Notes under the pieces: generated by a model
Database searches by the model: none
What the model saw: only the letters and a program-made list of their open reading frames with translations
Told to the model about the DNA's origin: nothing
Shown: positions 1-64,000 of the stretch, piece by piece
How the letters are laid out: the number at the start of each line of letters is the position of its first letter
Numbering within the stretch: the first letter of the stretch is position 1
Position numbers and translations under genes: made by a program
Source: Pseudoscleropodium purum
Taxonomy: Eukaryota; Streptophyta; Bryopsida; Hypnales; Brachytheciaceae
Reading direction: 5' to 3'
Length of the DNA: 64,000 bases
NCBI GenBank assembly: GCA_963969395.1
Contig: OZ017805.1
Coordinates: 12,152,001 to 12,216,000, forward strand

Positions 1-505
1 TGCTTACATTAGGTTGAATTATTGACATTAAACTCAAATCAGGTCAAATTGCTTTGAGAATGCTCTAATTATTCCAATTTGGCTCTAATTATGTCAATCT
101 CTTGGAATTAACTTTAAATGTAGCTCAAATTGCACTCAATTTGTTCAAATGAAGCTCAAATTGCTCATACTAGGTCAAATTGTTGACATTAAACTCAAAT
201 TTAGTCAAATTGTTCTAAAAATGCTCTAATTGCTTCAATTTGGCTCTAATTATATCAATTGCTTGAAATTAAGTTAAATTAAAGCTCAAACTATACTCAA
301 ATTGTTCAAATGAAGCTTAAATTACTCACATTAGATCAAATTGCTCCAAGAATGTTGCAAGAATGCTCCAAGAATGCTTCGAGAATGTTCTAAAAATACT
401 CCAAGATTGCTCCAATTTGGCTTTAATTACATTAATCTCTTGTGTTAAATTAGATTGAAACTCAAATGACATTCAGATTGTTCAAATGAAACTTAGTTTT
501 CAAAT
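1..505. repeat. ~161-bp tandem (satellite-like) repeat, three copies
   Basis: Three diverged copies of a unit of about 161 bp start near positions 1, 162 and 323. Shared blocks are a start like TGCTCACATTAGGTCAAATT, then ATTGACATTAAACTCAAAT, CCAATTTGGCTCTAATTA and GTTCAAATGAAGCTCAAATT. The third copy has an extra stutter of AAGAATGCTCC. The array begins at the window edge, so its true size is unknown. Confidence 0.8.
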
Positions 506-849
506 CACTATTCTATAAATGAATTCAAATTTCTTCAAAATAAATGCAAACAAGATACCTTGGAAGTATTGTTGAGGTCAAAAATACCATTACTTGATAA
601 ATTTCTCCTTTCACAACCAATAGTGACCAAAATTGAAGAAGTGAAATGCAAATTTCTCATACTACAAAGACTTTGTAAATACTTTGTTGTGAAATCCAAA
701 ATTACTTCAATTTAAAAAAAGTTTCAAATCATTTAATAATAAGAATAGAATATTAGAATCGGAAACACTTAAAAAATATACAGAATCATGGAAGTAAAAT
801 GAAGTGTGAAGCCAAGAAAACCTTAACCTTTATGATATTACTATACTTC
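506..849. other. AT-rich intergenic DNA
   Basis: No open frame or repeat structure that I can support. Confidence 0.6.
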
Positions 850-943
850 TGTAATATCACATTTTAACACTGTATGATATTATAGAGATGAAATGGCCGT
901 TGGAACCCTGTAATATCACACTGTGTTAAAATGTGATATTACA
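850..943. repeat. Inverted repeat with perfect 21-bp arms
   Basis: The arm at 850-870 (starts TGTAATATCACATTTT) is the exact reverse complement of 923-943. An extra direct copy of GTAATATCACACTGT lies at 910-924 in the loop. It would form a stable hairpin and could be the core of a small MITE. No flanking duplication was identified. Confidence 0.8.
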
Positions 944-954
944 AAGACATTAGA

Positions 955-1160
955 AGCTTGTTTTGGGCTTGTTCCCTCACAACTGTTCCCCATAGTGAGG
1001 AGAACGGCCCGCTGTCAGAATTTTTTTTTTCATAAAAAAAATTTTTTAGTCTCCAAATGCAAAAAGTAAAAAATAAAAAAATAAAAAATTTGGTCAATGA
1101 CGTGGTAGGGACTCGGCCATGTCAGACCGCTACGCCGAACCTGTTTCCTGCATTCGCAGG
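955..1160. repeat. Dispersed repeat family R3, copy 1
   Basis: This resembles 20,395-20,645 in block order: a GGGCTT..GTTCCC start, CCCCATAGT.., a GGCC..TCAGAATTTTT block, an A/T-rich middle, then a GC-richer tail containing GCCA(T/G)GT(C/T)AGAC. Function unknown. It could be an LTR or a non-autonomous element end. Confidence 0.5.
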
Positions 1161-1364
1161 CTATGATAACTCATAGGCATCCAAAGGCCCCAAAAATCTT
1201 CTAATGACCTTGTGATTTTAGTAGTATAATAGTTCTACTATGGAATTATTGTAGATTTTGGAGTATTGCAATTTGTAAGCTAATAAGTTTATTGTATTAC
1301 TTTATGCCAAGGTGTAGCTATGATACAAGTCTATAATATATTTATATTATTCTTCCATTCACTA

Positions 1365-1574
1365 CACTATCAGAAAATCTTGTTTTAAGTGACGGATTGG
1401 CATCAAAAGGAACAGATTTTAGGTGACATCGAAAAAAACAAGCTATGTTTTTATGTCAATAATGATGTTCATTGATGTTATATTGAACATCATTGTTGAC
1501 ATAAAAATATGGATTTTTTTTATGTCATCTAAAATTCGTTCCTTTTGATGTCTAAATTTTGATTTCTTCTAGTG
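1365..1574. mobile_element. Palindromic CACTA-like MITE (210 bp)
   Basis: The left end reads CACTATCAGAAAATC. The right end, reverse-complemented, reads CACTAGAAGAAATC, the typical CACTA (En/Spm) terminus. Nearly the whole element folds on itself: GGCATCAAAAGGAACAGATTTTAGGTGACAT on the left pairs with the right arm, and the centre is built on GATGTTCA/TGAACATC. No exact 3-bp target duplication was found, so the precise ends are slightly uncertain. It has no coding capacity. Confidence 0.75.
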
Positions 1575-2608
1575 ATTTATAGGAATAACATTGAATTTTG
1601 TGTATTGTATTTCTACGGAATACATTTGTTTGGATTTTCAATACTTGTTTAACATATTGTTTTAATGACAACAAATTTAGGATTTGTCTATAGAAGTCTA
1701 CATCATTTCATTGTTATATTTAATCTTAGCCTTTTTTGGATGGTAAGATGTATTTTTGGTCTTAATTGAAATAAAAATAGTCTTATTGGAACATGCTTTT
1801 TTTTAAAAGTGCTAAGCCATTTCACAATATTAGGCACTATGAAAACGAGAGTATTTCCTAATGGATTCATTTAACAATATAAGGTATTTGTAATATACAT
1901 GTTATTACAATTGGTACTTAAATGTAGAAAAATATCCAATTCTTTGACACATTATAGTCTCAATTTATTGGATTGTCTCAATTTAATGAACAATTTTTCA
2001 TTCAAAATTTAGGAAGATGATTAAAATGAGACACCAAGTTTCCTATTTTAATGAATATGGCCTTATGTCTTAATTTCGTTATGTTTTTTAAGATCTACAA
2101 ATGAGATGGATTCCAATGCTATACTAGTTGATATCATGGACTCATCATACAATAAGTTTTAGGTTCTTGAAAGCATGAATGCTAGCATTCTTGAGTGTGA
2201 AGGATTTCCGCGTTGGATGTAGAATACGAAGTGTGTTACTCTATATAATTTTCAAAGCATGCTTGTCGGGGAAAGAACCTGCCATAGTACAAAATCTAAA
2301 CTTGTACTTGGTTCCAATAGTCTTCTCGGAAACACTAATGTATCAGTGCATATTTTGAAGTCACATTCTAAAGTGGATATTCTTTGGGAGTGCATTAGTC
2401 ATTGGTAGCTTGGCCTATTTAATTGGTCCACTATCATGAAATAAGTCTATACATACGATCATGAAGCTAGGAACAATTTCAACCATCTACAAATGACGCT
2501 CTTAAACCCACCTTCTTCAAAATTTACAAGACCATATACAAGTGCCATTAGAAATCCACTTCATGAAATTGTTGTCAAAACGAAGGACCTCCTCATGGAA
2601 GAGTCAAT
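1575..2608. other. AT-rich stretch, no supported gene
   Basis: Contains only short chance frames. The part near 2,200-2,460 has slightly coding-like composition but no frame I recognise. Confidence 0.5.
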
Positions 2609-2769
2609 CACTAGTAGAAAACTGTGTAATTGTCAACAAGTGTTAGCTGACATTTTCTATTTTTTGTATCAATTGCAACGCAATTTTAGAAAATTTGCAT
2701 TGTAGTTAACATGAAAAATAGAAAATGTGAGCTAGCGCTTGTTGACAATTACGCAATTTTCTTCTAGTA
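2609..2769. mobile_element. Second palindromic CACTA-like MITE (161 bp)
   Basis: The left end is CACTAGTAGAAAACTGTG. The right arm, reverse-complemented, reads TACTAGAAGAAAATTGCG, so one terminal base has changed. Both arms then share TAATTGTCAACAAG, and the palindrome continues through GACATTTTCTATTTTT to a centre near 2,690. It belongs to a different sequence subfamily from the element at 1,365-1,574. No coding sequence. Confidence 0.7.
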
Positions 2770-2857
2770 AATCAACACAATATCTAGCAAAGTGAGCTAT
2801 AGCCAAAATTGCATTCAACCATTCTTTAGGGAGAAAATTTGGGTCTTTTGAGAACAT

Positions 2858-4105
2858 ATGTATCAAAATTCAACATTCAAGCACCGAGCTTTTGTGAAGA
2901 CTCATGTGCATAGACAAATTCATTGTAATGTATACAAGAAGATCATGGTCATGATTGAAGAGATAAATGTGCATATGCACAAATGGATGCATATTGTGTG
3001 GGGTGCAAAGTTCACATTCTATTGCTACTTGAAATATATAAAGAACGATTAGAAAGCAAAGGACTATAATAATACAGGATTGTTGAAGCCTAGAGAGCAT
3101 ACTGAATAAGTCACTGCTTTGTTGAAGTGCATCCTCAATAGGGAGGCTGATCACATGTCATATTGTACCTGAACTTTGAAGGCAGGTGTTAAGGTTGTAT
3201 CCATAATTCTTCTAAACTCATTTCGATGGAAGGATTAGTTAAAGAAAGTCTATGAAACCAATGCGGCTTTTTGTTTGAAGGGAATTTCAACTTCAAACTT
3301 GAGCAAGATAAGATTGACAAAGTTTTTAGAGTATGATGTGAAGAAGCCAAGAGATAATTTTGTTTGATGCACTACTTGTGACAAATATAATGAACTTATG
3401 GAAGATATTATCATTGGATCCCAAATTGCTTTGAAGTGGTTGAGGAGGCTGAACAAGCATCTTGACATTGCTCGTGCTTATAAGGATATGTATTATATAA
3501 ACCAAGATATGTTGCTTAATTTTCTACATGAATGTGTTACAATCATACACAACAAGATGGATCATGCCAAAAACGCTTCTCCCATTTTTTTTCATAAGAA
3601 TAAAGAACTTGATGGCCTTATGAAGTTGTCTATAACAAACATAATTGCGCATGGTCATGCTCATGTGTGATATACGCATTATAGCTTAGATGTCTTTGCC
3701 CATGACTCCAACTATACCATTGATTCAATAGCAAAATTATTGAAAGATCTATAATTAGCACCAAAGTCTTCTTGGAAGTTGTTCAAGAATTCAAAGTCCA
3801 CGAATTTGTTTGGGGTGGTGTTGGAGAATGCGGACATGTGCAAAGCGTTGCTACCATTATTGCCAAATACCATGATTCTAATGATGCCGTTGCCACCAAT
3901 TCTAGAAGTGTAGATGGATAATGCCACTGGGGACAATAAAAATAAATATGTTTTATATTTTTGGTTCCAAATTGTGTCCTCATTTAGTACTTTTGTCTGA
4001 CATCAAATAATCAAGATGTTTAAGACTTCAACACTAGATGGAACAACAAAAGAGATCTATGTTGGAGGATTGATAAAATCAAATCTCCAATTTGGCAACA
4101 CATAG
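2858..4105 (+). pseudogene. Relic of a DUF7869-like transposon protein
   Basis: One reading frame runs the full 1.25 kb with no frameshift but ten stop codons (at 3050, 3107, 3170, 3236, 3365, 3668, 3752, 3911, 3998 and 4103). Visible motifs in order are a CTTCDK zinc-like pair near 3,371, HNKMDHAKNASP near 3,550, KLSITNIIAHGHAHV near 3,630, YTHYSLDVFAHDSNYTI near 3,671, and MDNATGDNKNKYV near 3,914. The D-N-x-x-x-(D/E)NKN pattern and this motif order match my memory of plant DUF7869-type TE proteins. The family name is inferred without a search. The gene is dead. Stops of this kind fit C-to-T decay of CAA, CAG, CGA and TGG codons in methylated DNA. The N-terminus and element ends were not found. 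Confidence 0.5.
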
Positions 4106-5070
4106 ATGCTTTTATAATTATAGCATAGAAGTTAAGAATTCAAAAAGATACTATGGAGTGTATGATCAAGATCCTGGCTATACAAATTGAAGTCATCAAC
4201 CAAAGTCTAACTTTGTATATTTAAAAAGCCATAAGCACATATGTGCAAATGTGACTTGTTTGTTTTTTATTTAACATCTTCATGTTGCATGTAACAGATA
4301 GAATTTATATATTGCAATAGATGGCTTAGGTTTGAATTTTGTTGGTTTGGATTTATAGTTTGGTAATGTTTGTATGTTTTGAAATATATAACTTATTTTT
4401 ACAAAACAAGAACATTAATTTTCAATATGAATATATATTTTTATATACTCTCAAGTTTAGTTTTTTCTTTTTTTTTCATTATTTTACTTGATTTTTTGCA
4501 AGCACTTAAGTTATAATATTTGTAAACATTTCGATTGAAAGTGTAATGCAATTAGAAAAAATGGTTAGTAGATATAACCATTTTGTTTTGAATAAATGTG
4601 TTGAGCATTTGTCATATTCTAAATAGACGGCCAATTGGTTGTTACAACTTTCCTACTTATATAGGTTACTAAGCATTACTAAGTCATGCATGTCTCTCAA
4701 CCACTCATACAAATTCTATAGAAATTGAATGCGGACCACTTGAATAAGATAGACAATCCCTTACAATACATCATGAAACCGAAATAAAGCAATAATAACC
4801 AAAGAACTATAGAAATCAACTAATGTAGAACTACAAAACTCACTTGAATTAAACTAAATTCACTTGCAAAATTTATTTAAACTGAAGAACTCACAAGATG
4901 GAAAAAAAATGTGAACAATGAAAAGCAAAAACTCAACAAATAAAAAAACAAACAATAAAAGAGAGCCAACAACAAATCCTAAACAATAAATAACAAATAA
5001 TAATAAGCACTCAAGAAAATGTACATATTACATTTTGGTGTTGGTGATTCACCTAAACCTTCACTTTGAA
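4106..5070. other. AT-rich intergenic DNA
   Basis: No supported gene. The region from about 4,870 is A-rich and low in complexity. Confidence 0.6.
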
Positions 5071-5300
5071 GCAAGAAGAAAAAACAAGAGGAAAGAATGA
5101 GAGGTGGTTTATGAATAATTAGCAAGAGGAAAGCAAGCAAGAACAAGTGGAAAAAATGAAAAGGGATTGATAAACAAAAAGCAAGAAGAAAAAACAAGAG
5201 GAAAGAATGAGAGGTGGTTTATGAATAATTAGCAAGAGGAAAGCAAGCAAGAACAAGTGGAAAAAATGAAAAAGGATTGATAAACAAAAAGCAAGAAGAA
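5071..5300. repeat. 110-bp tandem duplication
   Basis: A 110-bp unit starting GCAAGAAGAAAAAACAAGAG at 5,071 is repeated almost without change at 5,181. A third partial start (GCAAGAAGAAG) lies at 5,291. The copies differ by about one base, so the duplication is recent. Confidence 0.9.
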
Positions 5301-5375
5301 GGAATTAACACTAGACATTCCTAAACAAGGCATCATAACTTAACTCATACCCAATCCTAATATTTTATATATAAA

Positions 5376-6207
5376 CACTAGAAGAAAATGACAAATTTTA
5401 CAACTATAGTGCGCAACTCATTTTGTTGTTGTATAGGATGTTTACAACTAGGTGACAATTTAGAACCCGGAGTTGCTATGAACAAGTTACATTAGTTACA
5501 TTCTAATTACAAGGTTTTTTGTCATCCAGTAGCATGTAAAGAACTTCATTGATGTTTGCAACTTGTAGATATGTAGAAATTAAAATACTAATTTCAATAA
5601 TTTGTAGATTTCAAAATTTCATATCTACCTTCTTTCTAGATTTTAGAATTTTAGAACTACCTTTTCTCTTGATTTTTGAATTTAAAATCTACCTTTATTT
5701 AGATTTCAAAATTTCAGATGTACTTCTTTCCTAGATTTTAAAATTTCTTGAATTTTAATAATTTTTTTAATTCTATAGATTATAGAAATCTTAAAATTCT
5801 ATTAAAAAAATTCATTGTATATAACTACAACAACTTACGAGTCTTATATATCCAATCTAATGGTACTCTTTACCATTGATATTGAACAATTGATATAAGA
5901 CAAATGTGAATGAACTTTAAAAGCAACTAGGAAACAACTAGTGTGCAATAGAAAGCAACTAGGAAACAACTATGGTCATTTTAGAGTTGCATGATAGTTG
6001 TATAGAATAGTAGTTGTTTCCTATTTTTTTTGGCAACTATAGAATGATTGCTTTGCAACTAAAACAATGTATCAATGTTGTAAAAGAACAACATAAAACA
6101 ATTACATTAGATTTGGTGCTAATAGAAAGGATTAGAGTCGCATGATAGTTGTATGAGATACTACTTGCATAATAGTCAATTGTGCCGGACATGTTCTTCT
6201 TCTAGTG
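5376..6207. mobile_element. Non-autonomous CACTA element (832 bp) with TSD AAA
   Basis: The left terminus is CACTAGAAGAAAATGACA. The right terminus, reverse-complemented, is CACTAGAAGAAGAACATG. A perfect 3-bp target duplication (AAA at 5373-5375 and 6208-6210) flanks it, as expected for CACTA elements. Subterminal repeats of GCATGATAGTTGTAT type lie near the right end (about 5,990 and 6,130). The left third holds degenerate repeats built on TAGATTTCAAAATTTCA and TCTACCTT. No transposase frame is present, so it would need an autonomous relative. Confidence 0.85.
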
Positions 6208-6384
6208 AAAACATCAAATATTATATCACCAATAGTCAAGGTAATACCAAATTAGTTCTCATGAAGCTATTGCAATGGTGATAAAAACTTGGTAAAACTA
6301 TCCATATATCCACCATTATACTAGCATAAAACTATGTTTGATATTTGAAAAGAAGTTTGTTATACGATAACAAAAAAATCTAGA

Positions 6385-6786
6385 AAATCTAGATCCAAAG
6401 GCTCAGTCTCACTTGAAATTGTTCCAAATACAAAATAACGTAATATAATGTTAGTGAGGATGCACAAGGTGTCTTCATCTACAGTCAATTGTTATCTATG
6501 TCATAGATCCAAATAATTCTAACAAAGAAAACCAATGTCACAAAACAGTGATGTACATTCCTAAACAACTAAGAAATTAGAAAGACCTTTGCCATTCATG
6601 TTCAATACATGTGCTTGAAGCTCAAAAGGTGCACTAAAAGATTCACACAATTCTAGGCAAAATGGACCACCACATCACAAGATGTGAGAAGTAGCAAAGA
6701 AGAATTTTTATATGTTCATAAGTTTGGAGGAAAAGACATTTAGAAAGCATTAATAGGGTGGTTACAAGCAATAACCACGCCATGGT
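6385..6786. repeat. Modular repeat unit U1, left part
   Basis: First of six diverged copies. Landmarks are CCAAAGGCTCAGTCTCACTT, GTGAGGATGCACAAGGTGTCT, CAATTGTTATCTATGTCATAGATCC, GACCTTTGCCATTC and GCATTAATAGGGTGGTTACA. It is cut by the foldback element that follows and resumes near 8,557. No coding frame is conserved between copies, so it may be a non-coding part of an uncharacterised element. Confidence 0.7.
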
Positions 6787-8556
6787 TAAAGCAACTCTCA
6801 AAATTGAGTACAAATCTTGAAATGGTTTCATTCAATTAACCATATTATAACCATCAATGCACGAAGTTCAAAATTAGATATATATAGAAATTGTAGTATG
6901 CAACATATCAAACATTAGCGTAGAAGTTTGAAGAAAAAATTATTTGTTGTTTGAAAGAAAATTAATTTCAAAATTAGCCATCTCTAAAACTTACTTTTGT
7001 TTATCATCATTTGGATTAATTTTATCTTTTGTCAATTTTTTCTTAGAACTTTAAAAAAGCTTTTTGTACCTTGGCAAATTGGTAAACATCATTTCAAATT
7101 GTTGTACACAAAAGATTGAAGGAAATTGATATTTATAGAAATTAAAATATCAACAATTTGACAAATATGTAAAATAATGATGTTGGTTCTCACAATACTT
7201 GAATTTTTTTTTGAATTAAGAACATAGGATAGCATTAGCCATTGATGAGAAGGTATAGGTTGCAATAAAGACCATTGTTATATCTTAGTGTTTTTTCATT
7301 TGAAATATTTGTTGAAATGGATAATGTGTTCTATTTGATATTTTATAGCTATATAATGCAATTTTAAGTTCAATTTTTTATATAAAGACTACAATTTGTG
7401 ATGCACAAAATTGATCCAGAAAAACAACAAAAAAGGGTGGAACCACACTTGTTCAAGCCAACTTGGGTGTAACCACTATATTTTTTTGAAGGATCGTCAT
7501 TCTAACTCTTCAATATGAATTGAAATATGAAAAATAATTATTGTGCATTGTTTTTAAGTTATGCCTATTTGACATAATACAAAACAAAAATAATAATGTT
7601 AAATTTTTAAATATTAAAAGGACTAAAATGTAGTTGCAACTACATTTTTTCCTTAAGTCCTTTATTAAGGACCTTGCTTCATTCAATTAAAGGACTATTT
7701 TAGATGAATAAGCAATAATTTTTAGTAGAATATTTCAATAAAGACCTCCATAAGCAACCCAATAACATCAACTAGTGGCTCCTATTAATTTGCTTTCACC
7801 AAAAACTTATTATTATTGTCTATTTCGTCAAAAAACTAAAAATTGCCAAAAAATTATATTGGCTTTTAAAATAATTCATTTTTTTGATGAAACAAACAAT
7901 AATGATATATTTTTTCGGTTCTTTTTGGACCAATTATGTGTATCACAAATTGTAGTCTTTGTACAAAAATTTGAACCTAAAATTGCATTATATAGCTATA
8001 AAATATCAAATAGAACGCATTATCCATTTCAACAAATATTTCAAATGAAAAAACACTAAGATATAACAATGGTCTTTATTGCAACCTATATCCTCTCATC
8101 AATGGCTAATGCTATCCCATGCTCTCAATTCCAAAAAAAAATTTAAGTATTGTGAGAACCAACATCATTATTTTACATATTTGTCAAATTGTTGATATTT
8201 TAATTTCTATAAATATCAATTTCCTTCAATCTTTTGTGTACAACAATTTGAAATGATGTTTACCAATTTGCCAAGGTACAAAAAGCTTTTTTAAAGTTCT
8301 AAGAAAAAATTGACAAAAGATAAAATAAATCCAAATGATGGTAAACAAAAGTAAGTTTTAGAGATGGCTAATTTTGAAATTAATTTTCTTTCAAACAACA
8401 AATAATTTTTTCTTCAAACTTCTATGCTAACATTGATATGTTGCATACTACAATTTCCATATATCTAATTTTGAACTTCGTGCATTGATGGTTATGGTAT
8501 GATTAATTGAATGAAATCATTTCAAATTTGTATTCAATTTTGGGAGTTGTTGTATG
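6787..8556. mobile_element. Foldback element with ~0.65-kb inverted arms (Mutator-like?)
   Basis: The left arm (about 6,787-7,437) and right arm (about 7,905-8,556) are inverted copies with only scattered differences. For example, CATCAATGCACGAAGTTCAA at about 6,851 pairs with TTGAACTTCGTGCATTGATG near 8,471. The spacer is about 470 bp and contains a perfect 24-bp palindrome. Aligning the flanks with sister units U3 and U4 shows that the element was inserted into U1. Long TIRs without a transposase suggest a non-autonomous Mutator-like or foldback element. The target duplication is too eroded to call, and the ends are good to about 10 bp. Confidence 0.7.
7625..7648. repeat. Perfect 24-bp palindrome
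   Basis: The half-site AAAATGTAGTTG is followed directly by its exact reverse complement. It sits in the spacer of the foldback element. Confidence 0.9.
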
Positions 8557-8745
8557 GCAATAAATCTGATTAAATAACCACCAATAGTAGGTGGGAGGGT
8601 GGTATTTATGTATCTATCATATCATTTGAAATGTGTGATCCTCTATAATTTATGTGGTCCCACTATTAGATGACCTAGGATCCAAATAGGGCATTTTAGA
8701 ATATTCATCAACTAATAGGGTTGTTAACTTAATACTTAATGTATA
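8557..8745. repeat. Modular repeat unit U1, right part
   Basis: Resumes unit U1 with TAAATAACCACCAATAGTAGG and GGGTGGTATTTATGT, ending at CTTAATGTATAAATA. It corresponds to 11,110-11,300 in U3 and 12,315-12,515 in U4. Confidence 0.65.
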
Positions 8746-9990
<1,245 letters not shown>

Positions 9991-10689
9991 CATAAAACTT
10001 TTTTAACTTCCATCTACTAAGTTTGGAACTTCCATAGTGGATCCACCAATGTAAAATTGGGCCAAAGAACATCCTTCATTCCTATCCAAATTGGAAAGGA
10101 GATAAAAACAAATTTATATTAGACTATTTTGGTATTCAAAAGCAAACTCATCAAAGGTACACATAGTATGTGGGAATGAAAATAGAATAATGAGAAATCT
10201 GTATTGGTTGTAACTTTAAGGGAATATTTATGGAGTGACTAGAAATTATATCTTTTTTAAAATTCAAAGTGAAGGGAACTGGCCTAATGATTCTATAAGG
10301 TCTTAGGGTCATTTCATAGGGCAAATGGATGTATCCAAGACTTGTAATTAAAAGCCTAATTTGCAAAAAGTATATTTACAATTTTCAGAGCAAGAAGGAA
10401 CTAAGTTGAACATCCTTGAATAAAACTTCACCTTTTTTAAAACCTAATTTGTAGCCAAAAAATTCAAAGCCAACTTTTAATAAAAATATAATATAATATA
10501 TATAATGTCACAAATCAAATCATGGACTGTTTAAAATAGTGTCATGATGAGAACTATAGTACTTGATAAACTACTAGCTAAATAACAACACAAGTAGTGT
10601 CACAAACAAATATCCATGTGAAAGTACAATTATAAGACAAGATGTCTAAATGCTCTAAAAAATTCTTGCTTCAAGAAATCTAAACTAGG
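9991..10689. other. AT-rich DNA between repeat units
   Basis: A short internal repeat (TTCCATAGTGGATCCA) occurs at about 9,959 and 10,029. Nothing else can be supported. Confidence 0.5.
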
Positions 10690-11290
10690 AATTGTGGATC
10701 TAAAGGCTCAATGTCACTTGTACTCATCCCAAAACACGAAACATCCCAATATAATGATAGTGAGGATGCACGAGGTGTCTTTAATTGCAAGCCAATTGCT
10801 ATTTATGTTACAAATCCAAATAATCTTATAAAAGAAATCAATAAGAAAAATGTTACAAAACCATAAGCACATTCCAAAAGAATCAAAAAACTATAGAGAC
10901 CTTTGCGATTCCTATCTAACACAAATGTTGGAAAATCAAAAGTTGCACTAAAAAAATCCTTAACACTCTAAGCAAAATGAACCGCTACAATATAAGATGT
11001 AAAAAGTGGAAAGGATGAGCTCTCATATGTCTATAATTATAGACAAAAAAACCACTTAGAAGGCATTAATAGGGTGGTTACATGCAATAGTCCAACCTTG
11101 ATTATAGAAAAAAATAATTAAATAACCACCCATAGTATCTGGGTGGGTGGTATAGGTATACATGTCATCCCTTTTGAAATTGAAATTTGTGACCTCTCCA
11201 CTATGATATATGACCAAAGATTCAAATACATAGAGGATATTAGAATATTCAATATTCAATAGCTTATAACATTGCTAAACTAACACTTAA
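10690..11290. repeat. Modular repeat unit U3
   Basis: Best-preserved core: TCTAAAGGCTCAATGTCACTTG, GTGAGGATGCACGAGGTGTCT, GCCAATTGCTATTTATG, GACCTTTGCGATTCC, GGCATTAATAGGGTGGTTACATGCAATAG, AATAACCACCCATAG, GTGGGTGGTATAGGTATACATGTCATCC and CACTTAATGTGTAAAAGATA. It serves as the uninterrupted reference for the foldback insertion in U1. Confidence 0.7.
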
Positions 11291-11449
11291 TGTGTAAAAG
11301 ATAGCAAATACATATGTATTTGAAACCATTCTAAAGTAAATTAATTAAGGAAAATGAAAAGTCTATAAAATTGAAATCAAATGAATATTGTATATACATA
11401 TTAAAGTTATAATCAAGAGTTATATATTAGGAATTTTAAATTGATAAGA

Positions 11450-11773
11450 ACCAACAAAGATATGTGGTAACTAATTAAAAAGCAAAGAATCATATTTTAT
11501 TTGCTATAAAAAAATAACTTGGCAATATTCCTAATAAACTAAATGCACTATAATAAAATAAAAAAAAGACAAGATTGAAACATCCCAAAACTAGGCCCCA
11601 ACTTTCTAACAACCTAATTTATTGCTAAATAAGAATCAAGACATTTCTTAATTAAAACCAAACTAAATTTTTATTGTAAGTTGTAACTATAGTATTACAA
11701 TAAGTGGCAAGAACTTTGTAGCTATTCAAAATGAATATAAAATAAGTGTGTCTGTATTAGACAAATATAAAAA

Positions 11774-11846
<73 letters not shown>

Positions 11847-12530
11847 AATGCTTTGATTTGAAAAAGATTTAACTCCATTGAAATCCATGCTTGAAAAATT
11901 TGGATCTAAAGGCTCAACTCCACTTATATATGTTCCAAAATATAAAACAAACCAATGTTATATGAATGAGGATACACAAGGTGCCTTTTGTTGTAGCCAA
12001 TTGCTATCTATATCATAGATCCAAATAATCTTACAAAGAAAATCAATAAGCAAAATGTCACAAAACCATGAAGTACATTCCTAAAGAACTAAAAGAACTA
12101 TAGAGATCTTTGCCATTCTCATCCAACACAAATGTTGGAAGCTTAAAAGTTACACTAAAATCTTCAATACACCAAGCAAAATGAACCACTACAGTAGATG
12201 TGAGAAATGGCAAAGGGATTTCCTACATGTCTATAATCTTGGAGGGAAAGTCACTAAGAAGGCATTAATGGGGTGGTTATAGATAGTAACCTACCCTTAG
12301 TTATGGAATAAACTTAATTAAATAACCAAACATAGTGGATGGATTGGTGAGTGGATGGTACATGTGTACATGTCATCTCATTAGAAACTGGAAACTTGTC
12401 ATCCTATTTGAATTATGTAGATGAAGCACTATGATGGGTGATCCAAGATTCCAAATATGTAGGAAATATTAGATTATTTATAGGATGGTTAAATTAGCAC
12501 TTAATGTGTAAAAGATAAAAATAATAATAC
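11450..12530. repeat. Modular repeat unit U4
   Basis: Begins with the AAAGCAAAGAATCATATTTT module at about 11,470, is interrupted by an (AT)n tract at 11,777-11,842, and continues with TCTAAAGGCTCAACTCCACTT, ATGAGGATACACAAGGTGCCT, GATCTTTGCCATTC, GGCATTAATGGGGTGGTTA and CACTTAATGTGTAAAAGATA. The GC-rich hAT MITE lies just beyond. Confidence 0.65.
11777..11842. repeat. (AT)n microsatellite
   Basis: Uninterrupted AT dinucleotides. Confidence 0.95.
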
Positions 12531-12532
<2 letters not shown>

Positions 12533-12565
<33 letters not shown>

Positions 12566-12566
12566 C
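12533..12566. repeat. (TA)n tract, target of a hAT MITE
   Basis: A TA run ending in TATATAAC. That last octamer is duplicated after the adjacent element. Confidence 0.85.
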
Positions 12567-12854
12567 CAGGGTTGACAGGACGTCCGGACGCGGACGCTGA
12601 CATTCGCGGTCCCAACGGACGCAGCATCCGCCTGTCCCCCGTCTGCCCCGTCCGTCCGTCTGCCCGATTACGGTTGTCTGATCGACGCACGGACTGATCT
12701 GGTCTGCACGATCTGGGCGTCCGCCTCGAGCGGTTGGGCCGTCCGCCCCGTCCGTCCGCTTTCCAACGGTGGTCGGGACGCTGCATCCGCTAGCGTCCGG
12801 ACGTCTGGAAAACGAACGCTATTTTGGGGTGGACGTTGAGATTTGTCAACCCTG
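12567..12854 (+). mobile_element. GC-rich 288-bp hAT MITE with TSD TATATAAC
   Basis: The ends are CAGGGTTGACAGGACG on the left and, reverse-complemented, CAGGGTTGACAAATCTC on the right. A perfect 8-bp duplication TATATAAC (12559-12566 and 12855-12862) marks the insertion, as expected for hAT elements. The left ~140 bp matches the left end of the 9.86-kb element at 37,107 (GTCCGGACG.GGACGCTG, GACATTCGCGGTCCC). The right ~130 bp matches its right end (CGGACGCTATTTTGGGG, GAGATTTGTCAACCCTG). It is therefore an internal-deletion derivative. Arg/Pro-rich frames inside are by-products of the CGGAC motif array, not genes. Confidence 0.92.
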
Positions 12855-13044
12855 TATATAACCACCTTAATTGAAATGAAATAAAATTAATTAATGAAAA
12901 AAAATTTAATCCCTTAAAGACTAAAATTTAAATTAAATCAAATTAAAAGTGCATATAATTTTTAAAGGTATAGTCAAGATTTAAGACTTGGGAATTAAAA
13001 TTAATGAGCAATAATAACCAACAAAGATATTTAGTAATTAATAA

Positions 13045-13720
13045 TAGAAAGCAAAGAATTGTTTTTCACATAGCTATAGGTAAATAGATTAGAAATTTTT
13101 GTAAGAATTTAAATGAACTATAATTGAAGAATGGACTAAGACCAAAACACCCCTAAAATAAGGCTTCACTCTTATCAAAACCTAACTTTTTCTAGATGAT
13201 AATCACATTATTTTCACAAACATAAAATGAACCATTACATCAAAGTTTAGGCTTGTGTACAAATAATGTCAAAAAAGATATTAAGATATTATTTGAGATA
13301 GATAAGAGTCAAAGGGCTCTATAAAGAAGACAAAAGTGCAGCAATCTATAAAATACATCACTATCTATATTTTTAAGCATAGTAAAAGGAGGAATTCAAG
13401 GTGAAGTCCTATGCTTGACAAAAAAATCGTTCAATAAAATCCAAGTTGAAAAAATAGGATTTGAAGGCTCAATATTGCCTTTGCGCATTCCAAAACAAGC
13501 AACAAACCAATGTTATGTTAGTGAGGATGCATAAGGTATCTATAATTGTAGCCAACTGCTATCTATGTCACAAATCCAACCTAGTATGGGAAATAATAAG
13601 AAAGATCACAAGTAAATTAAGCAAAACTTAGTAAATGGAGCATATTTCTAAATACACTACTTAGCCAAGAGACCTTTGCCATTCTTTTGTCATACTTGAA
13701 GCTCAAGAGTCTCTTATAAA
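13045..13720. repeat. Modular repeat unit U5 (partial)
   Basis: Has the AAAGCAAAGAATTGTTTTTCACATAGCTATAGG module, then GATTTGAAGGCTCAATATTG, GTGAGGATGCATAAGGTATCT, GCCAACTGCTATCTATGTCACA and GACCTTTGCCATTC. The GGGTGG half is missing. Confidence 0.6.
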
Positions 13721-13839
13721 TATCTCTATAATAGATACTATTGTGTCATTTGGAAATTTTCTAAACATTTTCAAAATTATTGATCCTCCCATCTTGCTAC
13801 AAAATTATATTGTACAATGGGGTACCATTCAAAATGGTG

Positions 13840-14985
13840 TTTATGCATTTGCGAGAAAAGAAATTTCACATTTGATAACTTTGACAACCTTCCAAGGGCT
13901 AAAAATTTCATTTTTGACCATGAAATTCTTGGCGTGATATCACCTTTATGTTAATTTTATGTGTGAAAAATTCTATGGACAAAAGATTTATTTAAAAAAA
14001 GATATTTGAAATCCACCAACATGTATAAGCATAAGAAATATTTCACTATTGTCAACTTTGACACCATCCTAAGATTGAAAAAAAAATTTACCATAAATTT
14101 TTTGTTGTAAGACTACTTATATATTGATTACATGTATAAAAATTTTCAAGTTCACAAGATTCACACAAAAAAAAGATATTCAAAATCTATGAACATGTGT
14201 AGTTATGAGAAACAATTTTATTGTTGTCAAGTTTGACACTATTCCAAAGGCTAAAAAATTGTTTTTTTACTATGGAATTTTTTTCATGTGTTCATCTCTA
14301 TGTTAATAACATGTCTGCCAAATTTCAAGGTCAAAATATTCACCCAAAAAAATATATTTAAAATATACCAATATGTGTAGTTGTGAGAATGATTTTTTCA
14401 GTCCTTTGGTTAGTGTCATTTTATAGGTAAAGTTTCACATGGATGTAGAAAATCATTCTCTCATCTACACATGTTGGTAGATTTCAAATATCTTTTTTGT
14501 GTCCATATTTTGGCCTTGAAATTTGGCACACATGTTATCAACATAGAGATGCTCTTATGCCAAAATTTTCATAATTTAAAAAAAAATTCAGCTTGAGGGA
14601 GGGTGTTGAAGTTGGCAGCCTTAAAATTATTTCTCATATTTACAGTTGTTGGTAGATTTTGAGTATCTTTTTTTGGGTGAATTATTGGTCTTGAAATTTA
14701 GTGCACATGTTACCAACATAGAGATGATCTTTTGCCAAAAGTTTCATGGTAAATTAACAATTTTTCAACCATAGGGAAGGTGTCAAAGTTGGCAATAGTG
14801 AAATGGTTTCCTTTATTGTTTCCCAAAACTACATATGTTGGTAGATTTGAATATATTTTTTGTGTGGATCTTATGTATTTGAAATTTTTTACACATGTAA
14901 TCAATATTTAAATGGTCTCATTTCAAAAATTTCATAGGAAAAAAAATTTCAATCCTTGAGATGGTATAAAATCTCATATATATCT
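13840..14985. repeat. Head-to-head arrays of a ~180-bp repeat
   Basis: Three units in plus orientation carry the landmark CTTTGACACCxTxCCAAGGxTAAAAA at about 13,877, 14,060 and 14,241. Then, from about 14,440, three units run in inverse orientation, with landmarks GGTGTTGAAGTTGGCA at 14,602, AAGGTGTCAAAGTTGGCA at 14,776 and a decayed one near 14,960. Other shared blocks are AACATGTGTAGTTxTGAGAA and GTTAATAACATGTxTGCCAAATTTCAAG. The whole forms a ~1.1-kb imperfect palindrome centred near 14,420. Confidence 0.8.
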
Positions 14986-16300
14986 TCCTCTTCAAAAAGG
15001 CATAGTGGAAACAAATAAAGTCAACATGCATCACACTCACTATATGCACAAGCCTTCTTGTGTCATTCACAAAACTCATACTTTCAGCATAGTATAGCCT
15101 ATTGTAATTCATTTGTCCTAATAGACGTGAACAAAGGCTCTTTATAAAATTTGTAGTCCTCATTTCCTTTAAATCAACATACCTCATTGCATAAATATAT
15201 ACAATTTAGAATATTGTGTATACATGACCTCATTCATCTCAATATGATAAATGTAGCAACAAACATTTTGTTCCTTCAATCTTTTTACATACCATGACTT
15301 CAAAGAATCAAACATCTTCTTCCTAATAATGACTGTAGAGTTGCAAATGTGGAATTTCAAGTGGAATGCCATCTCCACACTACATCGAAATAATTAAAAT
15401 AAATACAAGTTTAAATCATAAGCAATTGAAAAACTCCCATATCTAACCTCTAATGTGTACAAATTTGACCTAAAATTGTCAAGGCTTTTCAACATTCACT
15501 TAACTTCATTGTGGTTTCATCTAATATAAGTAGATCTTCCAATATGGTCCTATAATCATCCCTTGAACAACTTAATAATTGCTAAAGTAGTCCATAAAAA
15601 TCACTAAAATATCTGACAAGGGTCAATTTCATATAACTAAGGTCCAAAGGTAATCCCAAATCCTATTCAAGTTGAAGCAGCTACATTCATTGATAGAAAA
15701 ATAAAAAAACTACACGCCAAATCCTCAACATTCAACTAATGTATTCTAAACCTTTGCTATCAATTAATCAACATTTCTTACAACAACTCAAGCATATATA
15801 CCCAATGCACTCAATATAATTCACCCATAATTGCATAAAACCTCTTGCGATTCTCCAATGATCTCCGCAATCCTCTTGAATATTAAATTTATTTTTTTAC
15901 TAAATTACTAAAATACGTGAGTTATACACAATAATGTACGAGAAGAAACTACCTAACCAATCAAATTTCTAACTATACAATCAAAAATATGTAACACTTC
16001 CTTAGAGTTTATTTATGATAACAAACATTGTCAATGGATCCTTTTGTTGCAATGTGCATATTTTCCATTGCTTCTATTTCATTCCAATCCAAGTCATTCA
16101 AATGATCAACTAAGTTCCATAACACTAGAATGCTTTGTAGACTATCATCCTAGGCCCAAGTACTAACCCTGTACTTTCAAAAGGTACTAGTGAGATTCTT
16201 GATTTAAAGTCTTATATTAGCCAAAGTAGTGTAAAAAATCACTTATATTTTTGCAAATCCTAAGCATAGATAAATGATAGTCTATATTACAAGAAATACA
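14986..16300. other. AT-rich DNA, no supported gene
   Basis: Only short chance frames. Some stretches, such as 15,430-15,900, have a weakly coding-like base pattern on the minus strand but no readable domain. Confidence 0.5.
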
Positions 16301-17390
16301 AAGGAAGGAAGAACATAGATCCTAAATCTTATACTAGCTACATAGTTTTCAAAATCAACTATACTATTGCAAACCTTAAGTAAAGAATCCTAAAGAAGGG
16401 AAGAAAAAAGTAGAAGTTCTGATAGCAAAAACAACTACAAATGGATCCAAAGAGCTTGGATCCTTACTAGAGTTTCTAGCAAGTATTGCGTTAGCTTCTC
16501 CTTGTACAACCATGATCCAACTTGCTTCTTTGTTACTTCTTTTCAATTTGGACTCATTTTTATCTATGATATCCACCATGAGATTACCCTATTCTTTGTC
16601 AAAGTATTTTGGATGTCCTCCCAAACCTTCCGCACCAATAGCAACCAATGAAACTTCTCAACCAAGTCCATTTTACTAGGCCTACAAATCGTAGCTGACA
16701 CATTTCAATGGTGAACACCAAGTAAATGTGCCTTCTTCTACATTAAGTTGTTTTTTTCTAAACCTACTACTATTGTGAGGATGGTGCACTTTGCTACAAA
16801 CTTGGCCTTGCTCTTTGATTGCTTAACCTCATCAAAGGATTGCATTAGCCAAAACATTATTTCTCATTGTTCAATGATTTTAATCCACATTTCTTTTGGC
16901 AAGACAGAAGTTAAAAGAGGGTGATTCCACACTTTGCATAAAACTAACTCCCTTGCCTTCTAATTGGGTAAGACCCCTATCTCCTTTGTCATTGAAGTTA
17001 TGATTGCAAATGCAACCTTTCGAACATTTCTATTGCTTGTAGAGCATTCTACAACACTTGGCCTAGTAATTGAAGTGCATCATGGTAATTAGCTTGCTTT
17101 TCTTTTGAGCCATCACTTCTTCTTCCTCTCTAATTCCCTTTCGAATTTGACTTAGTCTTTGTCATTCACTATCCCTAGCCTTCATCTCTACTAAATTTTT
17201 CTCTTGATTTTGTGACCCTCTTCTAATGACTCCATTGCAACTTTGGGAATTCCAAGCATTGCCAATCTCTCTTCCCTTTTATAATCCATACACATCACAA
17301 AGACAAACCCTACCTCCAAACCTTGAAGAAAATGAGGAATTGTGTTAGAAATGAAAGCAATTGCCACAAAAAATCAAAGAGAAAATTTTT
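16300..17390 (-). pseudogene. Unidentified decayed reading frame
   Basis: On the minus strand, stretches of plausible protein are separated by stops. The best-preserved part is 16,376-16,579 (starts MVDIIDKNESKLKR, then WIMVVQGEANAIL). Further upstream lie charged stretches such as QIRKGIREEEEVMAQKKSK near 17,110 and PKEMWIKIIEQ near 16,900. The composition is protein-like (acidic, basic and aliphatic residues in alternation), unlike the surrounding AT-rich noise. I do not recognise the family. A dead TE or host gene fragment is the likeliest explanation. Confidence 0.35.
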
Positions 17391-20300
17391 GGTATCATTG
17401 TGGAGAATCTTAACCCTTGTGCCAAATCCTAAATTCTCACTTTCAATTTGTTGACTACAAAATCAAGATCACATAGAGTTTATTGGCTCATTTTAGTCAC
17501 ATCAATTTCAAAGTCATGTCAATGTTTGCAATTGAGGGAACTATATTTTACAACCAACCCCTATTCATGTATAATGTTCCATTAAAAAAAACATCCTTGT
17601 AGAGGTTTCTACATTGAAAAAATTAGTCAAAAAAAATTCCAAGAAATAATATAGTAAGGCTTTGAAAGGGGCATTTGAAAATCTATACCATTTCAAACTA
17701 CAAAAAGTCCCTAACTCATAATTGCAATACACTAATGATATATGAAGCATCAATTTGGAACCCTTATTATCATATATATGTACTTTAAAGTCCCCTTTTT
17801 CTTATAGAAGTTCATATTTACAAAAAATAGCTTAAAACACATAGTGTTGACACTATGACAATCCATAATAATCGTTAAAAAGTTCCCCTACACTTGATGC
17901 ATATGATTTAAAAAATATTAATTATATGATTTCTTAAGCAACCATATATTGAATGAAGTTTATAAAAAAATTTAATATATTTTTTATTATATGCAATAGT
18001 GCTTGCAATAAGAAAAGGACCTTGAAAACATCATTGTGATAGTGATTTTGGTTCACTCAACCATGTATACATCCTTGAGGGATGAAAACCAAATAAAAAA
18101 GGGTCATTGTTATACTAAATGTGTTGAAGAACATCAGATGTTAATTTAGTATCTTCAAATGTTACAAATCAAAAATTATCTTTTAATAAAGTTCATTCAA
18201 AAAAATAGTTAGAAATTTTATAACTAATATTTGACTTTGCACTCCTATCAACATTAAATATTTGTGCAAAAAGATGCAAATACTTTAGTCACTTACCAAC
18301 TCATTTTTATAAATAATTAATGGGTGCCATTGTACACATGATTGGATGCTTTGCAAAACAAGAAAAGTTGCTATTGATGAAGGAAGGAGCTATGTAGTAT
18401 AAATTTATTTGATTTTGATGCGATCTTCTATTCAAAGTATAAATAGATTAAAAATTTCCTTATTAATGCTCATTTACATAGCTTTGGATAGTCAATAAAT
18501 AATTATTTAACCAATTTGCCTTTCCATGTGAACAATTGTGATGTATTTGGTGTAATCTAATTTTGGTTATTAATAGGAAAAAAATTGTGATCATAATAAC
18601 AGACCAAAAGAAGGTTTAGGCTTATAGGTGTTGATTGATAAGTTGTTATCAAGAATTTATAAATAAAAAAACTTTCATGGTTGATTTATACTTGTGTATG
18701 ATGTATAATTTTCTTACTATTATGTACAATATTACAATATAAAAGACCATTGAGAATAATATATAGTTATAAAATCCCCAATGATCAGACCTTTACTACT
18801 ACACTATATAATTGTCTATCAATTCCTTTAGCTTGGATTGATAGATTATTGAAATTATACACATGTGCATGATAAACACTTTGATTTTTATTCCATATTA
18901 TGTTTAGAAAAAATAGTGTGGGTCCTTGCAAAGATCAAAGTCAACCATCAACTAACCAAATGCTTTAAAACACTCTTTCTATTTTGAAAACTTTAGGGGC
19001 AAAAAATCACCTTCAAATAGCTTTAATATTTTTTCAAAATTATTCTAATTTTCAAAGCCTATAAATGGCCACATTGTTTAAGGGCATAATGCCTAAAGTT
19101 TATATGACCCTATTATTATCACTATGTCATTTTCAAGCCCTCTCTTTTGCATTTCAGAGATGCCAATTTCAAATTTATTCAAGCATAATACATTTATGTT
19201 TTTGAATGGCTATGATTCTAGAAATGACTATAATAATTAAAAAATAACAATGAAGCAACTTAACTTAATTCCTTAAGAACAATTGCCCTTGTAATTGTTC
19301 TTCAAAAAAACAATTGAAAATTTGAGTAGTTTCCTCTAAAGTCAATTTTTTCAAATGTTTTATAGAAGGTTTGGAAAATATAAGTTTTAGAAAAAATATA
19401 AAATCAAGTGCATAGATTAAAACTCATGACCTCTAAATTTTGGAAGGCAAACAAATTGCTTCAAGAAACTTGTGCTAAATCCCTCTTCTACTTTTAAAAT
19501 TTGGCAAATATGTGACCAATACAGTATATAAATATTAAAAATTTCAATAGTGCAAAATCTTATTTACAAAATCTTAAGTCAAAGTTTGCTTTCCCTTTGA
19601 ACTTCAAATACTATAATGATATAATCTACAAAGTCTAAGTTTTTTGACGCCTTTATACAAATTCCTATTTCAATTTGTATAATAGAATTTTAAAAATAAA
19701 ATTACACTCAATGTTGTAGAAAGTAATAGTTTCTATCAAATTTTGCCTAAAAATTATCTTTATCTATTAGATATTTATAATTTACATTCTCCCAAATAAA
19801 AAAGTTATTGTATAGGATTTCTCTTTAACTATTAAAAAATTGTCATTCAACTCAAACATTTGTGAAAATGGAAATTCAATTAATTAATTCGTGAACATAC
19901 TTCTATAAGAAGTCCTCCTTTAATCATAAATTATCCAAAACTTTCAATACTTATTTCCAAAGTCAATATACTAATAACACACATATACACTATCATGTAG
20001 TAAAAAACAAATATCAATGCTAACATGAAAGGAAATATTATGTCAAACTCATTTACTGAAGCTAAAATTAAAATAACATTAATTAATATCCAAACCATGA
20101 TTATGAGCATGCACAACCAACATCATTTTTCTACATATAGATAAATGGATTGATTTCCTTTTGAATACACTCCCTACAAAAAAAAAAATTAAAATCCTCA
20201 AATCATACCTTGAACACAAAGAGAGCAATATTGAATTGGAACTAGCATATTATCTTCTAAATAAATAAGTGAATGGATTGACAATCAAAATATAGACTAC

Positions 20301-20394
20301 AAACTCTCAAAGAAAATTTGAAATAATATACATGTCGATGATGCACAAATCATGCACATTCTAAAATTTCAATATGGACAATAATCATTATAAG
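17391..20394. other. AT-rich intergenic DNA
   Basis: Three kilobases without a supported gene, RNA or clear repeat. Short frames are hydrophobic and low in complexity. Confidence 0.55.
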
Positions 20395-20645
20395 ATTTTT
20401 TGTGGGCTAAGAGGTCTGTTTTGTATCCATTTCCTTTGTTGTTCCCCCAATAGTTAAAGAATGGCCATTATCAGAATTTTTATTTTTATTTATTATTTAT
20501 TTTGTTCTTAATTTATTTCTAACAAAATAGAAAACAAAAAAGTTGAAAAAATAATTTAAAATAATAATAATAAATTTATATGACTGGGCAATCATTGTGC
20601 CAGGTTAGACAATTGCTATAGCAAGTTCCTAGAGTCTAAAAAACC
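20395..20645. repeat. Dispersed repeat family R3, copy 2
   Basis: Same block order as 955-1,160: a GTGGGCT start, TTGTTCCCCCAATAGT, GAATGGCCATTATCAGAATTTTT, an AT-rich middle, then TGCCAGGTTAGACAATTGC. It is too diverged to define ends. Confidence 0.5.
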
Positions 20646-21825
20646 GAGGGAACTAATAGCCTTCTAGAGAAGCTAAATCTTTTCTCATAAGTTGTTGTTG
20701 GAAAACACTTATTCTGTCTATTTAAATGTACACCAAGTACATGCCATTATGCAACCTAAATCAACTAGATATTTGGTCTCATCTACTACTATAGTACACA
20801 AAGCCATATATCAAAATTATACAAAAAAAATGTATAACATAGTAGTCTATGAAATCTATTAGCTTCTTTTCTTTTACATCAACATTAGATCCTATTCCTT
20901 TATGAATGCCAAAATATTTATTCCCCAAAGCTTTGACCCTTTAAGAACTGAGGGGTAGTCTAGATTTTTAAAATTGTGAAGATGTATTATAAAATGCAAC
21001 TTAGAATAATAATTTAATGATGAATCTTGAACAATAGTTGTAAAATATGATTTGTAGATTACATCCATATAGTTAAATTGACTAATACACAAACCTATAT
21101 TTTTCAACAAAATTTGAAGTCATAAATTGAAAATTCCTTCTAAAACTAATTGTGCATTGAATATTTATGGATTTCTCGAGAACTTTTTTCCTTACATTTC
21201 AAATGTTAAGTTCTAATTGTAGTCATTTTTGAAGATTTTTCTTTTATTTGTTTGTTCAAGTAATTTTTGAAAGGTGTCTTTATGTACTTTTTGAGGTCAA
21301 ATCTACCAAAACCTATTGAATAATAGAATATTTGCAAAATAATGTCTTCATAATCTATAATATAAAAATGTCATAGAACTAATACACAAATCTTCCAAAA
21401 AATGATGGATAAAAAAACACATTTGTATATGCTTAGGATGTGTTTGCATTAATCCATTGTTCAAAATTTCAACATCTAATTCTTTAGGGGTTAAAGAATT
21501 AACTTTCATTGTTAAAACAAATTCACCCTTTAGATTAGTTTGTTTAAACTTCTAAACACTCAACCAACCATATATAGTTGATTTAAAATTTTAGGCTCAC
21601 TTTAGTGTAGGTAGTAAAATTCCTTTGACTTTTTTCCAAAAAACATTGGACAATTTCAAAGGATAACAATTGAAAAACTTTTATTTTTCATTGAAAAAGG
21701 TAAACATTTTATTTTTGAAAGGCCTTCTAAGCTATATATGTCCATTAGTGGAAGAGTAAAGCTTGTTAAGTTTAGTTCATTTTCCAACTTTGAGCAAGGT
21801 TTGCCAATTTCACAATGGGCTTTTT
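20646..21825. other. AT-rich intergenic DNA
   Basis: Nothing supported. Confidence 0.55.
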
Positions 21826-22045
21826 TTCATTTTTATGAAGTGCCAAAGTGGTGATATAAAATGTTATAGTAGTGGCCCAAATTTCAACATTCATCCACAT
21901 ATTAGATAGAAAATATCACATTAGCATATATCACATATCCATAATTATGTTTTCATCCATAATCTAGTGATTTTGTCCAAGATTCTTTTTATTTGAAGTT
22001 TTATGGTGGAAACCTTCATGGTTTGTTGTCATTTTTTAGCCCAAT
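21826..22045. repeat. Dispersed repeat family R2, copy 1
   Basis: Shares with 31,158-31,395 the blocks TTTTTATxAAGTGCCAAxGTGGTG, GATAGAAAATATCA, TATCACATATCCAT(G/A)ATT, GTTTTCATxCAxxATCT and GGAGTTTTxTGGTG. The copies are in the same orientation and roughly 75-80% alike by eye. Confidence 0.65.
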
Positions 22046-24184
22046 TATTTTCTACCGGTGCACTTTGGTACTATAAAGCCCAAAAAAGGCCTCGATTTCA
22101 TTTCATTTGAGATCTAAAAACTTATACTTATTCATTTACTTTGAAAATGGTCCCAATAAAAAGAGTAATGTGTTTTTATGATTTTCACCATTAAAAATTT
22201 AAACATGAAGTAATGGTTTGGAGTTATTTGTGATTTATTCATATAAAAAAAAATTGCATTTCATCAATTGCAAGGTAGATTGTGTAATGAATTTGATATT
22301 TTTTCATGTGAAATTAAGTTTTTGAAAGTGCATTGTGGTGTGCTAATACAATTTGTAGTTGTTCATGTCACTTCTAATCCCAAAAGAACTTTTATATGCA
22401 AATTTTTGAAACATTGTACGGAGGAGTAGTATACAAAAAATAAAAAATGCACATTTTCTTGTTAAAATGTCACAACTTCCATGCAATTTTGCATTCAAAA
22501 TTGGTGTACATAGTAATAAATAAGGTCTTTCAACGCATGTATAGTTAGATCTTGAACAAATTTTTTTTTGCTTCATTGGGGATAACTATAATCTCATACT
22601 CTTTTTTCATACTCAAAACACATTTAAAAAGTCTTGGACATTTAAGGATTAAATCCATCTTATAGCTATTAATGATTCACTCTTTCCTTCTATCTTGTAT
22701 TTATTAAGTTTTTAAAGAATGAAAACCACATTATTTTTTAAAAGGAAAAATCCTAAACCTTTAAATCAATTTTTTTATACTTTAAAAATATTCAAAATCT
22801 AAAATGCATAAATTTTATGTTAAGAAGATTCAATGTCTTATAAACTAGTTTGCAACATTACCAAAAAACTAGTGGTGGTATAGTCTATCTATAAGCAAGT
22901 TTCAAATTTGGGAATGAATGATTGATATTTAATGATTTTTTGTGTTGGCTACTTTGAAAGAAACAATTATTGCAATTTACAAATTCAAGAAAGATCTTAG
23001 AAAGTAATAAAGAAATTTAAATAATTCAAATTAAAAAAAAGTCAATTTTCCTAACTTGATGATGTTCTTTCTTAATTAAGAAGAAGTATCATCAGGAAAC
23101 AAAAATTGTATTTTCTACACATATACTAAGGTAGTGTACTTTGATATATTGTAGAAGGTGGATACTTTTTAATTAAAAAAATTTCCTTGTAGGTTTGTCA
23201 AACTCTAACATAATTCCTTGTATTATAATTTTGACTTTCAAATTTGAATTTTTTGGTTGGAAACAATACTAAAATCTCCTTAAATGGATAAAGTAGACAT
23301 TCAATTGCAAGCAATTTAAAAAAAACATTTAAAAAATTGATTTTTTTAAAATGTCTACAACTACTACATGTATCTATAACTACTACATGTATCTATAACT
23401 ACTACATGTACCTTCAATTTAAATTTTATAGAAAATAAACATATGGCACAAAAGTTATGAGTCCAAAACCACTTGTCTAAGGTAAAAAAAAAGGATAAGT
23501 ATTTCTTGCAATGATTTTTAATTTATTAATTTATTAATTTAATTTAATTGATAATAATTTGAAGAACATTATAAATGTATTTTCTATGTATAAAAAAAAT
23601 CACAACTTTTTTTTTCAATGACCAAAATAGAGTTCATTTGAATTAATTTCAAGGACAAAAATTACAATGCATCTTCGTAAAATATGCTTATAAACGGAAA
23701 AACATAGAAATAGCATGACAATATTTCAAAATATTGTCAAGCTAATTTTATGATTGTACTTTGCTTGGTAGTGGCACACTATCATTGCTTACAAGTTTAC
23801 TTCCTTTTTCATTGCTTCTAATGAACTTTACGTTAGGAGTCCAAAGGTCACATATGATTAGTTTTTTCCCAGTTGACCCTTAAATGTCGAAGGTTGATCC
23901 TCAAAATCATCCTTTTCTATTACCATGTGAATCACTAGCCTCCAAAATTGCATAAGTAGTCATTGCAAGTCAAACTTCTATAGAAGATCTTCCCTTCCAA
24001 AACAAATTTTGATGATGAATAGTTATACTTCTATCCTATACAATTTGATTCCTTGTCATCCATCGGACACAATGCATTCACCTTGGCATTCAAGGATTGA
24101 AATGATTTTATACGAGCATTTGATGAAAGTAATCTCAAGTTCTAATTTTACACCAATCAAAAGATAGTAATATATTCATTGAAT
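22046..24184. other. AT-rich upstream DNA of the TEL gene
   Basis: No gene supported. It contains the 19-bp minisatellite noted separately. AT content falls abruptly at about 24,190. Confidence 0.55.
23352..23410. repeat. 19-bp tandem repeat, three copies
   Basis: The unit TATCTATAACTACTACATG has period 19 (ACTACATG at 23,363, 23,382 and 23,401). Confidence 0.9.
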
Positions 24185-26178
24185 TGTTTTTATGGGTTGG
24201 ATTGCTGATGCTGTTTACGAAGCCCTTGGAGAACAACTACAGCACAAGGAACTCATTCCCGCGTTCCCACGCAATCCGGTCCCACGGGCAGGCCTATACG
24301 AAAAAACCATGCCGTCAAGGAAGAGTCAAGAGTGCCAATAAGGTCCCCCACACTAAGGGGCCCCACAGTCACTGTCACCGCCGCCATTCTGCCGCCTTCT
24401 CACTCCCAGGTTCCAACATAATTATAACTCCCCGTCCGCCCGGGCAGCCTTTGTCCAGTTACCCTGGATTGGGCAGCCTGTCTGCCTGTTGAGGCGAGGG
24501 AGCCGGCCAGATGTCACCCATCCTTTGCCCGGCCCGGCTTTGTGGAACCCTTAATGAAGGGAGAAGGTGTAGAAGTAAAAGTGTCGTTGCTTGCATCGTT
24601 TCCGTGCGCGTTTTCACGCTTTGCTCTCTCTCTTCAAACTATTTACTAGTTCTTCCTCCTGGCGACCATCTCGGCCGAACTTGCATAACGTATGCGCTGC
24701 TCCATCGTCTTCTTCGTAATTCACCCCCTGGCTTAGTGCTGTTTCGGGCAGCAATTGGATCGCTAGGTGAAGTGGCGGATATATTTTTTTCTCTAGAATT
24801 GGACATCATCGTCGGGAGGGGGGAGGGGGTCGATAATCTCCTGGTAGGGACGGTTGTGTTTTAATGATGTTTTCTGATGTTCTGTGGTTCTTGGGATTCT
24901 GGTTGTGAGGGCTGGTGGAGTCTCTTGTCGTAATTCATATAAGTCGTGGACTGCTAAGATCGGCTTTTGTGAGTTGACTGGTGTCTGGTTGTTCTTGAGT
25001 TTTATGGTTCTTTGTGGTGTGTGTGCGTGTGCTTGTGAGTGAGAGAGGGAGGGAAGAGTGATAGGTTGGAGTTTGTGATTTCTGTTTTTTTGGGCTTCTT
25101 AATGTTTAGTTTGGAGGAGTTTACGAGAGTTTGTTTCTGTGATCACTGGTGATTTGCGGCGGGTTCGTGGGTGATCAACTTCGCTTGGTTTATTTATACT
25201 CACTGCTGCACCTACACTGCCTCTCTCAGATATATGTGCGCGTGTTCGGTTAGGTAAAGTAGAACTTGTCTCTACGATAATTTTTCTTTCCGGCTTCTGG
25301 AGTTCTCAATCGAGTGTGCTGCGGATCTCATTTTCCAATTTCGTACATTCCGTGGATTTTGTAATTTTCATCTATTATTATAGCATCCTCTTCAATTCGG
25401 TTGAACTTGTGTCGTTTTCGTTTTCCAGCTCGTGGTACCTAGCATCATACCACCCACGTTTATTTCTGCACGCTACCGCGTAAGTGGCCCGGGAGCCAGG
25501 GTTGGCGAGGGTGGCTTATCAGGATAAGAGGTTGGTCTCTAGAGCTTTGTGTTTTTATTGAAGTTTGTCATCATGAAAACCCCATTCAGCTAGATTGTGA
25601 AACGCTTCTGTATTTCTGGTCTAGCCAGCTCATTTGCTGAGCAGCTGTCTCTCGGACCCGGTGTCTGCAGCGAAGTTACTTCAAGCTCTTGGACTGGTGG
25701 GCTGTAAGGAGTGATGCACGGACAGGTGCCGTGTTCACGCTGTAGTATAAAAAACTCATGGACTGGCAACTATCTCGTGTGCATAGACAGCGGCATTGCT
25801 TTTGAAACTGTAGTTTGTTCGCATGCTCGAGGAATAACAGCGCTGTGTTCGATTCGTTGCAGGTAGGAGCGTTTTGACTTGTGTACTGCAGTGTGACGTC
25901 GTTCGAAAGCCTAGACGTGATAGGTAGGTGTCTATTGGTGAATGAATTGCGTTAGAGTCGATAAGTTAACGAAGGTAGTCGTGGGTGAAGGGTTTAGTGA
26001 GCTGAAGGTGGAACGTCGTTCCGCATTGTACGCCTGCGATCGCAAGGATTTCGAGCCTGTGCAGTCGAGCAAGTTTCTCTGATGTTTCTTTGCTGTTGAG
26101 GGAAAAAGGCTGAGGTTTTGCTTGAAAGAATCTGAGCAGTGATATTTCAGCTTTCGGGTGGCGGGGTTTGGCGATAGC
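24185..26178 (+). promoter_or_regulatory. Promoter and long 5' leader region of the TEL gene
   Basis: Base composition switches from about 30% to about 50% GC at 24,190 and stays high up to the TEL coding region, as expected for a plant gene's promoter plus 5' UTR. CT-rich tracts occur around 24,615-24,665. Several acceptor-like sites (TTTTCCAG at about 25,429, CGTTGCAG at about 25,861, ATTTCAG ending at 26,150) suggest a spliced leader. An in-frame TGA at 26,140 shows that the main frame cannot start further upstream unless by splicing. Several short upstream ATG frames are present and could limit translation. I cannot place the transcription start. Confidence 0.5.
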
Positions 26179-29100
26179 ATGGGCGGAAAAGTCAATGCGG
26201 GTATAGGTGTACAGTATCGCAGTGCAGGATTGACCAATGTTGGGGAGCGCGACCATGTGGAAAGAACGTTGAAGAGTCGGCGTCTCCCTAGTTGCAGCAT
26301 GGCATCGTCGACGCTTTCGACTCAAGATATTGGTAGTACTTCAGAAATAATGGGTGAAAAGAGGGCAGGAAGCGGCGCCACCAGCACGGTCACCAACGAC
26401 ACGTGCACCCCGTTCGTCGAGGCTGGACTGATACTTGACAGTCTCAAAGAGATGAGCTTTGAGTCTGGGGAAGGTGCAGATTCAGCTCCAGAGGGCATTG
26501 CAGCAGGTGAAAATGGGCAGGAAAGTGGAGTACAGGCGGTCAAGAACGACGTGCCGTCCAGCACTCCTGAGCTATCTAGTCAACCGGAATCCGCAGTCCA
26601 TGTAGATTATGTCATGACGCAGCAGTCACATAGTCATGGCTATGCTGCTCAATATGGCGAGAGCCCCCTGGCACCCAGAGGGTTGACGCACGAATATCGC
26701 CCGCCACCAGCATTGCAGCTTCCCGACCAGACAATGATGGACAATGAGTTCGCAGAACTACATCAGGATAGCGAGAGTGAATATGCTCCTTCCAATTTCA
26801 GGCTACCGGCCACCCTGGTTGGTTCTCCGTTCTGCCATGGTTCATGTCACGATGGAAAAGCATCGCTTGATCCCAATGCTAAGGAGTACACTCCTGCTCC
26901 GTCTCCCTGCATTTCTCCCGTAATGCCACAATCTGTAAGTCAGCAACACATTGGTGTACCGTCTTCTTACTCGTTTGAGTCTGGGCATATCTTCGTAGCT
27001 GGGCTAGACAATCGTTCAATGATATTTAGTCCAAGTTACGGTTCAGATTCCTCAATGCCCATCTACGGAAATGGATCACAACTTGCGTATGCTCCCGGTT
27101 CAGTGACACCTGCTGACTGGGCTTGCTCAGACGTTTCAGATTTAAGCGTCCATCAGGTGGCATCCAGCGCGGGAGACCATCATCCTGTCACTCGTGCGGT
27201 GGTGGCTCAGCCACTTCAGTCGTCCCACCCTTTGCGTCCAATTGGCATACCGCCTTACCAATCCATGGGACTGCCATCAGTTGGAATTTCTGTGCAAAAT
27301 GTTTTACCCCACCCTCCAATCTCAGGCAGAGAGCATGTTTCGCGGGCCATCCTGTTGAATGGCGTGCCATCGTCCTTGACTGATGAGCAGCTCAAGATTG
27401 AGATGGGGAAATGGGGCGATGTTAGAACTGTAGTTTCGGACCAGAAACATCAAGGTTTGGTCACTATCAACTTCTATGATCTTCGCTGTGCCAAGGAGGC
27501 CTTGCGAGATATACAGCAACAACATCTCAATAAGCAGCAGAGGATGCAGCAGCAGTTTCAACTCTCTCAGAAACAGCGTGGAAGTCCAATCAGTAGTATC
27601 TCAAGAGAGCATGTAGATATGGCATGTGAGAGGCAGGATACGGCTAAGCCTCCTGAGTTGCCGACACAGAGTTGTAATGGGATAGCCTTTACTACAGCTA
27701 TTCCTGGGAAGGGCCTCATTAACGGTGTTGTCATGTGGGCTCAGTATACACTGCCTATTGGTGCTGCAGCTGGTCCTGATGGTCTGAACCAGGGCACGCT
27801 TGTGGTTTTCAACCTAGATGTTGACACCACCATGGAGCATCTGAAATCTGTCTTTGAGGCTTACGGTACGTACTGTTTATGTCCAGTCTGTTCCTTGCCG
27901 CGATTATAACTTGTAGTCTACATTGGTGATAAGATGCCGTGCTGCGTTTGTCTTTGGGTATTCCTGTGCACCCAACTTACTGGTGACTGGAATGATTTAA
28001 TTGGCTACTGCTAGATCTTTTCTCAGAACCATTTTTTCAAATTTCAGTACTGACTAACTATTTTGACAGACTCATTTGTCTATTGAGCAACTGTTCTGAC
28101 CTTAAAATAAATTCGGTTTGGTTGATTATTAGTTTCTGTATTGTGTCCGCTTCCTTGTGCAGAGTTCTTTGTGGCTCGTCTGGAGTTGTTTTCATCGTTG
28201 GCAGTTTTCAATGATGTCTTGTTTTAACATGTATCCGAAACCGTGGTTTTAATATGTTGGAGAACTTAAGGAATATGAAGTCTTCAGGAGTCTACAATTG
28301 CGTTAATGTTTTATCTGAGGTTCGTGGAGGTCAGGTCCTGACGGTCGATAGGATTGATGGCACTTTGATGGATGCAGTAGTGTGTCCATTGAATTGAATT
28401 TTCTGCTGTTGTTTAAAGGGCAGCTTTGGGTGGTTCACTCTAACAGAAATTGTGGGCACCTAAGGTTGAAAATACTCATGTATTTGTGGATTTGAATTTA
28501 TACATATCATATGTCCAGGAAACTGAATATTTGCTTATTCGAGGAGTGCCAACGAGACAACTTGGAAACTGTTATTCCTGGAAGATGGATTCTAATCCAC
28601 GCACCCCCTTGTGTTGACGCAGGTGACGTCAAAGAATTAAGAGAGACGCCAGCTAAGAAGCAGCACAAATTTGTGGAGTTTTATGATGTGCGCGATGCCT
28701 CGAAAGCCCTCAAAGCTCTTGACGGAACTGAGATAAATGGAAAACGTGTTAAGATTGAATTCAGTCGCCCAGGAGGTCAAGCACACAAGGCACGTGCTCA
28801 GCTTCAGCATCAAACCCAAGGGACTACCGTATACCACCCTTTAACAAGTACTAGATCCGCATTAGTAGGTTCTGGGCCTAGCGCGGTAGCAGGTCAACCG
28901 TTCTATATGAATTGGAGTGCAGACGCTGCAGGTACACCCCTAACAATGCCAGGTCCTCATGGAGGTACTTCATACCTATGGGCATCTAACATAGGAACTC
29001 CTGTTACCCCATTAGGTTTATCTGTGCCTCAACCTTGGAATAGTGGTGGCAATCAGTTACCAAATTATAATTACGCACCCATGCAGGCGGGGCCGTCAAG

Positions 29101-30872
29101 TCGTGCAGGTCCGCTTGTTGTTGTGGGCAGTATGGAAGCTTTATCTTTCGATAGAGTTGGGAGAAGAGCTATGGCCATACCCTACAATGGAGGACCTGTA
29201 TCTCCTGGCGAAAGTTTTTCCTCTAGTCATGGTGGAAGAGGGAGCGGCATTGTGAGTGGGCAAGGTAGAGGAGATGGAGTTTCAAGCCGAAGGAAGCGGA
29301 ACTCTACAGTCAATGGGGTTGCTGGATATGGCAAAGTAGATTCCACGAATCATTTAGGATCAGGGAGTAGACCGAGGGAAGGACCTCGCGTGGGCACACG
29401 CATTTCAACGAATAAATTATCTGCCCGGCAAGATATTCACCCTCAGTATGTATTTGACGAAGCAGGGGTTCAGGCCAAGGAGACGCAACGGACCACCCTC
29501 ATGATAAAAAATATACCCAATAAGTACAGGTAGAATTTTGATGCTTCTGATATTTTCCGTTCATTCTTAAGCTTGCTCGTTGAATTTTGATCTCTTTGAG
29601 TATTGGGGTATTGAGATTTCCAATAAATTATGAAAACCCTAACTTGGAGTTCTGAATTTTATCTACAATCTCTACGTGTCCCTCGTGATGAACCCGTTTT
29701 ATGTGGTCTTTTGAGAGACATCAAAGAGTTTCTGAATTCGATTGTATGACCGGCGATGCAGCCAGCAGATGTTACTCTCGCTTCTGGACAATCACTGCAC
29801 GGAATGGAATAAGCGAGCGGAGGGATTGGATGAACCTGACTCTGCATATGATTTCGTTTATCTTCCCATTGACTTCAAGTAAGTACTTTCTCTTGCAGGC
29901 ACGTTTTCTCTGCATATGATTTCATTTAATGTGTCCTAAACACGTGAAGACGTGCGTTTGCTGTGCGTGTTTTACTTGCAACGTCCTCACAAGATCTGCA
30001 GTCATGGTTTATTGTCCTACACCGATTTGTGAGCATTGGAGTTCGTTTTTGGAAATTGTTCTGTACTTCGGCTGAAGGGCCGTAGCCTATTTGTATTCTA
30101 TCTAGTATTTATTATGAAGGTTGATTTTGCCTTATCTTTGATTAATTATTAAATTCCCGTTGTTGTACATGATAGTTAAAAGGGTAGGTTGAGTTTTCCT
30201 ATCCAACCCTGGTTTGACTGACTGAGACCTACATCTTGCAGGAATAGGTGTAATCTTGGATATGCGTTTGTTAATTTCACTTCTGTCCAAGCAACAATGA
30301 GATTGTACAGAGATTTCCACCTCCAACAATGGGAGGAGTTTAACTCACGTAAAGTATGTCATGTGACGTATGCTAGAGTTCAGGTATGTTCTGTCTGCTG
30401 GCCTGATGTCTCCGCCTGTCTTCTGGGGACGATTTCCTTATGTTTTTCATCCTGGTCTCTACTCTTAGTTAATCATTGCCTCTTGACTCCTTATATTCGT
30501 CGTGGTACATTGACTCTTGCTGTAAAGGGACGGCTTGCTCTTGAGGAACACTTCAAAAACTCGCGATTCGCTTGTGATACGGACGACTATCTACCTCTCA
30601 TGTTTCGTCCTCCTCGGAACGGCATGAATACTTCAATTCCTGCGACCGTTGCAGCTGTTCATCAATTAAGTCGTGTGCTGGGCATTTCCTTGGAGGAGAA
30701 TGGGAAGGGGCTCCGCAATGGCGAAAGAAGCGGGGATGACCTTTCAAAGAGGGTTCTACCTATTGGTGTTAGTTGTACTGGTCAGGAGTTAGGGATTGAA
30801 TTGTCGACTGGGCAGTCTGGATGTTCTTCTTTGGGCGGACATAGGTCGAGCATGCCCCAGCAGCATAGGTGA
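26179..30872 (+). CDS. TEL: TERMINAL EAR1-like (TEL) Mei2-type RNA-binding protein
   Basis: Five coding exons: 26179-27865, 28623-29529, 29762-29878, 30242-30383 and 30528-30872. They join in frame at GT..AG sites to give 1,065 residues. RRM1 (about 388-455) has ILLNGV and a weak RNP1 (LVTINFYD). RRM2 (about 540-612) has LVVFNL and KFVEFYDV, and spans intron 1. The Mei2-type C-terminal RRM3 (about 852-955) starts [13 protein letters not shown] and includes [23 protein letters not shown] and [15 protein letters not shown], followed by [10 protein letters not shown]. The degenerate RRM1 and the RRM3 tail match TEL rather than AML proteins. In other plants TEL proteins are RNA-binding regulators acting at shoot meristems and in leaf initiation. 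The long N-terminus (1-385) is low in complexity and Ser/Pro-rich, and a Gln-rich stretch follows RRM1. ATG 26,179 is the first in-frame start after a stop at 26,140. ATG 26,299 is also in good context. This is the only intact host-type gene seen. Confidence 0.93.
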
Positions 30873-31157
30873 TGGGAGGTGATGACGGTGGATTTGTACA
30901 AAGGTTTCTGGAAGGGTGGCAGCTTGACTGCTGTGTACTTATGTTGCCTCTTTTAAGTATACTGTTAGCCAATCTACAGACAATATGAGTTTTGGAATCC
31001 ACACCCTGTACTGGTGTTAGCATACTTGAAATTTCAGTGAATGATCCTGATTCCTACGTGGTTTGCTTGGTCAAAGGTGCCTGTCTTCTTAGCTTACAAT
31101 CTTAGCAAGTGAGCATGTGTGGTCGTCAGCTCTCTTTGTTCTTGTGCGCGCGTCGCT
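30873..31157 (+). other. Probable TEL 3' UTR and downstream DNA
   Basis: Composition stays gene-like to about 31,150. No clear AATAAA signal was found, so the end of the transcript is not placed. Confidence 0.4.
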
Positions 31158-31395
31158 CAGGGTTTTTTTTACATTTTTTATAAAGTGCCAACGTGGTGCT
31201 CCAAATTTGGATAGAAACTTTGATAGAAAATATCATAGTAGAAACATTGGATAGAAAGTATCCCAGTAGCATTTATCACATATCCATGATTCTGTTTTCA
31301 TGCACGATCTGGAGATTTCATCCAATATTTTTCTTAATCTGGAGTTTTCTGGTGTAAAACTGAATCCTTAGTTGTTATCATTAACCTTATTTTTT
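31158..31395. repeat. Dispersed repeat family R2, copy 2
   Basis: Same-orientation relative of 21,826-22,045 (see that entry), lying just after the TEL gene. It may mark the real end of the genic region. Confidence 0.65.
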
Positions 31396-32340
31396 TTCTT
31401 TTTGCAACCTGACACTATACAGACACTAAAAACTGCCTTGTGTGGCTAAGGTAAACGAACCGAAAACCGTCCGTTTAAGGAATTCAGTAAATTTGGAGGA
31501 ATTTTTTCTTAAGAATAATATATTTGTAGTATAAGCGAGTGAAAATCAAGAATATTAAAAAAGAATTAGATTTTTTGAATATGGTATGTAAATTCTATGA
31601 TTTTTCAAAGTTGTGGGTATATCTTGTAGGTGCACCCAAATCTGAACCCTGCAAAAATCAGCTTTTAACAAATCCAAATTCATAATGTGTATTTCAAATG
31701 TGTCAGCTAATAAGAATGAAACATTTGGAAGACACATTCATGTAAATGGAGGGATGCTTTAATGGCACTTTATTGAACAAAGAATAGGGAGAGGGGTGGG
31801 AATGGGTGTTTTCATCTTAATCTTGAAAGTCCCAAGGTCATTTTTTTGTCAAAAATCACTCCAAACTGCCATTTTTGCTACATTTACTAAAAAAGACAAA
31901 AAAAACATTTTTTTAGAATCTAACCGTAGGATCTAGTACTTCATTTGTCTTCACTCATGTGGTGAAAATTTCATGAAGTTTCATGATGACTGTATAGATT
32001 GTAAGATATTAGCATTCAAAAGTGAAAAAAAAAGATTTTTTGAATACTAGCTTGCAATTTCAGATGACTTTGATTGCCATGTATGGAATATTTTTGTACT
32101 ACAGACTGTGAATTAAGAAAATTTTATGTTGAAAAATTGAGTTGAAAGTCTACAAAAAAAATTTAAGAAAAACACACTTGATTTTCATTCTTTAAAAGAT
32201 TGTTAAGTAGAAGTAGGTCCAAGATTGAAAAAAAAAAAATTTAATAGCTCTTAGATGGAATTGAAACACAATAATCCCAATGGTGAGATTGTTTTAGCAA
32301 GCAAATATAACATTCTCAAGAAATTTTAAAAAAAAAATTG
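31396..32340. other. AT-rich spacer
   Basis: No gene. The short stretch AGATTGTAAGATATTAG near 32,000 recurs at about 40,115 inside the hAT element, hinting at another weak dispersed repeat. Confidence 0.5.
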
Positions 32341-32375
32341 TTGAAGAAGAAGAAGAAGAAGAAGAAGAAGAAGAA
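32341..32375. repeat. (GAA)n microsatellite
   Basis: About eleven GAA triplets. Confidence 0.95.
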
Positions 32376-32429
32376 AGATAGCACAAAAATGTATGACTAA
32401 AAGTCCAGTGCTTGAGAGATGTCTTCTTT

Positions 32430-32960
32430 TTTGAAAACCAAAATTGAGAGTCCAAAATCTGAAGGTCCAGCCTCACCTGTGCCCGTCCCAAATACAACAC
32501 AAACCAATGTAAAGTCAATGAGGATGCATAAGGTGTCTATAGCTGAAACCAATTGCTATCTATGTCACAGATTTGTAAAACCAAAAGGAAAACAAAAAAT
32601 CACAAAACGGCAATTAGAAATATGTAAGCAAATCCTCAACAAACTACAAGAAGCCCAAAGACCTTTGCCATTCCCATGAGTTGCAAACGCTTGAAGTTGT
32701 AAGAGTTGCAAGTCAATTGTGCACCAAAGTTCTAAGAACCCAAAATCCAACCGTTGCAGTGAAAGAGGAAAACAAATGTGGCAAGAAAGCCACTATAAGC
32801 TTACTAAGTTGAATTTTGGAGGGAAAACCACATAGAAGTGGTCATAAAGAGGTAGTTGTACCTAATTATTAATCCCAAATTATAGAAGTTAGCCAACAAT
32901 GAAGTCACCCTAAGTGGATGGGTGGGTGGTACATCCGACCATGGAGGCTATTTGAGATTT
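32430..32960. repeat. Modular repeat unit U6 (remote copy)
   Basis: Contains TCTGAAGGTCCAGCCTCACCTGTGCCCGTCCC, ATGAGGATGCATAAGGTGTCT, CCAATTGCTATCTATGTCACAG, GACCTTTGCCATTCCC and GGATGGGTGGGTGGTACAT, in the same order as U1-U5. It lies 19 kb away from the array, so the unit is dispersed as well as clustered. Confidence 0.7.
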
Positions 32961-35900
32961 CAAGTACTAATGTTCTAGGTCATGTCTGTTTTGGTGACTG
33001 TACTTGAAATTAAAATCTCCATAGCATAGGATAGCTAATATGTTTAGAGCTTTAAAATTTAATTTTAATTTTAATCCTAATGCTAATTGTAAACATGTGA
33101 TCTAAAATCCATGTCCTTAGAAGCATTATGTTAAAAAAAGCCCATGAGGGTTCTATTTTAGAAAAATAAATATAGGTGCTAAATAATTGAATAAATATAA
33201 ATATAAATATAAATAAAATAAAATGGAAAATAACTATAAGAAAAATATTTGAGATAGTTTATGTATGGTCCTCAAGGGTCATAGTGTGGTTTTACCACAT
33301 TTAGAGGTAATAAAGTAAAAAGGGCACATTTTAGCAATGTAAAAATACACCGGGATAGTTTCCCATGGTATGAATGTGAATTATTCTATTGCTAAAGAAG
33401 AAGAAGAAGAAGAAGATTTTTTTTTTTTGTAACTGCATTGCAATGATGCCGAAAATAAAAAAATTGGCAACCCTTTTCAGGCCTTAGAATTTTTGTAATG
33501 TTTATCCCTCGAGGGTAGATGGGACTTTAGGAGTTAAATGTCTGCTCTTTTGATAACCTAGAAAGGATGTGACCCCTTATGACAAATGTAGTCACCAAAA
33601 TTAGATTATTGGACCAATACGACTTAGTTGGATCATATTTGTTAACATGTAATTCAAAAGATAATTAGATATATATTTGTCAACTTATAATTAAAAAAAA
33701 TTAAATATGGCATAGATTGAAGCTTCACAATACTTCTTGCTACCATTTTGCAACTAAATGTAAATTTTTTTTACATTTACTTTGTAGAGATGAAATTCCA
33801 TGGAAATTTGAAATTATTATGATTATTTAAGTAAAAATTTCAGAATATTGATATCAAATACAAAATATGGTAAAAAAATCTAAAATTTTCAGCATAGGTA
33901 TATTTTATAGTGTAAAAAATCATGGTATATTCCAAAATTACTATGTCATTCTAAAATTAGAAAATTTTGATTATTAGTCCTAAATTCAAATTGCAATAAA
34001 GCTTTGGATTATATATCTTCTTTAGAAAATTCAATGATATTATAATGAAGGAATACTCTATATTATTCACAAAAATGCATTCTAGCAACTTTCTTTCAAA
34101 AAATTAGGTGAAAAATGTTTTTTTTTCTATCTTATAGTACTACCTCAAGTTATAAATTGGTCAAAAAATCATCTTCATCATCCTTCAAGATCTAACCTTA
34201 GAACAATGTTGAATGTGGACATTCATTAGCCAATGAATGAGAAAGAAAACATTTCTATATAAGATAGAAGTGTACATGTTCATCTTTCAAATTTTGTGTT
34301 TATAAGGGAGGTCTTGCAAACAATTTAGACCTCCACTAATTATTCTTGGTTTAAAAAAAAAAAATGATTCACATTGTATCAAAAGGATGATTTTTATAGT
34401 GAATAGCCCAACTTATAAGGATGAATGGCATGCTTTGCATTTATGATCATATTTGGTAAATAACCATGCATTAAACAAGAATGGCAATCCCATGGGATTT
34501 CATTATTTCACTCTCATTAGTAGGATGTTGGCTATTTTGAATGGAACTTTGACAACAAGCCTTGTAGTTGGATCCAAGGCTAGTAAATTTGGACATTGTT
34601 TCGATGCTTTGTTCAAATTTTGTTTTCCGATGAATATTCGGACTGGTTCACAATTCCATCTTTAATCATTCATTTGTTTGTCATTTGTTTTGCCATGCTA
34701 TGCAAATGGCTTTGACACATAAATTTGTATTGCATAGTTTGAAGATTTGTTTCATGCATGTGTAAATGATGTCTTTTATAGTGCTATGTAGCAGTCTCTT
34801 TTTATTTCTTTGGTAGTAGGCCCAATGGCAACAAATAGTTTCAGTATAGAAACAAGCAGATACTATTTTAGTTTTTATAGATCACAATCTACTAAAAAGA
34901 GGCATACCACCTCTTGGTTTGTATTAGTTGTCCCCTTCCTCTCTCAAAAAATTTATAGGCAATTGATTTTTTTTAAATGCTTACTGTCAAAATTGCCGTT
35001 GATTTTTGAAAAAATCACAAGCCGTTGATCTTGTGAAATTTAATCTGAGCCATCAAAAGGAATATTGGATATGGACATAATGTTGTATACAAATATGTAT
35101 TGAATATTGAATACAAATACCAGATATGGATATGGGATGAATTGTCCCTTATTGATTGTCAATTAAGTTGGTTTTTGAAAATAACAAGAAGGAGGAGGAG
35201 GGGGGAAATGAAAATTTTAAAATTTTAAAATCCTAAATTTAAATCTCAGTGAAACTCAATGTTACTATGCACCCAAATGGACCCAGAATGTTTGGCGATT
35301 GTAATGGCTTGATTAAAGAATCATGGCTTTATATAAAGTTATATGGGTAATTAGGCAAAGACAAATTCTAAATTGTGAAAAAATATGGTAGCCTCTACAA
35401 GCCATTGAGTGAATTTTTAGTAGCTATTTTTTTGAAGTGGGTGCTACTTAGGTGACATGTTTTTATGATTAATTACAAATATGGCTTCTACCACTAAAAC
35501 AATGTTAGAATTTTGGTGACATGAAATCCTCAAATTAATATTTAGAGATGTAACTGTAATATTGCAACTTCACTATCTCTTGTAATGATGCCTCTTGAGG
35601 ATTGCTTGCCTTCCCTAAAAAACAAGAGTTGTCGATCATGTTTAAACAAAAGCACCCCCATGTTGATTGGGAGAAAAATCGTTGACCATCAATTAAATCC
35701 ATATCTGAGTTGGAATCCATCTCTCATTGTCAATCCAACTAATAGGATTTTAGTATAGTTGCTAGCTTTGAGAAATGAAGATTACAGATTAGGATTTGTG
35801 CCAAAGGTTTGTCACAAAGGTTTATATCATATGAAAATTTCTTCTTGGGGTAGGCATCTACTTTAATATGAGTTTGCCTTTTTGTGATTTTGTATCATTT

Positions 35901-36539
35901 GTTGTACTTTGGAGTGCTGGACAATAAATTGTATTTGTTCTCATATTTCATATTTTGGTTCTGTTGCATTGGGATTTCACTTTGTAAAGATATGGACTGA
36001 GAAAGAGGATTTTTAGATGCTATTCAAAGTAGTGTGTGAAAGGGATCGAGATGTAATGTAAATTTGCTAATTTGTTAAATTTGGTTTAAATGTAAGGGTA
36101 GGTAGGTAGTTGAGTCGAATGAGTGATTTAGAATTGAGGACGATTGTGCAATGTTGAGCAGTTTTTCATTTTTTTAATAGGCCTTGGAAGTTTATTTTGT
36201 ATTAGAATTGCTATTAGAAATAAGGGTGGATTTGTTGCATCAATGGAAGAGGAGCCGGATTTTGAATATGAAAAAACTCATTCATTGGAATTTAGGTCTC
36301 ATGTTTTAGGGTTTTCTGCTTATATTCTACAATCCTAATGAGTTATAGTTTTCTTTCATTTCATAAGCATAATATTATATGGTGGATTGGAGTTTTGAAA
36401 ATAGAGAACTTTTCTTGGAATCAAGGACTACTTAGGGTTTGCTGTGAATAATAGATGGGAGTTTAAACATTACACAGAGTAATGATATTCTTCTCTTTTG
36501 TTTTTCTTTAGTTTTTCTCTATTTGTGAGTATGGTTCTT
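32961..36539. other. AT-rich spacer
   Basis: Contains an ATAAAT-type microsatellite (about 33,186-33,222) and a short AAG run (33,397-33,415). No convincing gene. The frame at 34,453-34,665 is short and unrecognised. Confidence 0.5.
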
Positions 36540-36575
36540 GAATTTGCATTCTTATACAATTGTATCAGAATAGTG
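36540..36575 (+). other. Possible LTR end plus primer-binding-site fossil
   Basis: GCATTCTTATACA followed by ATTGTATCAGAATAG resembles a Copia-type LTR terminus followed by the initiator-Met tRNA binding site (consensus TGGTATCAGAGC), with one G missing and other changes. No second LTR, gag or pol was seen. Confidence 0.3.
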
Positions 36576-37098
36576 GAGAAGAATTGCTATTGTTGTTTTG
36601 AAGATTGGATTTCATAGAGTACAAATTCAATTTTAGAAATTAAGATTTAGGATTATGAAGATTTTAGGAGCAAGGAAAGTTTATGACTATGAATTATTTA
36701 GAACACTTATGGCAAATATTTTTGAATGAAAATTATGAATTTCTTTTACAAAAAGACTAAACCTATACTCTTTTTAGAATTTGTATGAAATTTTAAAACC
36801 AATGAAAAGATAGCAAATGTACATCCTTTTGTATTTCATGAATGGTTTTATCTAAAAATGAGTGTTTCTCACTATCTATTCAAAAGTTAGAAACGCTTCA
36901 CTTGTTATGTTCCATTCCAATGATCATATTAAAGATTTATCACCAAACTACTAAAAGAAGACATTCTTGATATATAAAGAGCACTGTCACATCTATGCCA
37001 AGCAATTGCAAAGTCTTCCTAAGTAAAAAGGCTTCTGTATAAATAGATTCACATTCAACAAAATCATACAAGTGGGTTAAACCACAATGAAAGGTACC

Positions 37099-37106
37099 AT
37101 TGGGAT
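37099..37106. repeat. Left target-site duplication ATTGGGAT
   Basis: Identical octamer at 46962-46969 on the other side of the hAT element. Confidence 0.92.
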
Positions 37107-37265
37107 CAAGGTTGATACGATGTCCGGACGTGGACGCTGTGTCCGCAGCGTCCGCTGACATTCGCGGTCCCCATGGACGCAGCGTCCGCCGGGACCGCCC
37201 CGTCCGCCCCGTCCGCTTTGATGGCCCTATTTCCCCCGACCGCCCTACCCAAACTGCCCCGCGGT
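37107..37265. promoter_or_regulatory. Left subterminal GC-rich motif array of the hAT element
   Basis: Contains repeated CGGACG/GTCCGC units (GTCCGGACGTGGACGC, GTCCGCAGCGTCCGC, GACGCAGCGTCCGCC). It matches the left half of the MITE at 12,567 and, inverted, the right half of the one at 40,944. Binding by the transposase is an inference. Confidence 0.6.
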
Positions 37266-37661
37266 CACTCTCTTAATCTTTAAACAATTAAATGTTAAAT
37301 GAAGTGCAATGGTTCGCGATTTGTCATTAAAACAATGTCTCTTATAAGTTGAAAGATTATAAAGTTTGACCATGAGTCCATGATAGTCTTGAAACTATGA
37401 AAAAATTCCAATTCATTTTCAGAAGGCAAACTAAAAAAGTTTGTGACTTCAAATATATATATATACCATTTAAAAATCGAGATCAACACAAATATAAACA
37501 TAATCAATATGGGCAAAATATATTCAATTTAATGTAGAATACCATACATTGTGCACATTTGGCTAATTGCACATATAATTTTTTTCATTCCAACTCTATA
37601 TTTCTAAACTAATTTTTAATGCCTATATAACCTATTCAACTACTACTTCTGTACTACCAAT

Positions 37662-39155
37662 CTAATATAAATGGCGGAAATGTTCATCTGGCATTGTCCA
37701 ACAATATGTATTAGAAAATCGCATAATCACATGGGTCAAACTAGTATTTTCATCGTCAGTTTTCGAAGAAATGCGCTTCAAGTAAGCATAAAACACTTTT
37801 GCAAAGTCATGAAAGGCAAATTGTGTCACACTAGGTGTTTTAAGTAGCAAGTTGAAATACGACTTTGACATGTTGTTTCCATTCATCCGCCGAGCAATTT
37901 TTGGAATGGCATACTCTTCCGACTTACGTGAATACATCGGAATGACTTCCACATCTACACCTGCTTTATGCAAATATGCAATACGTGGATCCACCCACCA
38001 TCTCCTCTGCAAAGTCTGTTTCATCTCATCTACTGATGTGAATGTGTACAAAGACTTCATTGGCTGAGAAGCTAAGGTGGTCATACCCCGATTGCAAACT
38101 CCAATGTACACACGTGACTCATCCTCTGGAAAATGCAACAAGATGTTGTCCGGAGAAAGATCATTGTGCAAATGTCCAACAAGATGCACTGCATACATTA
38201 TATGTATAAAGGCCCATGTCAGCTCCGTGTGCTTCTTCCAATATCGCCCTAAACGGTGAGCTTTTACAACCTCCTTTTTGGTTGGATTTGTATACATCAA
38301 ACGGATTTCAATGTTGTTTGGATAGTCCTTATCCATATTCAACATTTGTCGAAGAGTTCCACCATTCCACCAATACACATAACCTTCACACGTCGTTCCG
38401 TGCACCGCAGCAAACCGTATCACACACGCGTGTGGATTTCGAATAGCCATTGATTCATTTTGATGTTCTAACTTTACAAGATCGGGTCGAGTTTGGTGGT
38501 GAATGGATTTCTTTGCTACAAACTCCCAATAAGAAAGTACTCCTGGACATCCTTCAATACGGACCTTTCGAATCGTTGCATATCCACCTCTCATCGTTCT
38601 ATCATCAACAACAATCACACGTGCTGTATCTGGAAGTGCTATTAGGTGCCATTTAGTCCTTTCCGCTTCAGCAACTCCATCATTGCTTTTCCACCAACCC
38701 ATTGAACCAACTTGATTGTGTTTTTTGGCGAATGGAGCACATCGCCCCCTAAACAAGTTCGTTTTCAAAATCACTTCTTCAAACTGGGTGTCATTGGGTC
38801 GATATTCCTTGCCATATTTAACCAAAATGACTTTGGAATTCCACAAAGCGTCATGAACCTTGTTCTCCAAACATTTGGTGAAGTGCGCTTTATCCATTTT
38901 GTCATGCCACTTCGCCACATTCAATGCATCCAACAACATCTGTGTCATGTCTACCTTGAATTTAGACACACACTCCTCTTGATATTTGATGTACTTATTG
39001 TCTAAAGACAATGTTGTTTCCGATTCATAAAATTGAACGATGCGCTCGATCATGAATTTTTTGCATTCCTCTGAAGGACTTTGGCGAGCTACCTCCAAGT
39101 TTGATGGTCCCTCTCCATGTTTAAACTTCGCAACCTTCTTCTTCCCCTTCATCAT
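37662..39155 (-). CDS. Protein kinase-like protein carried by the hAT element
   Basis: Intact 497-codon frame without introns, starting at ATG 39,155 (the next codon is also ATG). Residues 1-180 are an unrecognised basic-to-mixed N-terminal part starting MMKGKKKVAK. Kinase features follow: a glycine loop GGYATIRKVRI (190-200), a VAIK-type lysine in EFVAKK (K215 or K216), and a catalytic loop HNDLSPDNILL (330-340) that keeps the Asp and Asn. The DFG position reads CNRG (354-357), so the Mg-binding Asp is replaced by Asn. Phosphotransfer may be weak or absent. The C-terminal lobe (about 360-497) is poorly conserved. It lies wholly inside the hAT boundaries, antisense to the transposase and about 4 kb from it. 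It may be captured host cargo or a long-standing second element protein. The protein family is uncertain beyond the kinase fold. Confidence 0.8.
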   Translation of the reverse strand: MMKGKKKVAKFKHGEGPSNLEVARQSPSEECKKFMIERIVQFYESETTLSLDNKYIKYQEECVSKFKVDMTQMLLDALNVAKWHDKMDKAHFTKCLENKVHDALWNSKVILVKYGKEYRPNDTQFEEVILKTNLFRGRCAPFAKKHNQVGSMGWWKSNDGVAEAERTKWHLIALPDTARVIVVDDRTMRGGYATIRKVRIEGCPGVLSYWEFVAKKSIHHQTRPDLVKLEHQNESMAIRNPHACVIRFAAVHGTTCEGYVYWWNGGTLRQMLNMDKDYPNNIEIRLMYTNPTKKEVVKAHRLGRYWKKHTELTWAFIHIMYAVHLVGHLHNDLSPDNILLHFPEDESRVYIGVCNRGMTTLASQPMKSLYTFTSVDEMKQTLQRRWWVDPRIAYLHKAGVDVEVIPMYSRKSEEYAIPKIARRMNGNNMSKSYFNLLLKTPSVTQFAFHDFAKVFYAYLKRISSKTDDENTSLTHVIMRFSNTYCWTMPDEHFRHLY

Positions 39156-39339
39156 CGTGACAAATGAAACTGATATAGATGAAATTTTCTAATTTAAATG
39201 TGAATTCCACGCACAAATGTTAAAAAAATTGGCAACAAGGGGGCCCCAATAAACCACTCTTGCCTTGCCTCGGAAAGGAGCCAATGGAGGATGAACCACC
39301 AAGCTCTCCGCTCCACCTTGCATTCACAAGGGGCAAAGC

Positions 39340-39535
39340 AAAAGTGACAATGCGGACGGCCCGTCCGCCCGATCGGACGGCTACGGGCGGACAAATCTGG
39401 CATCCGCCCAATCGGCCGGTTCGAGGGGGGGCGAACACATCGGCCGTAACCGGGCAGACGGGTATCGAGGCGAACGGGGGTCTGGGCGGATGGGGCGGAC
39501 GGGTATGAAGGCGGACGGGGTGGTTTGACCCTAAA
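39340..39535. promoter_or_regulatory. GC-rich CGGAC-motif island upstream of the kinase gene
   Basis: About 190 bp of CGGACGGCCCGTCCGCC-like sequence, 185-380 bp upstream of the kinase start. It is similar in motif content to the element ends. It may be the kinase promoter, a transposase-responsive site, or a decayed nested MITE. Its edge GTTTGACCCTAAAG only vaguely resembles the terminus. Proline/arginine-rich frames here are not genes. Confidence 0.5.
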
Positions 39536-40943
39536 GCGCTCCGACGTCTATATTTTGCACAATAAACAGAGGTCTTCATGGCACTGTATAATCCAACTAA
39601 ATTTTTTATTCATTCAATGTAAAATTTGAAATTAATAAAGGTAGCCTTCCTTTATGACCAAATTTATGAATTCTTGGTAAATGATATTTTTGTACAAAGA
39701 TATGAGCTAAAATGTGCAAAAATTCACGAAAGGATTGCGACGTTGCATTGTGTATAAAGCAATTATAAGAAGGTAGTTGAATAAAAATTCTACTATTAAA
39801 TTGAATTAGTTGACGTCTAATCACTTAGTAAACCGCTAAATGTCCAAGTCCTTGCAAGTGTGTTTTGGCTATCGAAAAAGAGCATGGACTTATGGTTATC
39901 CCCAATGAAGCAAATTGTTCTTTTTTCAAAATCTAACGGTATAGATGTTTAACCCCTAAAGTTCTTTTCACTAAAAACACTTCAACACTGCCATTAGTAG
40001 TACACATACCAAGTCTTAGAAGAAAAATATTTTTAGGCATATGTAACCTTAGGATCTTGTAGTAAATTAGTTGGAAAAAATGTGGAAAAAATTTTAGACA
40101 AATCCACCATTTGGATTGTAAGATATTAGATATTGAGTGTTTCATTTAAGGGGGCTACTCAATTATGTCTATTAATGAACAATTGGTAGGCTAACAAACC
40201 TAACTTAGCATGTGTTTTAATATTTGTTGCAATTGTTTTAGGAATATTATAACATAATACTATTATAATATTCTTATAAATGATATAGTACTAAATCATT
40301 TCAAAATCAACAACATTCGAACACAATCTGTCAATCTTGTCTTCCATACTCCTTTAATGATATATACATATAAATATATATACATATATAAAATATATTA
40401 GATAAATCAACATGAACAAATCAATGATTATATATTTCATAAATCTATTCTTCATCAATCAAATAAGAGTGCATGACTGTTCAAATATAGACAAAGATGG
40501 TTTCTCCATTTGTTCCCAAAAAATAGATAAACAAATAGAGAAAGATATGAAGTGAATGTTACTTAGAGAATTGGAGGGAAAGAAATTGAAGTACTCAATT
40601 GCATTTTATTAAATTGGAAAATTGCATGTGGATGGCATGAATTAATCTTCATAGATGCTAAACTCATACGAGTTGCATTTTAGCATTTATGATTTATGCA
40701 ATTGATTGAATTGAAAGCTCTTGTAATTACATTTTCAAATTTTCGATTCAATCATTCAAATTTGCAAGAGTGATTTATGATAGATTTATAACTTTAAATG
40801 TGAAAGCATTCAATGCTTTTATGCGTTTGTTCATCAATATATTAATTTTAAATAAATAATATTTTTTTTTATAATATATGCATAAACCATTGCTTTAAAG
40901 AAAACAAAAAACTAAGAGCCAAGCCAAATAGACTGGTCAAATG
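39536..40943. other. Non-coding AT-rich interior of the hAT element, left of the nested MITE
   Basis: No gene supported. It separates the kinase gene and its island from the nested MITE. Confidence 0.6.
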
Positions 40944-41232
40944 CAGGGTTGACGAATGTCAACGTCCACCCCAAAATAGCGTCCGTTTTCCGGACTTCCG
41001 GACACACGAACACTAGCGGACGCAGCGTCCCGACCGCTGTCGGAAAGCGGACGGGCAGGGTGGACGGCCCGAGTCGGACGCCCAGATCGTGCGGACCAGA
41101 TTAGTCCGCGTGTCGATCGGATGGCCGTAATCGGGTAGACGGACGGACAGGCGGACGCTGCGTCCGCCGGGACGCAAATGTCAGCGGACGCTGCGGACAC
41201 AGCGTCTGCGTCCGGACGTCGTGTCAATCCTG
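40944..41232 (-). mobile_element. 289-bp hAT MITE nested in its parent, TSD GTCAAATG
   Basis: The left end is CAGGGTTGACGAATGTC. The right end, reverse-complemented, is CAGGATTGACACGACGTCC. A perfect octamer GTCAAATG lies at 40936-40943 and 41233-41240. It is in the opposite orientation to the parent element: its right half carries the GTCCGGACGCAGACGCTG end and its left half the CCCCAAAATAGCGTCCG end. It inserted after the large element was assembled. No real gene inside. Confidence 0.93.
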
Positions 41233-41240
41233 GTCAAATG

Positions 41241-42594
41241 AAGAAAACAAGAGAACAAGAGAACAAGAGCCCTACAAGAAAGCAAACAAAAAAAAAGAAA
41301 ATATCAAAAGGATTCAAAGGAAGGAGCAAGATGCATTCTTGCAAGACCGTAGAATACATAATGATTTCAAAATCCAAACACAAATATATTTTCTATTTCA
41401 ATGAGAGTCAAAAATGAACTACCCTGCTCTCAAAGATTGTACAATGTACACGTTATACAAAATGAACACATAACAGAAAGAGTAGAAGACATCGTTTATC
41501 ATGATTGAAAACTGAAATGATTTTTTCTTTCTATGTAGAATATTTTATGAAATGTAACAATGTATTTAATTATCATAGTAATTGGTAGAAATCTTTGTGC
41601 AATACATAGAAACATTTCATTCATGTGGAGTTTTTTCATTTATTTAGGATTAAAATTGAAGTATTATACTCTACAAAGTACAAACCGAAAACAATACTAT
41701 TTACCTAAGTTCAATAGTTTGCAATTGTTTCGTGAATTCATTTTGAAAACTCAAACGAAGAAATATTTTATAATCAATATCTTGTTCATTTGAATCATTT
41801 CAAAATTCGAATTCCGAATTCAATTCCTATTTATAATAGAAATTATGTTTGTCAATTTTTTAGATCTTTAAACAATGAACCCTCTTTTTTAAAATTAATA
41901 TTTAAAAACATTTGAAATAAGAATATTGGAATTACCCTTCAAAATAAATATAGCATAGGTAATCATGTAAAAGTATATAATGTATTCTATTCAACCAACT
42001 CAAGTAACGAATTTTTCTATGTTTTTAAGGAAAAATATAGCCATATATGATTTGAAAGTTAAAACATTGATTCTTTTTCTTTGTTTTCAAATCTAATCAA
42101 AATTTCATTAAAAAATATGAAAGACTCAATGTTCATTTCAAGATCGTGATGCACTTCTAATTAGAAAACACAACCTTTCATTAAATATCATGAGGTTGAA
42201 ATCCATTAAACTGTTATTCTAATTATGTATTGGGGCCTTTTTAAAAAATTTCATTTGCTTATGATGGAAAAGGAATTGATTATTTCTGCAAAACATTTGA
42301 TTTCCTAATAAACTTTAAAAAAATCCCCACCATCTTCAGATCTTCTCAAAACCTATTTAGAGGGATAATATCAGTAAATAATCCAAACATATTCAACTTA
42401 ACCACATTCCCCTCATTCATAAAACAATTTAGGGGAGAAAAGAAAAGATATAGGGTAATTAGGGTTTAGGGTTTACATTTTTTTTAAAATAAAATGATAA
42501 ATCAATTACATTGATCCTCATTTAGCAGTGATTATTAGGCTGTTTTTTTTTGGAAATGTTACCGCTCTTTTTAAGTAATATCGGCCTCATAGGA
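41241..42594. other. Non-coding AT-rich interior of the hAT element, right of the nested MITE
   Basis: No gene. A short TTAGGGTTTAGGGTTTA telomere-like run occurs near 42,460. Confidence 0.6.
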
Positions 42595-42845
42595 TGCTCC
42601 AATGGACAGATGGGCGGACGCCGTTGGCGGTCAGTGTTTAAGTGGGGCGGTCGGCGTGTCCAAAGTGTGGATGGCGTCGGAAGGCGGACAGCGCGAACAG
42701 TCCTGTTCGACCGCCCTGTCCGCCGCGTCCGACCGCCCGTCCGACCCGTCCGTTCGACCCGTCTGGCCTGTCCGCCCGCCCGCCCGCCACGTCCGGCCTG
42801 TCCGCCCGTTCGCTTTAGCCCTGTCCGGGCTGTTGCTTGTTTTTG
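42595..42845. promoter_or_regulatory. GC-rich CGGAC/GTCCG island upstream of the transposase
   Basis: 250 bp dominated by GTCCG, CGGAC and CCGCCC motifs, ending about 300 bp before the transposase ATG. It mirrors the island upstream of the kinase gene. It is likely part of the transposase promoter, and the shared motif suggests autoregulation by transposase binding (inference). Confidence 0.5.
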
Positions 42846-43143
42846 AATGTAAACCCTAAAAATGAACCTTAAATTTTCTGGAGAGGACTATAAATGTTAG
42901 AAAAGAAGCTTTTTGTATTCACTCTCGAAAAACCGAACGCTAAGATTTCCAAGGGCTATGAGCTTTAATTTATTGAGTCTCTTGCTTGGTAATGCATAGT
43001 TCGGTGGACAGGGGGGCTTTGATTTTCAAAGCTTAGTGTTACTAATTTCATTGATATTGTATACATTGTCACATTGTGGGTTTCAAATTTAAAACATTTT
43101 ATTGGTTTCTTTTGAAATTGAGGTAAAATATACACTTGTCAGT

Positions 43144-46100
43144 ATGGTGGCCAAACCGACGGGAGATTTTTCTCCTTGGTTTAGTGTGCAAGAGGGTGGT
43201 AAAGTAAAATGTAGGCTTTGCAAAGCGAGCATGTCAAGGAAGCTCAGCCGTATGTTCAACCACTTAGGCTATTTTGGGCCTGGAGGTGTATGTGATAAAG
43301 GGGTGAGCCTTTGTCCACGATTACCAATGGCAGTTCGAGATTTATTTCGGCATTGCGAAGGAGTTTTTCCAAAACGCGTTGTAATGGACAATGTGGATGG
43401 CAACCCTGGCCCTTCAGATGTCCAAGAGTTTTCGGCCGGAAAGGCTGTGTCGCATTCTGACCACGAAGACTCTTGTCCAGCATCCAAAGAATTGGTATCA
43501 ATGGTATGTGCCACAACTGAAATGATTTTGAGTACGAAAGCTTCTAGTGAACGTGAAACCCCGAGGGCATCAAGTTCTAGGCCTCAGAGGCAAGGCAGCT
43601 TAGTGAATGGGTTTGAAGAAGGTCATAGACACACATTACATTTAGTATGAGCAAATTTTTTTTATTCGATGAACTTACCATTTTCTGTGGCTCGAAATCC
43701 AGCTTTTAAAAAAGTAGTGAAGAAAACAGCTGTGTTCGGTAGGCCATACATTCCTCCCTCATACCACGACCTTTGGTACAAATTGTTGAATGAGGCGAAG
43801 ACCAACATTCAGATACAGTTGAATGCACAGACCGAAGATAGCATTCGAAAATTTGGAGCAACATTGTCCATTGATGGATGGAGCTCAGTGACTAATCGAC
43901 CTCTCATCAATGCCATGCTTATATCATCCGCAGGTGAAGAATTTCTTGGATCTGTGGATACAGGTGGTTGTGAAAAAATGCGGAGTACTTGGCAGCTGTG
44001 TTGGAAAAGTTCATTGAACAAGTGGGGTCCAAGAACGTCATGTTGATAACTACGGATAATGCTCCCGTGAATTCGTCCGCATGGGATGTAATATCTGCAA
44101 AATATCCTCATATTTTTTACCAAGGGTACATGGTACATGCATTAAATTTGTTGTTGAAGGATTGGGCTGCACAGAAATGGATTGCTTCCAAATTGGATAA
44201 AGGAGTTCTTGTAGCTAAATTTATCAGGAAGAGACATATGCCGCTAGCTCTATTGCGAAAGTATTTGCCAAATCTTGGTCTCTTGATGCCTGGGGATACA
44301 AAGTTTGCCTCTAAATTTATCATGATGGAGCGTTTGACAAAATTGAGAGGAGCATTGGAACAAACGGTGGTAGATCTGCAATGGGTTGAGTATGTACATA
44401 CTCTCAAAAAGAAACATGGAGCTAAAGTCTAACCAAAAGACTTGGCCTTAGCGGTGAAGAAAATTGTTCTTGATGACCATTTTTGGAATCCATCCATCAA
44501 TTATGTGGAGATGGTTGAACCAATCATATGTGCACTCCGCGATTTGGATTCAAAATCACCATGCATGGAGAAGGTGTTGCATATCATGAGGAAGTTAGAA
44601 AAGCACGTGAATGGATTACAAAGTCCACCATTTTATTTGCTAGAAGAACTTGCAATTTCATTGGTACAGTCTTTTTATGCCCGAAGAAGAATGGTGGACA
44701 ACGATCTCCAATCAGCAGCAGCTCTTTTGAATCCATACTTTCTTCATGACAAAGAGCAAGCGGATGACGCAGATGCAATGTCAGGATGTAAGAAAGTTTT
44801 GGAGAGAATATGTAAACCGGATGAATATGCAGCAGTGGTGAAGGAATTTGTAGCTTTTCGACACAAGGAACCTCCATTCCACAATATGTTGAATCCGGGA
44901 GATCAAATGTTGTTCACACATGCTTGGTGAGATTTTGAAGGTGCATGTGGCAAGTTTATAGCTCCATTAGCGAAGAGGATATTGACTCAACCGGTGTCAT
45001 CATCTTCATGTGAACGGAATTGGAGCAACTATTTTTTTGTTTACAACAAATCTCGAAATAAATTGAAACCGGAGAGAGCAGCGGATTTGGTGTACGTGTA
45101 TACCAATTCCAAAGTATTAAACGCATCGAAGGAAAAAGATGAAAAAAAATGGTATAATGATAATGTGGATCCGATGGAATCAGAGGATTCAGATAGGCCG
45201 ACGTTAGAAGACGATGATGACGAGGATGTGGAAAGGGCCCTTTCAGCTGTAGATGGCGGGGATGACTTCAATCGTGCGACAACATGGGGAGATGAAGACG
45301 TTATGGAAGGCTTTCCCGATTTGGTGAATGATACGCATAATTATCATCTAAACTACAAGGATGTCGTTCCCGACAATGCAAACGATGCATATACCTTTTG
45401 TGAAGACGAGGACAATGTAGAGGTACAAGAGAATCTACCTTCTTTAGCTGCATATTGCAATGGAATGGGATACTTGAATAGCAAAAACATTCTATCGGAA
45501 AAGGCAAACGCTATTGCCAAAGAGGTGAAAATCAATGAGAATGCTATTGGTGATGATAGGAGAAATGAAGAAGTTTTAATTTCTCAATCTCCATCTGTGG
45601 CATTAAATGTAGTGTAAGGAAACGACAAAAGAGAAGATGCAGTCATGGAAGTGGACGTTCCAAAAGATGTGGGCAACAATAGTGGTGATGAGGGGGAACC
45701 AAATATTGCGGTACAGAAAAATAGTGATTCAGTTGGGATGGCAGTCACAAATTCGGCAATTGTGAAGAGTAATAAAGGAAAAGAGCCAATGAAGTCAATT
45801 TTTGAAGTACTGAGATCTAGTGCTCTTCCACCAATACCGTTGAAGTCTGTGAGCACACGATTGAATGATTCTCAGAGCTTTGGTTATGGAAAACGCCTAG
45901 TGAACATTTCCAAAGAAATTTCTACAGGTAGTAATCTACGGAAAGTAGCGTCATCACCTACAACCCTAAGTGATATGGATAGTGATCGGATGCCATTGGC
46001 ATCTTTGCGTGCTCGCATTTTAGAAAAAGGAATGGCGCAAGAACCCATCAAATCAACAAACGGCACTCTATTACTTCAAAAAAAGCCAAAGTGGAGATAA

Positions 46101-46480
46101 CCGTTCATGGACATGTCGACCCTACATCGAGATTGATGGTTCAAGAATCAAGTAACGTAAAAGCGAAAAGAGAAATGCAACCTTTTTCTATCTCTCCAGT
46201 GAAGAATAGGACCCCTCTTGATGAAAATGTTGCTACTTTGTCAAATAGAAAGAAAAGAAAGGTTCCTATTCAAAAAGCCTTTAATCGTTCTGTCAAAGTA
46301 AAAAAAGAAAAATTAAATTCGAAAGAAGGGAGTAAACCTACTTCGAGAGAAGACTTGAAGGAGACAACAATACTTGATTCCAACAATGAAGATGACTCCG
46401 ATAATGAAGATTTTGAACGGAGAGCTGCAGGAGAGAGTAGTGGGGCTGAGGTTAAAGGAGATGTGGATTGGCGTCCATAG
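43144..46480 (+). pseudogene. hAT-family transposase, broken by few mutations
   Basis: The ATG at 43,144 precedes a BED-type zinc finger (WF at 12-13, CRLC at 23-26, FNHLGY at 38-43). Then come the hAT core (NLPFSVARNP near 43,671, SIDGWSSVTNRPLIN near 43,867, LITTDNAPVN near 44,043) and the C-terminal dimerisation region (LTQPVSSSSCERNWS near 44,984, RNKLKPERAADLVYV near 45,057). Lesions are TGA at 43,648, loss of one A in the run at 43,973-43,978, TAA at 44,430, TGA at 44,928, TAA at 45,615, and a frame change in the A run at 46,078-46,084. Reading continues for over 450 codons beyond the dimerisation domain as an acidic, Ser-rich tail with a nuclear-localisation-like KKRKVP near 46,255. 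The enzyme cut and rejoined element ends in the nucleus. This copy is dead but young. An intact sibling copy elsewhere in the genome is likely. Confidence 0.88.
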
Positions 46481-46834
46481 GAATTGTGGAGATGTGAATT
46501 TAGATGTTTGATTGTTTAGTTGCTCATGATATATGGAGCTCATGTTGACAAATGACAATGGTTTCTTCAATCATTTTATTATAAAATTGTTTGTTTATTG
46601 ATGATATACATCTCGCTGGATTTTAAAGTGATTTTGTTTCTAAATCAAAATGAAATTCAACAAAAAAAATTAAAAATATATTTCATATTTTAGCTTTTAC
46701 ATAAATAGTGATATACAACTCTATTGAATCGCAATTGCAATATAAGAAAAATCAAAATCAAAATGACTTCACTCTCAATCTCTCATTGGTAAAAACAATC
46801 AAAACCAAAAACCCAAAACGGGTTTTCTAAGCCA

Positions 46835-46961
46835 CCCCGCCCGTCCGCCCCGCCCCGCGCGTCCGCCTTCCGACGGCGGGAGGGACGCTGCGTCCGTTAG
46901 CGTCCGGACGTTTGGAAAACGGACGCTATTTTGGGGCGGACGTAGAGATTTGTCAACCCTG
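46835..46961. promoter_or_regulatory. Right subterminal GC-rich array and terminus of the hAT element
   Basis: Contains CCGTCCGCCCCGCC, GACGCTGCGTCCGTTAGCGTCCGGACG and CGGACGCTATTTTGGGGCGGACG, ending GTCAACCCTG. It matches the right half of the MITE at 12,567-12,854 almost base for base. Confidence 0.7.
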
Positions 46962-46969
46962 ATTGGGAT

Positions 46970-47910
46970 AACTTTGCTCGGACAGGACTTGAGTCTTTTC
47001 CTAAACTTTTAAAGCTTGAAATTACTTGGATATTGTCATTTTTTTAATAAATTTATGGATGAATAGTATTGCAATGCTCCCCTTCAATAAATTGGAGAAA
47101 AAATTTCATAGGTAAAATTGTCAAAATGACATAAATCACCTATTACAAGACTAAATTTAATATTTATTTTATAATATAACACTTTGAAAGGATATTTTTA
47201 TCCAAATTTTTAAAAATTCTCAATCATGAAACTATTAAAAATTAATTTTAGGGATTAATTCTTGGATACAAAATAGTCTAATTATTTAATCAATTGATCG
47301 ATTACTAATAATTGAAGATTTATTCTTAAAAGAAAATTTGAGCATTCAATTCCAAAAATAGCTGAAGTGAATAATTTATACATTTTTTTGTCCTAATACA
47401 ATTATCATTTGGATTATTTTTTATATTTAAGAAGACATTCATACATTTTTACTTTTGATTATTATAAAAAATAGAAAATAATTTAAATTGTAGCAAAAAA
47501 ATCCTTTTCTATACTATCAAATGATTATATATACATATGATTTTTTGGGATTCAATCAAATTATTATTCATTAGAAAATAGACCCTTTTTCTACCATTGA
47601 AAAACCTAACAGATTGATATTTGAACTATAATTTGAACTTTAATAAAGTTTTTTTGTTTTTTGATGAATAAAAAAATATTAATATTAATATGATTTGAAG
47701 TACTAGTCAAGAAGGACTAAATTCCATTTATTTAATAGATAATTTAAAAAAAACTATAGGTCAAAAGAAGTTACATTACAGATTTGATTGTGTCTAACCT
47801 TTTTTTTTGGTAATTTTGAAGGTAATTTGACCCAAGTATACTAAAAATGAGTAAGGTCAACAAACATTTCATGAATACTCTTGATAAACACAAGTAGGTA
47901 ATGTTGGGAC
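46970..47910. other. AT-rich intergenic DNA
   Basis: No supported feature. Confidence 0.55.
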
Positions 47911-48640
47911 TTGTCCTTTCTAGAGAATTCTTTACATCAAGTAAGGATACAAAGTAGTCAACTTATAGTGCTTCTCAATGCACAAACCATACTATTGATC
48001 CACACCTTCAATCCATTGTTTAGGAGCTTCATCATACAAGAAGTTTTCAAAATTGACCATTTTTTGAATGTACATACCAACTATAAGCTATATATGAGTG
48101 CCTAGAGAATTTTTCGATTTATTCTTGAGGAAAATAAGAAAACTAAAGCATCCCTTGTCTTCTATGGAGCTTATAACTTTTACAATGGTTACCTTTGCTA
48201 AACTAAAGAACTCAAAGAAAGCGTTGACAAGCAAAACAATGCATGTATCAAGGTCCCTCTACATGTGATTTAGGATTTATATTAAATAGAGGATCCATAC
48301 AGTTACGGGGATTATTGATCATCACTATCTTGAAAATGGATTAGTGAATTTGGTTAAGAATTTGTATCAATCAAGGACTAGGTGAACCAAGCTCTTCACC
48401 CCATATTCAACTATAGGTCAAGGTTTCTTATAGAAGTTGTAAATAAATTTAAGGTGCTTTGCAAAGTACACATTGTAGTCACCTTGCAACCAATATTGTT
48501 CCTTAACTTACAAAAGTACACCAATATAAGGTAGTGCAAGGAAAAACAAAATGGAAGTCTAACAATAGGTGAAAAATAAAAAAGACTTGAGCCATACATA
48601 GTGGTCATATGCAACAACCATGCATTATAATTATAAGAAG
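47911..48640 (+). pseudogene. Unidentified stop-riddled reading-frame relic
   Basis: A single frame can be followed for about 700 nt with around ten stops and no obvious frameshift. Protein-like stretches include TKELKESVDKQNNACIKVPL near 48,200, PIFNYRSRFLIEVVNKFKVL near 48,400 and CKEKQNGSLTIGEK near 48,530. I do not recognise a domain. It continues into the repeat that follows. It may be a dead TE protein. Confidence 0.35.
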
Positions 48641-48649
48641 TGATTTAGT

Positions 48650-48965
48650 ACCTACGGATAAACAATGCTTATTGTATCTATAAGAATGTGGCTAGTAAAA
48701 CACTAAATCAATTCCCTTCGCAAATCTTGTGGATATATGATACTTTGGCATCTATAAAAATATGGCTAGGGAAGCATTGTGTCAACTATTTTAGCAACAC
48801 CTTACACTACTTGTGGATACATGATTGCTATGGTATCCATGAGAACATAGGTAGGGAAGCAACTACTTTAGCAACACCTCAATAGTACTTGTAAATATAT
48901 GATGCCCATGGCATCCATGAGAATATGCCTAGAGAAGCATTGCTCCAACACATTCAACAATGCCT
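48650..48965. repeat. ~80-bp repeat, four diverged copies, possibly from a coding repeat
   Basis: Landmarks are TATCTATAAGAATGTGGCTAG (about 48,676), GGCATCTATAAAAATATGGCTAGGGAAGCA (48,748), GGTATCCATGAGAACATAGGTAGGGAAGCA (48,831) and GGCATCCATGAGAATATGCCTAGAGAAGCA (48,909). Spacing is near 81 nt (27 codons) and the upstream relic frame runs through (GIHENIGREA, GIHENMPREA), so this could be a decayed protein repeat. Confidence 0.55.
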
Positions 48966-51789
48966 TGTTAGCATGTACACCCATTTCATCATAAATACAT
49001 TAGTATACCACCCCAATTTTACAAATTCAAATTGTCCAATTTAAATGACAGGAAGAACATGCATACAAGAGATTTGGAGTGGATATCATTTGAACACTTA
49101 TTTTTAACAATGGCCACAATGCTGCAAAATGTCTTATGATTCATTTGGAAAAATTTATTGATGAATATTTAAATGGATATTTTCCAAAGAGGCTTCATTT
49201 AATTTTATTGAACTTAGTTTGTTTTAATTAAGTCAAATAAATTGACACCTTGCTATACTTTGATTATATCAAGTGTCTTTGTGGAGTTTGACAAATTGAC
49301 AATATATATTTGCTAAATTCGTCAAAATCAAGGCCTCATTTTTTCTGTAGTGCATGGATTAAAATCTCCCCTTGGCACCTAGGCCAACCACTCCCTGAAT
49401 TTGTCTTGATAAATAAATACAAAAATCATGCAATTCATCATATATTAGCTAAAACAACTTATCTATTTTTAGGAGGATTTTTAAGATCACTTCTCACTTT
49501 GTCAATCTAAGTTGGGTTCCATCAGCACCAAGAGAACAATTTTCTTGGACTCAATCAGATAAATGAAATCAGAAAATGTTTGATTTACAAACCATTAGAA
49601 GCAGCTTGTACAAAATTCAAAAGATATAAAGTTCCTTTTAGAATTGAGACTTTACATTATGAACATTTGAAATGATAAAAGAGCTATAAAACATATCAAG
49701 GAACTAAATTGATTTTCCAAACACCATGATTAATTCCAAACATAATCATGATGGTCAAGTCACCAAGGTGCTACCAATTCTTTTCTCTCGACTTTGAGGG
49801 CTCCTAATGGAACATACATTATTTGTTAAGTCAATCCAAAACTGAGATAAAAAATATTGATAAAGAATGGAATTGTGAAACAATAATTACAAGGAATTTA
49901 ATAGGCATGTAATATCGTCAAACAAAGGTTGGAATATCAAACAAAATTGGAATTCATCAAGGAATTTAAAAATGCTTGATCAAACTACTATGGCCTCTAA
50001 GTTGCCCTCAACACCAAGGGTTCATAAAAATCAAATTTTACACTCACTTTGATTGGAATTCAAAGAGGATTTGAATTTTGGAACCTCCACCTCCAAAAAA
50101 AATGCATGATCTAAATTACTTATGCTTGAAGCTTGCCCTTGACACCAAGGCTAAACTTCTCAAATACCAATTTGATATCACAATTTAGAATGAATACCAA
50201 TTTGGATCAAGATTGGAAGGCCAATTGACAACCATCGACAACAAGGCTTCCATTTTGGCAAATTTTTTGATTTCAAACACTATGAAGGCCAATAGTTTTT
50301 CAGCCATTGTATTCCTAAACTAAATAATCAAATTTCAAATTGTGAGAATCTCAAACCATGCAAATCTCAATTTTCTAATTGAGCAAACCAAAGAAGATTT
50401 GGTGCATGAGAACAAAAGCTAGGTACCAACCATCGGTGATGAAGGTTCATTCATGGCGTTGCAATTTGAGCAATTATCCTACACATTGTGCAAATCATGA
50501 CTAGAATACTAGTTGGACTAACTTTGAATCAAGACTAGTGTACATTGCCCATAATGTTAACAGCTTGCAATGAGATACAAGAAGTTAATTTCATGAGATG
50601 TATACCTAATCACCATATACAAAAAAATTATCCCAAATTTTGAGTTGGCATCAAATAAGCACACCTTACAAATTTTCATTGGCATCGAGGACAACTTAGC
50701 AATTGCAATAATATGATCACTCATTCATATTTTTTAGAGTTCAAATAGATCAATTAAGATGGCCAAATTTTAGACTTCAACGCCAAGGGATATCCTACCA
50801 AGGTTTTCCTTGGCTTCATTCCTAAATCCTATAGGAAAAAAAACTATTACTTAAGTCAAAATAAAGATAAATAGTAGGATTCTTGGAGGGCTCTAGAGTA
50901 AGGCCTCATGTTTTCTCCAATGAAGAATTGACTATTTTGTAATACGTGAGTAATTTTGGTGACATCCACATTCTACTCATTGATATAGTTTGATTATATG
51001 AAGTTTGATTTAGTCAACTCGTGTCAAGGGTAGCCCTTGGCATCAAAAGAAAGATGTTGGCTTGGGTATAAAGATCTCATCTCATTCATCTTGTTTTGTT
51101 TGAATCATTTTATTCTACTTTTTAACTAACTTGTTTGCCTTATTATTGCCTGTATTGCCACCTTGAGATTGAAACTTCATTTGATATTTCGTTTGAGGAT
51201 TCCCTTGTGCCATCTCATTGCCTATATTCCGTCTAGAGCTTCAATGTAATATTACAAGATTAGAAGAAGAGTTTGTGTATGGTATAGACAAGGTTCTTTT
51301 TAGGCAATTAAATGCCCAATTTCCTCAAAAAAAAATGGATAGCTTCAAGCCTATAGGAAAAAAAGGGGTAAATGTGTAAAAAAAATGCCAAACTATAATA
51401 ATGGCCCTATACATTGTTGCTACAATGTTTCCAAAACCTCATTTTATTCCTATGTGCAAAGCCAACACATACAAAAATTGCATATTCAGAATTAGCATCC
51501 TTCAAATCAAAAATCCACAAAATGAAGGAGCCATGAACTTAAAACCTTCTTGAAAGAAAGGCCACATAACCATTTGTCTAAAAAACAAAAATAATCCTTA
51601 CTTATAGAGATGGGTCCCCCATGTATTACATGTCAATCACTAATGAGCTAAGAAAGATGGAGTGAGTGTTTGATGCCAAGAAAACCACATTAGGGCTAAT
51701 GTGAAATGCTAGGAATAATGTCTTCAATGCATCATTCAATGATTTCCCAATATGAATTTCATTTCATATTATCTTTGTTTTATGATTAG
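48966..51789. other. AT-rich DNA with a scattered CACCAAGG/CCTTGG motif
   Basis: No gene supported. A motif like GCCCTTGACACCAAGG recurs irregularly (about 49,370, 49,770, 50,005, 50,140, 50,230, 50,790 and 51,035), probably the remnant of a degenerate satellite. Confidence 0.4.
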
Positions 51790-52440
51790 GTGAACTTGTT
51801 AATCTTTGGTTGTAAGACCTTATTTCCTTTGGTTGACATTCTTTGTTTCTATAGGTATTTTAAATACAAGTTGCTACCAAAAGGGGACATTGTTAAGCAT
51901 GATCTACCTCCTTTCAAGGGGACGTGCTTAGATGTCTTTTTTGAGCAATTCATGTTCTCACTGTTGCAATTGAGGTGGTGGACTAGTTTGCACCTTAAGG
52001 CTAGTGCTTGGTATTTAGATTGCCCATTGGAGTTCACACTGTGACCTAAGTTGAAGCTCTCTATCAATTCTCATGAAGTTGTGGAAGATATTGATAAGTT
52101 TGCTGGCCTTGATGATGATGCAAAAACAATAGTTATGAAGAAAATGAAGTTGCCAAGAAGATAGCATTGCCAACATTTTTCTTGTAATTGAATTTGTAGT
52201 GTTCTTGGTATTAGGAGCTTCCATCCATGCTTGTAGGATTTTGATTAGGTACATAGTTGCACTTAAAAAAGACAAAGTTATCTTTGATACAATTTTAGCC
52301 CCAATGATTCGTGAAGTTTCAAATGTTTTAAAACCACAACAATCTTCAACCACAACAATCTTCTTGCAATTTAATGATGACAACTCATTGGAAGATGAAG
52401 TTCCCCACATTGTAAAGAAATCTCATTTCAGTAAATAAGT
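51790..52440 (+). pseudogene. Fragment related to the relic gene at 60.4 kb
   Basis: The stretch 52,199-52,438 encodes YIVALKKDKVIFDTIL and, at its end, EDEVPHIVKKSHFSK. It is clearly related to 60,380-60,594 (YILTFEEDKAIFDALI and DDKVPIQHIVKTSRFSK). Both are followed by GTAA, like an exon end with a splice donor. The frame 51,790-52,044 just upstream may be another decayed exon. Family unknown. Confidence 0.4.
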
Positions 52441-53640
52441 CTATTCATAGTTAGCAATTTTTCCTATTTATATATATAATCCTAAACCTATTTTTATATT
52501 CTGTTTATATTTATACTGCACATTTTTTTTCATCAATATGATATTGAAACAATTTCTATTTTTTAATTTTCTATTTGTAGCATGATTTCTATCGAGTCAG
52601 TTCATTAGCCTTTTCACTTTATATGGGGTTTTTCCAAGCTTAGAGAAGTGTTACTTATTGTTGTTGTATATAGAGTCTTTAGCTTCAACATTTGCATCTT
52701 AGCAAAAATTTCCTCTATAGTTGCATGGAAAAAAATTTAGTTTTTTAGATCCAAGAATTTTTCAATTCGTAGATGTAACAGCCTTAGAATGAGACAAAGA
52801 GACATTTTTGACTAATAGTAGCGGTCACTTTTAGTTTATGTCTACATCTTCTATGTGATTCTATTGTTTATTGCATTGCACTTATTGGATTTTATTATAT
52901 CATTTATTGTACATTGTTTCCTATACTTCAATCATCAATATTCTATGTACTTCAAATTGTTATGTTCTAAGCTTTTTATTTGAGAAATTTATGGATTACA
53001 TATGGTATTGTGTTCATAATATTGTAGTATTGCTAAAATATAAATTTCATTTAATATTTATATGTAGTAGGAAGAGCTTATGACCATTGATTCAAAAGCT
53101 AGTAGATTATCACTTTGTTTGTGACCATTTCACAACTACACATGAATAAAAAAATATGTTTATGAATTGGATATGATGTCATAGGCCAACAACAATCATG
53201 TTATTCTTAAATTTTGAGGAATTTTTTTTGAATTAATGTGCATTGTAAATGAAGAAAATGAAGCAATTTTTTGTCAAATATCAAAAATCTAAAATTTTCA
53301 CTATACTGTCAAATTTCATGGTATAAAGCAAAATTAACCTATCATTCTCAAAATCCAAATAAAAAAAATTGTTATAGATACAACTTTCTATTATTTGGAA
53401 ATATTTAAATTTTAGATCTTTCCAAAATTACAAATTGGATTAGAAATTGCATTTTATAAGCTACATTTTATTAGTTGGATGTCATTAGTAAAGAGCAAAA
53501 ACTAGCTAGAATGTATTCTAAAGTCTATAGTCATAGGTACCTTATTAGTTTCTAAGCCCAAAAAATATACTATCATAGACTCCCAAGCTCAGACGTTAAC
53601 GTTCACATGCTCACAAAATAGAAACCCAACTCACTCCTAT
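52441..53640. other. AT-rich intergenic DNA
   Basis: Part of 53,260-53,430 loosely resembles 33,840-34,000 (ATCTAAAATTTTCA.CATA and TCATGGTATA blocks). No gene. Confidence 0.5.
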
Positions 53641-55880
53641 TAGGGTGAACTTCTATGATTGTTTCCATTCTTACAAAAAATTAAGTTGGAATTGTTGGAC
53701 TAGCAGTAGCGTCGTGAAAGGGTCCTCCATCCGACCTCTGTCTCGGCCTCGAGATGGGGTCCCGAAAGCACTTGGTCATATTCACCTTGCTAGGATGAGT
53801 TGTATGAATGTTTCCATTTTACAAAAAATTAAATTTTGATCGTTTAGGAAGTGGCAAACTTCACATGAGGACGCCCTATCCACCCTAATGCTGGTTCAAA
53901 TTCCACTCAATCCTAGTCATTTCTATAAAGGTGAGCTTGTATGATTGTTTCCATTTAAAAAAAAATTAAGTTGTGATCGTTTGGGAAGCGGCAACATCGT
54001 ATAAGAGTCCCTTGTCCCACCTACATCTTGACCCTGAGAGGGGGTTCAAACAACACTTAGTCATGTTTACGTCACGGAGGTGAGTTGTATGAATGCTTCC
54101 ATTTAAAAAAAAATTAAATTAGAGTCAATTAAAAAGCAACAAGCCTAGTATGAGGATGCCATGTCCACCCTAGTGTTAGCTTAAGTACCACTCAATTTTT
54201 CTCATCTCATACAAGGTTAACCTTGTATGATTGTTTTTACTTAAATTTTATTTTGATAGTTTGGGTAGCGGCAAGCCTTGCATGAAGACACCTTACCTAC
54301 CCTTATGTGGGCTCAAGTACTACTCGGTCCTACTCACCCCTATAGGGGTGAGCTTCAGGGTTGTCTTCCTTGATATACAAACAATATGACGTTTATGATG
54401 ACTAAGACGTCTAGTAGACCTCCCATCTGTTTAATAAAGTCAACTTTGAAGTTAACTTTTGCAAAAAAGAGTCAATAGTTATAATTTTGACATAATAGTG
54501 TTCCATATTATTAAAGCAATCCAATTTGATAAACATTTACTATATTCTAACTAAAGGTTCATAATTAAAGTGAGATTTCAAATTGCCTCAACTGATGAAT
54601 ATGGCCTTATTAGATACAAATGTTACGCTTACTTGACATTTTTCATATACGACATGTAACATCAAACGTCTATGAGAAGCCAAAATTCAAAATCTTGTTC
54701 GACAAGACAATTTTGGTGAGCTTCTATGATTGTTTCCATTTTTATAAAAAAATCATGTTGGGATCGTTGGGGTCGTGGCAGCTTTGCATAAGAGTCCTCC
54801 ATTCCACCTCGGTCTCAACCTCAAGAAGGATCTAGAAAGCACTTGGTCATGTTTACCTCATGGTAGTGAGTTGTATGAATGTTTTGTTTTTTTTGAAAAA
54901 AATTAAGTTTTAAATGTTTGAGAAGTGGTAGGCCTTGCATGAGGGCACCCTATCCAGCTTGTGTCGGCTTGAGCACCACTTGGGTCCTACTAACCCCTAT
55001 AAGGGTGAGCTACTATGATTGTTTTCATTTCTTAAAATGAAATTTTGATTGTTTGAGAAGCGGCAACATCGCATAAGGGTCCCCCGTTCCACCTACATCT
55101 TGGCCCCAAGAAGAGGTCGGGATAGCACTCGATCATATTCACTGTTGGGTTGAGTTTGTATTATTGTTTCCCTTTAAAAAAAATTAAGTTGGGATCAATA
55201 GGGTTGTAGTATCATTACATAAGGGTCCCGTGTCCCACTTCCATCTTGGCCCCAAGAGGGGGTCCGGAAAACACTTGGTCATGTACATCGTGTAGGATGA
55301 GTTGTATGAATGTTTCCATTTTTTTAAATTTAAGTTTTGATCATTCAAAAAGCAATAGGTTTGGCATGAAGACGCCCTATCTACCTCAGTGCTGGTTCAA
55401 GCACTAGTTGGTCCTACTCACCTTTGCAGAGTGAGCTTCTATGATTGTATCCATTTAGAAAAAAATTAAGTTGGGATTGTTCGAGAAGTGGCTGCATGGT
55501 ATAAGAGTTTCCCATCCCATCTACGTCTCGGCCTCGAGAAGAGGTCACGACAACACTTGGTCATGCTCATCCTACGGGGGTGAACTTGTATAATTGGTTT
55601 TTTTTTGAAAAAAAAATTAAATTGGGATCATTGGGGGCACAGCAACGTAGCAAAAGGGTCCCTTGTTTCACTTGTGTCTTGGCTTTGAGGGGGGGGGGGT
55701 AGGACAGCACTTAGTCATGCTCACGCCTTTAGCGTGAGTTGTATGAATTTTTTTATTTAAAAAAAATTATACTTTGATCGTTGGGGTCGTGGTAGCGTTG
55801 CTTAAGGGTTTGTCTTTCCACATCTTTCTGGGCCCCAAGAGGGGGTTAGGTCACCACTTAGTCATGCTTATCCCAAGGAG
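53641..55880. repeat. Dimeric ~145-bp satellite array, about 13-14 units
   Basis: The unit landmark GTGAGCTTCTATGATTGTTTCCATTT or its variant TGAGTTGTATGAATGTTTCCATTT recurs near 53,650, 53,802, 53,938, 54,086, 54,223, then 54,718, 54,868, 55,010, 55,150, 55,300, 55,438, 55,583 and 55,735. Each is followed by AAAATTAAGTTxxGATCGTTxGG and GTCCC or GCCCTATC blocks. Early units alternate between two subtypes, so the higher-order period is about 290 bp. The array is interrupted by a 358-bp MITE at 54,357. Confidence 0.85.
54357..54714 (+). mobile_element. 358-bp Mutator-like MITE (copy M1), 10-bp TSD
   Basis: The left end is AGGGTTGTCTTCCTTGA. The right end, reverse-complemented, is AAAATTGTCTTGTCGAAC. 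A perfect 10-bp duplication GGTGAGCTTC (54347-54356 and 54715-54724) was taken from the satellite unit in which it landed. A TSD of 9-11 bp fits Mutator-like elements. Internal sequence matches copies at 58,043 and 62,102. No coding capacity. Confidence 0.88.
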
Positions 55881-57722
55881 TTAATGAATTGGTTTTAAAA
55901 TGTGTTTGAATATTTGCAAGGTTGATGTCAAGTCCAAGGTGACGTTCCAATGGTCAATGTGATGCCTGTAGATCAAGAAGGTGTAGGTATTCAAAACAAC
56001 ACTTGTAATTACAATCCTAAGGACCTTGCTCCAAGAAATGTGCCCTAGGTGATTGCCCTTGTCAACCCCATTAGATGGCTGTGGGTAGACTTGAATAATC
56101 TTCTCCATAATAGAACTTGGGATTGACGATATGCATAAAGAAGAATGTTTTCCACTACCTAAATCATATTGTACTTCACTTGCATTGAATGAGGTAGAAT
56201 TAGTCATGTCTCATTCAGAAGACAATGTCAAATTCTGCACATGCGACCACACTAATGTTGAGGTTTCATTGGATCTTAAAGTTGACTCTAATATTCTTAT
56301 ATTCTGTTGCGATTACTATAGATCCCTTACTAAAAACTACATTTGTGCTATTTGATAAATTAAATTGGGTAGAATGACCATATGTCGACAGACCTATCTT
56401 TTGTTTTTTTCCATTTCCCTTTTGGATTCATTTTGATAATTTTTGACATTGTATTTGATACAAATTCTATAATATTTTCATGGTCATCGTCAAGTATCAA
56501 TTGCATTGAAGTGCTCTAGTAACTATTATGTCTTCTATAATGTTAAATGAATTTTTTGGATGGAGGCTATGTAGTTAGATCGAGAAACATCCTTAGAGAA
56601 CTTAGAGAAGGTTCCTATTCCATTTAGCATGGCTACAAAGATTGAACAAGCATATGAAGATTTTGATGCCATTTTCAGTGATGGGCCATTGAACATGTCT
56701 CCTAAAATCAATGAAGATGACATGGAGGATGATATAAGACGGTTGCAAGCAATGGACATTATCTTCATCATATCGAGTTTAAGGCTCACTACATTGTAAG
56801 ATTCACGAATGAGAAATCCTCTTTGTAGGATGGTACTTATGCCTTTGGTGCGGCCAATGCTCTCTTGCGACTTGACGCAACTTGAGAACTAGTTCATCTA
56901 CGACTATGAGGAGGGAGCACGCGTGTTCTATGTTTCAATTTCAAACAAGGCAAGGCAAACTAATGTGTACTCTGATGCCAAAAAGGAAGAATGGGGGCCA
57001 CTATGGAATTTTGTGCATGACAAATTCAACTTGTACTTGAAGTCTAAGGTAGCGTTGAAGCATTTGGTGAACTTCAAATTCTTAGTCTACGACGGAAATC
57101 ACAAACAAATTTCCTGGATGAATCACATCAATCATGTCCATGCTATAGTTAGGTAGTGGCACATTATCGTTGATTCCATTGTACTAGATACAAGGAATCA
57201 CATTCGTGTGGCAATGCAGGCTATGCACAACATCAATAATTAAACATCACTATCAAGATTCATTTGTCTTCTTTTGTGTTCTTTTCCATGTTGATTTTTA
57301 TTATTCATTGGAAAGATGCCCTCATTCCCTAGCTCTGTAACTTGGTCCCTTTTTGGAATGACAAGCACACTGAGAACTTGCATGTGAAAACAAATTTTAT
57401 GCACACCCTATACCGAGTGCAAAAGTATGGGGTTATGGAACTCGAGAAGTTCAGTGAAATGCTCAATTCTTCAGAATTGAAGACATGCCAACAAAGTACA
57501 CAGAAGACTTGGTATTCAATGCCACTCGAGGTCTTCACTATGTTTATTTTTAAGATATGTCATTTAAATTGATTTGGAAGTTTATGTACTCTGGTTTTAG
57601 AAGGCTTGTCCTTTGCTATAACGAATGAGATCTTTTCTACTTTAATTGTTTGTGTATAATATTTTAGCTCCTTCTCCTCAAATCCAACCTTTCTAATCTT
57701 TGTTTTTGACAGCATCAAAAAA

Positions 57723-58457
57723 TAGGTTGTCTTGTCAAATATGTTTTTGATCTTAAGTGACGTGTTGGATGTCCGACGTCATGTGTCGTACTAGATAAGT
57801 ATCAAGTATGAATGACAACCCTGTTCAATAAGGCCATTTGCAGCAGTTGAAATAATGTGAAATCCTACTATAATTTTGAAAATAAATTTAGAATGTAATA
57901 TGTAATAATCAATTTGAGTCATTTTACTAAAGTGGGACTTTAATATGTCAAAATTGTAAACAAAGTATAATTTCAATTTTTGTAAAGTTAAAATTTACTC
58001 TATTAGATGTCATGAAGGGTCTATTAGATGTTGTTTGATGTCAAGGTTGTCTTCCTTGACAAACAAACAATAAGACGTTTATGACATCTAAGATGTGCAA
58101 TAGACCTTCCATTTGTCTAATAAAGTCAATTCTAAAGTTGACTTTTGCAAGAAAGACTCATTTGTTATAATTTTGACATAATAAAGTTCTATGTTATTAA
58201 AGCAATCTAATTTGATAAACATTTAGTATATTCTAACTAAAGGTTCACAACTAAAGTGAGATTTCAAATTGCCTCAACTATTAAATATGGCCTTATTAGA
58301 CACAAATGTCATACTTACTTGACATTTGTCATATATAACATGCGACATCAAACGTCTATGATACGCCAAAATCCAAAATCCTGTCTGACAAGACAACGTT
58401 GTTTGACGTCTATTTGTCACCTTGTTTGTTTTTTTGTTTTTTTGGAAAGACAACCTT
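57723..58457 (-). mobile_element. Older inverted Mutator-like MITE (M4), split by M2
   Basis: The left end TAGGTTGTCTTGTCAAA corresponds to the family's right terminus inverted. Internal CAATAAGGCCATTTGCAGCAGTTG matches the reverse complement of M2's CAACTATTAAATATGGCCTTATT. After M2 it resumes with TATTTGTCACCTTGTTTGTTT and ends GGAAAGACAACCTT, the inverted left terminus. It is more diverged than M1-M3. Confidence 0.65.
58043..58400 (+). mobile_element. 358-bp Mutator-like MITE (copy M2) nested in M4
   Basis: The ends are AAGGTTGTCTTCCTTGAC and, reverse-complemented, AACGTTGTCTTGTCAGAC. The 10-bp duplication GTTTGATGTC/GTTTGACGTC (58033-58042 and 58401-58410) has one mismatch. Length equals M1 exactly. 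It lies inside the older copy M4. Confidence 0.85.
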
Positions 58458-60880
58458 GTTTGGAATTGTTTCATTCCTTATGACTAGAATTGTAGCAAGA
58501 AATCTCAACACCAGTGGATATGGCAATTAGAAAATACTACGTGGATACACCTAAAGATGAAGTGACCAAAGAAGGTGTTGTTCTCATAATGTAGAGCTAC
58601 ATTAAAGACTCCATAGAGAAACTTTACAGGAAACTGTTGAAGATTATTGCGATTGCTTCCCTTACACTTGGTTAGGAGTGGCTAGAGGAGGTATATTCTA
58701 TTTACTCTTGGATGGTAGACCAATGAGTCTTTCCTTCATTTTATGGTAAGAATTTAATTGTGATTTTATTTTTTTAGATTGAGAGGTACTAGAGCCCTCT
58801 ATAAAGTGTTGGAGTTGACTTTAGAAAAATTACAAATGATAGCCACTACCAATGTCAATCTGATATACAAGCTAGATGGTTGAAATGGATCAATGCTTCA
58901 GGTCCATCTAGAGAAGTACAACGATTTCCTACACATCTAGTGAATGGGAAAAAATTGCAACTATACTTAGCAAAGGCATGTTGGTATGCCAGGGTATGTT
59001 ATAGATTCTGAAGTTCTCTATTGTAGTTATATGTGTATAGTGCTACTTGCTTTAGAGAGCCATAATGGATTTACAAGGTAGTTTAGAGAATTTGCAACTT
59101 TTATCTAACGTATGCCGTCATCTACTTCTGCATTGTTGGAGGAGGCAACAACCGAAATGTTCGATTCAATTATTTGTGTTGATGATATTTTTTTTGACAT
59201 ATTTGTGGTTTCAAAGCCTCAAACCATCATCGATTACAATGAGGGGTGGCAGTTGCAGTTGTGGGAACATGCCTATACAAGTATATTCAAAGGATTTGAT
59301 GCCTTCAAGAAGTCGAACTCCTTTAAAGACTTTAGGGAATCCTTACTTGTATTGAAGCGTGTCATACACAAGTATGTTGCATCATTCACAATATTAATGT
59401 AGGTCTCTTTCTTAATACATATTGTACTCAATTAAGTGATAGATTTATGAGGGATACAAATGACTATACTTTATGAGAACTACTTGGTCAAAGATCAAAT
59501 CCTCTTCAAAATTTATTTTTGATACTATTTTTGCTTTTATACTTTGGTAGCCTATATGCAATGTTATCCAATTTTCACTATTCCAATTAGACATACATAG
59601 TTCCATCTTAGGAAGTACAATGTCTTTGATATACAAAAATTTAAATTTGTTTTAAATTCTCTATGACATTGGAAAGTAATTGATTGGTGATCACTAAGTG
59701 CAGGTATTTCAAATTCAATCTATACGCTAAAAAAGCCTTTGCAAAGGCTAATTTGCCACCATTTTTGACCACATGGTTGGATAGATCCTTAGTGGACTAT
59801 ATGTTCTCTCCTACATAGTTGAAGAATTGTTTGGATGTTGCCAATTATATAGATTCAAGATTGTCTTGACTTGGTTTGGCATCAATCATCTTCATCTTAT
59901 GTCGTCAGCCGATCCATCAAAGACAATAATTATGGCATTGTTTTTTTCTTTTTCCTTTTCCCACTTCAAACCTCAACTACATGTGATTTTGATGTGTTTC
60001 ATGGGTGCAGATTGCAGTTTGGCATCTCTTTTGTTGTCAAAGAATCGACATTGAAGTTTGAATGTTCTTTTGCATTTAAGTTTGTTCTGTCCCACAACGT
60101 AGTGGAAGTGAATGTAGGCGGAGACAACATCCTCTAGAACTTCCTAAATAAAGTAGACGTCACCATGAATGACACCATCCCTTGGTGGGGTCCTTAGAAA
60201 AAAATCCACTAGTTCTTGTAGATGCTCTTGAAAGCATATAGTGAACTCAGTAACATTATTGTTGATTGTACAGTAGCTATAGGTGATTTCTAAAACGTAC
60301 TTCTAAACTTCTCATCTTCCTAGAAGGTGGACATTGTCATTTTTATTACAAGCTCAAATTTTGTTGTTGCTATTTACAGATTCTACTATTCAAGCTTATC
60401 GCACTACGTATTGCTACATCTTGACTTTCGAGGAAGACAAGGCTATATTTGATGCCCTAATCGCTCATGTCATACGTGCTGCTATAGCTCCTTAGTCAAT
60501 GGTTTCTAGCCACGCAATTGTGGCAATAGATTTGGAAGACGACAAAGTTCCAATCCAACATATTGTGAAGACATCACGCTTTAGTAAGTAAGTCTCACTC
60601 AAATCCTGTTGTCTTGGTCTTTGTAATTCATATTTACTTTTTCCGGTCTAATTATAGATTGTTAGTGTTTGTAGATGCGCCAAGGAAGTGAGGTCCTTTG
60701 ATTATGTCCCAATTTTTGTAAATCCGGGTTTCTTTCCAAGTCCACCAAAACCATTCCAGCTACCTATATATGTTCAAGCGTTGACCAAGGATTCTATGGA
60801 CCCGAATTTGCGACCCACTTCTAGGTCCCACTTGGTACATTCCTACGTTTTGAACTTCATTGACAATTGTGCACTATAGT

Positions 60881-61599
60881 CAGACTCATTGACATCAAAC
60901 AACAACTATAGTTCGACTTCATCTCTATCTACTTGAGGGTGAGTCGTTCATCATTTTGGTATTTGATTTTCAACTTCTCCATGGATAATGTTTAGTTCTT
61001 CTCTTCTACATCGATAAGCATGCCATGCTCACTATTGAATCCAATACTATCCAAAATAGATGTAGTATTTACAATTCATCTTTAAGATTAGCATTAGCTA
61101 TCAACATTCGTATCTTCTCCACAACCATTGTGCATTTTCCTTAGCTACGTGACGTAGTCATCTATCAAAACCTTCAATCTTGCAAACTAGAAGTGCATTT
61201 ACAAACAATTATTTCATGCGGTAGAGAAAATGCACAATGATTGTAAGTAAGTGAGCATGATCCGTTAGAGAGAATGTTATATTTTCTTAGTGTTCAATAA
61301 GACTTTAGTTATTACACAACCTTACACCACTTAAATTGAAATAGGATTGTGTGTACAAAATTTTTGTTTCTAGTCATACCGATTAGAAAAATGATTACTA
61401 CTTCATCCTCTATATGCCCTTTTTTTGTTTTCACTAAATCCTCCTCTAAAACCAGTTTGCATAGACAAATATACCAACCTAACCTCATTGGTGACCTTGA
61501 TATGCAAGACAACCTATTACTCTTTGATATCAACTTTGGCAAGTAGGCTGATTTGCCGGTACCTGCCTCTGCCATAGATAGAAAGGTCGTCTAACTTGT
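60881..61599. other. AT-rich DNA between relic gene and minisatellite
   Basis: No gene supported. A minus-strand frame beginning MAEAGTGKSAYL looks like a P-loop by chance (see rejected items). Confidence 0.45.
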
Positions 61600-62101
61600 C
61601 TCTAATATTGGCCTCGATGGGCAAGAAGCTAGCCCGTGAGTGCGTCCCCTTTGAGAAGTGGGATTGGCAAGGGTCTTGTCCATCCTCTATGGGAGCCTAG
61701 ATGGATAGGAGCCTTGTCCATTCTCTATGGGGGCTTGGACAAGTGGGGGTCTTGCTTGTCCTTCACGGGGGCTTAGGCAAATGAAAGTCCTACTCGTCAC
61801 CTATAGGGGCCTAGACCGGTGGGGATTGTATGCGTCTTCCCCTCGGAGTTGGATGGGTAGGGGCCCTACTTGTCCTCTAGGGGGGTCTCAATGGACGGTG
61901 AGTTATGCCCATCCTCCCTTTGGGCCTAGACAAGCAAGGGCTTTGCTCGTTCTTCATGTGGGCCTATAGTAGCACTAGTCCTGATCGTGTGTCCATCCTC
62001 CCCTCAAGTCTGGATGAGTAGAGACCCTGACCGTCCTCCACGGGGGCCTGGACAAATAGGGGTCATATTTGTCCTCTCTTTAGAGCTAGACATACAAGGG
62101 C

Positions 62102-62460
62102 AAAATTGTCTTCCCTGACAAACAAACATAATGACATTTATAACATCCAAGATGTCCAGTAGACCTCCCATCTGTCTAATAAAATCAACTCTGAAGTCGA
62201 TGTTTGCAAAGAAGACTCATTTGTTATAATTTTGACATAATAGGGTTCCATATTATTAAAGCAATCCAATTTGATAAACATTTACTATATTCTAACTAAA
62301 GGTTCACAACTAAAGTGAGATTTCAAATTGCCTCAACTATTAAATATGGCCTTATTAAACACAAATGTCATGCTTACTTAACATTTGTCATATATGACAT
62401 ACAACATCAGATGTCTATCATATGCCAAAACCCAAAATCTTGTCCAACAAGACAACCTTT
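62102..62460 (+). mobile_element. ~359-bp Mutator-like MITE (copy M3)
   Basis: The ends are AAAATTGTCTTCCCTGAC and, reverse-complemented, AAAGGTTGTCTTGTTGGAC. The internal block CATTTACTATATTCTAACTAAAGGTTCA is shared with M1 and M2. It is inserted in the minisatellite. The flanking duplication is blurred (ACAAGGGC versus GCAAAGGTC). Confidence 0.8.
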
Positions 62461-62675
62461 GGCAAAGGTCATACTCATCTTGTGCATGGTCTTCGACAGG
62501 CATAGTTGTGCCCATCTTTCCCTTGGGCTGAACAATTAGGGGACCTACTCATTTTCTACATAAGCTTGGACGAGTAAGGATCCTGAGTTTTCTCCGCAAG
62601 GGCCTAGATAGGTAGGGGTCCTACTTCTCTTCTCCTTGGGCTTAGACGGGTAGGGACCTTATTTATACTTGATGG

Positions 62676-62837
62676 AGATCTAGACATGTAGTTGTCCTAC
62701 CTATCTTCTATGGGGGCTGGGATAGATGGAGATCTAGACATGTAGTTGTCCTACTTATCTTCTATGGGGGCTGGGATAGATGGAGATCTAGACATGTAGT
62801 TGTCCTACCTATCTTCTATGGGGGCTGGGATAGATGG
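62676..62837. repeat. Three near-identical 54-bp units
   Basis: The unit starts AGATCTAGACATGTAGTTGT at 62,676, 62,730 and 62,784, with one substitution between copies. This is recent local expansion of the minisatellite. Confidence 0.95.
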
Positions 62838-63009
62838 AGATCTTGCCTGTAGGGTTGTCCCGGAAGTTTGTTTGTCTAAAAATTACGTCCAAACGTCCCG
62901 TTTTAATGGACGTTTAGGACATAGATGGATGATGTCTAGTCACTGTCCTACGGATGAGTAGTCGAGCAAACGATGGACAACTAGACACCAATCCAAACCA
63001 ACAAAAAAA

Positions 63010-63146
63010 CTTTTTTGTCATTTGCGACTTCAATTTTTGGAATTTTAAGGCAAGTAATATACTATTGGAAAGGTTTTGGAAATACCTTTCCAATGGTATA
63101 TTACACGCCCCTAAACTCCAAAAATTCAAATCACAAATGACAAAAA
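63010..63146. repeat. Hairpin-forming inverted repeat, copy 1
   Basis: The left arm has TTTTTTGTCATTTGCGACTT and TAATATACTATTGGAAAGG. The right arm has CCTTTCCAATGGTATATTA and TCACAAATGACAAAAAG. The arms are about 60 bp with few mismatches. Probably a small MITE or its core. Confidence 0.75.
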
Positions 63147-63252
63147 GAAGGTTGCAATAAATGCATTTTTAGCGTCTTAGCAATTGTCCACCTAGCTGTC
63201 CGCATAGGAAACAAGTAGATAGCTAAGCGGACACGCTTATAAAGGAGCTCAC

Positions 63253-63397
63253 AACTTCATTTGGCATTCATGACCACAATTTTTGAAATTTGAAGGTGTC
63301 TAATATACCATTGGAAAAGTCTTGGAACTACCTTTTTAATAATATATTACATGCCCCAAAACTTTAAAAATTGAAAATGAAAAATAACAAATGAAGC
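63253..63397. repeat. Hairpin-forming inverted repeat, copy 2
   Basis: Related to the preceding hairpin: ACTTCATTTGGCATTCATGAC, CTAATATACCATTGGAAAAG, then the inverted arm ending AACAAATGAAGCC. More diverged than copy 1. Confidence 0.65.
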
Positions 63398-63400
63398 CAG

Positions 63401-64000
63401 TCGCAAATACATGGTGAACTTCTTCCTTGTTGTCTGCTTGGTTGTCCTTCATTTATTAAAACATTGAATTCTAGAAAGTACAAGTTCGCTTTCTAAATTT
63501 TACTTAATGCTACATATATTCAATGTATCATGCATATATGAATATGTAATTCATATAAGTTTCTACGCATTTGAAATTGCAAATTCTATACCCTAAACCC
63601 TAACTCTAACCCTAAACCCTAATGCTAAATTTTACATTGCTTATAAAATTAAAAAAAATATTGATGCAACATGTAGACTATGGAATATGTTTCACCTTCA
63701 ATTTTGTTTAAATGAGATTATTAGAAAGTACTATAAATGTAGATCTCAATGATTTATTTTTTGATGTTTTTATTATTTTGAATGTGATTTTGGTTTTTCT
63801 TCATCAGTTCATCTATTATTTTGTTGTAATTGTTCAAATGTAGAACATGCAATTATAATATAAAGTGTTTATTTGAGTTTGTTGAGAAATGTATTGAAAG
63901 TTTAAAACACCAAGCTATGCATGGTATAAGCAATTGTATTATTTTTTATTCTATTAGAGGATGCTACTAAAAACAATTTAACATTTTATGATAACTTTTG
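63401..64000. other. AT-rich DNA to the window edge
   Basis: No gene. It includes the telomere-like run listed separately. Confidence 0.55.
63590..63627. repeat. Short interstitial telomere-like repeat
   Basis: Degenerate CCCTAAA heptamers (CCCTAAACCCTAACTCTAAC and CCCTAAACCCTAA). This supports a plant-type telomere repeat. It is too short to imply a chromosome end. Confidence 0.7.

Follow-up and report, generated by a model that had tools for sequence, protein, structure and literature searches.

A decayed hAT element in the moss Pseudoscleropodium purum with a kinase-like gene beside its transposase pseudogene

Introduction

hAT elements usually require a transposase alone. A 64,000-nucleotide stretch of the genome of the moss Pseudoscleropodium purum (assembly GCA_963969395.1, contig OZ017805.1, positions 12,152,001 to 12,216,000; hereafter the window) contains a hAT element for which a sequence-only reading had proposed a second, kinase-like gene. 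The locus raises the question of whether the two genes truly belong to one mobile unit and, if they do, whether the kinase was captured once by an ordinary hAT element or is a standing component of a two-gene lineage. The features that bear on this question are collected in Table 1.

Table 1. Features of the large element and of its small relatives, in window coordinates
Feature	Position	Strand	Basis
Second small non-autonomous element, 288 bp, duplication TATATAAC, outside the main element	12567..12854	.	flanks, blastn
Target-site duplication, left, ATTGGGAT	37099..37106	.	perfect 8-bp match to right flank
Left end, type B, GC-rich, 7 GTCCG/CGGAC sites	37107..37290	+	blastn to B ends of small elements, motif count
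Kinase-like gene, 497 codons, one open frame, DFG-site CNRG	37662..39155	-	ORF list, alignment, fold prediction
GC-rich block 1, upstream of kinase gene, 6 GTCCG/CGGAC sites	39330..39545	.	motif count
Nested non-autonomous element, 289 bp, A left, B right, duplication GTCAAATG	40944..41232	.	flanks, blastn
GC-rich block 2, upstream of transposase gene, 10 GTCCG/CGGAC sites	42590..42850	.	motif count
hAT transposase pseudogene, weak BED finger, DUF659, Dimer_Tnp_hAT, long tail	43144..46480	+	ORF list, Pfam, relatives
Right end, type A, GC-rich, 7 GTCCG/CGGAC sites	46800..46961	-	blastn to A ends of small elements, motif count
Target-site duplication, right, ATTGGGAT	46962..46969	.	perfect 8-bp match to left flank

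Boundaries of the Element

The element occupies positions 37107-46961 of the window (9.9 kb; a 9.86-kb span), exactly as first delimited, and the perfect 8-bp duplications claimed for it are present on both flanks. It has short terminal inverted repeats, CAAGGTTGAT on the left and, as the reverse complement, CAGGGTTGAC on the right, with 8 of 10 bases identical. The match reported earlier between the termini is confined to these first ~10 bases, and the two ends diverge further in. Two small non-autonomous elements, both likewise bordered by identical octamers (8/8), have the terminal decamers CAGGGTTGAC/CAGGATTGAC in one case and CAGGGTTGAC/CAGGGTTGAC in the other; we take these and the termini of the large element to resemble hAT ends. 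One of the two sits inside the large element, between the kinase and transposase genes, so that the earlier picture of a unit with both genes stands with a nested relative of the same family added to it. With the second small element at 12567-12854, this means that the family is also present as short GC-rich elements. In the neighbouring host sequence, three open frames at 26143-30872 contain two RRM_1 pieces and one RRM_2, and these frames are presumably exons of a host Mei2-like RNA-binding protein gene.

The 12567-12854 element helps to define the two types of end, A and B. By blastn, the B end of the large element matches those of the two small elements at 89% identity (79 bp) and 82% identity (76 bp), and its A end matches theirs at 88% (112 bp) and 80% (120 bp). 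In local alignments the large left end scores 65.5 and 52 with the two small elements at one of their ends, the large right end scores 88 and 78 at their other ends, and the large element's own left and right ends score 19 with each other. Both small elements pair one A end with one B end, as the large element does. The exact terminal decamer occurs four times within the window and just one of these occurrences is an outer end. When ends are paired differently, as 37107 with 41232 or 40944 with 46961, the flanking octamers agree at 1 of 8 positions in each case, compared with 8 of 8 for the outer pair 37107/46961, placing the kinase and the transposase inside a single hAT unit. Thus, one transposition unit containing both genes, as the sequence-only reading had it, is well supported. 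Coincidental octamers, which that reading had named as one finding that would overturn it, are not what the locus presents, since the rival pairings match so poorly and A and B ends recur together in the small elements.

Gene Arrangement and Motif Blocks

The two genes are divergent, in keeping with the opposite orientation first described, and read outward from the middle, each ending ~0.5 kb from a terminus. An AT-rich spacer of ~3 kb (39550-42590) separates them, and the ORF listing has no frame of at least 100 aa wholly within it. A repeat of ~111 bp in the spacer (39837-39947) has an inverted copy, 77% identical, at 22536-22644 and is probably a piece of some other dispersed repeat.

The window has 82 GTCCG/CGGAC motifs, of which the large element contains 49 and the second small element 13, with the remaining 20 outside both. 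Five blocks with a combined length of 1,112 bp, namely end B, block 1, the nested element, block 2 and end A, take up 46 of the 49 element sites. With block limits picked by the analyst from the GC profile, the motif count of every block was reached by none of 1,000 dinucleotide-preserving shuffles. Block 1 lies 175 bp upstream of the kinase start, and block 2 precedes the transposase start by about 300 bp. The resemblance of these blocks to the ends is one of motif content only; within the window, block 2 has no blastn match elsewhere and block 1 has a single marginal one (E 9e-4). The presence of motif-dense blocks at both ends and ahead of both genes suggests shared control.

The Transposase Pseudogene

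The transposase gene begins with an ATG at 43144 and is a pseudogene, broken by four stops (43648, 44430, 44928 and 45615) and two frameshifts (near 43975 and 46091). Two close relatives, P0050 and P0057, jointly span it from the first to the last codon. The claim that a hAT transposase is present is borne out by its domains, though not by a working gene, and the loss bears on the autonomy of this copy rather than on its membership of the hAT superfamily. DUF659 and Dimer_Tnp_hAT both exceed the Pfam cut-off in the pseudogene pieces and do so in six of seven scanned relatives, the remaining one, P0050, stopping short of the second domain. For the N-terminal BED zinc finger, the zf-BED match reaches 16.6 bits against a cut-off of 20.6 and is unlisted in the seven relatives.

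A search with the read-through translation recovered eight transposase relatives, four of them 1,032-1,123 aa long (one of these, P0053, begins within the N-terminal part). Their tails are long and acidic, with a PFxxSPxK motif, and terminate at or close to SSGAEVKGD; both sequences are found in five of the eight (P0052, P0053, P0054, P0055 and P0057), while the other three end earlier. A profile of the DUF659 region matched at least 84 proteins at E <= 1e-10 among 7,997 scored candidates, including one protein from the moss Ceratodon purpureus and, more distantly related, one from Glycine soja. Changes specific to the window transposase are in modest excess over those of P0050 with all four outgroups (chi-square 2.0-4.3), and the excess over P0057 is absent or slight with three of four.

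The Kinase Family and the Window Copy

Relatives of the kinase number 49, with Ceratodon purpureus as the sole plant named among them. Thirty of the 49 are 470-542 aa long and have an N-terminal part in common in the alignment, and the kinase is therefore not a fragment of a much larger kinase. The family retains the catalytic motifs (Lys, H-x-D loop and DFG site): Lys215 and Asp332 are invariant across 30 aligned rows, the DFG site reads DWG in all 30 relatives of at least 470 aa, where it is preceded by C or A, and the catalytic loop is of the HND type in 29 of them, P0013 being the exception. They are not typical kinases, as PF00069 falls below its cut-off in five of six relatives checked; PF07714 passes in four of six. 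As judged from these sequences, a diverse family with conserved catalytic motifs fits a functional gene better than the capture of a chance fragment. That the relatives look like single frames is partly a selection effect, because gene calls on metagenome contigs leave exons unjoined.

The copy in the window has decayed. Its 497-codon frame is open, to which extent the earlier description of an intact kinase is correct, but the DFG-site motif has been lost (CNRG). The HND loop is retained, and the full set of catalytic motifs is no longer present. The predicted structure has the two-lobed fold of eukaryotic kinases, and the best structural matches among those listed are ordinary eukaryotic kinases, although the absence of alpha-kinases from that list does not exclude an alpha-kinase fold. 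A Pfam scan of 30 alignment members, one of them the window sequence, detected a kinase domain in 26 but none in the window sequence. At 82 columns that are uniform among 23 other close relatives, the window deviates 11 times; the other relatives, each scored at its own 71-78 columns, deviate 0 to 7 times. In a tree of 31 rows, the window sequence clusters with P0001 and P0002 at full support, and its terminal branch measures 0.32, compared with 0.12 for each of those two. All six relative-rate comparisons give a faster window kinase, with chi-square values from 2.6 to 18.3, of which two are below 3. From its degenerate catalytic motif and accelerated branch, the window kinase is predicted to be non-functional and looks dead.

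Comparison with Known Systems

Plain hAT elements have 8-bp duplications, short CA..GG-type ends and a transposase with DUF659 and Dimer_Tnp_hAT (hATC) domains. The moss element has all of these. It differs in having an additional gene and a ~1,110-aa transposase whose long tail is conserved in relatives, and its genes are divergent, reading outward from a central spacer. No hAT element with a kinase gene is described in the open-access literature among the matches listed.

The nearest precedent seen is the TET-bearing IS3EU transposons of fungi, in which an alpha-kinase gene lies opposite to the transposase with a TET/JBP gene between them (PMC12730594). Both systems place oppositely oriented transposase and kinase genes inside one DNA transposon, but IS3EU is a different superfamily with 6-bp duplications and fungal hosts (PMC12730594), whereas the moss element has hAT domains and 8-bp duplications. 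Neither 6-bp duplications nor an IS3EU transposase is found at 37107-46961. The IS3EU kinases are alpha-kinases (PMC12730594), where the predicted fold of the moss kinase best matches, among the structures listed, ordinary eukaryotic kinases, and no TET/JBP domain was found in the eight ORF pieces of the moss element that were scanned. TET/JBP genes thought to counter silencing are present in IS3EU, hAT7 and further lineages (PMC12730594). The hAT7 elements of rust fungi are alike in being hATs with a second enzyme gene thought to aid escape from silencing; they differ in their dioxygenase (TET/JBP) accessory gene, 7-bp duplications and fungal hosts, with the accessory gene oriented as the transposase in the three families quoted, the opposite of the moss arrangement (PMC12730594). 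Plant Pack-hATs, described as non-autonomous elements carrying captured gene fragments (PMC8903248), resemble the moss element as hATs with non-transposase coding DNA. Unlike them, on that description, it has a complete cargo frame together with its own broken transposase gene (PMC8903248), a full-length pseudogene inside 37107-46961.

Origin of the Two-Gene Element

Whether the kinase belongs to the element by descent or by accident depends on several readings of the locus. Two adjacent or composite hATs, with the kinase in one, the transposase in the other and coincidental outer duplications, would explain the four family ends in the region, which include inverted pairs at 37107-41232 (B/B) and 40944-46961 (A/A). 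However, the octamers around these pairs match at 1 of 8 positions each, compared with 8 of 8 for the outer pair and the nested element, and the B/B and A/A ends depart from the A/B norm of both small elements; the reading is largely refuted and is exceedingly improbable. It is also very unlikely that this copy's kinase remains functional or has been domesticated, possibly as a pseudokinase, with host or element use keeping its frame open. The 497 stop-free codons set against six transposase lesions speak for such use, but the contrast could be chance (P about 0.11), and the lost DFG-site motif, the 11 deviations at otherwise invariant sites, the accelerated branch and the missing Pfam domain all point the other way.

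A one-off capture, in which an ordinary hAT took a host kinase gene or its retrocopy in this copy or subfamily and the relatives are ordinary host genes, draws on the intronless kinase frame, as expected of a retrocopy, and on the lack of a second two-gene copy in the scanned contigs. Capture of gene fragments by hATs, as Pack-hATs, is also known in plants (PMC8903248). Against it, the frame is complete rather than fragmentary, the N-terminal part recurs in 30 of 49 relatives, the kinases are atypical in their sub-threshold PF00069 scores, and similar motif-dense blocks precede both genes; capture is thus unlikely. The locus is probably a decayed copy of a once autonomous moss-type hAT transposon with two divergent genes, encoding a transposase of ~1,110 aa and a kinase of ~497 aa that belongs to a family of its own. 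That the kinase is a regular accessory gene of a hAT lineage has somewhat better than an even chance. Counting against the two-gene reading, the scans of contigs yielded no relatives and revealed no other element carrying both genes, the spacer holds at least one other repeat (39837-39947) and the contrast given by the open kinase frame is not significant. The likeness of blocks 1 and 2 to the ends in motif content alone, the selection effect behind the single-frame relatives and the at most modest excess of changes in the window transposase count in the same direction. Between the 49 kinase and 90 transposase clusters no longest contigs were equal in size, a weak comparison that takes in only the longest per cluster.

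Subterminal repeats of known hAT elements bind transposase, and the GTCCG/CGGAC repeats are read as binding sites by likeness to these. In a two-gene element, the transposase would bind the repeats at the ends, enabling cut-and-paste movement, and would also bind those near both gene starts, through which the two genes would be co-expressed and co-regulated. After insertion, the small relative would have entered and both functions would have been lost, in whichever order. The likeliest job of the kinase, though as a specific role a doubtful one, would be to phosphorylate the long acidic transposase tail, with its conserved SP-x-K site, or a host factor, thereby tuning transposition or evading silencing. 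As a tentative proposal, short of an expectation, mosses may harbour a long-lived lineage of autonomous two-gene hATs whose dedicated kinase phosphorylates the transposase tail or silencing proteins and is needed for transposition or controls it.

Implications

If a hAT lineage has indeed kept a kinase, it would be a transposon that supplies its own phosphorylation control, and the natural pair of enzyme and substrate would make the regulation of transposons by phosphorylation testable. Such a lineage would extend the known eukaryotic DNA transposons with accessory enzymes, among them those with TET/JBP genes and the IS3EU alpha-kinase, to a further kingdom and a further superfamily. It would also account for a diverse family of plant and metagenome kinases that general kinase models recognise only weakly.
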